Source: Lepidurus packardi (taxonomy: Eukaryota; Arthropoda; Branchiopoda; Notostraca; Triopsidae). From it: a stretch of 64,000 nucleotides of DNA. Position 1 is the stretch's first letter. Each line of letters opens with the position of its first letter. The notes below the pieces were generated by a model. The model searched no databases. It worked only from the letters and a program-made list of their open reading frames with translations, and was not told the DNA's origin. Below are positions 1-64,000 of this stretch, one piece after another. The translations under genes were made by a program, and so were the position numbers. The stretch is from NCBI GenBank assembly GCA_023053545.1, contig JAKZAN010000001.1:7584565-7648564 (forward strand), written 5' to 3'.

Positions 1-1662
1 ATAATAGAGGGAAACGGGGCGAGATCTTACCGTCATGTTCAGGTCTCGAAAAGAACTGTTGTGCGTCAGGGCCTGGCAACACGACGACTAGTGAGTACGC
101 CGGGAAATCCAAAGACGATATATAAAGCTGGGGTCGGACGGCGCGGAATCCGGTGAGATCAAAGGTAGCTTTTGATCGAAAACAACCAGGAACAGAGCAC
201 CGAGCAGGTGTCAGGAACGCGCAGAAGCCCTGATGTGATGTGATGTGGGGCTATTAGTGATAAATTTATCGGCTAAAACGCACACCATCCACAAAAGCGT
301 AAACTATGCGTTGCGATTTTAAACCCGTGCTGCACAAAGACTTGGTGTTGGCAGGCAGGTTCAAGGCTTTCCTTTGCGTGTGACGACGAACAGCCGGAAC
401 ACGACAGGGAGCCCACGAAATGAGCACCGAAAGTTTTTCAGATACGGGTTCTTAAATTTTTCATGGCTTTTTCACTAGCATCAGCAACGCACATGACGGG
501 CGCCTTGGGTCGAAGATTCTTACTCGTGATTGTAGAGATCTCAGGTCCCTCCTAAAAAGTGCATGACAAAAAAAGGAAGAATGGGTAAGATTCAATGACA
601 CAAAAATGCAGGATATGACATTCCCTGGCGAGCACCTTCACAAAGCCGGGCTATTAGTCCTTGCTGGCTCTATTAGTAGCTTTTCCGAGCGCTTTTTCGA
701 CGCCAAACAGGAATAAATGAAACGAAGAAGTGAGGGAAACTAGAGGAAAATTAGATAATATGAAATGAAGGGGGGAGAGGTGGGCCATTGATCCGTTTTC
801 TTCCTGCAACTCGACACCTGATCACGTGATTCCTAGTTTTGGGATGGCTCTAATGGCGTTTTATGGGAACACTGAGGGCAGTTTTAGTGTTGCACCAGTT
901 TCCGAATTTTTGCCACTGTGACGTTATAGCACCCAGCCAGTGCCAAAGCACAGTTCTCAAAGGAAGACGCTTTGTGCAACAGTCTCCTGTGTTTTTCTGC
1001 TTCTTTGTCTACATGGCTGCGTCGGATTCAAAATATTTTTCGTCAGAAAGTTTTTTGCGGAACGAGGATTACAATTCTGTAACAAACGGGGCAGACTTTC
1101 TGTGCATAGTTACAGTACTTTTTTTTACTTTGATTTATAATGTGTTTCTAGTAATAATGTGTTTCAATAATAGTATATAATCTAGTACAATTTCTAGTCA
1201 AAATATTTTAATAATAATTTCATATTTGACGCCTAAACAACCGCACTCGAACTGTGACTGAACAAAAAGTCATTCCAGCAAAAGTTGCACTTTCCCCAAT
1301 AGACTTCGCTCAGTGCCTCTAAACTTGAACTGGATTCCCAGTGGAAGCCGCTAAGTGCATTCAGTTCAACATTACGGCTCCCCCAAGGAAAGCGCTATAA
1401 ATTAAACCCCGCCCTCTAAACCAAAGTGACCAAAGAAACGGAACCTCAAGCGACACGGGATAAGCGAAACGAGAGGCGAACGACTCGAGGCCAAGAAACT
1501 CGTCGAGGTAGACGTGGAACGGGAGCACAAAGGAGCGTTTTTCGAACAAAACATCGAACATAACCCCTAAAGACAACGACTCAATAGCAGTACCAGTAAG
1601 CCGATTTGTTCAACATAATTTTGCCCGTAGCCGAGAAGTGAACGTGTGTGCAGTGGTGAAAA
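1..1662. other. Upstream region of the lipase gene, no gene supported
   Basis: No conserved reading frame is visible. On the minus strand an ATG followed by a good splice donor lies at about positions 25-36, which could be the first exon of a divergent gene running off the left edge; this is only a possibility. A TATA-like CTATAAATTA at 1395-1404 lies about 260 bases before the lipase start codon and could be a core promoter. Several T-rich and A-rich runs occur near 1100-1230. Confidence 0.4.
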
Positions 1663-4141
1663 ATGGCGGAAGTGGACGTCTCAATATTTGAAGACGGGCA
1701 AAAAACGGTCGATAGTCACCATACATTAAATCCGAGTCACGAAGCAGAGATCGCTGCCTCGATCAACAGTTTAACAGGGAGTTGCGGCAAGAACCTACAC
1801 TGCAAATATTGGAAACCCCTTCAGGAACCCAAGTAGGTTACCCATCAAGAAAAAATGCTTCATCTGTGTGTACACCTTATGCGCTCGTGTCTGATTTCCC
1901 CGGAAACCTTCTTTGTTACTATCAATATATCCTTACCGACCCGAAACCGTTTTAGACTAACGGCATTGTGTACAGATTCGGAGTCGGCCAAATACCCGAA
2001 ACGCTGTATAGTACAACAAAAAAGTATACGTCGAGCGGACGTTCAGTACTATGGAGCTCACATTGCGAAGTTTTATCTTTGTTTGAGGTAGATAACCTTA
2101 AAGGAAACCCCTTGTTTGGTTCGAATGCACTGTCTATCCGTGTAGGATATAAGATAAGCCAAAACTATGCTAAGCGAGCAAGGTCTTTCGCCCTTTTCAT
2201 TTATTTCCCCACCGCGAGGTATTAGTCCCAATAGTCCGCCCCTTCTAATGTCGTAACCGAATCAATGAAGCATCCAAATAGCTTTTGGGAAAGGTCCAGA
2301 ATGACACTGCCGTCCTTTCTCTATCCTTTCCAAATTTAAGAAAAAAAGCAGAGAATTTCGCTCAATCCTAAAATGCAGATGATTCACTAGTCGCCTCTAA
2401 CGCATCAATTCCTTTTCCACTTACGAGATGACGAACCAGGGCAACACAACAAATAGGGCAATATAGCAACGCACCCGGATGCACCGATATTGTATCTGTT
2501 GAACTAACCCGACTATGGTGGCATGGAAATAAACAAGCCTGGGGTTACGAAACTTCTTCGCTGGCTGGGTCAGCTTTCGCCTCAAACCACGCGGCAGTGA
2601 CGTCATAGTGATGTATTGTTCACAAGTCTGACGTAATCGAAAAGGTCAACAAGATACTTTTGCGTGTCCACGATTTGCGATCAGGGAAAGTCGAACAGAG
2701 GAGTCTTGTTGATTCGCATCGCCATATTGAAGCTTAAAGCCACTGTTAACTTCAAGTGGTTAATCATTTTTGCCAAAAGATGACACTGATGCCATACCCC
2801 CCTTTACCATGAGAATAATGCAATTTGAAACACAAATTTACAAGAATTTTAACAATATAATTGAAACATTATTTTTTAGTATCTTAATAATAATAACTTC
2901 GTACCAGATACTGTTATTAAGATACTTTAAAATAAAGAATTATTAAATTAAATAGTTAAATTTCCTATAAAGTTTTGTTTCAAGTTGCATAATTATAATG
3001 ACACAGATATGCCACCAGTGTCATCTTTTGACAAAAATCATCAACTACTTGCAGTGAACCGTGGCCTTAACATAGCCTTATTGTATCATCATGGTTAAAT
3101 ATTTTTTCATTTTTTTAACTTTTGTAGAGCGTTGGTTATTTTAGTACATGGTTTAGCTGAACATCTGGAATGGTACGACGAACTCGGAACAAAATTGGCT
3201 GAAGAGGGGCTTTATGCGTTCGGCCACGACCACGGTAAGCTCATTATACTTGAAGTGCAATCTTGGTTAACAGAACTGACATTTCCTTCTGATTTTCCTG
3301 GAATTGTCCAGTGGGACACGGGCGGAGTGAAGGACTTCGTGTTCATGTGGATACGGTAGACGAGTACGTCGACGATATGTTGTTGCACGTCAAGAAGATG
3401 AAGGAAACTTATCCGGACCTCAATCTTTATGCCGTGGGTCATTCCATGGTAGCTTAGCTCTTACTTAGACATAACTGGCTTTAATTAGTGATTCTTGAAA
3501 GGGCGGGATGATTACATTACAAGCAGCCTTGACTTCGCCGACTTCATTCAAAGGGGTTGTGCTCATGGGACCTTTGATTTACATTGACCCGCAATTGGTT
3601 TCTCCTTTTCGCATAGTGGTTGCAAAAGTGCTAAGTAAGGTTTTACCTCATTTGTCAGTGGGAGGCTTAGATTTGGTACACGTGACCCGGGATGTCGAGA
3701 TGAAAGAGCGAATGTTGGCCGATCCTTTACGTTGGCAAGGCGGCGTGAAAAGCAAATGGGCTGTTGCAGTACATCAAGCGCTCTTGGTAAGTCTTTCAGA
3801 GAGAGCCTACCGAACTTCGTTTCATTTGCATATTAATAGAATATAAATGATAAATTGGACACAATGTCAGTGCCTTTCCTCATCATCCATGGCGAAAAAG
3901 ACAAATTGTGCAATCTGGAAGGGTCGAAGGTACTATTCGAACGAGCTGCGGTTGTAGATAAGGAATTCAAAGTGAGTTTGACCAGTCACAGCAAAGCTTC
4001 AACATTTTTACGTCTCATTTTTAGGTTTTTAAAGAAGCGCATCATCATTTATACTTGGAACCTTTCGACGTACGCCAAGAAGCTCTCAAGGATACGATTG
4101 ATTGGCTTATGAAACGCGTTGACCAGCCGCAAAAGCAATAG
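1663..4141 (+). CDS. MGLL: Monoglyceride lipase-like serine hydrolase
   Basis: Six exons join in phase: 1663-1832, 3128-3234, 3312-3448, 3502-3786, 3840-3971 and 4025-4141, giving 315 residues, close to the family length of about 300. The predicted enzyme splits 2-monoacylglycerols into glycerol and fatty acid at membranes. Seen directly: the alpha/beta-hydrolase oxyanion motif VHGLAEH, the nucleophile elbow GHSMGG made by joining exons 3 and 4, the acidic residue in IIHGEKDKLC, and a late histidine in KEAHHH. The N-terminus ends in CKYWKPLQEPKALV, which follows the family pattern (WKP then an alanine-leucine strand before HG) and fixes exon 1. The first intron is 1.3 kb and carries a MITE; the others are 50-80 bases. 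It is convergent with the PTPDC1-like gene. No frame break is seen. Confidence 0.93.
2738..3066. mobile_element. TTAA-flanked MITE in the first intron of the lipase gene
   Basis: A 329-base segment with imperfect long inverted repeats: about 60 bases at each end match in reverse complement, for example AAAAGATGACACTG on the left and CAGTGTCATCTTTT on the right. It is flanked by TTAA at 2734-2737 and 3067-3070. The centre is AT-rich with a further hairpin (GTATCTTAATAA against TTATTAAGATAC). A TTAA duplication is typical of piggyBac-type insertion, so a non-autonomous piggyBac-like element is the likely origin; no transposase is present. Confidence 0.75.
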
Positions 4142-6021
4142 AACTTCAGAGTTTATCGATATTTCATATAACCTGGATGAGACCTTACTTCTAATGGTGT
4201 ATCGTTAAATTCCCTGAGCTTTATTACTAGCCTTCTGTAACTATGCAATTCAATGCAAAAGACTTTGTTGGAGAAATGTAACGGGTAGACGGGCTTCGGA
4301 CTGTTCCTTGTTGGCTATTCCTAGTTTTTAGATATACAGAGTTTATGATTACATTTCTACAGGCAATACGACTACATTTACTAGTTATACACTTGTAAGA
4401 TTCTTTACGTTTTTGACGACACATTGCATACTTGTATCAGGGTTGTGCTAAAAAGTATGAGTACAACATCCCATGGAACAAATTTTACCGGCAGCACAGA
4501 CGATTCACTCCTTGCTTTGAGCTTTTGTTGTGAGAAAAATCCACGATTAGCTTCTTAAAACTTTTGTCACGAGTATTTCTCTACTTTAGCCCTGTAAAAG
4601 AGGCACTGCAACTAGAAACTCATAACGCTTCACCAACGTAAATTTTGCACTTATCTTGCACTGAATTTCATATTTTTTAATTTGCAATAAGTAAAAAACA
4701 CGTGACAATAGAATTATGCCAACAGGAAGTAAACTCGCTCAGCATTTTGAAAGATACGAAACGCGAATGCTAAAACGGCCCGCGAAACACGTCTTTCATT
4801 TGTTGAAGGCGCTTGACTCAAAAACGGGTCATTTGTGTTTTGATGACAGCAAAAAATTCAGCGCTGTGCTTAATTTGTCTCCTTAAGTGTCTTAAATTAA
4901 TTAATTTATTATGTTACATTGCTTAAAGTGCTTAATTATACTAAGCTAAATTTAAACTATATTTATCCTAAATTCGGTTAGGTAATGTAAGATTTCCTTA
5001 TGGTTGGGAAGGGTAAGTTAGCTGTGGTTAAGAATATATTTTTGTATTTTTTAAGTATTATTTAAATATTTATTATTCAATTTCTCTCAAGTTCTTGTTT
5101 CTCGTTTTACCACGTATCGTCGGATTTCGCTCGCGTAGGTTTGAAGGATCATTCGCTCTTTTCTATTTCGCGTTTTCGCCTTCCGGGTCTTACCTGACTC
5201 AGTTTAACACTACCATCCGAAGGTTGTAATCCGAAAATGCGAAATTGTAAATATGTTCTTATTAGCTACGCAACTATTAGCTTTGCAAGGGGCATAGCAT
5301 ATAGTAGTTTTTTTCTTCAGGGGTCCAATCTTCTTTCCACCTTGGTTCAGTGGGAAATACGTGCATGCTAATTGTATATATTTCAGTTTGGAGGTAAATG
5401 GGCAAAGTACGTTTGTGCGGCAAAGACATACTGCAAAGTACGAGCATATGGCATAAGTACGAGCACATACGGCAAAGTCCGGCATTCAGTTTGCCATACT
5501 TTTTTTTGCATAAGTTAAGTGTTTATACGGATTCGTTTACTTTATTTATTATAAAGGTCACATTGATATAGTCTACTGAATTGCGCTAATTTCTGAGCTG
5601 TAGATATTACACATAATATTTTAACGTGGACGTGAGATTTAGTGGCACGAAAGGGATCCTGATTCGAAAGATCACACCCGTTTTTCCTTTTCTATTCTAG
5701 TTTAATTCTTGAAAGTGTTGTTTATAATAAAATACGCTTCAAAAAGGGTAGTGAGTTAGGAGGTGCAAGGCACTGTGAACGCTTGGATTGGCCGGAAAGG
5801 CATCAAAAGTTTTGCATATGACCAAGATAGGAATCTGAATCCATATCATTACCCTACGGACGCTATACAAATGAGAAGGCACTTCGTGCCTTGCAGAGCT
5901 AGACAAGGAATCCGCGCTGGCAGGGAAACACCGCGAAGTGTTTCCAATGTACTTGTGAAGGACGTCACAAGGCTAATAAGAAACTACACCGACGGTTGCT
6001 TTTACAACAATATCCTTTCAT
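4142..6021. other. Intergenic region between two convergent genes
   Basis: This holds the 3' sides of the lipase (+) and the phosphatase (-). It is AT-rich with no supported coding sequence. Around 5400-5490 a short motif, GCAAAGTACG or a close variant, recurs three or four times. Nothing else stands out. Confidence 0.5.
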
Positions 6022-9000
6022 TCAAGGAACGCCTTCATGGATGGGCGTGGTTAACGTTGGCGAGCTGATACTGCGTCCCTCTTTCGTTGTGAGAACTTTG
6101 ACAGGTTTAGCCGAAGCCGGCACGGAAGGACGACCGGATGGTCGTACATTGCCGCCCGCACGGGCGGAATTCGGAATCGATGTTCGCGTTTGGGGTCCCG
6201 AATTCGGTGGCGATACCGACAAGGCGGGGCTACCAGAACCGGAAGAAGGTACGGAGATCGAGTAAGACGTCGAGGCTTGGGGTATCAGATTCGCAGTCGG
6301 GGCAAAAGAAGTGGATTGCGCGGCAACGGGTAAAGGAGCCGTGGGCGGTACCACGGGCGTGCTAGGTGCAGAAACGGAGACGGCTTTCGGAAGGGGTAGG
6401 ATGGCAGGTGTCGAACCTTCTATCCATTCAAGCATGTACTCGAAGAATTCGAGCATTTTGCTTAGTGTGCCTTTCCCAAGTTTATTGTAACCAGTAACTA
6501 GAAAAGAAAAAAGGAATAATAATAATAGTAACGCAGGTTTGTGTCCTGCAGAAACGAATAGCATGTGATACACAATTCGTGGTCTTAATGTCAAGCTCTG
6601 AGAACTTTAAAATAAATATAAAAAAACGAAACTTGAACCGAAGTTCTGAATGAGCTGTTAAAATGGTGCTTACTGATAGGATAATTGATTCCATTAGCGA
6701 CCACTGCTTGCTTGGTTAAGGCGCTGGCTAGTCGTTTCAACAATTCTGTCCGTAAAGGCAGAGATTTGGCGCTCATGTTCAGGTTTTGGGCGTGGGTTAA
6801 TGTCAGACGACTAACGAAACGTAACAAATACTCGAGCGTATATCGCCTTCCCTATAACCAAAAAAATGGGATTAAAATACCCGAACCTGAACACGGTTTG
6901 TTATCGATTTACCGTTTCTAGTTTATTAAAGCATTTCTCGGCGTTGCTGCCGTAAACTACTATGAAACTGAGCTCGGAAGTACTCAAAACTGGCGTTTTC
7001 AGGTGTGTGAGCCAAAACCATAGCAATGTGGCTAGGAGCCGTGGTCTGCGTTCGCTTTGCAAGCGCGCCCACGCGGAAGCTCGGCCGGTTAATTCGTGTC
7101 TGTATCTCCTCACCGAATGTGCCAATCCTGGTGGTAGATTTGACAACTGAGTATCAGCCAGAAGGGCGCTGAGAATGTCTTCTGTAGTCAGAATTGCCGT
7201 TTCATTTGGGCCAATTGTATCGGCTTGCGAAGCGAGCTCCTGAAACACAGCGTTGGAGGAAATATCCGGTCCAAAGTGTTGGTCCAACAGATCTTCCAAT
7301 CGCTGAGTATTGCCAGATGCTCCAGAGGCCCAGGACTGCATGTCAGTGGCCGTGATTTCATGATCATCGTCAGGGCTCACGCGACCTGAACTTTCGCTCT
7401 CGGCCATATCGGTGAGGATAACTTCGTTTTCCACACCTCTCACACACACGTAGCCTTTCAGTGGTAAGCATTCGAGGTTTCAAGTTTTTTTTTTTTTTTA
7501 CATATTTTGTGTTTACCGTTGTTGGTGCTCCGGCTATTGAGGGGTTCCCACGAACCTGGTCGCCAGTCTTGCAGAAAGGGTGACTTTTTGAACTGGTTTT
7601 GGTCAGCTCTAGTAGCTAAGTAATGCCTAATAAGATGCTTTGTTTATAGTGTGTGAAAAATTCCATTTGTTACCTAGTGAACGTGAGCCTGGCATCACGA
7701 CCCGTGTGTTGATGATCCGCGTAAGTTATGTTGGAAGAAGCGCTCACGGAACGAGGTGGTAACACCTCCTGGGCATGGCAAATCGCCAATAGTCGCTCAC
7801 AAATGACATAAACAAGCTTAGGAATAAAGACGACGAAGTTGTTGATATAAGAACAAGACTTAAGTAATATAATTTGTTTCGGGGTTATTGAAAAAAAAGT
7901 TAGAATTCCGGTACTTTGGGTATGTATCGGAGCGCTCTAGCTTCGTATCCATGTAGCACAAAGGTTTGGTGGCTTAAATACTGCTCGAAGGTAAATTCGT
8001 GATGATTCTTCTTCTCCTTCTCGGGGACCAGTTCCCTTAAAAATTGATTTAATTTAACAGTAAATTAAGATATAGCGAAGTACTTGTTGCAGTAGACTCG
8101 TAAGTGCGGTAGCATATTTTGTTCGAATTGCTGCGCCAACATGATCTGCGAACGAGTTTGTACCGAACCAGGCCGTTTAAGTCGTACGTACCGAATCGCG
8201 TCCTGGGCGCGAACGCGTAATGAAAACATGAGATAACAAGAGATCAGCACGCCTGTTCGGCCTAAACCTAAAAATATTACAAAAAAAGGTGCTACAAATA
8301 AGGAAGCATATATGTAGAAACCAACTTTTACCTGCATGACAGTGAACAGCTACTTTGCCCTCGGTTAATGAAAATGCCATAACTTTGATCACGTCTAATA
8401 ATCCTTCGAAAGTGGATACACCATAATCCCTCCATTCGAAATTATAATAGAAAACTAAAACCAGGAAAATACTGTATTTTAAAAGGTACCAAGTCGACTT
8501 TGAACATGGAAATTTACTGTCGTTGGCCATGAGAGTTTCGGGCGAATACGTAAAACCGGATTCAAGTAAGGGGGGTCCACACTTGGCGTGTTCTCCGTGT
8601 ACTTGTAGATTGATTACAGTTTTTATGCCCAATCTTTAATTTCAAAAAATAAAAGTCTACACATTAATGTTCAAAAGTTTGTTACTTATGAAAGTAGTTG
8701 ACGAGGTTTTCGCGGTTCATCAACTCCGTATTGGGTCTAGCCATAGCCAGGATATCTTCCGTGATCCTAAGTAATTACTATTTACCTTGCTGAACCGTTA
8801 GATCAAAAAGCAAAAAAATAGACGCCTAATCAATACACGGCATGTAGTTTCGGACGTCTTTTGATCGCGTCCGGAAATAGAAGTTTGTGTTATTTCTTGT
8901 GTTAAAACTTTCCCAATTCGTTCTATTTAAAATCCACCATCTCTCTCCACTCAGGCAGAAAATATATATTATTTTCACAATAACAACTCTTAATGGTTAG

Positions 9001-9487
9001 GAACTTTATTGGCTTTGACGTACGCTCTGGATTCGCTATCGAAAACCAATATTGCTACCTTGTGACCGCGTTATACCGCTTAGTGGAAAGAGCTAACCAC
9101 ATTCGTCTTGTGAAAGAAAACCCTGTAGCGTAGGTAATAAAAACACATCAAGATAAATGAGTTTGGGGATTCTGACGATGGAACTCATTAACAACTCATT
9201 TGGAAAGCTTCCTCTGTAGTAAGCTGGAAACGGAACTAGTGGTAGCTAACTTACCAATGCGAGTAAAGTCCAGATATGGCCATATCTCCGTCACTCCAGC
9301 CCTCCGAAGAATCATATTTGCATTTTCTCCCGCCGCAAAACACGGAACAGAGCATATCGTTAGGAGCCATTTGTCGAAAACTCTCCGAGATTTTGGTGTA
9401 ATTAGGAGCAACTTGGGGTGCCGAGGGTCCATTTTCCACTTGTTTTAATGCACTTAAAGCTGATGGAAGTTCTCCTTCGAAAGACAT
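6022..9487 (-). CDS. PTPDC1: PTPDC1-like dual-specificity protein tyrosine phosphatase
   Basis: Eleven exons join in consistent phase on the minus strand: 9255-9487, 8686-8766, 8518-8633, 8332-8454, 8084-8267, 7915-8035, 7674-7816, 7517-7608, 6913-7454, 6674-6851 and 6022-6497. The product is 762 residues, close to the vertebrate protein (about 750). The catalytic loop HCHAGLGRTG is complete, with its codons split by an intron. Before it lie the CGGRKCKY segment and a conserved WxDYGV block; after it come the RPGSVQTR motif and the QTFVLHGYEAR block, all typical of PTPDC1. The C-terminal helical domain (LLWFWLTHLK, then GRRYTLEYLLRF) is conserved, followed by a Pro/Ser/Thr-rich tail. The vertebrate protein is linked to centrosome and cilium function; the exact substrate is unknown. 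The start was chosen at the Met before the conserved NYTK block. Confidence 0.93.
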
Positions 9488-10766
9488 TTTGGGTCCCTCA
9501 TATACTGAAGGAGGAAAATAAGGGATTATCTTAAAACCTTTAGCTGATTTGAGTCCAATAGTACAAATGAAAAAAGAAGAAATCGGCGTATCGTGAGCTA
9601 GTCACTCAGACGATAAGTTAATCAATAATTAACCTGTATTCCTGCAACTGAGACACGAATACAGCTTCATTCCGTATGACTACACGGCAACTCCGGTTCA
9701 AGAATAGATCTTTTTCTGGAAAAAATGGATTAGTGGATGCCAAAGCGACTTACCGACGATTCCAGATAGCAAGGTATTGTTGAGAGAGATTCGTCAAAGC
9801 AATGGCGTTCGTCTTGGGCACTTTACAGATAAGCGAACGATTGAGGGGGCCATGAGGGACCAAGGAAGGGTCAGCAAGGCCACAGGAACGTGACACTGAC
9901 ACACGATACGATACCCAAAAATGGATCAATGTTGCCACCTGGGCTACAGACCTTTTTAGCACACTACACCCTCCTTGTACCTGGGTTCTGAGACACCAAC
10001 CGCACCTCATGTATTATTATACCCTATAAAGCTCCTGCACACCACGTGTTTTTTAGACGTCCTGTGCTGAGTCGACGTTTCCAGGCCAGGGTTGGCCGAT
10101 TGCACTGAAGTTTGAACTTTACCTAGCTTTGGTAGAATCGAACATTACTGCGTTGAAGCAAGCAATCGCGCGCAGCTGCGGCGTGCTGTGCTCTTGCGTG
10201 GACACGAAAACGATGATGAAAGTAGGGCTATATAGTCATTCCTACAAAGCGTATATGTCCTCTAGCTGTAAAACAAAGGCACCTGGAGCGTGCCTGGAGC
10301 ATAAAGACAACTAGCAATTAGGACACAATTCTTCGTAACAGGCATTGATCAGTCTATTAATAATGAACTTTTTATAGGTTTATATCTCCTGCAATATGGA
10401 TCGTGTCTTGTTCCCATTCCTATTCAGCTCATCCTGACGCCTTATTTCTTATACTCTATGTTGTTTTAGATGTTTTTTTTACAGTTTAAATTGTTAAGCT
10501 TCAATCTGAAAGCTTCTAAAGGCTTCAATCGGGAAAAACTCGCTTTTTGTACGAAATGTAAGTGTGTTCATTGTTTCGGATTCGGGTACCGAACGGGTTA
10601 AGGGTTGCTTTTAATCTTGGGGTCGAAAAGGGGCCAGAGGGGGGGTGGGGGGGTATTGAGGTATTGGAGTAATTACACTATCTTAGGAATTGCTTTATTA
10701 GTGTACTACCTTCTTTTCGTGATCTGAACTAAGGGAGACCAAACAACGTGACCACAGAGGTTATAA
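9488..10766. other. Upstream region of the PTPDC1-like gene
   Basis: No supported coding gene. On the minus strand two splice-bounded segments, at 9634-9715 and one ending at 9754, look like 5' exons; the first is open in one frame for 26 codons but cannot be joined in frame to the PTPDC1 start, so it is at best untranslated or alternative. A G-rich run lies near 10637-10653, just outside the transposon that follows. Confidence 0.4.
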
Positions 10767-10784
10767 CCCAAGTAGCACAAGTAC

Positions 10785-11032
10785 GTGAAAAAGACGTCGC
10801 TTTCTGACGTAATGACGTCAAACTGAGACGTCTCAGCGACGTTAGGGCGACAGCCAACTGTCAATCGCTTTCGACGTTCAAATATGACGACCTAGCAACG
10901 TCAACAATTAACGTTCTGACAACGTCTGTTTACGATGTCACGGCAACGTCATTATTCGACGGTTTGGTAACGTACCAATGCGACGTGAAAGCCACGTCTT
11001 TTTGCGACGTTATATCGACGTGGTTTATTGTA
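10785..11032. repeat. Left subterminal GACGT-motif cluster of the CACTA-like element
   Basis: About 250 bases in which ACGT-containing words (GACGTC, AACGTC, GACGTT, CGACGTG) recur roughly every 10-25 bases in both orientations. It lies just inside the left terminal repeat and mirrors a similar cluster at the right end. By analogy with CACTA elements these are likely binding sites for an element-encoded protein; the binding role is inference. Confidence 0.65.
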
Positions 11033-11322
11033 TCGTTTAGAAATGCATTATAAAGCTTAGTAATATAAATTGTGTATTAATCTAACCATCCAAAATCCAC
11101 TTCTTTCAAGAGCCTTCGCTTGTATGGAAACCTTTCTATACACTGCAAAAAGAAGATATTTAGGGAAGGAAAAGCCTTGGAAAATAGTAAATGTAGGCGA
11201 CCCGTTGTTTAGATTGAGCTCAAGTTTTAATTTTGTTGCTTTAACTCTTTGTCCGCAACTGAATTTCCCTCAATTGTAAAGGCTCTTTCCTAGCAACACT
11301 TTTTCTTCCCTTTTTCTTGGCA

Positions 11323-12893
11323 CTAGTCTTCTGAGGAATCACTATGGTCTTGAAGAGCTCCACGTACTGCCTTCACTCGCTTTGGAGCGTGCTTGAGAAA
11401 CAAACACGATAATTTTTTGAAGCTTTCCTTGTCCAGGTCAGGAAATCTTCCCTGGTTCAATCCTCCTGTAAAAAATTTACATCAGTAATACTGTTAATTT
11501 ATTAAATAAGCAAAACTTACTTCTAATTAACTTAACAATAATGGATGTTCTAATCCCTGGCTTGTTGTGGGCACGCCCAGCGTGCTTCCTGCCTTCCCAG
11601 TTAAACTGACTCCAAACAGTATCGGTAGCAACTGCGAGCCAGGCGTTTTTCACCGCATCTTTTTTATTGTTTCCGCCAATGGTGGCTATAAAAGAGAACT
11701 GAAAGAAAATATCAGCCTATAATTTTTTTTATAAATATTAGAATAATAATAAACTTACAAAGGAATTTTGTAGCGTAGAGTCATCCAAACGTCTCTCTAG
11801 CTCGTGCAGCTCCTCAATTGTATTTGCCGGGGAAAGATCGAAATTGTTGGTCTCTGATGATCTGTTTTGGTTTGTTAATTGTGTTAGCATTTTGCCATGG
11901 TGGTCAAGTTTGTACATAATGGCATTCATTAAAGTCATAATTTTTTTAAATCCATGACTGCTTTCTAAAGGGAAAAAATGCAAATTAGATCAATAAGTCG
12001 AGTCTACAATATAAAATTGTTACCATGTCCAGCATCTCTAGTTTTCGGGCTACAGCCGATGCTGCGTCCTATGCTGATGAGGTCTGCTTCGTCCTCGGTG
12101 ACTTCACTCCCCAAAGATCCTCGGTGACGATTTGGCTGAAGATCATTGGCATTGGCTGAAGATACGAAAACGTTATTGATATTTTAGGGTTTTACTGGCT
12201 TTCTTACCCTCTGTTGACACAATAAGGTCAAACTCGAATCATCTGGATTAGACACGTTAATAATAGCTGCTTCATTATTGTTGCGCTTCGATGGTCCAGC
12301 ATCATTATTGGCTGAAGATACGAAAATATTATTGATATTTCAGGTTTTTACTAACTTTCTTACCCTGTGTTGACACAATAAGGTCAAACTCGTCATCAGC
12401 TAGATCAGAAACGTTACTAGCTGCTATAATGCTGCTTGTCGATGGACCATCAGCATCATTTGCTGAACATTGTTCTGCAAAGATAAGAAATGTTATTGAT
12501 ATTTCAAAACTGAGTATCTACCTGAATGCAGTGGAATACTCGCCAAATCTTCGGCCTCGCTAGGCGTATAGGCCCGTTTGTTAAATTTTATTCTCTTACC
12601 TTTTCCAGTCTGCACTTTCGCTGCAGCAACTGGATAGGTGTCTAAATTCAAACAAATAAAACTTAGTAACTTACACAGAAGGCTTCGAAAGGCTTACCGT
12701 GGGTGGAAACAAGGTTAAACTCATAATTCGGCCAATTGAACTGTGGACTTTCTCCCGTGGTAACGGCAATTTCAAGTCTTTTGTCTTGCAACTTGGGATA
12801 ATAGCATCTCGTATCATAAACCCAATTTTTTGGGACCACTAGGGGTCCACTCATTGTGCCACCCATAATCAATTTAATCACTTTAAAAGCCAT
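11323..12893 (-). CDS. DUF4806 domain protein, second gene of the CACTA-like element
   Basis: About eight exons on the minus strand, from ATG at 12893 to a TAG at 11323. The N-terminal part begins MAFKVIKLIMGG and continues to a WPNYEFNLVSTH segment, as often seen in this protein group. The middle is acidic and low in structure. The C-terminal DUF4806 core is clear: TIEELHELERRLDD, then FIATIGGNNKKDAVKNAWLA, then QFNWEGRK. The function of DUF4806 is unknown to me. Two middle exons with their introns (about 12151-12237 and 12311-12392) are tandem copies, and one has a length difference that changes the frame at its end, so the gene may be partly decayed. Its place inside the terminal repeats argues that it is element-encoded, comparable in position to the accessory DNA-binding gene of plant CACTA elements. 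Confidence 0.7.
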
Positions 12894-13799
12894 AATCTAG
12901 AAACAAATTAATGAATAATAATAATAATATATACCGTGCAAAATATTTCTTACTTCGAAGGGAATTTTGAGGACCACAACGATGCACAGTTCGACTTAAA
13001 ATGAAACCATAAAAGTGACGACAAAGTGAAGGTTGAACTTCCCAGTTGAATTTTTTTTTCATGCGCTGTATCGTATATAGTGCAGTGTTTCACCGGTTAA
13101 AGCTTTACCGACTCGACGAGTCAACTCGCAATAAGGAGTCGTTCTTTCCACGACGTGTTCCCACGGCTCCAGACCTTATGCGTTTGGAAGCACCACCGAG
13201 GACAGAACTCGAGAACCCAACATACATTAGAGGGGAAGCCAAAATTCATGTAACCCAGAAAGAGCAATTCACGGAACCCAGGAAAATAAAGAGTAAATCC
13301 TAACACAGAAAGAGCAAAAAGTTGAGCACATAATTCTAGAATGCCGGACTTTTTATACAGGGAGTAAAAGATTATCGGAAAAATTACGCAGCAAAAATAT
13401 CCCAATCAATAGAAGTATTGGATTTTGGGGACAGATCATCTCATGAGCACTTTAATCAGAATGTACTCCACAAATTCCTCACATAAGCACAAATAGCAGA
13501 TTTTATAGCTATCCCACGTTTGCTAATCATAAATGTATATAATTAGTTATTTTTAGAAATAACGCTGAAGACGATAATGTGTCGCTACGGCGGCGACGTC
13601 GTAGTTCGTCTATAAAAACAAACTAAAATGCACAACATACATTATGAAAAAAACACCTAAACTCATATGAAAGTGGAGAAACAATCCACGAACCGTCTCG
13701 TCCGAAAAAAGGAAGTTTGAATCCTTTCCATTTAACAGCTTCGAGTGGGTAGCATTTCAATTGATTAGATAAATTACTGACCAACAAGGTATCGATGCT
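12894..13799. other. Spacer between the two CACTA-element genes
   Basis: About 900 bases between the end of the transposase frame and the start of the DUF4806 gene. No supported gene; it presumably holds the 3' end of the transposase transcript and the promoter of the DUF4806 gene. Confidence 0.4.
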
Positions 13800-16028
13800 T
13801 TAAGAGGGAACCGGAAATTCAAAGCAATCACTACACGAAGTAAAATTCCTTCCAACAATAAAAATTCTTTCTTCGGGTCTTTTTATAATATTTTCTACGC
13901 AGAAAACTGATGTGTCTTTCAATAATACGACATTATTCGGTTCTTTTCGGTGCAACTCAAAACGATCGCATACAACCTTCCCGAACTGTTGTCCTTGGTT
14001 ACCCGGTGGCCATACAGGCCCACTGGAATGCATTTGTAGAAGGACTGGACTTTTAACTGGCACTATTTTCTTGACACCGTGACTTTCAAGCTCATGCAGT
14101 CGTTTAACAACTTGCTCAAGCATAGACATTTTGGTCTTTACTAAATTTTTTATCACTTGTAGATAATTCTCGGCCCAGTATCCACTACAAAGGGGAATGG
14201 GGCCAAAATTTTCCACGTCATCTACAAGATGAATCAGGCCGTGACTGTTGTAAGACAAAACATGCCTGCCGTAAAGCACTGAAGATTCTTCTATGAATTT
14301 TTTAAACAAATCTCGACAAAAAGCGAAAGTTCCTGGCATACGGCTGGTCTCGTGACGCGAAAGTAATCTAACACCGACCGAGAATGACAAAAAATGGCGG
14401 TAGAGATTTTCGGGGATAACATCTTTAAAGACAGCCACAGCTGTAATCTCTAAACATGTAATCTCTAAAGCATGCTCTAAACATGTTCTAAAGCATGCTC
14501 TAAAGCATGCTCTAAAGCATGCTCTAAGCATGCTCTAAACATGTAATCTCTAAAGCATGTAATCTCAGCATGTAATCTCTAAACATTCTAAACTCTGTCG
14601 CTTTCCAGCGCTTCAACTCATCTAGTCCTCTGGGTTTTCTCGAAAATTCTACTGGAACATGAGGTTGTATAGACTTTAGGCGAGCCGTAAGTTCATTGAT
14701 GGATTTCTTGGGAAGGTTAGCTGGACTACTAACGCTTCGTGTTAAAAAACAAAGTAACCTTTTCGTAATCCCTAAGTCAAGCAAGTGAAGGGATTCACGT
14801 GGGAAACCTAAAATCATGTCCGTGCTTAAGTCCTCCACTACATTAATGTCGCGATTGTGATGTGGTTTACTTGGATCTGCCTCTAAACGCGCACGGAACG
14901 AGGCATCTGTCCTTTTTTGCGCGTTAAGATCTTCAAGTATAACCCTCCCATTAACTGGCTTCTCTTTTATGTACACCCCTGTTGTGATACATTTTTGACA
15001 TGAGGAATAACCTCCATGTGACGTGACCCCTTTAACCAAGGCAGACGCGGGAGCGTCACAAATAAAAGCGTGGACTTTAACCCTTATTTTTAAACCCTCA
15101 AAGCAAAACCCCTCCCTTTCCAAAAGGCATGCTTCCTCGACGAAAGGTGTAAGAAAATCATTAAAATTACTGGGCTTTCCTTGTCCTGAGTACAAGCCAC
15201 ATACGAAAGGTTTTAAGATAGGTACATTGAAAACCTTCACTAAAATGGGCCAAAAACAGTCACTTGAGCTTTTCGCCATCGGTAGACCATCCACGTTGAC
15301 ATGAAGGAGAAGCGTCGCTGGAATATCAGAAGACGGAAGCATCTTCATAGCGCGAGTCAATCCAGGTATCAGCTTAAAATCGTAATACTTCCCTGGCGCG
15401 AGCTCTCTGCAATCTCAACTCGGCGGATTGTTTTCAATAAAGATCTATAATCGGCAGGCAAAAATGTCAAGCTTGGAACTTCTCGCAGTGTCTTAAGTAA
15501 CTTGCTTACATGTGTACGAGGTACACCACATTCTCTTGCCCAGTTGGCAAGTTTTAAGGTCACCAACTGTTCTTCAGATGGTTTTTCACTGTCACTTTCA
15601 TCTTCAATTTCACATTCTCCAACAGGAGTTTGTCCAAAAACTTCTCGAAAGCAAAGTTCACTATACTCGTCACACTCGTCCGAATCATCGTCATCTACTT
15701 CACTATGTTCGAATTCGAGCTCAACAAATACCTCCGCGTTGGTATCCTCGGTATGTGGGAAGTAGCTATCAGACAAGGTGGCACAGCCCTGCTCGCAAGC
15801 AAGCTTAAGACTTGTCACGGTTTGTAAACAAGGCACTGTCGATGGTCCATGTGACGGGTGACTTTCGCCTTGATGCAGTAACTGTTCAAAATAAGGCTTA
15901 AGTTCATGACTTGACGGTTGCATTTCGCAACTGCCCGTCGTTTCGGAAAATTCGGTGTCCACTTCCGCTACCATTCTCCTTAAGAGTTGCCGTCGGCCAA
16001 CATCTTCCTTCAGTGTGCGTTTCGCCAT
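13800..16028 (-). pseudogene. CACTA-like (Transposase_21 type) transposase, broken
   Basis: Translation on the minus strand starts at 16028 with an acidic N-terminal region of about 215 residues, then changes frame near 15395-15412. The core follows: HVNVDGLPMAK (first Asp), FVCGLYSGQGKP, FICDAPASALVKG (second Asp), GYSSCQKC, HLLDLGITKRLL, FSRKPRGLDELKRWKATEFR. A tandem repeat at about 14440-14590 interrupts it, and the C-terminal part resumes as VFKDVIPENLYRHFLSF, SYNSHGLIHLVDDVENFG and YWAENYLQVIKN, ending at 13800. This order matches a family of animal transposases related to CACTA enzymes. At least one frame change and the repeat insertion make it a pseudogene, unless the repeat is tolerated. 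Confidence 0.8.
14440..14590. repeat. Tandem repeat interrupting the transposase
   Basis: A run of 10-13-base units of the form CTCTAAAGCATG, CTCTAAACATG and CATGTAATCTCTAAA, repeated about a dozen times. Read on the minus strand it gives repeated Cys-Phe-Arg-Ala or Leu-Glu-His/Ile-Thr peptides, depending on frame, and separates two conserved transposase blocks. It looks like local expansion of a short coding segment. Confidence 0.8.
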
Positions 16029-16738
16029 GTTTCCTAATTAATAATAAGAAAAACTGTGAATAAATTGTGTTAAGTTGCGTAAAACTTAACGCTTTGCTGT
16101 ATTTTTCTTAAGAAATAAAAAAATACTGTACCTCCCTGAATTGTATGTTTGCAATTCACTGCAACGAATTTGCTATTCACTACACTGCAACGAATTTTGG
16201 GAGTTAAGTACGAGACAGAGCACAAGAGTTTCCACAAGGAGCACGTATTGCGATATGGCAGTTAAAGTTTTACGGTAACTACTTCCCTTACCTTGCGTCA
16301 CAAGCCCCTGCTCCTGTTTGTTCTTCTATTCCCGCTTCATACCAATTTGAACTAACGTCATTGCCATCTACCGTGTACATCCGTCTACCTTGCATCCATC
16401 TACCGTGTACTACACATCCTGGTAACAACTCACGTAGACAAAAATATCAGACGTTTCATACGGATACTTCCAAAGCCTAGTTGACAGCTCACCTGTCGTC
16501 TGGTTATTATATATATGCAATAAAAATAAACGGAACAGACAACTTAGTTTTATGTCATATATTAATAAAAACTTGTACAAGATTTAATGGTCAATTTTTA
16601 CGTATGACTCCACCGAAATAAAATGATACGTAATAAGGGCGACCATGAGAATTCTTCTAAATTATCCCTCTTAAATTTAAACAGCAGTTCAACATTTATT
16701 TTTATTAAAGAATGCTCATTTCAGAAAGCGTCGGCTTT

Positions 16739-16760
16739 AAGTATGAGTCGACTCATACTT
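16739..16760. repeat. 22-base perfect palindrome
   Basis: AAGTATGAGTC followed by its exact reverse complement GACTCATACTT, centred on a GTCGAC core, about 30 bases before the large hairpin. Possibly a protein-binding dyad within the transposon end. Confidence 0.6.
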
Positions 16761-16788
16761 TAAGTCGAATTTGATCGCCTATATTGAC

Positions 16789-17006
16789 GTCGCTTGCAGG
16801 TCGAGGCGACGTCGAAAAAGAGCCTGTTTTGCCCCGGATAAAATATCTGGTCCTGGGAGAATTTCTATTTGGTGACTCTAGATCTAGAATTTCTATTTGG
16901 TGACTCTAGATCTAGAGTCACCAAATAGAAATTCTCCCAAGACCAGGCATTTTACCTAACCGGGGCGCAGAAATAGGCTCTTTGCGACGTCGCCTCAACC
17001 TGCAAG
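16789..17006. repeat. Long hairpin-forming inverted repeat near the right end of the CACTA-like element
   Basis: Two arms of about 95 bases, one holding CCTGGGAGAATTTCTATTTG and the other its near-exact reverse complement, meet around TCTAGATCTAGA. The block AATTTCTATTTGGTGACTC is present twice on the left side of the centre. The arms extend outward through GCCCCGG/CCGGGGC and the GACGTCGC motifs. It could be a nested MITE or a structural part of the element end. Confidence 0.75.
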
Positions 17007-17039
17007 CTATATAGCCAGAACCAGCTCATGAATGCTGGC

Positions 17040-17310
17040 TCTGTGCAACATCACCTCAACCTCCCAACGACGTCAATTTCGACATCAAATTCGACGTCCA
17101 AAAGAAGTGTACGTGACGTCGAATTTCTAGGGTATTTGACGTCGCAGAGTGACGACTACTTTCAACGTCACTTCTACCTGCCAGCGACGAGAGTTTAGAC
17201 GTCAAATTTCGACGTTCGGGAGTTGTCGATAAGACGTCAAATTTTTAGGCGATTTGACGTAACTCAAGTGACGTCAGAATTTGACGTCGCCGACGTCACT
17301 TCAACCATTT
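17040..17310. repeat. Right subterminal GACGT-motif cluster of the CACTA-like element
   Basis: About 270 bases dense in GACGTCAAATTT, GACGTCACTT and related words in both orientations, directly inside the right terminal inverted repeat. It matches the GACGT-rich left end in composition and position, which supports both being ends of one element. Confidence 0.65.
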
Positions 17311-17334
17311 TTCGACCAACATGTGCTACTTGGG

Positions 17335-17936
17335 AAGTGAACCATTTCGACACCCGTTTCGTATGTGTACAGTTATGGGGTGCCTTTTATGCTGAACAGT
17401 TTGGGCACGGCAACCAAACATATTTGGGTCTTTCACGACTTTCATCTTTGCATGGAATGCTTTTGTGTATATGTAAGGCTTGTATCTTGGGCATTCTATC
17501 GGGCGAAGGAAACCTTAATTCATAGAGTTCCGGGCACAGTAAATTTTTTACTGCTTATTTTTTCCGCTGAGCATATTATAACCTTTCCCAACAAGTTTCT
17601 TCATCAGCGCTATTAACTCCAAATTTGAACTCGTACGCTTTTTTAATCTTTAAGCTATGGACATTTAAAAAATATGTACCCCTGTTCTTCTATTTCTTGA
17701 CGTACATATCTGTCATATTATGATTCGCTATTCGCATTTTAACCACTCCCGATAAACACCGTGGAAATCAAACAAGCCATTGCTTGTTTGAAAGGGAGGA
17801 AACACGGAAGCTGTAAAAAATAACAACTAGAATACGCGTTCACTAATTACTTTAACAATTGTCAGAAAAGGTCATAGCACTACAGATTCTGGTTAGTTGC
17901 TACTCGAATTAGAAAGGCGGCGAACATTCGGTTGGA
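17335..17936. other. Upstream region of NitFhit
   Basis: About 600 bases between the CACTA-like element and the NitFhit start codon. No conserved frame is visible. It must hold the promoter, so the transposon sits close upstream of this gene. Confidence 0.45.
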
Positions 17937-19760
17937 ATGCGTTGGTTTCTGAAATTAAGCAGTAATTTAAAATTTTCGCGTCTTCTCAACTCCCCACTTG
18001 TCAGACGAGTTTGCCCGCTTGTTTGCTTCCGTGAGACTATACTTAAGTTGAACATGAGTACTACTACATATACTTCCGATGCCAGCAGAAACTTTACTGT
18101 CGCTATTACTCAAATGACTTCCACTTCCAATAAGGAAGAAAACGTGAAGACCTGCGCTGATTTGATTACACAAGCTTCAAGCCAAGGCGCTCACGTAATC
18201 AAGCTATGCCTTTCTAACACGTCTTTATTTAATTCTAAAAATAACCTCCCTATTCTAGATGGTTTTTCTCCCAGAAGCTTGTGACTATATAGCGGAGTCT
18301 ATCCAACAGTCTTTAGCATTATCTGAACCACTAGAAGGTCCTTTAATGCAAAAATATTGTGAGTTGGCCAACCTGAATAAAATCTGGGTTTCTATTGGTG
18401 GATTCCACCAAAAAGTAACACAAACTACGCATTTTTAATATAGTAAAATAAAGTTTGAAGGCTCCTGATAATAAAATGTACAACGCACACGTGATAATTT
18501 CATCCGAAGGCCGAATAACCGCCGTTTACCACAAAACACACCTTTTCGATGTAGAAATTCCAGAACAGAACCTGCGTCTCAAAGAATCGGGTTACGTAGC
18601 AAAAGGTTCGAAGGTTTCTCCGCCTGTCCCTACACCAATTGGCAACGTCGGGCTAGGCATCGTAAGCACCTTTATTCAGTCTTGAATATCCTCAACTAAT
18701 GGATATTCGGGTGTGTAGTGCTACGACGTTCGATTCCCTGAATTCGCTTCTAGCTTAGCTAATCAGGGTGCCCAAATTTTAACCTATCCGTCCGCTTTTA
18801 CCATACATACGGGCAAAGCTCACTGGGAAACACTTCTACGTGCTCGAGCTATAGAGACACAATGTTTCGTCCTGGCAGCTGCCCAAATAGGCCAACACAA
18901 CGCAAAACGAGCCTCCTACGGACACGCCATGGTAAATGAATTCGCTTAGCAAAATTCTTTGCAAACGATTTACTTTCTCAGTCCATTGATCCTTGGGGCG
19001 TTATCCTAGCCGAGATCCCTGAAGGCCTCGGAATTGCATTAGCCAACTTAGACATGGACAAACTGTCCCGTATCCGAAGAGAAATGCCTATTTCTGCCCA
19101 TAAACGGTCTGATCTGTACGGTAACTGCCAACCGAACCTTTGCCGGATCGCACCTTGGGTGCCTTTACCTACCGCAGAGGAAATTTTCAAGTTTGGGCAG
19201 GTCCAAGTCAAAGGCTGTTGTGTCATCCTGAGAACTGCCAGCACTATTGCCTTTACCAACAAGAAATGCGTAGTCGTTGGTCGTATCCTTTCCTGGGAAT
19301 TGCAAATAACCGAATTCTAATTTAACCATAAGCCTTTTTCATTTTTCCTTAACGTTAAGTAGATGTTTTGGTAACACCAATTCGTGTTGTGCCCCAGTTA
19401 CAAGATCTGACCTCCGCCGAAGTCTCGGATCTCTTTTTGACTGTTCAGAAAGTCGAAAAAGCGATTACCAAGTATTATGGTGTAACGTCATCCACTGTTG
19501 CAGTGCAAAACGGGCCTGATGCTGGTCAAACTATCAAAGTAACCCTGGAAGTGAAATTCTTTGCAGATTTCTAACGAGCTTATTCATAGCATATTCACGT
19601 GCACATTCTTCCGAGAATGCATGGAGACTTCGCGGCCAATGACGATGTCTACAATCACCTGGCCAAACACGACAAAGAAGATGGTGTGGGCGAATGGCGC
19701 GAAGAATCCGAAATGGCCAAAGAAGCTGCCTTATACCGCCCCTTGTTTTACGAAAACTAA
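17937..19760 (+). CDS. NitFhit: NitFhit: nitrilase (NIT1-type) fused to FHIT diadenosine polyphosphate hydrolase
   Basis: Seven exons join in phase: 17937-18194, 18259-18414, 18461-18661, 18719-18931, 18982-19282, 19363-19538 and 19590-19760, giving 491 residues. The first ~330 residues are a carbon-nitrogen hydrolase: FLPEACDY contains the catalytic Glu, [12 protein letters not shown] the Lys, and [10 protein letters not shown] the nucleophilic Cys, its codon opening exon 4. NIT1 removes deaminated glutathione. The last ~150 residues are [21 protein letters not shown], and the HIT triad HIHVHILPR, which hydrolyses Ap3A/Ap4A. The two are separate genes in vertebrates and fused in flies and nematodes. 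Starting at 17937 gives an Arg-rich, acid-poor leader that looks mitochondrial; an internal Met at 18054 would give a cytosolic form of 452 residues. Confidence 0.96.
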
Positions 19761-19813
19761 CGTTCGAAAAGCCTTGAAAGTTATGTATTTTTTTAATATA
19801 ATGTCTTCAGACA

Positions 19814-21907
19814 CTAGCTCGCAGCTTCAATAGTAAGTGAAGCTGTGACGTTACTCATCTTCTCTTGCAACGTCACATGTAAACTTCCGTCACTATAAAA
19901 AGGAAAGATTAACATCAAATTTTAGTAGCTCGGGACTAGTACTAACCTTAACGCGTGAAAATTAGCCGCTACGGAGGGTGCTTCTGGCAAATTCTTCAAT
20001 TCCAGCTAAGAAGGAATCCAGTCAGTGATAGTTAAGTCAATACACTTGTTATAGTACCTTGCCCAAGTTTTGTTCTTCTTGACCAACCACCAGACTAACC
20101 GTTTTATCTCCACGGTGTATGGGCACGGGCAAACTCACTCGCAAAGGTAATGGCGTATGTGCAGGGAAAACGGTTTGGAGTTCATCAGTCCCAAACTTAC
20201 AAAATTGAAATTGGTTTTTAACAATACCATAAAAAAATGTAAAAAAAATACCTTGGCCCAAATATTTTTAGAAACGACTGGCACTGTAACAGAAATTTGT
20301 TCCTGAGACCATGGTTCGTTTAGTAAAGCAGCTTGCGTGGCTGCTCCTACCGCTAAAACCTCATCTCCCGGTATCGACGTCAGTAACTGACTGTTAGGCA
20401 TGGCATCCTGGACTGCGCTTTGTAGTTTAGGAATTTTGGTACTGCCCCCACACAAAACCACCTAAAATCGACCTTAAAATAGACTGTTAATTTTTGATAA
20501 ATGGAATACAGTTACTTTGTCAATGCTACTAAGTGGTATACTGGCTTGAGCAGCAGCTTCGTGCAATGGCTCCAGCAGTTTGGGCAATAAAGGTCCTAAA
20601 AGCATTTCAAACCTCGCACGGGATATGTTCGAGCTCAAATCCACTCCTTCATACAAAGATTCCACGAAGCAGTGCGCAGTGGCGAGGGTTGATAATACAT
20701 GTTTGACTTCCTCAGCGGCCAAAAGTAATTTGGAAAACGATCGTTTACTTTCCTTGGGATCCAACTTCCATTTGCTACAAAGACATAGGGTTGGACGTCA
20801 TGATGAAAATTAGATTCCACGCTTATACTTGAAAAATTCTTCGGACAAGAACGTAGCTGTAAATTGTGTGATCTGGTCGCCCCCAATGGGTTTACGGACA
20901 GATGACAATATCCGGTACATCCCGCCTTGGATAGAAACTAGAGTTGCATCGGTGTAGATTCCTCCGACGTTAAAAACAGCTGCTAGCACCTTCTGGTGTC
21001 GTTCTTGAGCAGACTGGCCCACGCTGTAACTGAGTAATGCTGCGGAAGGTTCGCTTATGACCTTTGACAAAAGGCAAATGTTAGTATATGAGACAGGAAA
21101 CCGAAATATGAACTAAAATCACTTGTAAAACGTTGTAACCAGCATTTTGGGCAGCTTGACGTAATCTAGATCGTTGTTCTGTATTAAAGTACAAGGGTGC
21201 GGTGATAACTGCTTTCGGGGACGTATCAGAGACGCCACATTGATGAGTTGTAATTTCTATAAGCATTCAATTTAAAATTACTAATATGAAGACACAAGTT
21301 AGAAAATAACAAAATACCTAAAGCTTTCTTGTAAATAATCTTGGCCGCTTCTTCAGGTAAGACTTCTTTCACAGATTCTCCCACTTCCAGGCTGAATATA
21401 GGTTTTCCTTGCTTATTGGTTACAGCATTCTTACAAGCCGCCAACGCTTGTTCAAAACCTGAGTCAGTCGATTCTAGTCCAAGCAATGACTGGCTTTTGG
21501 TAACGGAGCAACTCGCGTGACGAAACAAGCCTTGTTTGGCAGGCAGACCCACGGTCTATATAATCAATTTATTATAGAATAAGATTCTTCAGTCCGGCAT
21601 TTTACATTTTAGCAAAACCAAATTTGAAGACATTTGCTTACCACTTCATCCTCCAAAAATGCAATGACGGCAGGTGTAACACGGTCTCCGTCATCGTTGG
21701 CCACGACATCACACTTACCATCCTTTTAAAAACATATTTTCATTTTGAATGAAAAGAAAAAACATACTGAGTGTCTGAGTTTCTAACATCTAAATCCTAA
21801 CTTTTCTGTTTTCGAAACATACAGAACGTAAATATTCCAATTACCTTATAAATGGCCGTTGATATCGTAGTACAACCAAGATGTACGCCGAAAGCTACTC
21901 CAGACAT
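19814..21907 (-). CDS. HSPA14: HSPA14, ribosome-associated Hsp70-like chaperone
   Basis: Ten exons join in phase on the minus strand: 21845-21907, 21642-21722, 21318-21555, 21123-21256, 20829-21061, 20516-20774, 20252-20461, 20058-20195, 19947-20005 and 19814-19892, giving 497 residues (human about 509). The ATPase domain begins [18 protein letters not shown] and includes [29 protein letters not shown] and [14 protein letters not shown]. The C-terminal substrate domain is short, as in HSPA14/Ssz1, and ends in [14 protein letters not shown] before the stop. HSPA14 pairs with a DNAJC2-type partner at the ribosome to help nascent chains fold. Its stop codon is 53 bases from that of NitFhit on the other strand, and it lies 240 bases downstream of ECM29 in the same direction. 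Confidence 0.96.
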
Positions 21908-22147
21908 ATTTAAAACACAATAAAAATAGACAAATAACAGTTAACTTTGCTCTATTTACAAGCCACGCGGTCACGATACCAAACCACGATTTATAACGAA
22001 GGCGGGGCTTACATTTGTGGATAATGTTCCCTAGAATACCTGCAGAGCTACCAAGCTTATACTATTCGTAAAAATTCCCGCGGAGCGAGAATTCGCTGCT
22101 ATATAGCCATTTATTAAGGACTGAACCAGTCCTACGTTTTGTACATA

Positions 22148-25100
22148 TCACTCCAAGTCCATAATTTCTGCATCCATATCCAAATCCGCCCACAAAATAA
22201 TGATTTGAGCGGCTTTTTGTTTAACTTCGAGAGTTGGATCTCGTACCAATACTTCGACTCGAGCATTACTGTCACATTTCATGGGGGACAGTAAGGCTCG
22301 GATTTGCGGATCTTTAAATTTCTGCAGAACAATCTTCATAACATCCAACGCCTCCCCACGTACCGAAGCAAAATTGACATTTTCTAGCAAACATATGAAT
22401 AAGAAACATAAAAAGATTAATTTTAAGATATAATTACCAATTCCATGAACCAAAGCTGGGCTGAGCAAACCAACCAAAACTCCCGCAACTTGTTGTTTAC
22501 ACGTCACACTATCTAAAAGATCTATTTGTGCCATGGCTTTGGATAAAGCCCGGAATACGGCCACTTGCAATTGCCTGGTCCCACCTTCTTTGATCTTTTT
22601 GCAAAACAGCGACACTACTCGCTCGTAGTACTCGTCTATACAAAACAAATTAATGCTTAAAAAACATGGACACTTACATGGATACTTCACTTTATGAAGC
22701 ACTTACATTGCGTTTTGGGATCACTAGGGAAGCATCTACCTACTGTAAGCAAGGCGACTTCTTCGAGTACCAGACTTCGACCTCGCATCTCTTTATCTTC
22801 CATTTCTTCATCCCCTTCTTCTTTCTCTGGAGGCTGCAAAATAGGTTCGACCAGCTTCCAAACTTTTTCAAATCGGTCTGCTTTCAAAGCCTCCAAAACT
22901 TGTCCTGTAACTAGTAAAGCGTGTTGTTTGTAGACAGGTGCTTCTTTCTTAGCTTCTCTCAGTGCACACTTGATGACTTCTTCAGTTTTAGGCTCTAAAC
23001 CTCGTTTATCCCAATCCCTAAGATTGCACTCTTAGCATTCAATTAATTGTGGTAATTCTTCCCTTACTCTGGCCAGTTGTTACAAAGAGCCGCTAGAGAG
23101 AACAAAATGTGTTCTTTACCCTCCCACGTCCTTCCTTGGAGTGCCTGCAATACATTTTTCAATAATTCGCTCCTATCCACATCATCCAAGCGACTTCTCA
23201 ACGTATTGGCCACCCCAGCCACACCCACACCAGCCTATTTGGTTAAAACTGAGTTAAAACAAAGAAACTCTTAAATAATCCTCTTACTTGAGCTTTAAGA
23301 GTCCACGAGTCGGACAACAAAGCTAATTGAAGTAAATTGCAAATCTCCCTCATGTGCAATTTTAATGCTACTTCTCCGCTGGGAGTAGCTTCCAGCCACA
23401 ATTCTTCCCAATTCTGAGCCAATGCTATAGCTTCCGTGTCCGCTACGTCTGTCTTGACGTAATGTTTCGCCAGGAATATTAAGGGTAATGCCAAGTTTGC
23501 ATGACGTTGGATGACATCCGGACTGTGTCGGTGCATCGCCGCAAGAGTGCTCAAGCAAGCCGCTTTCATAGCTGCATCCGTGCTTTCCAAATACCAGCCT
23601 TGCAATGTCTGCAAGAGCTTGTCCAAGCTACTCTCTTTTGCCACACGGGCCAAATGGCCGATTGCTGAAGCGAAGGTTTTTTTCAGTGCCGTGTTTCGGT
23701 CACTTATACCCCGTACTAATGCTGCCAAAAGCTTCCCCACATGCGGCTGAAGCAATGTTGGCTGTTGGGTTAATAAAATCATGACATGGGACGCCCCTCC
23801 TCGTACGGTCAAGGCCGCGCTGCTTTTAATGCAGTCGTTTAAAGCCGAGACCAATCCTGGATAGACGCTTTCATCCGCAAATTGCAAGCACTAATCGCAG
23901 AAAATTAGACAAAATTCTTTTAGTAACTATCATTGCCGCGTTCGTTTTGTGCGTTCGACTTAAACTTAGACTAGCCAGACTTCCTTGACTTACGCTTGTA
24001 AGCGTTCGTTTTAGTCTAAACTTGAAAGTTTATGGAAGTCGACTTAGAAAATCTTGAATTCAAAAGGAACGGTTTTAAGCATACGTTTACAATTGCTCTA
24101 CCAATGGGGCAATGCTTGTGAAAAACAACCAATATACGAATTGTTTGTCTTTCGATTATGAATTTCAATTGCAAATTTTGTGTGGGGCAATTAATTTTCT
24201 TCCATTCTTGAATCAGCTTTTAGTATTTTCTGGACAACTGAAGATGTGGCTGAGGAAGATGTTGACGGGATAATTGTCTTCCATTGGTTGCTTGCGACTT
24301 ACGCTCGTGCTTCTTGTCCCAAAATTCAATATTTCGATGAAAAAATCCTTGATCGTCCATTAAAATAATTTTTAAAAAAAAAATTGAATCTACTAAAAGT
24401 AGCGTAGTCTTGAAAAGTACACACTCTCGGCCCGCGCGTAATAAACAAAGAAAATAGATAAACAAAGGGGGGGGGGTGTGTGTGTGTGTGTGTGTGTGTA
24501 AGTTTAAGACTGGGAACACAGAGTACTAGTTATGGGCTTGTCTGACTTCAGACCAAAACTAAAAGTCGACTTTCAAAGCCTAAGTCGAATACCTAAATAA
24601 AACGCTTATAAGCCCGAAGTTTATCTATCTCGAACGTTTATAAGCACAAGTCTTAGGTAGACTTTTAAGTCGACTTAAAACTTTCGTAAAATCGAACGCG
24701 GCTTTGAAAAAGGTACTCACGAATTGTAGCGTTTCGAAGAAGAGCGAACTTTTCAAAGCAGCAATTCGCGCCAGATCGAATTTCTCCTGCGTTGCGTGCT
24801 GGTCGCCTAACCGCACACTTAAGTAATTTAAACTATTCTCAGCAGCGGCTGCTCCTTCCAATAAGGCCACAGCCAACGCAGGCAAATGCGAACGCGTCAA
24901 AATTCCAGCTGAACGCACTACTTTTACCACAGTATCCAAACTGGATTGGGATGGAAACATTTAAATAAGAATTACACCACAATGATAGAAAACCTCGCAA
25001 ATTAAGTGACGAATAGAATATTTTAAGAAAAGGAGATAATTTTCACCTTATGGAGTGGACCTCTTGAACTCCGCTGGTGATTCCATCGGTAAGCAATACC

Positions 25101-28100
25101 GGCAAGATGACTTCGATCACTCGTGCTCCTCCTGATCGAGATTCTTCCACGTTAACCATAGTTACACACGTCTAAAGATATAAAATAATTATAGATATTT
25201 ATAACACTGAATAAACTGAAGCTAAAAAAAGTACTTTGCTTAATGCTTTCAGGGCGGCTTCCGCAGCTTTGCGTACAGACTCTTTGATATCGTCTTGAAC
25301 CCGAAACAAAGTTTTCCATAATTCTTCTAGGACATGAACAGCAGGTTCTAGTGTTCTACCGCGCAAAATCTCGGCTAATCCCATACAACACGATTCTCGT
25401 ACGCGCCATTGTGTATCCGTCAAATGCGTGAGTAAGTCTTGCAGAATAGGCAGTAAATACGTGTCCAAGGTTTTGTTGTTCTCCTTCACTAGAGAACTCC
25501 AAATCTCAGACATCGCTGTCCGCACTTGAACTTGTGGATCAAACTGGTAGCGATACAATTTCGGAATGATGACAGGCAGCACAGGTTCAAGTTGCGCTCC
25601 GGCTCGAGCTGCTATAGAACTAAACCCAAATGCAGCTCCCTAATACCATATATAAAGATATTTTTTTAATTAAAAAATAGCCTTTGATTGAACCTTTTTT
25701 GAGTTCCACGTAGCATTATGATTGGCCAAGTGCATAAATTTGTAGATCAAGTCAGGCTGGTTTAAATCCGTGGCCAAGGAACATAATTCCCTATACGTTG
25801 ACAGCTGTCCGCTGCAAAATCGATCACGTTAACAATACTTGTATTTTAAGATATTTATTTCCAAGTAGATATACCCGATAGGACTCTTGCCTAAAGCGCC
25901 TTCCTCAAAGATTTTGGTATCTGCTGACACCTGCATTACTGGCCGTTTTCCCGTAGTTAAGCAGCCCATCAATTCGTCAACTAATTCGCGTTGCTGCTCA
26001 GGCGTTCCCGAGTCGTAAACCAACGACAATCCTTTCGAACTAACTTCTTGTACAAATTCTAGAAATAACCGAAAATATGCCAATTTCATATTTACATGTT
26101 AAAAAATCCTTTTGAGGTTTAATAAAAATGAAATTCAAATAAATTAGGAATTCAGTATTTAAGCCACGTTCGTTTTATACGTTCGACTTAAACTTAGATT
26201 AGCCAAACTTCCTTGGTTTACGCTTATATGCGATCGTTTTAGTCGTTAAACTTTGAAAGCTTACGCAAGTCGACTTGGAAAGTCTTGAGTCCAAAACGAA
26301 CAGTTATAAGCATAAGTTTACAATTACTCCAAAAATGGGGCAATGCTTGTCGAAAATAATATACGAATTGCTCGTTTTTCTAGTACGGATTTCAATAGCA
26401 AATTGTTGTTTTGTTCAGTGAGGCAGTTAATTTCTTCCATTCTTGAATCATGTTTTAGTATTATCCGGACAATTGAAGATGTGGCAGAGGACGATGTTGA
26501 CGGGATAATTGTCCACCATTGGTTCTTTGCAACTTATGCTCGTGCTTCTCGTCCCAGATTCAATACTTTGATGAAAAAATCGTTGACTGCCAATTATATG
26601 ATAAAAAAAGTAAATTATACTAAAAGTAACGTATTTTTAAAAAACAGTCTCTCGGCATGCGCGTAATAAACAAAGGATATAAATAAGCAAGGGGGCGGGG
26701 TTAAGTTTAAGTTTGGCACATGAGTACTCGTTGTAGTTACTTTCAAAGTCTAAGTCGACTAGCTAAATAAAAAGCTTGTAAGTCCGAAATTTACCCATCT
26801 CGAAGTCTTGAAGTCTTAGGTAGACTTTTAAGTCCACTTAAAACTTTTGAGTCGGCTTAAAACTTTCGTCAAAACGAACGAGGCTTTAGGAACATTTTCC
26901 AATACCTTACCATTGCCTTCGGCTAACAAGTTCATGAAAGCGCGCTGAATCTTGGGCAACCGTTTTGCCAATTCCTCTTCATTTCGGCATATTTTAACAA
27001 GCGAGAGTAGCCAGACACAGCAACACTAAATGAAACCCCAAAAAGAACAAAAACCCGTTAAAACCGTTACAAGGCTCACCGGAATGTTAAAATTCTTACC
27101 TGCTTCACCAATGGATGCACTTTTCCTGCATACTCGTCTAATAACGTATCCAATAACCAGGCCAAATGTGGTTGTGATTGCTCTGACCTGTTCTTAACCT
27201 TAGGAAGTACCCAATCCTCTTCTTTAACCGACCAAAGGTCACGAGCAAGCTTAGACCGGTTTCCTAGGGCGGTATTGGCTAAAGTTTCACCCAAAGTAAA
27301 AAGCGACTCGACATCTTTAGCTTCTTGGGCGAATTTTAGCAATTCTTCCATAATATAGCGTCTTTGGGGACCGTCATGGCCGACATTCATTAAGCCACAG
27401 GTGCGGGCTGCTCCTTCACGTAATTTAACGCTAAGCTTCACATTCTTGAGCAAATTCAGCAAGGTCTCCGCTACGGCTTGCAGCTCCCCAGCAATACTTT
27501 TCAAAGCCCCACAGCGACCCATTTCGCCCAAGGCTTCCACAGCCGCCCAAACCAGAAAGTGCTCCGTCGAGTCCAACAACTTCCTCAAACGCGTTATCAT
27601 ATCCAGGTCGTTATTCGCTGATCGATTCAGTAGATGCTGACGCGCAAGCACGTACCCTTGAGCTAACACCACGCCCTGTTGAGCCTCCAGCGATCTATCT
27701 TTACCCCAACGGTTTAAACTGCCCAAAAATGCTTCCACGTCGGAAGGAGGCAACAACTGGACCACAACAATGGCCAAAAGCTCAGCCGCAGCTTGGCGCA
27801 CCTCCTCTTTGCTATGAGCTAGCAAAGACTGTAATATATCCACCTGTGTTCGTAGTAAAGGAGCCAATTTGTCTGTTACGGGTCCCACGACTTCCAATAA
27901 AGCCAAGAGAGGAATGGCATTGGCATGACTGGGGCTGGCTAATGCTTTCAATGCTAATGAAATGTAGTTGACCAAGACTGTTTTGTTGACCAACTGAGAT
28001 ACGTAATCCCGTACTCCCGATGCAATAGTTTCCGATTCGTTGAGCAAGTCCAAGTAGGGCGTTAAGCCAGCGCTGTAGGCGAGACATAACCTCAAATAGT

Positions 28101-30481
28101 TCAGCAACTGAAGAAAACATTTGTAACTTTTTTTTTTTTAAAGTTACTCTTTACTTGATTGAACGAGTCCGGATTGCAGAGTAAGGCTTCGTTTGTGTTG
28201 ACAAGTTTAATTTCGTGGGCCACGTGGGAGATCATTTCACAAAAACCGGGCAGGAACACACCCGTATCTTGTTTTTCTTTCATTTTCTCGATTTCTTCGT
28301 CTGTTTTAGGCAAAGAGACGTAGAGAAGTTTCATAGCTTCTTCTCGCACTTCCGGCTTACTAAACAGAGATGTTGTATTCCAAAGTAAAAGTAAAAGCAT
28401 TAGGTTAACGTTTACTTGTCGCCAGATGCCATGAGAAGTAAATAACGAGAAGGAGCATGCGAATGGCTATACACATTGCCCAAATACTGGACAGCTACGC
28501 TTCGCAATTGCCACAATTCGGATTGCAAAGCTCCTTGCAGTAAAGCCAATAAAAGTTGCATATGTTCTGTTCCGAGAAGCTTCAAAGGTTTTATTAGCAT
28601 ATGAAGCGCTTCTTGGACTGACATCCTTGTCTCAGCGTCTTCCTAAGCGCCATAAATACAATGTGAAAATCATCTAACGAGATTTAAATTTTCGAAAAAT
28701 TAAATTCAATATATTAACCTGATTCATTGCATTGAATAACAACTGAACTACTGCCATATCCTGAGTAACACAACTTGGTAATCGCTGACCAAGTTTGCCT
28801 AAACCAGTCACAGCGGATGCTTTCAATTTTGCGTCCTAAACGAGAATTGTTGATTAAAAAAAATCTTAAATAACAAATTAAAAAATTAAATAATAATAAC
28901 AAATAAAATAAACAACAAATAAAATAAACAAAAATAGCACATACCAAGGAATCATCTTTTGCCACTTTTGTCAACGCCGATAAGAGCAATGGTGCAATTG
29001 CGGCCAAGCGAGCTTCTACGCAACTGATGAAAATAATACTGGGGTCAAAAGAAACTATGAAAAATAAATTACTTTTGGATGATGTGATGGACGAACTGGA
29101 GGGCTAGATGTTTCAATTTCAAGTTGCTTTGCTCCCCAAATAAGGACTCAAAGATGAGTTGAAGAGCAGCAGGCATAGCCGAAGCTGCTGCGCGCGATTT
29201 AAGCAAATACGTCAGCAATTTTAAGCGTAATCGCGTGCATGCTGGTGTGCGTTTCTGGTCCGGTTTCGCACCAGCATCCTTTGCAGGACCACTCCCCAAG
29301 TATAGCCAATATAATTTAGAAACCAGACCAGCCACTTCCCAATCCGCTACCCTAGAACAGTTAGATTTAATGACTGAAACAATTTAGGCTAAAAGTAAGT
29401 AATCTTGCCTGCCAATTTTCTTTAGAGCTGAGTCTGCAGCATTCGCCACAGTAAAGCGCGTGTCAGCAGCCGCAACGATAAGGTGGACCAACACTGAAGC
29501 CTCAGGAAATATTCCACAGCATAGAAAGCTCACAGCACTGGTTTTGCAGCGTTCCAAATCTTCTGCCTTCCAAGGTTCTTCTCCACTCACTCGTTTCCAC
29601 GCTATTTCGCTCAAGCCAGGAGGCGGAACAATGGCCTGGCCGGGTAATATGCTCTTGGGATACAGAACTCTGCAACCTCAAATTTAGATAACAAGGTATT
29701 GTTGATTATTAAGTACCCGTAAGGCAGTAGAAGAAAGTCTAATAAGTATTCCAATAGGACGTTCATAGCAATTGGTTTCTCGACGATGTTCAAGGGCCAT
29801 GGTTTGGAGTTCGGATCTTGGCTGAACTTAACGTGTTGAAGTGCAGACGTTAATAACTGAAGCAAACTGATGGAATTCAATTTATTTCTGAAGACTTAAG
29901 AAGGTTTGATTTATAAATTACTACCTGTCTTGATGAGGTGGAGGAGGCTTATTTTGAAGGCACTGGATAACAGCAGGGATGAACTGGGATTGCTGATCGT
30001 GCTGTAAGCGCGGAAAGCCGAGTTTGAGGTAAATCAAAGTAAAGTTCTAGGATTAAAAGGCTTCAAGATTAAGGATGTCTGTTTTCTAACGGAATTATGT
30101 TACGGTAATGAAGGATGTAGAATCGGGGTCTTGGTATTGATCGAATAAAGCTTGCATGGGAAGCTGAATATTGGGTCTGCTTTTTATCCTTTTGTTAATG
30201 TGAACCAATAATTCCATGACCTAGACAGAAAAAAATACTGTAAAACTTTGGAAGACTTTCAGAACTGACAGGCACGAAGGCTTACTTTCTTTCTGACTCC
30301 TTCCTGCTGGCTTCCAAGTTTTAACAGAACAGGAGGCAAGAATTTGATTATGGCGGTTTCCAGTTGAACATCGTTCTCTGCGCTGCCCATCCGAATAAAA
30401 ACCCGTTCAAGCAAGCCTACAAGCAAATATGTAAGCTGAAAGTGTTATTAAATTATAAGGAGACATACTTAAGTCATCCAT
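22148..30481 (-). CDS. ECPAS: ECM29 proteasome adapter and scaffold protein
   Basis: A long multi-exon gene, roughly 20 or more exons, from ATG at 30481 to a stop at 22148; about 1,800 residues by rough sum, all HEAT-like helices. Exon 1 is only 13 bases (30469-30481) and joins to 30286-30416, giving [19 protein letters not shown] and [20 protein letters not shown]. Later blocks match the family: [85 protein letters not shown] and [23 protein letters not shown]29 binds the 26S proteasome, acts in quality control and disassembly, and links proteasomes to motors and endosomes. Introns are short except two at about 23.9-24.7 and 26.1-26.9 kb that hold MITEs. No frame break was seen, but I did not verify every exon junction. 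Confidence 0.92.
23935..24702. mobile_element. MITE in an ECM29 intron, copy 1
   Basis: A 768-base non-coding segment with terminal inverted repeats: it opens GCCGCGTTCGTTTTG and closes with CGAACGCGGC. It is related along its length to a second copy in another ECM29 intron, in the same orientation, sharing for example CAATGGGGCAATGCTTGT-like and GATGTTGACGGGATAATTGT segments. No intact gene is inside. The terminal repeat and internal match suggest a PIF/Harbinger-type non-autonomous element, but its own target duplication is not clear. Confidence 0.7.
24462..24500. repeat. G-run followed by a (GT)n microsatellite
   Basis: A run of about nine G followed by fifteen or so GT units, inside the MITE of the ECM29 intron. 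The second MITE copy has only a short G-rich stretch here, so the repeat expanded in this copy. Confidence 0.9.
26162..26885. mobile_element. MITE in an ECM29 intron, copy 2
   Basis: A 724-base segment opening AGCCACGTTCGTTTT and closing AAAACGAACGAGGCT, imperfect reverse complements. TTA stands at both flanks (26159-26161 and 26886-26888), as expected of PIF/Harbinger insertion. It is clearly related to the copy at 23.9-24.7 kb but diverged at many positions, so the two inserted separately or the duplication is old. Confidence 0.75.
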
Positions 30482-30565
30482 GATATCAGGTTAAATTATT
30501 AATACTTGTAGACAGCTCCAAAAAATCCAATCAATATTTGCTTTCTCACTTACGTAACTCCTACG

Positions 30566-30584
30566 ACACTGTTGCGACCCAAGT
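30566..30584 (+). repeat. Left target duplication and terminal inverted repeat
   Basis: ACAC followed by TGTTGCGACCCAAGT. The next 30 bases contain a perfect 18-base palindrome (30595-30612), and a second GAACTCGGG half lies further in, the same order as at the right end. Confidence 0.85.
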
Positions 30585-31121
30585 AGAGCCTCTACCCGAG
30601 TTCGAACTCGGGTAACCCAAGTTCGAACTCGGGTAGCAATATTTGACAGTAAAGTTCTCCACACCTACACAGTTTTTGCAAGTGAAATTAACAATACAGT
30701 TTATTGGTTTAGTTATCTTTAATTTGGCATTATTACCTTGGCAGTAATTTCACAACTTATTTAAATATTTATCTTCGAAGTTTACATGACAAGTTTTGTT
30801 TACAGTGGAGTGTAGACTACTTTACTTGGAGGCGTTGCATGTAGAAGGGGCTACTTAGAATTGCAGTTTACGCCACTTGTGTCGACTTTCATCACTAAAG
30901 AGTAGAGTTGTGCTTGTCACTCCTCAATTTATATGTATCATTATTTTTATTATTGTTTTTGGGGTACAGTACTTGAAAAGTTTGTTGGTAACTAATGTTC
31001 ACTCATATAATAACAGTAGCTCAAACGTATAGCATGCAGAAGTTGGATATCCAGGTATGGTTATTATAATAATAATATTGAATTACAAGTTGGAATTTAT
31101 AATTCACTATATATACCCTAC

Positions 31122-32945
31122 TTATTTATCATCAACATCAAGTAAGGTTTGCCAGAGACGAAGTAGTTCAATTTGTTTTCTTGTCAGCCATCTAAGCCTC
31201 AAAAACATATAGATGATGGCAGGGAGGGCAAATACTGTGGCGGCAGTAATCACAACAGCCCAACAGTATAGTAAAAATTGGGTCAAGAAGCTTTGGGTCA
31301 GACAGACATACGAAATTTCGTCACTCAGATTATTAAAAATAGGTTTTGAATCTTGAACTGCTTTTTCGAACAACTTGTATCTGATTTCCCAATTTGGGTC
31401 TAATGTACTTTTTTCTGTAGGTCTTCCAAAATGTCTTTGGTAATTTGCGTTAATCCTTGATGATTTGGTTTTGGGAGTTGCACAACAGGATATGGTAAGT
31501 TAAAATCTAAATCGGAAAAGATATTTTTTACGTCTATAGTGCTGGTGTGGATTGTATAATTATTAAGTTTTTCCAAGTTTGCCGGAAAGGTCCACCACCC
31601 GGAGTGAGCTGAGCAGCCATCCGGTAGTTCTAAGATGCCCACATCATTTAGCTGGACACTGGAACTCTTGCTGTAGGCTTCTGGACGTCGTTCTTCTGGG
31701 CAAGATATTGTAAGTTGCATTGGTTGAGGTATTGAATAGATCCATTTGTTTTTCCCAAGGTAATGACACCATGGCCTGCCGTCTATTCGGACTGTCTTTT
31801 TGCACAATTCCGCAATCAAGACAGTATCATTAAAGAACGCAGCATACAAGCAAGAGCGCCCATGGATGCCACGCGTGAGGGCTTTACTGGTGGAGCAAAT
31901 CTTCGCTGATCCTGTTGTACAAGTTTCTGCCAATTCTGAGGAAGTAAATTCAACATACGACTGTCTGTCGCTTGTTAAGCCGAGATAATCGTATTGTGTC
32001 ACCTGAGAAATTCCCTCCAGGTAAAAAAGTCGGTAGAGCTATTAGTTGATATAGATCAAGTGTAGTACTTAAATCTTGTAGTGGTATGTCCACGAAGATT
32101 TTCAGTGTGCCTTGGAGTGTTGCTGCTGAACGCACCCGGAATTCCTGATAATGGGTCCACATGTTCCCTGGTTCTGCCGCCTTTGTTACGACCCAGTTGC
32201 GGGATAGGTAGCGGCTTACTTCTTGAAGAATTTGCCATAGCTCTGTTGGAGGAATTATGTTTGGTGAAAGTCGTCCTGACGCTATTGTTGACAAGCCCGT
32301 GTTCATGTTATTAACGTTTTGGTGTAACCAAAGTATAATGGTACCAAGGGTATGATAAGCGTTGTCCAATTTTCGAGCAAAATTCCACGTAAACGCATAA
32401 AAATCTCCAAATTCTGAAATCACAGCTTCGAGGTCTTCAACACTACTGGCAAGGCTACTCACTGCTTTCGTAATTTTTGAAATAGCGTCCACATTTTTCC
32501 GGACCTGCAGGTACGTGCCGTTTAGTAATGTAGCCTGTTGTTCTTCTAAATGATACAGCATTCTATTGTCCTTTGTTATCCTGCTGAATTTTCGGTTAAT
32601 GTCTTCTAGATCTTTGCTGCTAAGGGTGCCAAAAAGCCAGCGCAAGACTTCACCTCCACCGTTAAGGATTCCCCGTTTTTTCCTCGGAATTAAGTTGGGG
32701 GTTGAATCTTCGTATGAAATGGCCTTCATTAGTGTCTCTTAGGTATCTCAATGTTAGGTGTCTCAAGGTACTGTTAATGGCGTCCAGTTCAATTTTGATT
32801 TGTCTATTTTCGTCGTTTCGTTTTGTTTGCATTTCTTTGATGAATTTTAGCATTGCGGTGTCGAGTTTCTCTATGCTACGTTGGCGACTGTCTGTGAAGG
32901 TCAGATGTTTGATTTGCGTTCTGTTGTTTTGCGCAGAGAAAGGGC
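31122..32945 (-). pseudogene. Decayed F-type (errantivirus/baculovirus-like) envelope fusion glycoprotein
   Basis: Read on the minus strand this resembles the class-I fusion protein of insect errantiviruses and baculovirus F. Seen: a basic furin-type site RKKR (about 32673-32684) followed at once by a Gly/Leu-rich candidate fusion peptide; heptad-like helices; a Cys-rich ectodomain from about 31.9 to 31.5 kb; one strong membrane segment at about 31.2-31.3 kb; and a short basic tail ending at 31122. A short upstream part before the furin site could be the small subunit, but no signal peptide or clear start is seen because the sequence runs into the palindromic repeats. The frame changes at least three times: near 32.70 kb, near 31.99 kb and near 31.41 kb. 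No gag, pol or LTR is visible, so it is not a normal endogenous retrovirus copy. It could be captured by the transposon or be a nested remnant. Confidence 0.75.
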
Positions 32946-33400
32946 TTTTTCTACACAATACCGAACTTAGGTTCCCCAAGTTCGAACTCGGGTAACCCGA
33001 GTTCGAACTCGGGGAGCCCAAGTTCAAGAATTCCCCATAAGCGTCATGTTTTGAGAGAGTTTTTATAAGATTTAATAGCACACTTTAACCTGTTGATGTA
33101 ATAAATTAAGTGGTTTATCTTTGTGCTGTGAACATGCTATGAGAAGGGGCTTTTTCTACACAATACCGAACTCGGGTTCCCAAAAGTTAGAACTCTATCG
33201 GTAATAGCCCTATATTGTTCAAGAATTGAGACAATATTGTAAAATTTGATTGAATAAAAATCTTGCTTATGATTTTAAAAAGTTTGAGAGACCTTTCGTA
33301 AAATTGTATAAAATAATAAGCTTATTGATGTAATAAATTAAGTGGTTTATCTTTTTGTCGTGAACTAGCTGTGAATAGTCCTTTCTCTACGCAATACTGA

Positions 33401-33806
33401 ACTTGGGCTCCCCAAGTTCGAACTCGGGTAACCCGAGTTCGAACTCGGGGAGCCCAAGTTCAAGAAATCCCCATAAGCGTCCTATTTTGAGAGAGTTTTT
33501 ATAAGATTTAATAGCACACTTAACCTGTTGATGTAATAAACTAAGTGGTTTATCTTTTTGTCGTGAACTAGCTGTGAATAGTCCTTTCTCTACGCAAAAC
33601 TGAACTTGGGCTCCCCAAGTTCGAACTCGGGTAACCCGAGTTCAAACTCGGGGAGCCCAAGTTCAAGAAATCCCCATAAGCGTCCTATTTTGAGAGAGTT
33701 TTTGTAAGATTTAATAGCACACTTAACCTGTTGATGTAATAAATTAAGTGGTTTATCTTTGTGCTGTGAACATGCTATGAGAAAGGGCTTTTTCTACACA
33801 ATACCG
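33401..33806 (+). repeat. 203-base tandem repeat, two units, left arm
   Basis: Each unit starts with ACTTGGGCTCCCCAAGTTCG, contains paired palindromic halves around GGGTAACCC, and continues with a TAATAAA(T/C)TAAGTGG segment. The period is 203 bases (33401 to 33604). Related single copies lie at about 32965-33023, outside the arm. Confidence 0.85.
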
Positions 33807-34247
33807 AACTCAGGTTCCCAACTTTGAACTCTATCGGTTGCCCTATGTTCAAGAATTGCCTGCAAATGTCTTTTTTTAATATAATGGTGCAATATATACC
33901 AAATGTGTGTATATTTTCAAAAGTTTGGTTCACTCGGGTATGTTCACTAAATGGAATGCCTATATTTATTAAAATTTCATTTGAACTTATGTAGCAGACA
34001 AAGCAAATAAATGCTTAGCATCGAAATTGAAAATATAATATTCGTATATGTGATGTAAAGGGAAGGGAAGTTAAGGGGATTCGTAAATGTGAAGAGTGCG
34101 CAGTGCATTTAAGGACAAGGATTTCCCCTATTGGTCGGAATATAACAATATAAGTACAGTCTATATATTCAATATAAGTACTTGGGATGACCGTATTCCA
34201 CTTCTCATTTTACTGTGGTCTTACTAAGAGCGCGAAGCTTGTTTACC

Positions 34248-34714
34248 ATGGAAGGTATATCCTCCCATCTCCTGTGAAGGCGTTTGCTACCAATTTCGTT
34301 TTTTCTTTTCTTACAGGAAAATGCAATTTAATTGATAATTGTGAAGAGTGTCTTGGTGATGGCGACTGTGCCTTCATGGTTGGACCCAACGACGGGGACA
34401 TCGTCTGTTTCAACGAAGATACGGGGCACCCGCTGGCACCCTACTATGCTCGTATTGAGCATTGCGGTAGTAATACATTTTCTTTTAATAGAATATGCTA
34501 AATTCGATTCTTTAGATGAAAGTACCTACATTCGAGTGGCTACAAGCCTCGTCGTTCTTGCAGTTTGTGTAATTTGCGTACTTGGAGTTATGGTTTACTG
34601 GTACGCTCTGAAATGCTTTAATTACAAAACTTTATCCTAATGATTTGTCGTTATAGTAAACGACGGCGTAATCGACGGAATGAAATAGTATATGAAAATT
34701 ACTCATGCTTTTGA
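34248..34714 (+). CDS. Small single-pass membrane protein with PSI-like domain (left-arm copy)
   Basis: Exons 34248-34254, 34317-34466, 34492-34600 and 34657-34714 join in phase to 107 residues; the first exon is only the ATG and four further bases, so the true 5' exon, perhaps with a signal peptide, may be missing. The product has a Cys-rich module CNLIDNCEECLGDGDC, like a PSI (plexin-semaphorin-integrin) fold, then a transmembrane helix (SLVVLAVCVICVLGVMVY) and a basic stop-transfer KRRRNRR tail with YENY before the stop. The layout recalls PTTG1IP-type proteins, but the match is to architecture only. Spliced reading gives a much more sensible tail than the unspliced frame, which supports the introns. 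Confidence 0.6.
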
Positions 34715-35454
34715 TCCTCTTCATGCTTTTGTGTTTCCGGTTTTTGTAATCCAGTTTACGATTTGTAGTTTAATCGGACATTGTATGCTTTTGATTTTTT
34801 CAATGGTTTTTATTGTGCTTTTATCATATTTTGTGATTTTTCTCAATTTTTATGTCTAAAAACTTTGAATACATAAGTTAACCTTGTTTTTATCTATCTT
34901 GTCTGTTCGGTGAAATGTTTTAACAATTTACGCAGCTCCTTTTCCGAAATAAATTTTCCGTTTATTTACTCTTTTCGTTACCTCCTGACAACACAAATTT
35001 TACACGTTTTCCGAAGGTTTTGCCTTCGAAAGGCTTGGAAAGATACGGTCCGAAAGGGTTGGAAAGCAATGCTATATCGGTTCTTCCGTCCCCCAGCAAC
35101 CATCGTTGCATCCCAGCACTCAACCATCGTCGTTCTGATTTGAGGTCACACAGTGCAAACATTGTCGGCTTTTCAAAATTTAGCTTTCGTCGCTGTTTCC
35201 ACAAGTTCTTTTAAAATTGCGAGCGAAGAGCGATTTCGCTCGCCAATTTTGAAGACCGATTTTTAGCTCTGGGCGCAAGTACAGCTCGTCTGACCTGCTG
35301 CATGTGTGCTTCGGTTGTGTTGTGTTGAGTGTTGCTCTTGCCTCTATATTAATGTGATAGTGAGATTAAACTTGTCTTTAAGTTGTTGTCCTTTCTTTTT
35401 TAGTTATCATGTTGCTTGCAGTTTGCTAATTCTGCTCCTTACATTAAGTTTAAA

Positions 35455-38400
35455 ATGCAGGGTCTTGGTCCTGTGGATCGCGAGAAATTTGATTTAGTGG
35501 TACGACAAAAAGCCAGAGTTCGCAACTCGGTGATTATCACCAATGAGAAATATCAGAAGATTCTTGCCGAATTGCATAAACAAAAAGAAGGGGCGACGTT
35601 AAGTAATGAAATAAGTAGAAAATTTATTTTGCAAACTGACGAAAGCGGTGAGGAATACGTTGCGTGCTTTACTGAGCCGTCCCAAAGTATGGCAAAAGGG
35701 TACGCGCGTCAACCTTTCAAGCGCGTCGTCCGGGCTGAAGAAATGTACGATTACATCAAGAAGGTGCACGAAAATGACACGAATCATACGTCACCTAGGG
35801 CGGCGTTTCATTATGTAAGTTAATTAAGCAATATATCAAGCTTACCATACTATAACATTGTTTTAGGTGCAAGCGTATTACTATGGAGTAACCCGTTTTT
35901 TAGTTGAAGAATATACCCAAATGTGCCCGTACTGTGCAACCAAAAAAGTCCAAACAAATGCAACTCCCATGAGGCACGTGGTTGCCAGTGATGTCATGTC
36001 ACAAGGACAGGTAAGTGGTCCTGAGAAGATACGGGGAAAAGCTTACAGATTTTATTTTTCTTTGGTAGCTCGATCTGGTCCTTCTGCCGAAGAAGTCGGT
36101 TGTCGACGGGTATCGCTACATAGCCCAGTATGTAGACTTGGCGTCCCGTTTCCATATTCTATGGCCAATGCGCAAAAAAATGGGACGGAAATCTATGAAG
36201 GCTTACTGAGATACGTGTTCAGCGTGTTTGGACCCCCAAAAAGGCTCCAGACAGATAATGGAACTGAATTTCGGGATCAAGTAATACTGTTAACATGAAC
36301 ATGAACGGATACCAAAGGAAGATTAATATTATTTCACAGGCGTTGGCAGCGGGCTTAAGTAATTGGCCCATACAACATATCTTTGGAAGGGTACGACATC
36401 CCCAAAGCCAAGGAGTAGTTGAGCGGGCCAACGCTGAGCTGAAGAAATTGCTTCGTAACCGCACGCTGACCGACAAGCAACAAAGAACCTGGCTCTACTG
36501 GCTGCCAGTAGTTCAGTGTAATATTCTTTTGATTAAACAATGAGGGATTTGGGTTTGTAATGGAATAATGTTGTATTTTATTTTCAGATCAAATGAATAC
36601 GAGAAGATCACAACCCATTGGCCAACTATCTTCATTCGCGGTCATGTTTGGGAAAGCTCCGGTACCTTATGGAAGACCGGAACTAAACCCAACACCAGCT
36701 GCTGATTATACCACTACGGAACTGCCATTGGGTCCTGATTCAGAAGATAGCGAGGAAGACGGATCAGAACCTCTTCCTACTCTGTCAGCGGACTTCATTT
36801 TTCTAGATACCCTTGATGCTGTAAGTTTCTTCCAATGATGATGTTGTTCCTTCCAATGTTCCTGAGCTATCACTTGAAAAATTATCTGTTTCGACTCAGG
36901 AATTGGAACCTGAAGAGGACCCTTTTGCGCTAGCTTCCACGTCAACTGCCAATCCGGTCATCGAAGCCTACTGCGGTGGAGATGTGGTATGCCTGAAATC
37001 GCCGACTCAGGAGTTAATGGAACCTGAAGAGGACCCTTTTGCGCTAGCTTCCACGTCAACTGCCAATCCGGTCATCGAAGCCTACTGCGGTAGAAGTGGT
37101 GTGATCTGCACGGATGTTGAAGTCGCTGAAACGGACTCAGAGGTACTACCTGCGTGCACTTTTCCACCAAGAAAACAAAATTACTGCCATGGTTCATCAT
37201 ATTTAATTTTTTTATGTATTTTTATTTTAGCTTGACGGTGTTGCACCACTAAACGAGGATCGTCTGGCCATCTTCCGCTTTGTCCGCAGCCAAGCGGCAG
37301 CAGCATTATCCCATAGCCATGAAACTATGAATCAAAAGGCTGGGTTAAATCCGTGCAAACGCACAACCAAGCTAGAAGTAGGGAACCACGTTACCGTGTT
37401 AATTCCCACCAAAGACCGGACAAGCTTGGAGAGCAGCCGCCTTCCAGGTATAGTCATCAGAGTGAGCGGTGATACATACCGAACCTACACCGTCCAGTCG
37501 TTCCACGGGGTACTTCGGGAGTCATATACGGAAAATCAATTAGAACTTTATGAACAGAAATTTAAGCAACTCTACCATTGTAAAAGTTACGAAGTTATAC
37601 CGCTAAGGACGGCGGTTCGACTTTTTTACGGCGGTAAAAGCAAAGTAGACATTTGCGAGTGTAAAAGTGCTTGTGAAACTAAGCGGTGCAGGTGTAACCG
37701 AACGTTAAAAAATTGCACATCGGCTTGTCATGGTGGAAGGTACTGCCAAAACCAGGCGCTTTCTGAAACAAGTATGGCAGTTACACAATTATACTTTCAA
37801 GCTCTGAGGTTTAAAGTAAACGAAGTGATCGGCTCCGCATATAACCTTGCTGGTAATTTCTTCACTTTGTTTTGGGGCGAAGTGGGTAAGGTTTTGTTTT
37901 TCTTTTAGGAGATGTGAACTCTGACGATTCGAACGACTATTGCAAACCTGAATATCACGAACCGTACAGATCCATTCCGGTAGATGAAATGCAGGTGTTG
38001 TCGGAGCAAGGACTACAATATCGTTTGAAAGTCTCTGAAGACCATTTTTGGGATCAAGCTGGTAGGCACATAAATTATTTAAGAGAGATACAAGGCTTAA
38101 AGTCCCGACTTATTTATTTATGATCCAGATGCGACTTCTTGTACCTGCCGTAAGATGTGTTTGAAAAAATTTTGCAAGTGCATGCAGGCCTCACGGAGAT
38201 GTACCGAACTTTGCCATGGCGAACAAGCTTGCAACAATGCCGAAGCACGAGAATTAAGTGAGTTGCAAATGAATATAACAATGTCAAACTTATTCTGCGG
38301 TACAGAACATCAAGCAAAAAAATCTTCGAATGGGTGTGACTGCATTGAAGGCTGCGATGTGGCAGAAGATTGTTCCTGTCGAGCATTCTGTGATATGGAA

Positions 38401-40230
38401 TGCACTTGCAGCAAGAACTGTTCAAAAAGTAAATCAATTTTGTGAATATATCATTTAATCCCGTTCCATACAACAATATATAATTACATGTAGGGAAAGG
38501 CCTCCCAACCCAGAATAACCGAATCATGTGTGACTGCACGGAGTCATGTATAAACAGTAAGGAATGTGAATGCAAGAAGGCTGACATTCCGTATTGGTCG
38601 GCTTTGTGCCATAACGGAAGGACTTGTGATCTTATCGATGAGAACATGGGTAAGTTTATTACCATACTGCTGCAAAGAAAAACGCGAAGATGACTACTCT
38701 AATTATTCAAAACAGAAACACAAGCGGGACCACGCGATGACCAGTCAGCGATTCAGTCCGCTGAACCACAATTCACTGATGCAGACATGGGTACGCATTT
38801 TGATTCTTCCTCCTAAATTGCTGATTGATTTTTACTTTTCAATCATTTAAGCAGTCAACGAGGAGGCTATCCCTATGGAAGACGAAACACAGCCCTTAAC
38901 TGAGGATGATTTATTTAAAAAATTCAACTGCCAATGCAAAGATAATTATTGCGCACCAAAATTCTGTCCTTGTCGAACGACCGTTAATTTGCTGGATCCA
39001 ACTGACCTCTCCCGTACAATAAAATCTCTTCGATGCAGCACGACATGTCATAGAGGACGATTATGTTCAAACCAAGTTGTACGAAAAGGTAATTTTATTG
39101 AAGAATTCAAACTTACCCGATTAAGATTTAATTACTTTTTGCTCGACAGTTACTAATAAGTTGGAGACGCTTTTTCATTCCACGAAACTCAAGCATTTAC
39201 GCACGGTGCTACCGTCGTTATATGCTGCATATGCATGGATTCAGGCAAACATGCATCACTTTGAGGAGCATGTTACCATCCCCTACGTAAGGTATTCAAT
39301 GGCACAAATTCCTCACCCTAAAATTCCTTTTATAGTTGGAACAAAAATGGAAATTAAACAATAAAATGGAAAAGCGTATTAAGGAAACGGGGGCCTTGGA
39401 TTACCCCACTGTAATCCTGGATCGTGATTTGGATGATTACTGGTACCGCTATAGAATTATTGCTCACACCCCGGATGATTTAGAAATTCTGCGCGATGCA
39501 AAGATCTGTCTTCTTTGGGCTTCCAATGCTGTGACAATTGAAGCTTCGACTAACCGAAGTCCATACAAATTGCTCGAGTATCAGGTAGAAAACAAGACAT
39601 CTCTGCTATAACCTAACCTAAACCATTACTTTTCGGCAGCTAGCGATGGATTCCAAATCTAAGGCTGGGAAGCAGCAGTCGTCTCATGCTACTACTGTCC
39701 TAAATTGGGCCGTAACACAAAAGGAACATGGCAATCGCACAACGGTACGTGCGACCAGTTTTAAACATCCTTCGGTTCCGGCGTCGAGAAAATTGCGAGC
39801 CGGACCACTAAAGTTTGAAAACATGCTGCCTACAGAAAAGACGCACTTAGTGTTATCGTGGCTTCTGAAGGAATCGAGTCTGGACAAAGGAATTAAAAAA
39901 CTAGAAAAGGCCGACAATAGCGATCTAAAATTAGATTCCCGGGCTATCTCGGATGGAGTTCTTGACCAGCGGGTTAACAAAGAATTTAACCGAGTATATA
40001 CGTACCTCACACCGCAAGCCAAGATTACCGTAAAAAAGTTCATCGCAGAAAAGCGCGGGAAAAAGCTATTTTGCTGTCCTGCATGCAGTCTACCGGCGAA
40101 AAACAAAACTGTACAGTGTGACCGATGCTTGTCATGGTTTCATTACCTTTGTGCAACGAATTTTCACATGGCGGAGCACAAGGATAAAGACTGGTTTTGT
40201 GGAACTTGTGGAAACAGCGACGAAAGCTAA
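35455..40230 (+). CDS. Ginger/KRBA2-type DDE integrase with CXC repeats and C-terminal PHD finger
   Basis: Sixteen exons (first 35455-35814, last 39640-40230) give about 1,280 codons with one frame break. Order: N-terminal helices; zinc-binding-like CPYCATKK segment; DDE core with Asp in LDLVLL (exon 36069-36280), Asp in QTDNGTEF, and Glu in HPQSQGVVERANAELKKLL; the VQYQMNT and FGKAPVPY blocks; an acidic linker with an exact internal duplication; a GPY/F-like module (VGNHVTVLIP to LPGIVIRVSGDTYRTY); several CXC modules such as CECKSACETKRCRCNRTLKNC and CRKMCLKKFCKC; and a PHD finger (CCPACSLPAK, CDRCLSWFHYLC, WFCGTCG). It cuts and joins the element ends by inference. Exon 36069-36280 is one base short in a run of seven A at 36154-36160, between the first and second Asp. 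The stop lies 29 bases inside the right inverted-repeat arm. Confidence 0.85.
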
Positions 40231-40695
40231 ATTTTGAAAAGCCGACAATGTTTGCACTGTGTGACCTCAAATCAGAACGACGATGGTTGAGTGCTGGGAT
40301 GCAACGATGGTTGCTGGGGGACGGAAGAACCGATATAGCATTGCTTTCCAACCCTTTCGGACCGTATCTTTCCAAGCCTTTCGAAGGCAAAACCTTCGGA
40401 AAACGTGTAAAATTTGTGTTGTCAGGAGGTAACGAAAAGAGTAAATAAACGGAAAATTTATTTCGGAAAAGGAGCTGCGTAAATTGTTAAAACATTTCAC
40501 CGAACAGACAAGATAGATAAAAACAAGGTTAACTTATGTATTCAAAGTTTTTAGACATAAAAATTGAGAAAAATCACAAAATATGATAAAAGCACAATAA
40601 AAACCATTGAAAAAATCAAAAGCATACAATGTCCGATTAAACTACAAATCGTAAACTGGATTACAAAAACCGGAAACACAAAAGCATGAAGAGGA

Positions 40696-41162
40696 TCAAA
40701 AGCATGAGTAATTTTCATATACTATTTCATTCCGTCGATTACGCCGTCGTTTACTATAACGACAAATCATTAGGATAAAGTTTTGTAATTAAAGCATTTC
40801 AGAGCGTACCAGTAAACCATAACTCCAAGTACGCAAATTACACAAACTGCAAGAACGACGAGGCTTGTAGCCACTCGAATGTAGGTACTTTCATCTAAAG
40901 AATCGAATTTAGCATATTCTATTAAAAGAAAATGTATTACTACCGCAATGCTCAATACGAGCATAGTAGGGTGCCAGCGGGTGCCCCGTATCTTCGTTGA
41001 AACAGACGATGTCCCCGTCGTTGGGTCCAACCATGAAGGCACAGTCGCCATCACCAAGACACTCTTCACAATTATCAATTAAATTGCATTTTCCTGTAAG
41101 AAAAGAAAAAACGAAATTGGTAGCAAACGCCTTCACAGGAGATGGGAGGATATACCTTCCAT
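40696..41162 (-). CDS. Small single-pass membrane protein with PSI-like domain (right-arm copy)
   Basis: Mirror copy of the left-arm gene, at positions that sum with it to 75410, with identical predicted residues: Cys-rich PSI-like module, one membrane helix and a KRRRNRR tail. Both copies point toward the integrase gene. Both being intact while the envelope and integrase are broken may reflect conversion between the arms. Confidence 0.6.
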
Positions 41163-41749
41163 GGTAAACAAGCTTCGCGCTCTTAGTAAGACCACAGTAA
41201 AATGAGAAGTGGAATACGGTCATCCCAAGTACTTATATTGAATATATAGACTGTACTTATATTGTTATATTCCGACCAATAGGGGAAATCCTTGTCCTTA
41301 AATGCACTGCGCACTCTTCACATTTACGAATCCCCTTAACTTCCCTTCCCTTTACATCACATATACGAATATTATATTTTCAATTTCGATGCTAAGCATT
41401 TATTTGCTTTGTCTGCTACATAAGTTCAAATGAAATTTTAATAAATATAGGCATTCCATTTAGTGAACATACCCGAGTGAACCAAACTTTTGAAAATATA
41501 CACACATTTGGTATATATTGCACCATTATATTAAAAAAAGACATTTGCAGGCAATTCTTGAACATAGGGCAACCGATAGAGTTCAAAGTTGGGAACCTGA
41601 GTTCGGTATTGTGTAGAAAAAGCCCTTTCTCATAGCATGTTCACAGCACAAAGATAAACCACTTAATTTATTACATCAACAGGTTAAGTGTGCTATTAAA
41701 TCTTATAAAAACTCTCTCAAAATAGGACGCTTATGGGGATTTCTTGAAC

Positions 41750-42230
41750 TTGGGCTCCCCGAGTTCGAACTCGGGTTACCCGAGTTCGAACTTGGGGAGC
41801 CCAAGTTCAGTATTGCGTAGAGAAAGGACTATTCACAGCTAGTTCACGACAAAAAGATAAACCACTTAGTTTATTACATCAACAGGTTAAGTGTGCTATT
41901 AAATCTTACAAAAACTCTCTCAAAATAGGACGCTTATGGGGATTTCTTGAACTTGGGCTCCCCGAGTTTGAACTCGGGTTACCCGAGTTCGAACTTGGGG
42001 AGCCCAAGTTCAGTTTTGCGTAGAGAAAGGACTATTCACAGCTAGTTCACGACAAAAAGATAAACCACTTAGTTTATTACATCAACAGGTTAAGTGTGCT
42101 ATTAAATCTTATAAAAACTCTCTCAAAATAGGACGCTTATGGGGATTTCTTGAACTTGGGCTCCCCGAGTTCGAACTCGGGTTACCCGAGTTCGAACTTG
42201 GGGAGCCCAAGTTCAGTATTGCGTAGAGAA
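41750..42230 (-). repeat. 203-base tandem repeat, three units, right arm
   Basis: Three copies of the same unit as in the left arm (palindromic cores near 41755-41815, 41955-42015 and 42160-42215). The third copy accounts for the whole length difference between the arms. Confidence 0.85.
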
Positions 42231-42589
42231 AGGACTATTCACAGCTAGTTCACGACAAAAAGATAAACCACTTAATTTATTACATCAATAAGCTTATTAT
42301 TTTATACAATTTTACGAAAGGTCTCTCAAACTTTTTAAAATCATAAGCAAGATTTTTATTCAATCAAATTTTACAATATTGTCTCAATTCTTGAACAATA
42401 TAGGGCTATTACCGATAGAGTTCTAACTTTTGGGAACCCGAGTTCGGTATTGTGTAGAAAAAGCCCCTTCTCATAGCATGTTCACAGCACAAAGATAAAC
42501 CACTTAATTTATTACATCAACAGGTTAAAGTGTGCTATTAAATCTTATAAAAACTCTCTCAAAACATGACGCTTATGGGGAATTCTTGA

Positions 42590-43390
42590 GCTATATGTTT
42601 ACCCAATAGTTCGAACTTATGCTGGGTAGCTCAAGTTCAGTATTATGTAGAGAGAGCACTTTTTCCATCGCATTTTCAGAACAAAAAGAAACCAGTTAAT
42701 TAATTTCATCAAGTTTATTATTCTATCAGATGTATCGATTTTATTTAATACGCGAATACAAAGAGACCGAGCAACGCGGTCTCCTTTTCTTAACAACAAC
42801 AAAAAAGTTTATTAACACTTTATTCACTATTTTAACTGCATGAACAATACATGAAACGCAACGGTGTAATCACTAAGAAAGGGTTACATTCACAAGTACA
42901 AACTTGAATAGAAAGTAGGAGATTTGACACAACGAAGGTCTATGTTTGGATGTCGAATGAGAAGTTTTAAGCATCCTTCGATTTCTATGAAATATATAAA
43001 TACAAAATACATTTAAAATGAATCTGTGTCTGTCTAAGTTAAGTAACTTCACATAAGTTCACTAAATCTTTTCCGTTAAAAGAGATACCATTTGTTTATA
43101 TTTTTGTTCACGGGTTGAATAAAGAAAGAATAACAATTTTAACAAGCTTTATACCGGAGAGAAAATACAATTAACAGCGACTCCAACGGATCATGTTTGC
43201 AAGTAGATAAAGTCACATCCAAAGCTACACCCTTCTTTTGGAAAATGCCACGCCTCTGCAAAATGTTCACGTCAAATATAAAGTTCATACTTTTAAGCAT
43301 CGAACTTGGGCAGATGCCTCGCGTCCCAAGTTCAGTGTCTACCCAAGTACGAACTTGGGCTGCCCGAGCTCGAACTCGGGCAGATATCGA
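42590..43390. other. Right non-coding end of the 12.8-kb element
   Basis: About 800 bases with no supported gene. At 43300-43395 a set of CCCAAGTTCG/CGAACTTGGG and CCCGAGCTCGAACTCGGG palindromes lies just inside the terminal repeat, in the same order as at the left end. The rest is AT-rich. Confidence 0.6.
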
Positions 43391-43409
43391 ACTTGGGTCG
43401 CAACAACAC
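43391..43409 (-). repeat. Right terminal inverted repeat and target duplication
   Basis: ACTTGGGTCGCAACA followed by ACAC, the exact counterpart of the left end. Confidence 0.85.
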
Positions 43410-44096
43410 CAAAACAAACTGGCTCATTACTTACCTGCAGAATAGGTAAAATGCGAAATGCGAAGTGAGAAATGGTAAAATGCGAACTCAAATGGTGTTT
43501 TATGGGTGCGTCTTGAGAGTTTTCTGAGAATTTGGTCTTTCTAAAAAAAAACTTTTCAAGTTTTGTAACATGTCCAATAATTGCATACTGTCGACTTTTC
43601 AATGCATTTGTAAATTAGACTACACGCACATATCTCTTTCTTCTAAAGCAGGGTTTCAAGTTGAACGAGGTCAAACTTGCTCAGATATTTGCACATGTTC
43701 AACCTATCTTGGGGTGATACATTAGATTAGATGGAAATTATGAAATTAGGGAATTATATGGGAATTAGGACATCGAAAATGCCACCCAAGCAGAAGTTGG
43801 TATTTTTGGCTACTTATGAATGTTTCTAAGAGGTTTTTCTATTTTGGAAGCTTTATAAAGTCAAATATTACTAAATAAGGAAATTTGTGGCTGAATTTGT
43901 AGTGACTTCTAAATTTACGAGCTTATTAAACGAGGCATTCAAGCTTCTAAAGCTTTAAGCCACGCTCGCGCTTTGCATGGTACGTGCACACTTTCCTGCC
44001 ACCTATGAAGATAAATCGGGATTAGAATTACTTTAATGGGAAAACAACAAATCAGCGTGACGTGTCCCTAACTTTGTCAGAGGCTTTGTATCAAAA
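43410..44096. other. Former shared upstream region of ECM29 and the YIPF/ADAT3 gene
   Basis: About 690 bases before the YIPF start codon. Before the transposon inserted, this and the 84 bases at 30482-30565 formed one intergenic space of roughly 775 bases between divergent genes. No gene is seen. It likely holds the YIPF/ADAT3 promoter. Confidence 0.5.
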
Positions 44097-46450
44097 ATGG
44101 ACGAGGTAAACTAGACCCCAGTGATAATTCGTTACTGAGAAACTTTAATGGTATATTTTACTTCCAGGTAAAAATCCATGAAGATGCCAATAACCAGCTT
44201 CAGTTTCAAGGTACTGCACTAGGGACATTCCATATATTTACTAACCAAATATTTCCATTGTAGATTTTAGCCTTAGCCAGCCAACTGCCACTGTCATACC
44301 CATTGAAAAAGGGAATTTGAAACCATCTGGAATACAAACGCACAACTTTACTGATTTCCCGGATTCGGCTGTTGATGACGAAGACGGTTCTGCTGGCAAG
44401 GTACTAGAATTTGCCCAACAGAACTCACCTCCCAGTAAAAAAATCTGCCTAATGCCCTTAACTTGCACTCCTGTGTTATCTTTCGATTTGGAGCAACCAG
44501 TGCCACTAAAACAAGCCTGGTCTGCCCAGATTACCGAACCCAAAAATACTTCCAAGATTATCCAATCCCTTACTCTACCGGATAACCCCAATCCTTTTAC
44601 GCACTTAAAACGAGTAAAGTCCATTAAAAGAAGTAAAAAATCTAGACCGGAAGTTTGGATTTTGCTACGATTCACCGAGTCGTACCCCACTGCCCAATCT
44701 TGCTTAGATAGTTTAGATCCCGTCATTCTGGGCCTTCTCCCGCTCATACCTGATTGGCAAAAGGTAATGGTACCAAGTACAGCGCCTCGTACCCGTGTTC
44801 AGTACGATGAATGCATGAAGTACTGGCCGTGTAATTTCCACGCCGATATTTTCATCGAAAGTCTCCTTTCTGAGGATTTCCTCTCGCCCCAAGAGATTAC
44901 CATCGCCTCAAACTTAACACGCCAGGCTTTTCAAAACAAGACAGTTGTAATTGCCAAACACGGCGAAATCTTGGCCGAAAGTAATACAGATTCATCTCAT
45001 CCCTTACAACATGCCGCCATGAGAGCTCTAGACGTGGTAGCTCGGAACCAAGGGGGGGGAGTCTGGCAAAATACATTGCCAATGTCCTCTCACGAAGACC
45101 CTAATGCCTATTTGTGCACTGGGTACGATGCTTACTTACGTTTAGAACCTTGCTGCATGTGTGCCATGGCTTTGCTCCACAGTCGCGTCCGGCGGGTCTT
45201 TTTCGCAGAACCAAACCCCTACGGTGTCTTAAAAACGAAAACAAGACTCCACACTCTCCCAAGGATCAATCATCGATACCTGGTTTTCCACTGCCCTGTA
45301 GACTCCTAGCAATACATTTATTTGGGAAGCTTTTATTTTGAAAAGCTTGAAAAATATTTTTTATTTTATTTTTATTTTTACTAAAATGTATCATTTTTAC
45401 TTAGGAAAACGCAGGCGCCAGTACAGGTACCAGCAAATTCTGGACCATGTCCTTCTACCAGCAGTTCTTCGATGTAGACACGAGCGATGTTGTTACCAGA
45501 TTGGTATGGTCTATGGTCCCCAGACCGTCCGCGCCATTCTTGCAACAATTTGTGAGCCCCAAGCCAGACTTGTATGGGCCAGTATGGGTGGGTTTTACGC
45601 TTGTCTTCTTTATTGCGATTATGGGCAATATTGCTGATTATTTAGCAACTGCCGGCTCTGCTTCTCATTGGAAATACGACTTTCAGAAAGGTGATAATTT
45701 ATTTTAAATACTATTCGCAACTGACTAAAGTTGTTCAAATTCCAGTTTTTATTTCGGGCACATGCATTTTTTTGTACGGCTGGGTCTTGCCTGTGGTGCT
45801 CTGGGGAGTTTTATGGTGGAAACAAGAGAAGGGCGTGTCCTTACTAGAATTACTTTGCTTGTACGGCTACAGTTTGGCCGTATACATTCCTGTTTCGATG
45901 TTATGGGCCATTCCAGTGCCAGTCCTTCAATGGATTCTTGTCTTTGGAGCCGCAGCCTTGTCTGGCGCCGTACTCGTAATAGCCTTAGGCCATGCGTTAC
46001 GAGACTCGTCACAAAACGTTCGATTTCCTATGCTAGCCATAGTCCTAGCCTGTCACTTAGCCCTCGCTGCAGGACTCCAAGTAAGCAAAAACGATAATAA
46101 AAGCTTCCTAATTCTAACCTGCTTCAAAGTTGTATTTCTTTCGGGTTTCTTCTCCCACACTGGACCTATCGCGGTCAACTGTGAACGTTACAAAGCGATC
46201 AGACATGTGGCTTATTGATTCAAAGCTGGACGAACGTTCTCCTGTTTATGAACACGAACAGTTTGTAAACGAAGAACCAGCGCTTCTGAAAACAGAAGCG
46301 CCAAAAAACCTTACTTTCTATAATCAACACAAGGAAAAGCCTGTCAATCTCAATGCTATAGAAACCGATTTTAAACCTGAAACAACACATTTCCAGTCGA
46401 CAACAGCTGATCGAAGGCCAGCGACGATAAATTCCACAGTCACAAAATAA
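44097..46450 (+). CDS. YIPF1/2-like: YIPF1/YIPF2-like Golgi membrane protein (Yip1 domain)
   Basis: Six exons join in phase: 44097-44105, 44168-44210, 44264-44400, 45405-45690, 45746-46080 and 46130-46450, giving 376 residues. The N-terminus has the LQFQDFSLSQPTATVIPIE block that YIPF1/2 proteins carry, then KFWTMSFYQQFFDVDT and PDLYGPVWVGFTLVF typical of the family. Five hydrophobic helices follow, with the conserved CLYGYSLAVYIP in the third. YIPF proteins bind Rab GTPases and act in Golgi structure and vesicle traffic. The soluble tail after the last helix is longer than in the human protein. The third intron (44401-45404) contains most of ADAT3, so the first three exons serve two products. 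The stop is 129 bases from that of AIMP2 on the other strand. Confidence 0.9.
44264..45309 (+). CDS. ADAT3: ADAT3, non-catalytic subunit of the tRNA wobble adenosine deaminase
   Basis: One uninterrupted frame. If spliced to YIPF exons 44097-44105 and 44168-44210 and read through the donor at 44400 it gives 365 residues; an internal ATG at 44452 would give a self-contained 285-residue form. With ADAT2 it converts A34 to inosine in several tRNAs. The deaminase fold is shown by SSHPLQHAAMRALDVVA, with Ala where catalytic enzymes have Glu (HAE) and ADAT3 usually has Val, and by the zinc ligands in LEPCCMCAMALLHSRVRRVFF. YLCTGYDAYL before it and INHRYLVF near the end are also typical. Human ADAT3 is likewise nested in, and shares 5' exons with, another membrane-traffic gene (SCAMP4), a notable parallel. 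Confidence 0.92.
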
Positions 46451-46579
46451 GATACCCTCTTATATGCACTATAGCAGTTTATTTTGGGTTTTTTGGGTGG
46501 AGATAAGATTTCTGATTTCTAAATGTTGAGTGGATACAATACATGTATTATTACCCATTTTCGCTTCTAGTTTTGCATC

Positions 46580-47303
46580 TCACTGTCCAATCCAATTTAG
46601 CAAATGGCGAGACCAGTGATGGAAAGTCGCAGGTAAAGCTTTCTTACTCAACGCAGACCATACTAGAAGATCCGCTAAACAAGGGGAGGAGCCGGTCAAA
46701 AACCCGCCCTTGCTTACGGCTTTTTCTACACCCGATAAGACTCGGTGGATATCAATATCATTGCATGCTTCCAATTTGTCTACCCAAGCGTCTATACGAG
46801 CGGAATGCTGCCAACCCAAAGCTTCGTACGTTATTTTCCCTTTCCCGACCCCGATTACCGAATTCTCTAAGTAGCGTGCAACGAACCTGGCAATATTAGT
46901 TTCGCCTAGTATGACTGAATGGTTACTGGAAATATGCAGCTCAGGCTGAGCTACGCTTTTCCAAATCCAGGTGACTCTACCATTACAAGTTACAGGAGAA
47001 TGATTCAAACGAATTCCTGTCAGAGTTGCACGATTTTGGTCTACTGAGGAGTGCCAGTGTGTGGAGAGGGTTAAATCGAGACTTTGCACGAATTGGGAAA
47101 CTAAGTATTGCGCAGCTTTAGGTGGGTTAGCAGGATTAGCGACTAGCACGTAATTGCAATGGCCGTTGCTTAACGGGAATGATAGCTTGGCTTTTAGCTG
47201 ATGTAAATCCAAACAGAGAGCTTCAATACGCTCACAAATAGTATCCAATTTGGCTGCGAATTCCGTCAGTTGCTCATCCTGAGTCTCCTTTTTACCTTCA
47301 TGC
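46580..47303 (-). CDS. AIMP2: AIMP2, scaffold of the multi-tRNA-synthetase complex (5' exon not found)
   Basis: A single exon of 241 codons plus one base from a splice acceptor at 47303 to a TGA at 46580. It matches the C-terminal two thirds of AIMP2: a coiled-coil-like start (KLDTICERIEALCLDLHQL), VLVANPANPPKAAQYL, WIWKSVAQPELHIS, and a GST-C-like domain with GETNIARFVARYL, IDAWVDKL and CLADLLVWSAL. AIMP2 tethers lysyl-tRNA synthetase and other subunits. The exon contains no in-frame Met at all, so an upstream exon ending with two bases of a codon is required; I could not find the expected N-terminal motif between here and FARSA or beyond. See the finding on FARSA splicing. Confidence 0.85.
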
Positions 47304-47454
47304 CTAAACCAGACTTAGAGTTACTACTAAACATGTAAATTTAACACTACAGGATGCACGACAAATAAAATGAACGAACAGAAATTAACAAAAATTGCTA
47401 CAAATCAACCCTTTACAACTGTATTTAAGTTTTGGATATAGAAGGCATGTGTTA

Positions 47455-49312
47455 TTACTTGTCCAAACGACAGATTGGGTTATTGGCAACCATATCGAGA
47501 TTCACTCGAGGGCCTACCAAGTCCCGAATATTATCATAGCCGTATTTAATCATGGTCGGACTAGAAATAAAATACCAATTAGCAAAGAACACAATAAATC
47601 GTTCCCAGAAGTACCGTTCTAGCGATAATCCCCATGCGATAACGACTACATTTTCAGGGAGGCCCATAGGCAGCAGCATCTCTGGTCTAAAAAGGCCCGA
47701 ATTACCCACTTCAACCCACTTCTTTAACCCAGGATGGAAGCTGAAGATTTCCATGGAAGGCTCGGTGTAGGGATTATAGGCAGGTTTGAAGCGCAATTGA
47801 GTCATGCCCAGTTTTTTAAAGAAGGCATGGATTACGCCAATCAAGTCTCCTAAAGTGAGTCCATAATCTGCTACTACACCTTCGATTTGGTGAAATTCGG
47901 CTAAATGCGTCGCGTCTAAAGTTTCGTTGCGGAAGACGCGATCTACGCTAAAATATTTCACTGGACGAAATGTGGGCTCCTGAAAAAAAAAGGAAAATTT
48001 ACGACGCTAATGAGGTGAATAACAAGCTAATAAATGAATAAGAGGTTTACTTGAGCCAGTTTGTAAAGCATGCGGGCACTAACGGCTGTTGTATGGGTTC
48101 GCAAAACATTTTTGGAAGCCTCGTCATGGCTCCATTCACAACCATAGCCTTTGGACCCATAACCCCCTTTACTGTGGACCGTTTCGACGCGCTGAACGTA
48201 ATCTTGGGGCACTTTAGCGAGGTCGGTTTTCGCAGGTTGGCTTAGAAAGAAAGTGTCGTGCGCATCTCGCGCAGGATGCGCTTGAGGTTGGAATAAAGAG
48301 TCGAAATTCCAAAAAGAGCTTTCGACAAATTGGTTCGTGGGCATTTCAGTGAACCTAAAAAGGAGATTAAAAAAGTCTTCGTTTTTGCAAATTAAGAAAG
48401 TTGACTCAAGTTACCCCATTTCGAGAAAGATTTGTCTGAACTCTGCCCGGACCTTTAGCAAGGGATGAAGATGCCCGGCAGGCGGAGGAACGCCTTTAGC
48501 CTCTAAATTGTATGACTTGAAGGTTTTGGTTTTCCAGGAACCTGTGGCAATCATGTCAGGGGTTAAATCAGTCTCAGGCTTCGAGATAGTCGTCGTGAAC
48601 TGTGGTCCAGCTTTCAGTACGTAGCTTTTAACAATTCTGAAAAAAAACACGTTATTGAGATCCTTGACTCTTTGGCATCTTGTTATTTACATTTCTTGTA
48701 CTAGTTTCCTCTTTTTGTAATCTAGGCGAATATTCTCTGGCAGAGGAGTACCCAGTTTGAGTTGCAGAAGGTTTTCTTGCACTTCGTCTTTGATAGAGGG
48801 AACTTTTCTCACAACTTTGGGGCCATTGGGTCCTAACTTATCGACCGCAATCCAACCAGCAACCATGGCTTTCGAAAAGCCAACTTTGGCGTTTGGAACC
48901 GATGTCTATTAACCCCATAAAAGTTTATTTACACTCAATAAATTAATCAAAACAATATGAGAATAAACATGCTATGTTATACCATGATCTGAGCTTGAGC
49001 GATGCCTTCAACTGGGACAGCATTATAGACCAATGCTTCGTGACTTCCTTTGGCTGCAACCTCTTTTCCTTCCTCTGTGAGCTCCCACTGCGAGGAACTT
49101 TTCAGTTCAGCTTGGATAACCTAGTAAAAATGTGTATTCAATATTGCGTCAGACATGTTTTTGCAGTTTACCTCTCCCAGACACTCCAGACTCTTGACAG
49201 CTCCTACAATTTTCTGGTGATCTTCTTGCCATTTCGATGCGAGTTCTAATGTGTTTAATGTCCAACTATCTGCAAGATAATGCAAAATTCTTTCAGCAAG
49301 CTCAGAAGCCAT
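47455..49312 (-). CDS. FARSA: FARSA, cytosolic phenylalanyl-tRNA synthetase alpha subunit
   Basis: Seven exons join in phase on the minus strand: 49172-49312, 48983-49120, 48691-48905, 48415-48636, 48051-48354, 47615-47979 and 47455-47560, giving 496 residues (human 508). It charges tRNA-Phe as a tetramer with FARSB. N-terminal winged-helix modules ([20 protein letters not shown], then [15 protein letters not shown]) precede the class II core: [35 protein letters not shown] (motif 2 region), [20 protein letters not shown] and [17 protein letters not shown] (motif 3 Arg) completed by the last exon. The last intron (47561-47614) is 54 bases and in frame, but the conserved join and its consensus ends show it is removed. 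It is followed 150 bases later by AIMP2 on the same strand. Confidence 0.96.
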
Positions 49313-51210
49313 TTTTTAGCACAATTACGGAGAGTCAACACGACCAGGACATGCCGCGGCAGTGTTGCACTTGACGTAAGAAGCGGGGCTGCCACATTCC
49401 CTGAAATCATTCAAACTCAAAGCTCTTTAATCACTGTACTGCACATTAATTAAAGTTTTAAGAACCCCTTAAATTATTTAGATTCCCTTCGTTTCTGAAG
49501 CCAGAGCTCTTTGTGCATGCCTTGCCACCCCTTTTGTGATGCCGGAATAACTTTCTGAATTAGTTTTGAATTCAATGCGGGAAAAATTGCATGCTAAAGT
49601 TTGAAGTTTCTACAGTACTTACGTGTCATAAAATTGGCTTCTATTTTATTTTTTACCTTCGTCAATATGCATGTGTGCTATATTGCTACTAAGCACTCTA
49701 CTTCATTAATTACATTACGCGTAATTATTTTTACCCTTTCGTTCGTACTTTTATTCGTTTTTTTTCATCATGTTCGAATTTTTTCTTAGCAAGATTAGGG
49801 ACAGGAACGGCAAAGGTGAGACTTTTTTGTCTTACAAGTCCCGATGTAAGGTCAAATGCTGCTCACGTAGCTAGGAAATCGATTAAGCATGTCATGTCAT
49901 TCTCTTTTCTTTCCCGCAATTTCTGTGCGGCCCCTATCGCACAACATTTCCCGAACACAATACATTAGGAATTAAGACGCAGACTAGATAGATAATGTGT
50001 ATTCCAAGCTACAGACACCGAAAACGTCGACAAAGTTTAGGAGCAGCTGGACATTCTGTTTCATAATTTTTTGGTTCATGATTCAATGGCTCCATAATCT
50101 TTAGACAAACAACCTTCCTCCAAATTCTGCCAGCCTAGTCCATGAATAGTAAACAAGTTATTCGTCAAATCGTACACTTTGTACAAACCTGGTCATGGTG
50201 AATAAGAATAAAATTTGACTTAAGAATCGAGGCGTTTTTTCCTAGGGCCGCATCCCGTTTGCTTATTATTTTGCTGGATTTAATAAATTGTAATGACTCC
50301 GCTTTTCGACGTTTTTTCTTTTCTTTATTATGTCTCGTGTATTTTATAGTTATGTCTGGACCCGAGGATGTGTAAAGTATCGGGGCTTTTGTTTAAGCTA
50401 AAATCAGTGCTCCGTGACGCTCTCTACGCCATGGAAGGTTGCAAACGGGCGGGGCAGTGATACGAAGACTGTGTTCGCTCATTTTTGTTTGAAAACGTGT
50501 AAAAGTTTGGTTCAAGAAGATGGCTAAAAAGTTTAAATAAAAACCGTAGAATTGCAACGGGCAGAAAACGTAGAGTAGATACAGGCGGCTATTGCTGTGC
50601 ACAGTGAATTTAAAGGAAATATTTTCGATTCTTCACAGTCGGAAAAGAAGTTGTCCAAAAACTTTTAGTGGTTATCGTACTGGCTTGACGGGGTCAGTAT
50701 TGGGGTGAGGCAAAAAAAGCAACAGCCATTCTGCAATCGCCCACGAAGATCGCCCTAGATCCAAGCCACACGTTTCGGACAGCCCCCAGGTTAAGAGATT
50801 AATAATAATAATAAAAAGCGCTGTCCAAGTATATAACAACGTAAAATGTTTCCAATAAATAAAAAAATCTGCAGGTTACCATGCCTCTTTGTCAATCAGT
50901 CCCCTTGCACACTATCAGAAAGTTTCCTCACAATTGTTCCATAAAATTCAGATGTACATATGTGACCAGTTTTCAAACTCCAAAGAAACTTGGGAAATTC
51001 CTCAAAGCAAGGCTTCGGTTCGCTTCGTCTCTCTCCTCCCCTCTTTGCTCTTTATTTATCCCACCCAGCTTCTTCCCGAACTCCTTAAACTTGGTCAATG
51101 TCACGTGGCAGCACCGTAGCTCAATTATTTAGTTCACAAAATTCAAAAAGCAAGTCTTTCGTTACATGTTTTCCCTTTTTTGCTTCAGGAATAATAATAT
51201 GTTGTGTTCT
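49313..51210. other. Intergenic region between FARSA and the CAAX-protein gene
   Basis: About 1.9 kb, AT-rich, holding the FARSA promoter side and the 3' side of the CAAX-protein gene. No conserved frame was recognised. If AIMP2 has a distant 5' exon on the minus strand it could lie here, but none was identified. Confidence 0.4.
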
Positions 51211-54200
51211 TCACATAACAACGCAGCACTGGCATTTGCCTTTCTTCTTGATCACCACGCGCTCCACTTGGTCTCCATCGTTGGCCGGTACAACAATGCC
51301 ATGTTGAACTTCGACGGCCCCTGGCAAAGGCGATGCTTTGGCCGGTGACGACGGGGAAACGGCAGGCGTGGCGTTGCCATTAACTCCGCCTACGCTTTTA
51401 GTCGGGGAAGACAAAGGCGAACTGTGGTCTGGTACCACTATGGACCGATCCACAATGTCTTCCTCCACACTTTTATCATGCTCCTCAGTGGGCGTGATGG
51501 CTCCGCTTTTCAGCCGTAAGGCATCTGAGATAGGTCGTCCTTCTTTTATGGCTTCGACGATCTCGTCTGCTTCTCGACTCAAGTCGCCGTCTGGCCGAAA
51601 AGGGTTGTCCTGTCCGGACTCCGCACTGCCGAAAAGAGAACAAAAACCAATCAATACTCGTTCACGAAGCTTCTTGTTCCACTTCAATCGTAAATACCAA
51701 CGAGTAAGATGAATTACGGGATAAAATTGTACTTAAACAAACCTGTTTGAATCGTTTCTTACCATTCCGCCTACCACTGAATAATGCCCCATACTTTTGG
51801 GAGGTATTCGGAACCAAACCTAACAGTGTTATTGCTACTTGGTCTGGTGAAGCACTAAAACTTCCAATCGAAACGCAAAGACCAAGGCGGGATATCGCTG
51901 TCACAGAAACAAGCTAATAATCAAAACAAGCTAAACAGGCCAGGACACCTTGTTCATTAAGCCTGCATAAAACCTTGTCCCTGCCACTTTTTCCCCTACA
52001 TAGTGCGTCAGGGTGCATTGCTTCGGCCCCAGACCGTCAAACGGGCTACCAAGGCGCGCTAGCCAGCAAGAACACCGGCATGATGACGTCAGAGCGTCGT
52101 GTTCGTTATCGATTGAAGCTTTCTCGACGACAATCGTCCGCGCTTTTCTTATATCTCTCCTTAAGGCCAACTCTATCAAACCTATAGACATTCTCCAACA
52201 TGTTACTTTCTTCAAAAAGAAAGAAAACACGTTACCTAATCGTAATCATAATCATAGACTAACAACAACGAACGCGGCAATCAAGAATGAGGACAAGCAG
52301 ATACACACACCTAGGGCTGTGGAGTTCCAGAATGTAATAAAGTAATCCTCCGTGAGTAGTCATGGCATTTCCGTTTGTAATAGTTTTCCTCCTCTGTGCC
52401 AATTAAGTTTTTTCGTTTAACCTTCCTCACAGCACAAGAACCGCAATTTCGGAAGAGAACACGGTAACTACAACGATGCTTGCTGTGCGAGATTCAAAAC
52501 GTCAACTAGACAAGAGGTTGCTCGTGGATCACTACGAGACGGGAGCGGGCCGGTACCGGCAGTTTATTTTTAGGGCAAAACTGAAATTGTTAGAGGGCTC
52601 ATTGCCAAAACGTCAGCGGTGGGCTGTGGCCCCGCAAGAGGTGTGGTTTGGGTCCATAACAACAGCGCTAAAATAGAAAAAAAAAAACTTCGTGTCCAAT
52701 CAATTAGCTTTAATGATGAAGACTTCCGGACCAAGCTGGGCGAACTGGAGAGGAGTTTGGGGATAAAGCTTCACTCCGAGCTGTAAAGATAAACTTGGGT
52801 CTTTGAAACTGTCGATTCCCACTGTTATTTCCAACGTTCCTTTCCTTTCCTCTTCCCTTCCCTCCCCACTCGGGCGCAATCGCGTCTTCCAAATATACGG
52901 CTTTCAATGGCTTCTTATATACCTTTTACCTTGCCTGCCAAAACACTCTCAATGATAACATTAGCTAACGTATATACGAAGGCGCACATTTCTGTGCAAA
53001 ATTCGCGAAACTGCGTGGAAGACCACTCCAGAACAACCAACCCCACTTAAACCCGAGGCGAGGCAAAACTTGCCAATTGTAACCTCACTACAGATCTTAC
53101 TTTTCATATTTGAAATTATGAGAAGAACCTGGTTCCCGTGCAATTTGCCTAACGTAAGTCCTTAAGCCAGAAGCCAGGAGGAGAATAATCTTGTTCTACA
53201 CCCCATTCAATACCTGTAGTAACGAAAGTGGAACGTTCGCCATAAAAGACATTAACTTTTCAGAATTACAATATTCGTGAACCAGGAATTCATTGTTTTA
53301 ACCTACATTCATCATGCCACGCAATTAAACCTTCATGTAAAAAATATAACATCCAATTTTCCTACACCTCGTTCACAAGTGCCGTGCATTTGCCGTACAA
53401 GTGCGATGCACCCATACATTTAATGTTAACCTGGCAAATTTTATTTCCGTTTATGATGGCTCTTGCACAACAGCCCCTCGTGATTTTCCTAACTTATGAG
53501 CCCACACACGTAAAACAGGTTAAATAGATGTACACAATTTGGTATCAGTTATGCTAAAAAAAGCTAAATTCGAAAATAAAGTGCATAGTTATGCTTCTGC
53601 TTTTATTGTTTTCGCTTAATCTCGAGTATAATTTCCACGAATTTGAATGCCTGTAAGAACTTAACGGTATACAAGAGCAAGGGTGTAAAAAATCAGGCAA
53701 CCGATAAAAGGAGGCGGGAGTTTCGCAATGCTGGGTGCCCCGTGTGGGCTGCAAACGCATGCTCGGAAGTAGAGTATTTGTTGTCCCACGTCATCGCTCA
53801 TGCTGTCTTTGAACGTGTCCTTGGACGGAAATTTCTCTCCTTTAACCTGTTTTCCCATCGGATTCGCTTTCTGACACTGCCTTTCTGAACCTATCGGGCC
53901 AAAAAAAGGTCAGCCATGCCCAATACTCCACCTTAGTCTTGGCGTAATTTAACTAGTGTCTAAAACAGATGAATTTTCAACTTTATATTGTTGCCTGGTT
54001 GTCTTCTGTCCCTCTCTCCCAAACGAAGAAGTTTGCCTTTGCTTGCAAGGATGGAAATAGCTGCTGATGTCACGCTACTGCTGCTGTCTTCTCACGTCTT
54101 TAAAAAAAAAAAAATTGGCCATCACGCAGCCGCGTCGTGGGAGATTCGCGATTAAAGCCATTAAAACAACTTGTTTCCTTTTAATTTCCCAGGAAAAACA

Positions 54201-57200
54201 TGACACGATTTATGGCTAGAAAATCATAGCAAATTAAGTACCTTATTTGGCGGTCGTAGGCTGAAGGCGTGGTTTCTTGAGCCATGGCGGTAGTCGGACT
54301 GGGAAGGAGGTGACTGAAAGATACAAAATCGCCGTCGTCCACTGACTGCTCCGAAGGTTCTGGCGAACTTAAGGTCAATGGGCGTTCCGATTCGTAAAAC
54401 GTGACCCTTACACGGGACAAGGGTCGACTCACGCCAGTTTCATGACTAAAACGATAACAAAAACCAGAAAAAAAAAATTATATTATATTACTATCAGAGT
54501 TTGAAAATTATATTATATTACTACCGGAGTTTGAAAATTATATTATATTACTACCAGTACCAATTCAGAGTACTGCAAAAAGTTTTCAAAAAGAGTCGAG
54601 CTGGTTTCAAAGAGCTCAAAACACGTAGCTAATGAGACTCGATGAGACTCAGCAGGCAATAAAAGCGCGCAACTCCATAAATACAATCGTGGCAGGATTT
54701 TCCGTGTGCAAACTTCCGGGAAAACGGAAATCACGAGCACGGACTACTGCGTGACTTTTGGGTAAGTGCACTTGAAACCTAAAGCGGAACGTTCTCTTAT
54801 GAAAATTTCCCAGAATTCACGAGCAACGACTCGTTCGGCAGCTCACGTTAAGCGTTTTTCGAACTTCGCGCGACCGCTTTCGTGTTTACCATGAAGGTGT
54901 AGGGGTGGCACAGGAGGCAGGGATGCTGGCCATCCTGTTCCACATCCAGTCATGGGCACACAAGAGTGAACGCACACAGCATTCGCCACGAAATACTCAA
55001 AATTGCCCCTTTATAACAGTTATGCGTTCACATGTTAAGTCGGCGTGATTCCTTGGAACAGGGAATTATGCAGTAGTGCACTTTCACTTGTGGCCTCAAT
55101 CTGTGAAAAGTTGCGTGTATCTGTGCTATGGTTGGATGCAAGAAAATCGGGTCCGGTTCTCAATCACTGCTCTATGCAAATGATGTCCGGAGCCGGATAG
55201 GACGAGATGAGATGGGAAGATGCACCTAGTAAAGTTTCACCGGCACCGTTTTCGCGTTTAGCATCACGTTTTCAGGTGGTGCCAGCTATATTTACCTACA
55301 TGCTAGCCCAGCATCTCTCGGGAAATCCACGCCCAATTTGCCCATCTCTCTCTTTCCCCGACCCCCTCTTTATGTCTCTATCCGTAAACGCTTCGCTCTC
55401 TTCACTTCGTTCCTGCATATATAGCCCCCACCATTGAACAAGACAGGCTATCGCGCCCGGACAGTGATTACTCGCCATAACTTATTTTTCAAGATACTCT
55501 TAGATTTGGCTTATCGCGTGACAATGGGAATCCTGTTGTCGTTTCGTGATTTCTCAAGTCGCGCCCTTCGCCGACCGGTGACAACGCTAAAAATAACCCA
55601 AATTCAAAAATTCGGAAGATGGGGTGTGGAACAAAATCAATTTCTAAGAAACTAAAATCTGAAGAAAAAAAGCTACGTGCTGCCAATCGCAAAATTTCGC
55701 CCAAGATCTCAGCGTCACGCCTATCACTTTCCAACGGTATTATACCATGGATGTTGTTCGGTTCTGCATGTCTAATTTTCGGCTTTAGGGGCCTTTCGCG
55801 TTTGACTTGCCCTATACAGATATCCCTCCTGCATTTGCAATTCGAATGGGCTGGGCTGGTATTATTGCTGGCTGTTTTGTCCCCAATTCGACTGAAATAT
55901 CAAACAGCATCCCGAACCTATGGAAACCGATGTCATCTTTTACGCATGCGGTTTCGTTTTCTATACTCTAGAGCACGTAATTAGTTCCTAGCGTCTTTTA
56001 ACAAAAACATGTACGGGGGGGGGGGGGGGGGATGTGAAGCTGTCTGTTACTGAGTTGGCATTAATTAACGTTAAATAACGTGAGTCAGAAAAGACCCACG
56101 CGCTAAGCCAAAGAAAAGGTCACACATTCTAGGCAATATGGAAAGCGTGGGCGTGGCTCGCATGGCTGAACGAACCTAATGAATTACGACATATCATTCA
56201 TGTCGTGCAGAACGCATCTGCACGGAAATTGGCAGTATATATGATAGAACTGAAACAGAATAGGATTGAAGTCAGGCGTGGCACTTACATTCCCCATCCA
56301 GCGCTGGAAGAATTCGTCTAAATGAATCCAATCCTACTGTAGACCGTCACAGAAAATCAGAGGGGTTCCAGCCACGATAGTAGTAAAAAGCCAGCAACAC
56401 AATTTCCACTCACTCAACTAATGCCAAGCCAAGACAGAAACGACCAGCTGCCCTTCGAGCGTTGAACAAACGCGGAAGCTCAAGCCCAAGCCAGAGGCAG
56501 AGAGCAGACGGAATAATACGTTATTTCGCTCGTGCTTCCTTCGCCTTAAACTTTGGGTTTGGGTTGGGTTTCGGCTTTAGAGCTGTAAAAAGACTACGGC
56601 ATTGCAGTGCAGCGGCACCAAAGGCAAACATCCAGGGAGGACGTATGGGAAACGTAAAGAAGAAGCCAAGGGGAATTAATGACCTGGAATATATCCACCG
56701 TTGAATGGTATCGCCACCTAGCGATTTTCGCTGAAAGCTTCTAGTTGGCCACGGCGTAGCGTCATCCTCAGATCGGTCTATTAGCTCACATTCTCGACGG
56801 GGACTCGACGAAAGTGCGCTATGAGAGACCGCGACCACGACCACAAACGTACTTCTTTTGGTACGATTTACTGCCTTCTAGAACTGGAGTAGCTCGTGTG
56901 TCACATATGACACAAACCCTTCAAGGAAAGGAGGAAAAATAAAACGGGATGGAAGATTTAGGGGTAGGAGACAAAATTATCTTAGTAGTTCTCCGAATCC
57001 TTCTTACAACCCGCGCGGTGAAAGATTACTAGTTTCGATTTGTAAGTAGCGGTTTGGAGGCTGTCGTCTTCTTTAGCTTCCGTTGACTCTTTGTCCGGAT
57101 AGATTAACAATAAGACATAGATCAATTCAACTGCCATCATGGCGACTCTTTGACCTTTCGCCGTATAATTTCAATCGGAATGAAAGTCGGAAGCCATGCA

Positions 57201-60200
57201 TCAACCAGATTAGTATCGCGTTTTTACTGCCAAAGAGGAGACGTATACCAAAAAAGGCAGGGTTTTTTCTTCTTCATAGAACAGAACAAAAGACAAAGTC
57301 CGGAAGAGACAACGGGAGGTATTCCATCACTCGTCACGCACAACGTTGGCGCTTATGACCACTCGTCATATCGTATAGCTTCAGCTAAGCTAGCCTTGCT
57401 ATGTAGTGAAACAAAAATAGAAAATATAAATGAGACTAAAAAATTAACGGTTGACTTACGCCAATCGAATCGCCGCCTCGTCTTCCGGCAGGGGTGTGGA
57501 AGTAATCAGGGCACTATTCCCACGAAACAATGATGTGCCAGCTGCCGTGGAAGCTGAGGGGCGTGACCTATTGCAACTCCGACTCCAACCCACCCCTTTA
57601 CTGGGTGCTTCTTCCAAGACAGGACTGTCGTAAACCAAGGTTTCCACCATAGAGCCTTTCGAGCTTCCAAAAGACACCCTGCAATTAAAAGAAACAGCAG
57701 AATCTTTAATTACTATAGCGTTAAAAAAAATATACATATAATAATAGGAAATATGATACTGCTTTTATAACTTCCAATAAAACGGCAACCGGTTTTATCC
57801 GGGTTTTTTTCTATTGTTACAAGTTCGGCATTTTTCTTAAAGGGTTGGCCATGCGTCTCCCACTCTCCTTTGATGGCTTACAGAACCTTCAGCAGTCAGC
57901 AACCTTTGCTCTGAGTCAGCAAGAAGGATGCAAATCACACCTGCCTCTAGCTCTAGCTAACCGAGGCTGAGGAAGCATGAAATACCTTTAACCTTTAAAC
58001 AGCTTTATGTTCGTAGATACCGTTGCTGAAGTCTTCATTCAGCAATTCTATAATAACTCACACTTCCAGTAAGGAAACGAAATAACCCACAAATAGACTA
58101 CGAGCAAAAAAAAACAGTCACAGAAACCAGGCGGAAGTCACGGAATATTAGACACCGGAACGCTTCATTGCTTCTCCAGCTTATTTACAGCCTATTCACT
58201 CTCCAGTCGTTCGTATCGAAAATCACTCATAACACACCCTAAACCCACAATGACCCCAAATTGACAGGCTGCGTGGGAGTACGTACTGTACCTCAGGACT
58301 CAGGACCTTTACTCAATGTCTAGTTAAGTACACACAAAACCTAACCTTATCCAAACACCTGATCTTGCACGCACGTGTGTATAAAACTTAATGGAGGAAC
58401 CATGCACAAAGGTACTTAAAGTAAGTAAGAAAATCAGGTGGAATGGAACACAAATATGTGTTATTTCAACCTAGCTTCGTTTATTTGACACTTCGTAAAA
58501 ATGGACTATCTGTTAAAGTGTAAAATCTTATTACTGCAGAGTTCATGCTTATGACATTAACGACTGTTCTAAATGTACCCTATCAATTCAAAGCCTGTTG
58601 ATCTTTTTCTTTCGCAATACAGCTGTTTTTTTCTTTCTCTTCACATTCCAAGAATCGTATCATCACTTTATTAAATCCGTAAGCAAGCTCGATGTTTTCG
58701 AGCGTTTTCTTTTCCTCCCAGATGTCGCAAACAGGAAGAAATCGATATATCGACGGCAGAACGGACTACCGTTACGTTGGCATTTCCTACAGGCCTGCCT
58801 GTGCTTGCAATGTCATAAGATTTTAATCATGCAAGTGACTCGCAAATAATACGCCTCGCGGCAAGAACCAGATTGCAGTACGAAATTACTGTCGTACATT
58901 TTTTACGACAGCTGTGAAACTATTTTCGATTACAGATTCTTTTGGCAGATAAGGGAATTAAACAAGAGTCCTCCCGTGCCTTGTGGGGAGGTAAGGACCT
59001 TGGAGCAAGTAGGTGCGCAGGGATCAGGTTGCATGCGGGACCTCAACCGCAATCATATTTATTGTATTCTTGCGTGGCATTATACTCGCAGCTCTTCCCA
59101 CGTTAAGCACATGCAAAAGAACCCCCCCCCCCCCATGCTGTGTTAGCATATACGAGATTCAGATCGATTTACGATCCCCTAGAAAATCGCCTAGCTTTGT
59201 TAAATTAAGTGAAGAGATGAAGGGGGGCTTCTGAAAAGGCCCCTGTGAATAGCACGGCAAAATGAAGCTGTAACTTTCTCCTTTTTTGACAAGCTTATAC
59301 GAGAATCCAGTACATATACAAAAGTGTATATAATACAAGTATATAAGCTCTAGAATCAATAATATGCTCCCCTTTTGCTCAGCTAAAACTTTCTCTGAGT
59401 TCTAATTTCTCCGGCCCGTATACAAAAGGCTTTTGCCCTCTCGTGCAAAACTTTGCGAAATGCCTTGGCTAAAATTAGCTTTTCCTAGAATGTCATGCAA
59501 GCAGAACTGCAAACAGCTTCTCCACAAGTCGCCAAACAATTCCTCGTACCAAACTGCGCCTAACTTTCGGATATAGGTCGTAAGTCAGATTTACGAACAG
59601 ATGGTAAATTTTACATCCCCTAAATCTTTCCCACCCCTAACTCTGGAAATATCCCTGCTTCTCCTCTTTTGCGCCGATCTGTTCACGTCACGCGTCACGT
59701 GCGAGCCAGAAATGAGGGTGAATACAGAGGGTGATGAGGGGTGAGTCATGGCGCACTTAGGTCTTATGGAATAGGTCCCCCTTGCTTGGACTCATTCTTC
59801 ATCACTACAATAGCTGCCTAAAAAGACGATGCAATACCAACAATAAGCTCATGTTACCTTTTAAGGTGGGTGTGTTTAGTAGTACGAGTAATAGGACGGT
59901 CTTCCACACTTCCGGGTGTCGGCGCTAAGGATGCAGATGTCGACGTAAAATCACCCTCGGCCGCATCTTCTTCTTCAACACTCTCTCCGATCACTCCTAG
60001 ATCTCTCGAAATATTGCTTACTGTACTGGCATAGCCACTTGACTCGGTTTTCCCTAGAAAGGACAAGGTTTCAGCTTCGGTCCCACCATGCCCATTTTGC
60101 CCCGTTTCGAACGATTCTTGCACTGGACTATGGAATGCTAAGGAATAGGAGGAGGATGTGCAGGAGGACGATTGTTGCGACGCAATCGAAGCGCCGATAG

Positions 60201-60471
60201 GCGGGGCCGGGGAGGTCGACGCCGTAAAGAAAAGGGGCGTGGCTTCATCACTGCCGGCATCAGGGTCCGTTAGCACGTACGCTACCACCGTGGCAGCGGT
60301 TGTAGTCAAGTCTTGGGCACTAGCCAGCTCTCCTCCTGACACAGGGTGGACGGAAGTCGTACTACTACTGTCATCATCCAAGTTCAGAGTAATAGAACTG
60401 GATTCGGGATGATACACATCCCAAATGGTGGTCGCCAAGGGCAGATGGAGCTTAATCACGTCACTCCCCAT
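51211..60471 (-). CDS. Prenylated CAAX-box protein of unknown function
   Basis: Four coding exons with long introns join in perfect phase: 59858-60471, 57460-57678, 54242-54445 and 51211-51625, exactly 484 codons, so 483 residues. An in-frame stop precedes the ATG at 60471. The protein is Ser/Thr/Pro-rich and probably disordered. The tail KKKGKCQCCVVM has a CAAX box (CVVM) with two further Cys and a Lys run, fitting prenylation, palmitoylation and plasma-membrane binding. This tail resembles paralemmin (a Cys-rich CAAX end after basic residues), but I see no other clear paralemmin feature. RVSF, spanning the first coding junction, and RVTF in the third exon fit the PP1-docking pattern (K/R)VxF. 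These roles are inference. Its introns of 2.2-3.0 kb contrast with the compact neighbours, suggesting complex regulation. Confidence 0.8.
54477..54557. repeat. 30-base tandem repeat in an intron of the CAAX-protein gene
   Basis: Period exactly 30 bases, about 2.7 copies, unit close to ATTATATTATATTACTACC followed by GGAGTTTGAAA. It lies about 30 bases upstream of the exon 54242-54445 acceptor. Confidence 0.9.
56015..56031. repeat. Run of 17 G
   Basis: Uninterrupted poly-G in a long intron of the CAAX-protein gene. Its length is likely variable and error-prone in sequencing. Confidence 0.95.
59122..59134. repeat. Run of 13 C
   Basis: Uninterrupted poly-C in the first coding intron of the CAAX-protein gene. 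Confidence 0.95.
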
Positions 60472-60515
60472 TCGTGGTTGCCAGCATTACTCTTGTGATA
60501 TCCAAGAATGGGCAC
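60472..60515 (-). other. Probable 5' untranslated part of the CAAX-protein gene
   Basis: On the minus strand a good acceptor (TATGACAG) ends at 60516, giving 44 untranslated bases before the ATG, with an in-frame stop. A donor-like CGG/GTGAGTC on the same strand at 61485/61486 could be the end of the preceding untranslated exon. Transcript evidence would be needed to join them. Confidence 0.45.
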
Positions 60516-63500
60516 CTGTCATACAAAGACAAGGAAAGAAAGGAATGAAAAATGAAAATACAATATTAGGAACCATTTAATTTGACTTTCTCTCCCAAGT
60601 TCCAATCTCGGTCCATCAATGTTCGCTGAAGCAACTCAAAATCGCAACGAACACGACAGTATCACAAAACGCAACGGGTCAGGTACTAAGAGGCGAGCGT
60701 GTTGCAGTTTACATTCGTGCCAGTTACTAAGGAAGTAGAACGTGGAACATGTCAGATAACTTCCTGTTGGTGCAAAAACCATTCTTGTGCTGCGAAGACT
60801 CAGGTGGCAGAAACTTGGTGACAGTAGCTTTTTTATCTACTTTTTATATCTCGCTTTTCTTTCGGTCTTTCTGTTCCTGACTGGCTGTTTTCTTTCCATA
60901 AAAAACAAAACGAGTAAGTGAAGCAGCTTTTTAGGACCGTGTCGTTGTTGGCATTGGTCCCATCGTTCTTCGCTCCCCAAACTCCAATCGTCTTTATCTC
61001 ATCGTCCATTTCTTTTTCTTGTGCTTCCCGTCTTTACCCTCTCGCTCACTCCCTGAGAGGGAGCCTTTAAGCCAGCAGATGCGGGCGTTTGGCTCGTGCT
61101 CTATATATGCGTAGGGATGCTAATCTTGGAATTCCGGAGGACCAAGTAAAAATGAACAGGATAGGAAAGGACTTGGTGTGGTCTCTATGGGGTTCTTAGA
61201 CGCGTGTCACCGGGCATAAGATGGAAGTCTAGCAAATTTCTCAACACGTTGTAAGATAAAACTCGCAGGGCCATTAAGAGACGGAAGATAGATAACACAC
61301 TGACGTCATCACACTAGCAAAACCAGAAAGACCATTGGCGAATGAGATGCAAATAAAAGGTGAAATAAACTCGAAAGGAGGAACTAACAAGGCGCAGCAA
61401 GCGAAATCGAAACTCACGATTTTTTAGATTGTCCGAGTCCAAGATCAAAACTCGCCAACTGAAAAAGAAATAAGAGAGGACTCACCCGAGTGTGTCGTCG
61501 CTAAATGAAAGGATCAGGAGCCGCGAAATGAATTTACGGGTGATACATACAGAAGTGCTATATCTGCCAAATCTAAGGCGCACGAAGAATTAGGCAAATC
61601 CCCCAACGCAGTAATTAAAAAAAGTCGTTATTCGTGACCGTAAAGGGCGGAGCTTTGAATAAATCTAAAGCTTGTCGAATGGCAGAACAAGTGAGATAAA
61701 TAAAACATGGAGTGCACAACTGCGCGGCAGTTTTTGGTAATGGGGCGCAAAATAAGAAGGGGTTGTCTCTTTGGCTTTTCGCTTGGGTTCTGACGTCACA
61801 GTGGTTTTATTGATCCGTGCACTACACAAGGCTCACGGCTTGTTTATTACTGGTGCATTCCCTATGCAAGTTTACGACGTGAAATCCCCGTACACGGCAG
61901 TTTAACTTGGGACTTTTTGGTCGGTTTTCTGGACTTAGGTGCAAAAACTCGAAACGGACGAGCTGATCAGCGAACGCAGGGTAGACTAGCGTGATGCAGG
62001 TTTGAGGCTTTTCCGGTGAGGAATAGGCAGGGGGTTTTATACGTGTATTTGCCGCGTCCGCCGGTTGCACTGAGCTCGAACTCGGCAATGAACCAGCCTT
62101 CGTTTGCGTTAGTCACTAGCGTTCCATTCTGTTGTAAAGTTGGCGGAACCACGGGCGGCCGTTGAGAGGGGCGGTTCCATGACGTCATGACGTCTCCGCC
62201 TCTTCTGATACAACGTCCAAAATTTCGTTCATGGGAGTCTTCCAAGACATTTGTAGACAAGAACTCAAGTGCCAAGATTTTGATAAGTGATAAGAAGGCA
62301 AACAGCTGATGACTTGCAAATTAGTAGCGATGTTATAACACTGGCAGCCCGAAACAGGGAACATTAGCACTGTCCTGGCAACGATTTTCCGTCTTAAATC
62401 AAATTAGATTGGAATCACAAGAGTAAATCCCATTTACGTGATTTTATGATTGACTAAGTGCCTTACTGATCCTAATTTGTGGTACAGTTTGCGATATAAC
62501 TTTCCTCTAGACACCACTTTTTTCTTGTAACGCACCCAAAACTTTTGCAATTTCGCATAAATTTCGTATAATAATGCTAATAACATTTGATAATAACACA
62601 AGTTTGCAAGGCAAAACTATCGATGCGCTTTCCAATAAATTAAAACGATCTTATATTTCTATTTGACTTTGATTTAATCAATTTATCTTTTGGAGAAGTC
62701 CCGAAGTTTATATTTAATACTTCTGAAGATAACGTAGTAAAAACATTTATTAGTTCTGAGCAAAGGTTTATTACTTTTGGGGGGATACAACAATAAACAT
62801 TCTAATAAGGAGTTTTTTGTACTTATATGGTAAAAGTAAATATTCGCATTTCCTGGTGAACACGACAACTTTCTGCGAAAAAGTTTTACTTCGTTTTTGC
62901 GTTTCCTGTATTTCCCTTATTCCCTCGCGCACGCACATGGCCATGTCGTCTCCGGCAAAGGAAAGAGAACTGAGTATGGGGGGCTTTTAACGCAAATCAG
63001 GTGGGCGGAAAGGGTTTAAAAAAGCGCCGTCCTTGGAGACACGCTCGATCGTGTCAAGCTTCCCATCTTTCAGGTGTCGAACATGCTGTGCATCTAATTG
63101 CTTTGTCAATGTTGCTTTAAAGGTTTGATACAAAAGAAGTTAACGATTCTGTATTGTTCTTTCGTCTAGCTATTAAGTGCTCAAATAGCGCAGGAGCTTG
63201 GCACTCAATTCTTTTTCTTTTTTTTCCGGTAACTGTTATATTCCTTTTATCTTTCGTTGCGGAGGTAAATAAAGCCCGGTGAAAGGGGAACGAGAGGTTG
63301 ATAAACAAAAGAAAAATATAGATGGGTCCAGGGTCCATTAGGGTCAACCCTAGGGTTGCCAAGAGTTCGAACGTCAATTAGTTGCCTATTTGCTGTGGTT
63401 ATTTTCTTCTTCTGTTTCACTTTGCAAGACTGACCGATGTCCGTCAGGGAAGCATTTAAGACCCGAGCAACTGCTATTGTGTAAACAAGCGGATAGATTC

Positions 63501-64000
63501 CATTTGTGCGTGACTTTTGCGTCAATCTTCGTTATAGGCAGTGAACGCTATCGACAAATTACGTATGGGTGGTGGGGGATCAGGGCAAGTAATATAAGAT
63601 CTTTAATTTTCTGTACAACATGATCCCTGTTTGTACGATTAAGATAACGAACGAGTACATGCGATGCAATCGAGTAGGAAAGGGAAGAAAAACCTAACTC
63701 TTCCACTCTCTAAGAATATTACATTGCATGATCATGTATGCTAATCTAATAAAAAAAATATTATTAATATTAAAGAAGTATTATTAATACTAAGAAATAA
63801 TATTATTATTATTAGCTACAGTTCTACTTTCCAGCCCCTTACAACTATGTTAGGAAAGCGAAGGTTGCTGTTATGTTATGCGTGACACATGCCGTTACTG
63901 GAGGGAAAAGCTTGTGATTCTCGCATGGCAGCCGAGGACTCTTGGTGGGGTTCGCTAAAGGGCGTGCTTGTGTGCAAGAATGCGGATCATTTCAAAGGCG
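60516..64000. other. Region upstream of the CAAX-protein gene, no coding gene supported
   Basis: About 3.5 kb with no conserved frame. A TATAAAA-like motif on the minus strand near 62036-62043 and the donor at about 61486 make this a plausible promoter and first-exon region. The last 1 kb is AT-rich with TTATTAATA runs near 63750-63810. Confidence 0.4.

What the first reader, a model, noticed from the sequence alone, without database searches (positions are those of the whole stretch)
30570..43405. A cut-and-paste transposon that carries a viral-type fusion envelope gene
Within one pair of 15-base terminal repeats and a 4-base ACAC duplication lie a Ginger/KRBA2-type integrase, an F-type envelope gene with furin site and membrane anchor, and a duplicated small membrane-protein gene. 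Envelope genes are known in errantiviruses and in some Maverick elements, which are linked with transfer between species; I know of none in a Ginger-type element. If the pieces belong together, this is a virus-like DNA transposon that may once have spread between cells or hosts. The alternative is a nested remnant.
Basis: partly seen in the sequence, partly recalled or inferred. Interest (0 to 1): 0.93.

Follow-up and report, generated by a model that had tools for sequence, protein, structure and literature searches.

The report
Ginger-type transposon carrying a broken envelope gene
A cut-and-paste DNA transposon in an animal genome picked up part of a retrovirus-type envelope gene and carried it to many places, but that part looks incomplete and broken, so it is more likely a passenger than a tool for infection.

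Summary
The element is real: 12,836 bp between perfect 15-bp inverted ends, with an ACAC duplication. Of 20 elements with both ends, 19 have a perfect 4-bp duplication (18 different sequences). An F-type (Baculo_F) envelope sequence lies in the same order and orientation in 18 of 20. The two without it are a diverged relative with other cargo and a 213-bp remnant. So the envelope belongs to the mobile unit. Nine of the 18 also carry the integrase region; nine do not.

The virus-like reading is not supported. The envelope lacks the N-terminal part (signal peptide region, most of F2). Its F2 remnant and F1 are out of frame in 14 of 14 copies read, and differences among copies show no purifying selection (4 synonymous, 27 nonsynonymous, p = 0.07 against neutral). 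Its nearest relatives here (about 33% identical) belong to gag-pol-env Ty3-type retroelements.

The transposase has introns and a DD35E pattern (Ginger2-like), plus CXC and PHD domains. Best reading: a gene-capturing Ginger2-like family that took up a truncated env before it amplified. Eight literature searches showed no such case.

The parts
30566..30569 (.). left 4-bp target-site duplication ACAC
30570..30636 (+). left terminal inverted repeat (15 bp perfect, 67 nt at 82%), with a 21-bp repeat containing GTTCGAAC
31122..32738 (-). F1 part of an F-type envelope gene (furin-type site, Baculo_F, C-terminal hydrophobic stretch), broken into three frames in this copy
32665..32905 (-). probable remnant of the F2 C-terminal helix, out of frame with F1; upstream of it the sequence is the family's repeat
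   Evidence: the F2 assignment is by eye
33021..35208 (+). left long inverted arm with 203-bp tandem units
34178..34640 (+). small cysteine-rich membrane-protein gene, copy 1 (PSI-like by eye; no Pfam hit)
35455..35812 (+). integrase/transposase exon 1
   Evidence: by eye, GT-AG intron follows
35867..36009 (+). integrase exon 2 (CPYC zinc-finger-like stretch)
36068..36280 (+). integrase exon 3 with the first D (QLDLV) and second D (TDNGTEF); the frame changes between them in this copy
36340..36543 (+). integrase exon 4 with the catalytic E (HPQSQGVVERAN), rve_3
37231..37908 (+). cysteine-rich C-terminal coding piece
38101..38445 (+). CXC (Tesmin/TSO1-like) domain piece, E 2.6e-4, just under the curated cut-off
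39643..40230 (+). PHD-finger coding piece
40202..42592 (-). right long inverted arm with 203-bp tandem units
40770..41232 (-). small cysteine-rich membrane-protein gene, copy 2
43339..43405 (-). right terminal inverted repeat
43406..43409 (.). right 4-bp target-site duplication ACAC

Best explanation
[quoted passage not shown] An intron-containing DD35E integrase recognises the ends and inserts the element with a 4-bp duplication. Internally deleted copies without the integrase region move in trans. The envelope sits between the left end and the inverted arms as a passenger, copied whenever the element moves, and is decaying. Shown: ends, duplications, multiple sites, fixed place and orientation of the envelope, its incompleteness, retroelement-type relatives. 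Inferred: the capture event, mobilisation in trans, and recognition of end repeats by the CXC domain.
For: 18 of 20 two-ended elements have the envelope in the same order and orientation, 15 of these 18 at 1.37-1.48 kb from the left end and three (G, O, T) with extra DNA before it. 19 of 20 have a perfect 4-bp duplication, 18 different sequences. The envelope lacks positions 1-135 of the Baculo_F profile and the first ~145 residues of a complete relative. F1 and the F2 remnant are out of frame in 14 of 14 copies. All 15 copies compared with the longest natural frame have a frame-shifting indel and 6 of 15 a new stop. 31 unique substitutions: 4 synonymous, 27 nonsynonymous, neutral expectation 28% synonymous, p = 0.07. 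The best-matching other envelope group (about 33%) has gag, pol and env, and 14 envelopes of the next two groups have a reverse transcriptase about 3-5 kb upstream on the same strand. Relative U shares the left end (86%) up to about 31091, 30 bp from the envelope's stop, and then carries PAN-domain genes instead.
Against: The test for selection is weak (31 changes, p = 0.07). No donor closer than 33% was found, so the capture step is not seen directly. F2 could in principle be restored by an unrecognised exon; I ran no signal-peptide or splice predictor. In Q and S a nested insert puts a hydrophobic stretch before the F2 remnant, though F1 is still out of frame. One element (B) has no 4-bp duplication. 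Target sites fit the published Ginger2 RTATAY in only 1 of 19.
Confidence: 0.82

Rival explanations
1. A decayed virus-like DNA transposon: the ancestor had a complete envelope and used it to spread between cells or hosts; today's copies descend from a late, broken form.
For: The envelope is the cargo kept in all nine deleted forms that lost the integrase; the furin-type site and F1 frame survive; other cargo genes also look like surface proteins.
Against: No copy read has the N-terminal part; the truncation is shared by the copies read. The diverged relative U has no envelope. No capsid-like gene was recognised among the pieces scanned with Pfam, but not every frame was scanned.
Confidence: 0.07
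2. Chance nesting: the envelope is a separate element inserted once in the window copy.
For: The envelope is bounded on both sides by family sequence (about 31.1 and 32.9 kb).
Against: It is in 18 of 20 two-ended elements at independent sites; no flanking LTR-like repeats. As a description of the ancestral capture it is compatible with the best explanation, not as a one-off.
Confidence: 0.02
3. Two elements travel together: the short envelope-bearing form is the real unit and the palindromic integrase core is a second element inserted in it.
For: The core lies between long inverted arms, is missing in nine of 18 elements, and is flipped relative to the envelope in D and F.
Against: Junctions in the short forms fall at different registers of the 203-bp units, as expected of internal deletions; no single empty site with its own duplication was seen; the arms and the outer ends share the same 21-bp motif; flips fit recombination between arms.
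Confidence: 0.09

Closest known systems
Ginger2/Tdd DNA transposons (Bao et al. 2010, PMC2836005; passages and section 6 read)
   Same: 4-bp duplication, TGTNR ends (TGTTG), inverted ends of 67 nt within the stated 50-180 bp, DDE integrase without reverse transcriptase; one known family is from the nematode Trichinella
   Different: 12.8 kb against 2.7-6.7 kb in the paper's table; long palindromic arms, CXC and PHD pieces, envelope and membrane-protein cargo; no RTATAY target preference
Ty3-type retroelements with an F-type env (errantivirus-like)
   Same: the envelope is Baculo_F-type; relatives here lie beside gag and pol
   Different: here no pol or gag, no LTRs, 5'-truncated, moved by a DNA transposase
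Endogenous nimaviruses with a Ginger2-like integrase (PMC10871703; passages read)
   Same: a Ginger2-like enzyme tied to viral genes between inverted ends
   Different: there a large DNA virus acquired the transposase; here a small transposon acquired one broken viral-type gene
Pack-TYPE / gene-capturing DNA transposons (PMC8903248, PMC13317346; search listing and abstract starts only)
   Same: host or foreign gene fragments copied between transposon ends, often without the transposase
   Different: cargo is a retroviral-type env, host is an animal, superfamily is Ginger
Maverick/Polinton with envelope-like genes; Teratorn (PMC10175614, listing only; Maverick envelope facts recalled)
   Same: transposon plus viral gene
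   Different: no viral replication or particle genes recognised in the pieces scanned here; the genome search for DNA polymerase B did not complete

Membership tests
Ginger2 | 4-bp target-site duplication | tested here: met
   19 of 20 two-ended elements
Ginger2 | ends TGTNR with 50-180 bp inverted repeats | tested here: met
   TGTTG; 67 nt at 82% (definition)
Ginger2 | preference for RTATAY targets | tested here: not met
   1 of 19 sites
Ginger2 | DDE core and H2C2 zinc finger | tested here: inconclusive
   D, D and E motifs 35 apart by eye across introns; rve_3 E 8.5e-4 below cut-off; no Pfam H2C2 hit on exon 2
Ginger2 | position in an integrase tree, absence of GPY/F and YPYY | not tested
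   no reference integrases were at hand; two homologue searches with later exons gave nothing
F-type (Baculo_F) envelope | profile match | tested here: met
   E 2.2e-20 for the longest natural frame, profile 136-577 of 609; solved 'fusion protein' chains 9w4c/9w4d E 1.5e-9
F-type (Baculo_F) envelope | complete protein: signal peptide, F2, cleavage site, F1, anchor | tested here: not met
   N-terminal part absent, F2 remnant out of frame in 14 of 14
LTR retroelement | LTRs, gag, pol around the envelope | tested here: not met
   no bracketing repeats; no RT hit at the window place among the 150 best of 1235 candidates
Maverick/Polinton | DNA polymerase B, capsid, packaging genes | not tested
   search not answered

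The most novel reading that the evidence does not exclude
A lineage of Ginger-type transposons that repeatedly collects surface-protein genes (env, a PSI-like membrane protein, PAN proteins) and once had a complete fusion envelope, that is, a capsid-less or capsid-borrowing DNA element that used membrane fusion to move between cells or hosts.
Probability: 0.05. Interest if true: 0.92.

Novelty: new variant of a known kind. Interest (0 to 1): 0.5.

Why it matters
Envelope genes turn genomic parasites into viruses. This family shows one concrete first step outside retroelements: a cut-and-paste DNA transposon can take up an env gene and multiply it to about 20 places. It also shows the trap in that inference: a fixed env in a mobile element need not work. 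Relatives in other species would show whether the step ever went further.

Tried and rejected
Rejected: one-off nesting; an LTR boundary at 31.1-33.0 kb; a missing F2 exon recognisable by similarity in the window. The protein-database search with the envelope frame gave three distant proteins (22-26%); two with transposase pieces gave none. Rfam: no match in the window. The CXC-binds-TTCGAA idea: 19 copies against 5.4 expected (largest shuffle 13 of 100), but the wider TTYRAA is not enriched (50 against 42.7), many copies sit in repeated 203-bp units, the remnant Z has none, and the LIN54 paper prefers an A-T pair in the centre, which TTCGAA lacks; kept as a lead only. The COX1 search did not identify the host. 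Against a simple picture: envelope group 24 gave no Baculo_F hit, the 33% relative gave no solved-structure hit, B has no duplication, and right-end fragments V, W, X have no envelope.
Full report
Setting. The window is C1:7584565-7648564 of an unnamed 108.6-Mb, 344-contig genome. Host genes with short introns flank the element, so it is a eukaryote, by inference an animal; the species was not identified.

The element. It runs from 30570 to 43405 (12,836 bp). The 15-bp ends are perfect and occur nowhere else in the window. ACAC flanks both sides. Order: left end; envelope on the minus strand (31122-32738, with a remnant to about 32905); left arm; transposase region; right arm; right end. The arms are nearly perfect inverted repeats and hold 203-bp tandem units and one copy each of a small membrane-protein gene.

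Copies. The 15-base end occurs at 59 places at up to one mismatch, 47 of them exact, against 8 for the reversed control. Left-end, right-end and envelope searches (the two end searches scored 40 of 52 and 40 of 87 candidates, so counts are lower bounds) give 20 elements with both ends, which I call A to K except L and M, N to T, U and Z. Perfect 4-bp duplications flank 19 of 20, with 18 different sequences. B, at least 99.9% identical to the window copy, has none. R contains an assembly gap and a partly doubled interior.

The envelope in the copies. All 81 candidates of the envelope search were scored. The envelope is in 18 of the 20, always in the same orientation relative to the ends. In 15 of 18 it lies 1.37-1.48 kb from the left end. 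In G, O and T more DNA lies between; in G this is nested insertion with a reverse transcriptase, in O and T the extra DNA was not read. U and Z have none. Of pieces with one end, L, M and Y have it and V, W, X do not. A few weaker left-end matches (C1:4070878 90%, C1:2390970 89%, C1:2351641 83%, C5:5851998 77%) have no envelope hit near them and were not fetched.

Two size classes. Nine of 18 also have the transposase region (A-F, O, P, R); M has it too but its right end was not found. Nine do not (G, H, I, J, K, N, Q, S, T; T judged only from the absence of hits). The junctions of the short forms fall at different registers in the 203-bp units, which fits internal deletion. In D and F the core is flipped relative to the envelope, which fits recombination between the arms.

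Age. On 551 bp of left-end sequence outside the envelope the family members are 97.1-100% identical, and U is 84.7-85.8% identical to them. So the family is young.

What the envelope is. The longest natural frame matches Baculo_F with E 2.2e-20 but only from profile position 136 of 609, and matches two solved fusion-protein sequences, 9w4c and 9w4d, at E 1.5e-9. A complete relative in this genome matches the window only from its residue 146; the alignment shows the missing block. Upstream of the F2 remnant lies the family's own repeat; in Q and S an insert of about 630 bp with TG...CA ends lies there instead. F2 remnant and F1 are in different frames in 14 of 14 copies where both are seen (L ends at a contig end). 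Against the longest natural frame, 15 of 15 copies have a frame-shifting indel and 6 of 15 a new stop (Y is only a 367-nt piece). Among 15 copies there are 4 synonymous and 27 nonsynonymous unique differences from that frame; a neutral model expects 28% synonymous, p = 0.07. So no purifying selection is seen, with modest power.

Where it came from. Envelope groups at about 33%, 28% and 24% identity occur elsewhere in the genome. A 33% member has gag (Retrotrans_gag E 8e-13), a pol piece (36% identical to another pol over 565 positions) and an open env. Fourteen envelopes of the other two groups lie about 3-5 kb downstream of a reverse transcriptase on the same strand (that list shows the best 150 of 1235 candidates). 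LTRs of these elements were not examined. On the shared columns the transposon's envelope is 29.7% identical to the first group and 21-22% to the others; in a seven-sequence tree the split separating these two from the rest has 86% bootstrap support. No near donor was found.

When it was captured. U shares the left end with the family up to about 31091, 30 bp before the envelope's stop, then carries three PAN-like genes instead; one of three passes the Pfam cut-off. The PAN genes belong to a gene family with a cluster on C6 at 9.95-10.02 Mb. A further relative with 48% identical integrase at C2:836998 and an 82% similar right end has no envelope hit within about 20 kb. So the envelope was gained in this lineage, or lost in the relatives; gain is simpler. 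Taking up genes seems to be a habit of the wider family.

The transposase. The pieces read as exons separated by introns of about 55-60 bp (by eye). The first D, the second D and the E are present, with 35 residues between the last two. In the window copy the frame changes between the two D motifs. Further downstream come cysteine-rich pieces, one matching CXC (PF03638, E 2.6e-4, 21.6 bits against a cut-off of 23.5), and a PHD finger (PF00628, E 5.8e-6). Whether all these form one protein is not shown.

How it works, with marks. Shown: movement as a unit between these ends, with 4-bp duplication. Inferred: the integrase does it; deleted forms borrow it; the CXC part may help to recognise the repeated TTCGAA motifs (19 against 5.4 expected, but see the reservations under tried and rejected). 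The membrane-protein gene is open and nearly unchanged in the six copies compared (window and B-F), with a frame-shifting indel in fragments X and W; its function is unknown, and its likeness to PSI-domain proteins is my reading, without a Pfam hit.

Known or new. The Ginger2 description (passages and section 6 of PMC2836005) fits in duplication, ends and enzyme type but not in target preference. Ginger2-like integrases in endogenous crustacean nimaviruses (PMC10871703, passages) are the nearest published link of Ginger with viral genes, in the opposite direction. Eight searches of the open library listed no Ginger element with an envelope; the word envelope does not occur in the held main text of PMC2836005. 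Most subscription papers are not in that library.

Verdict. The envelope is a truncated passenger in the copies seen. New variant of a known kind: gene capture by a DNA transposon, with a retroviral-type env as cargo.

Noticed in passing
L030 (G000:C3:2804842-2811814): A diverged relative with the same kind of ends and an AGCA duplication carries three PAN-like genes instead of an envelope; the wider family seems to collect genes.
   Followed up: partly
L048-L049 (G000:C5:11269800-11279800): A gag-pol-env retroelement with an open F-type envelope of 716 codons, related at about 33% to the transposon's envelope.
   Followed up: partly
L028 and L029, within the elements next to the envelope: Two copies share an insert of about 630 bp with TG...CA ends and a short duplication, probably a solo LTR.
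   Followed up: partly
window 33325-33771 and 41630-42330: 203-bp tandem units in both arms contain the same 21-bp motif as the outer ends.
   Followed up: partly
G000:C2:7191717-7204552: A copy at least 99.9% identical to the window's has no 4-bp duplication, perhaps by recombination.
   Followed up: no
G000:C3:9732620-9732832: A 213-bp remnant with both ends and a GAAC duplication: the family makes miniature elements.
   Followed up: partly
G000:C52, C214, C43: Contigs with uninterrupted COX1 frames, perhaps bacterial; other COX1 matches with several TGA codons lie on large contigs and may be nuclear copies of mitochondrial DNA.
   Followed up: no
window 36904-36980 and 37018-37094: A 77-bp direct repeat, 99% identical, inside a coding piece of the transposase region.
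   Followed up: no
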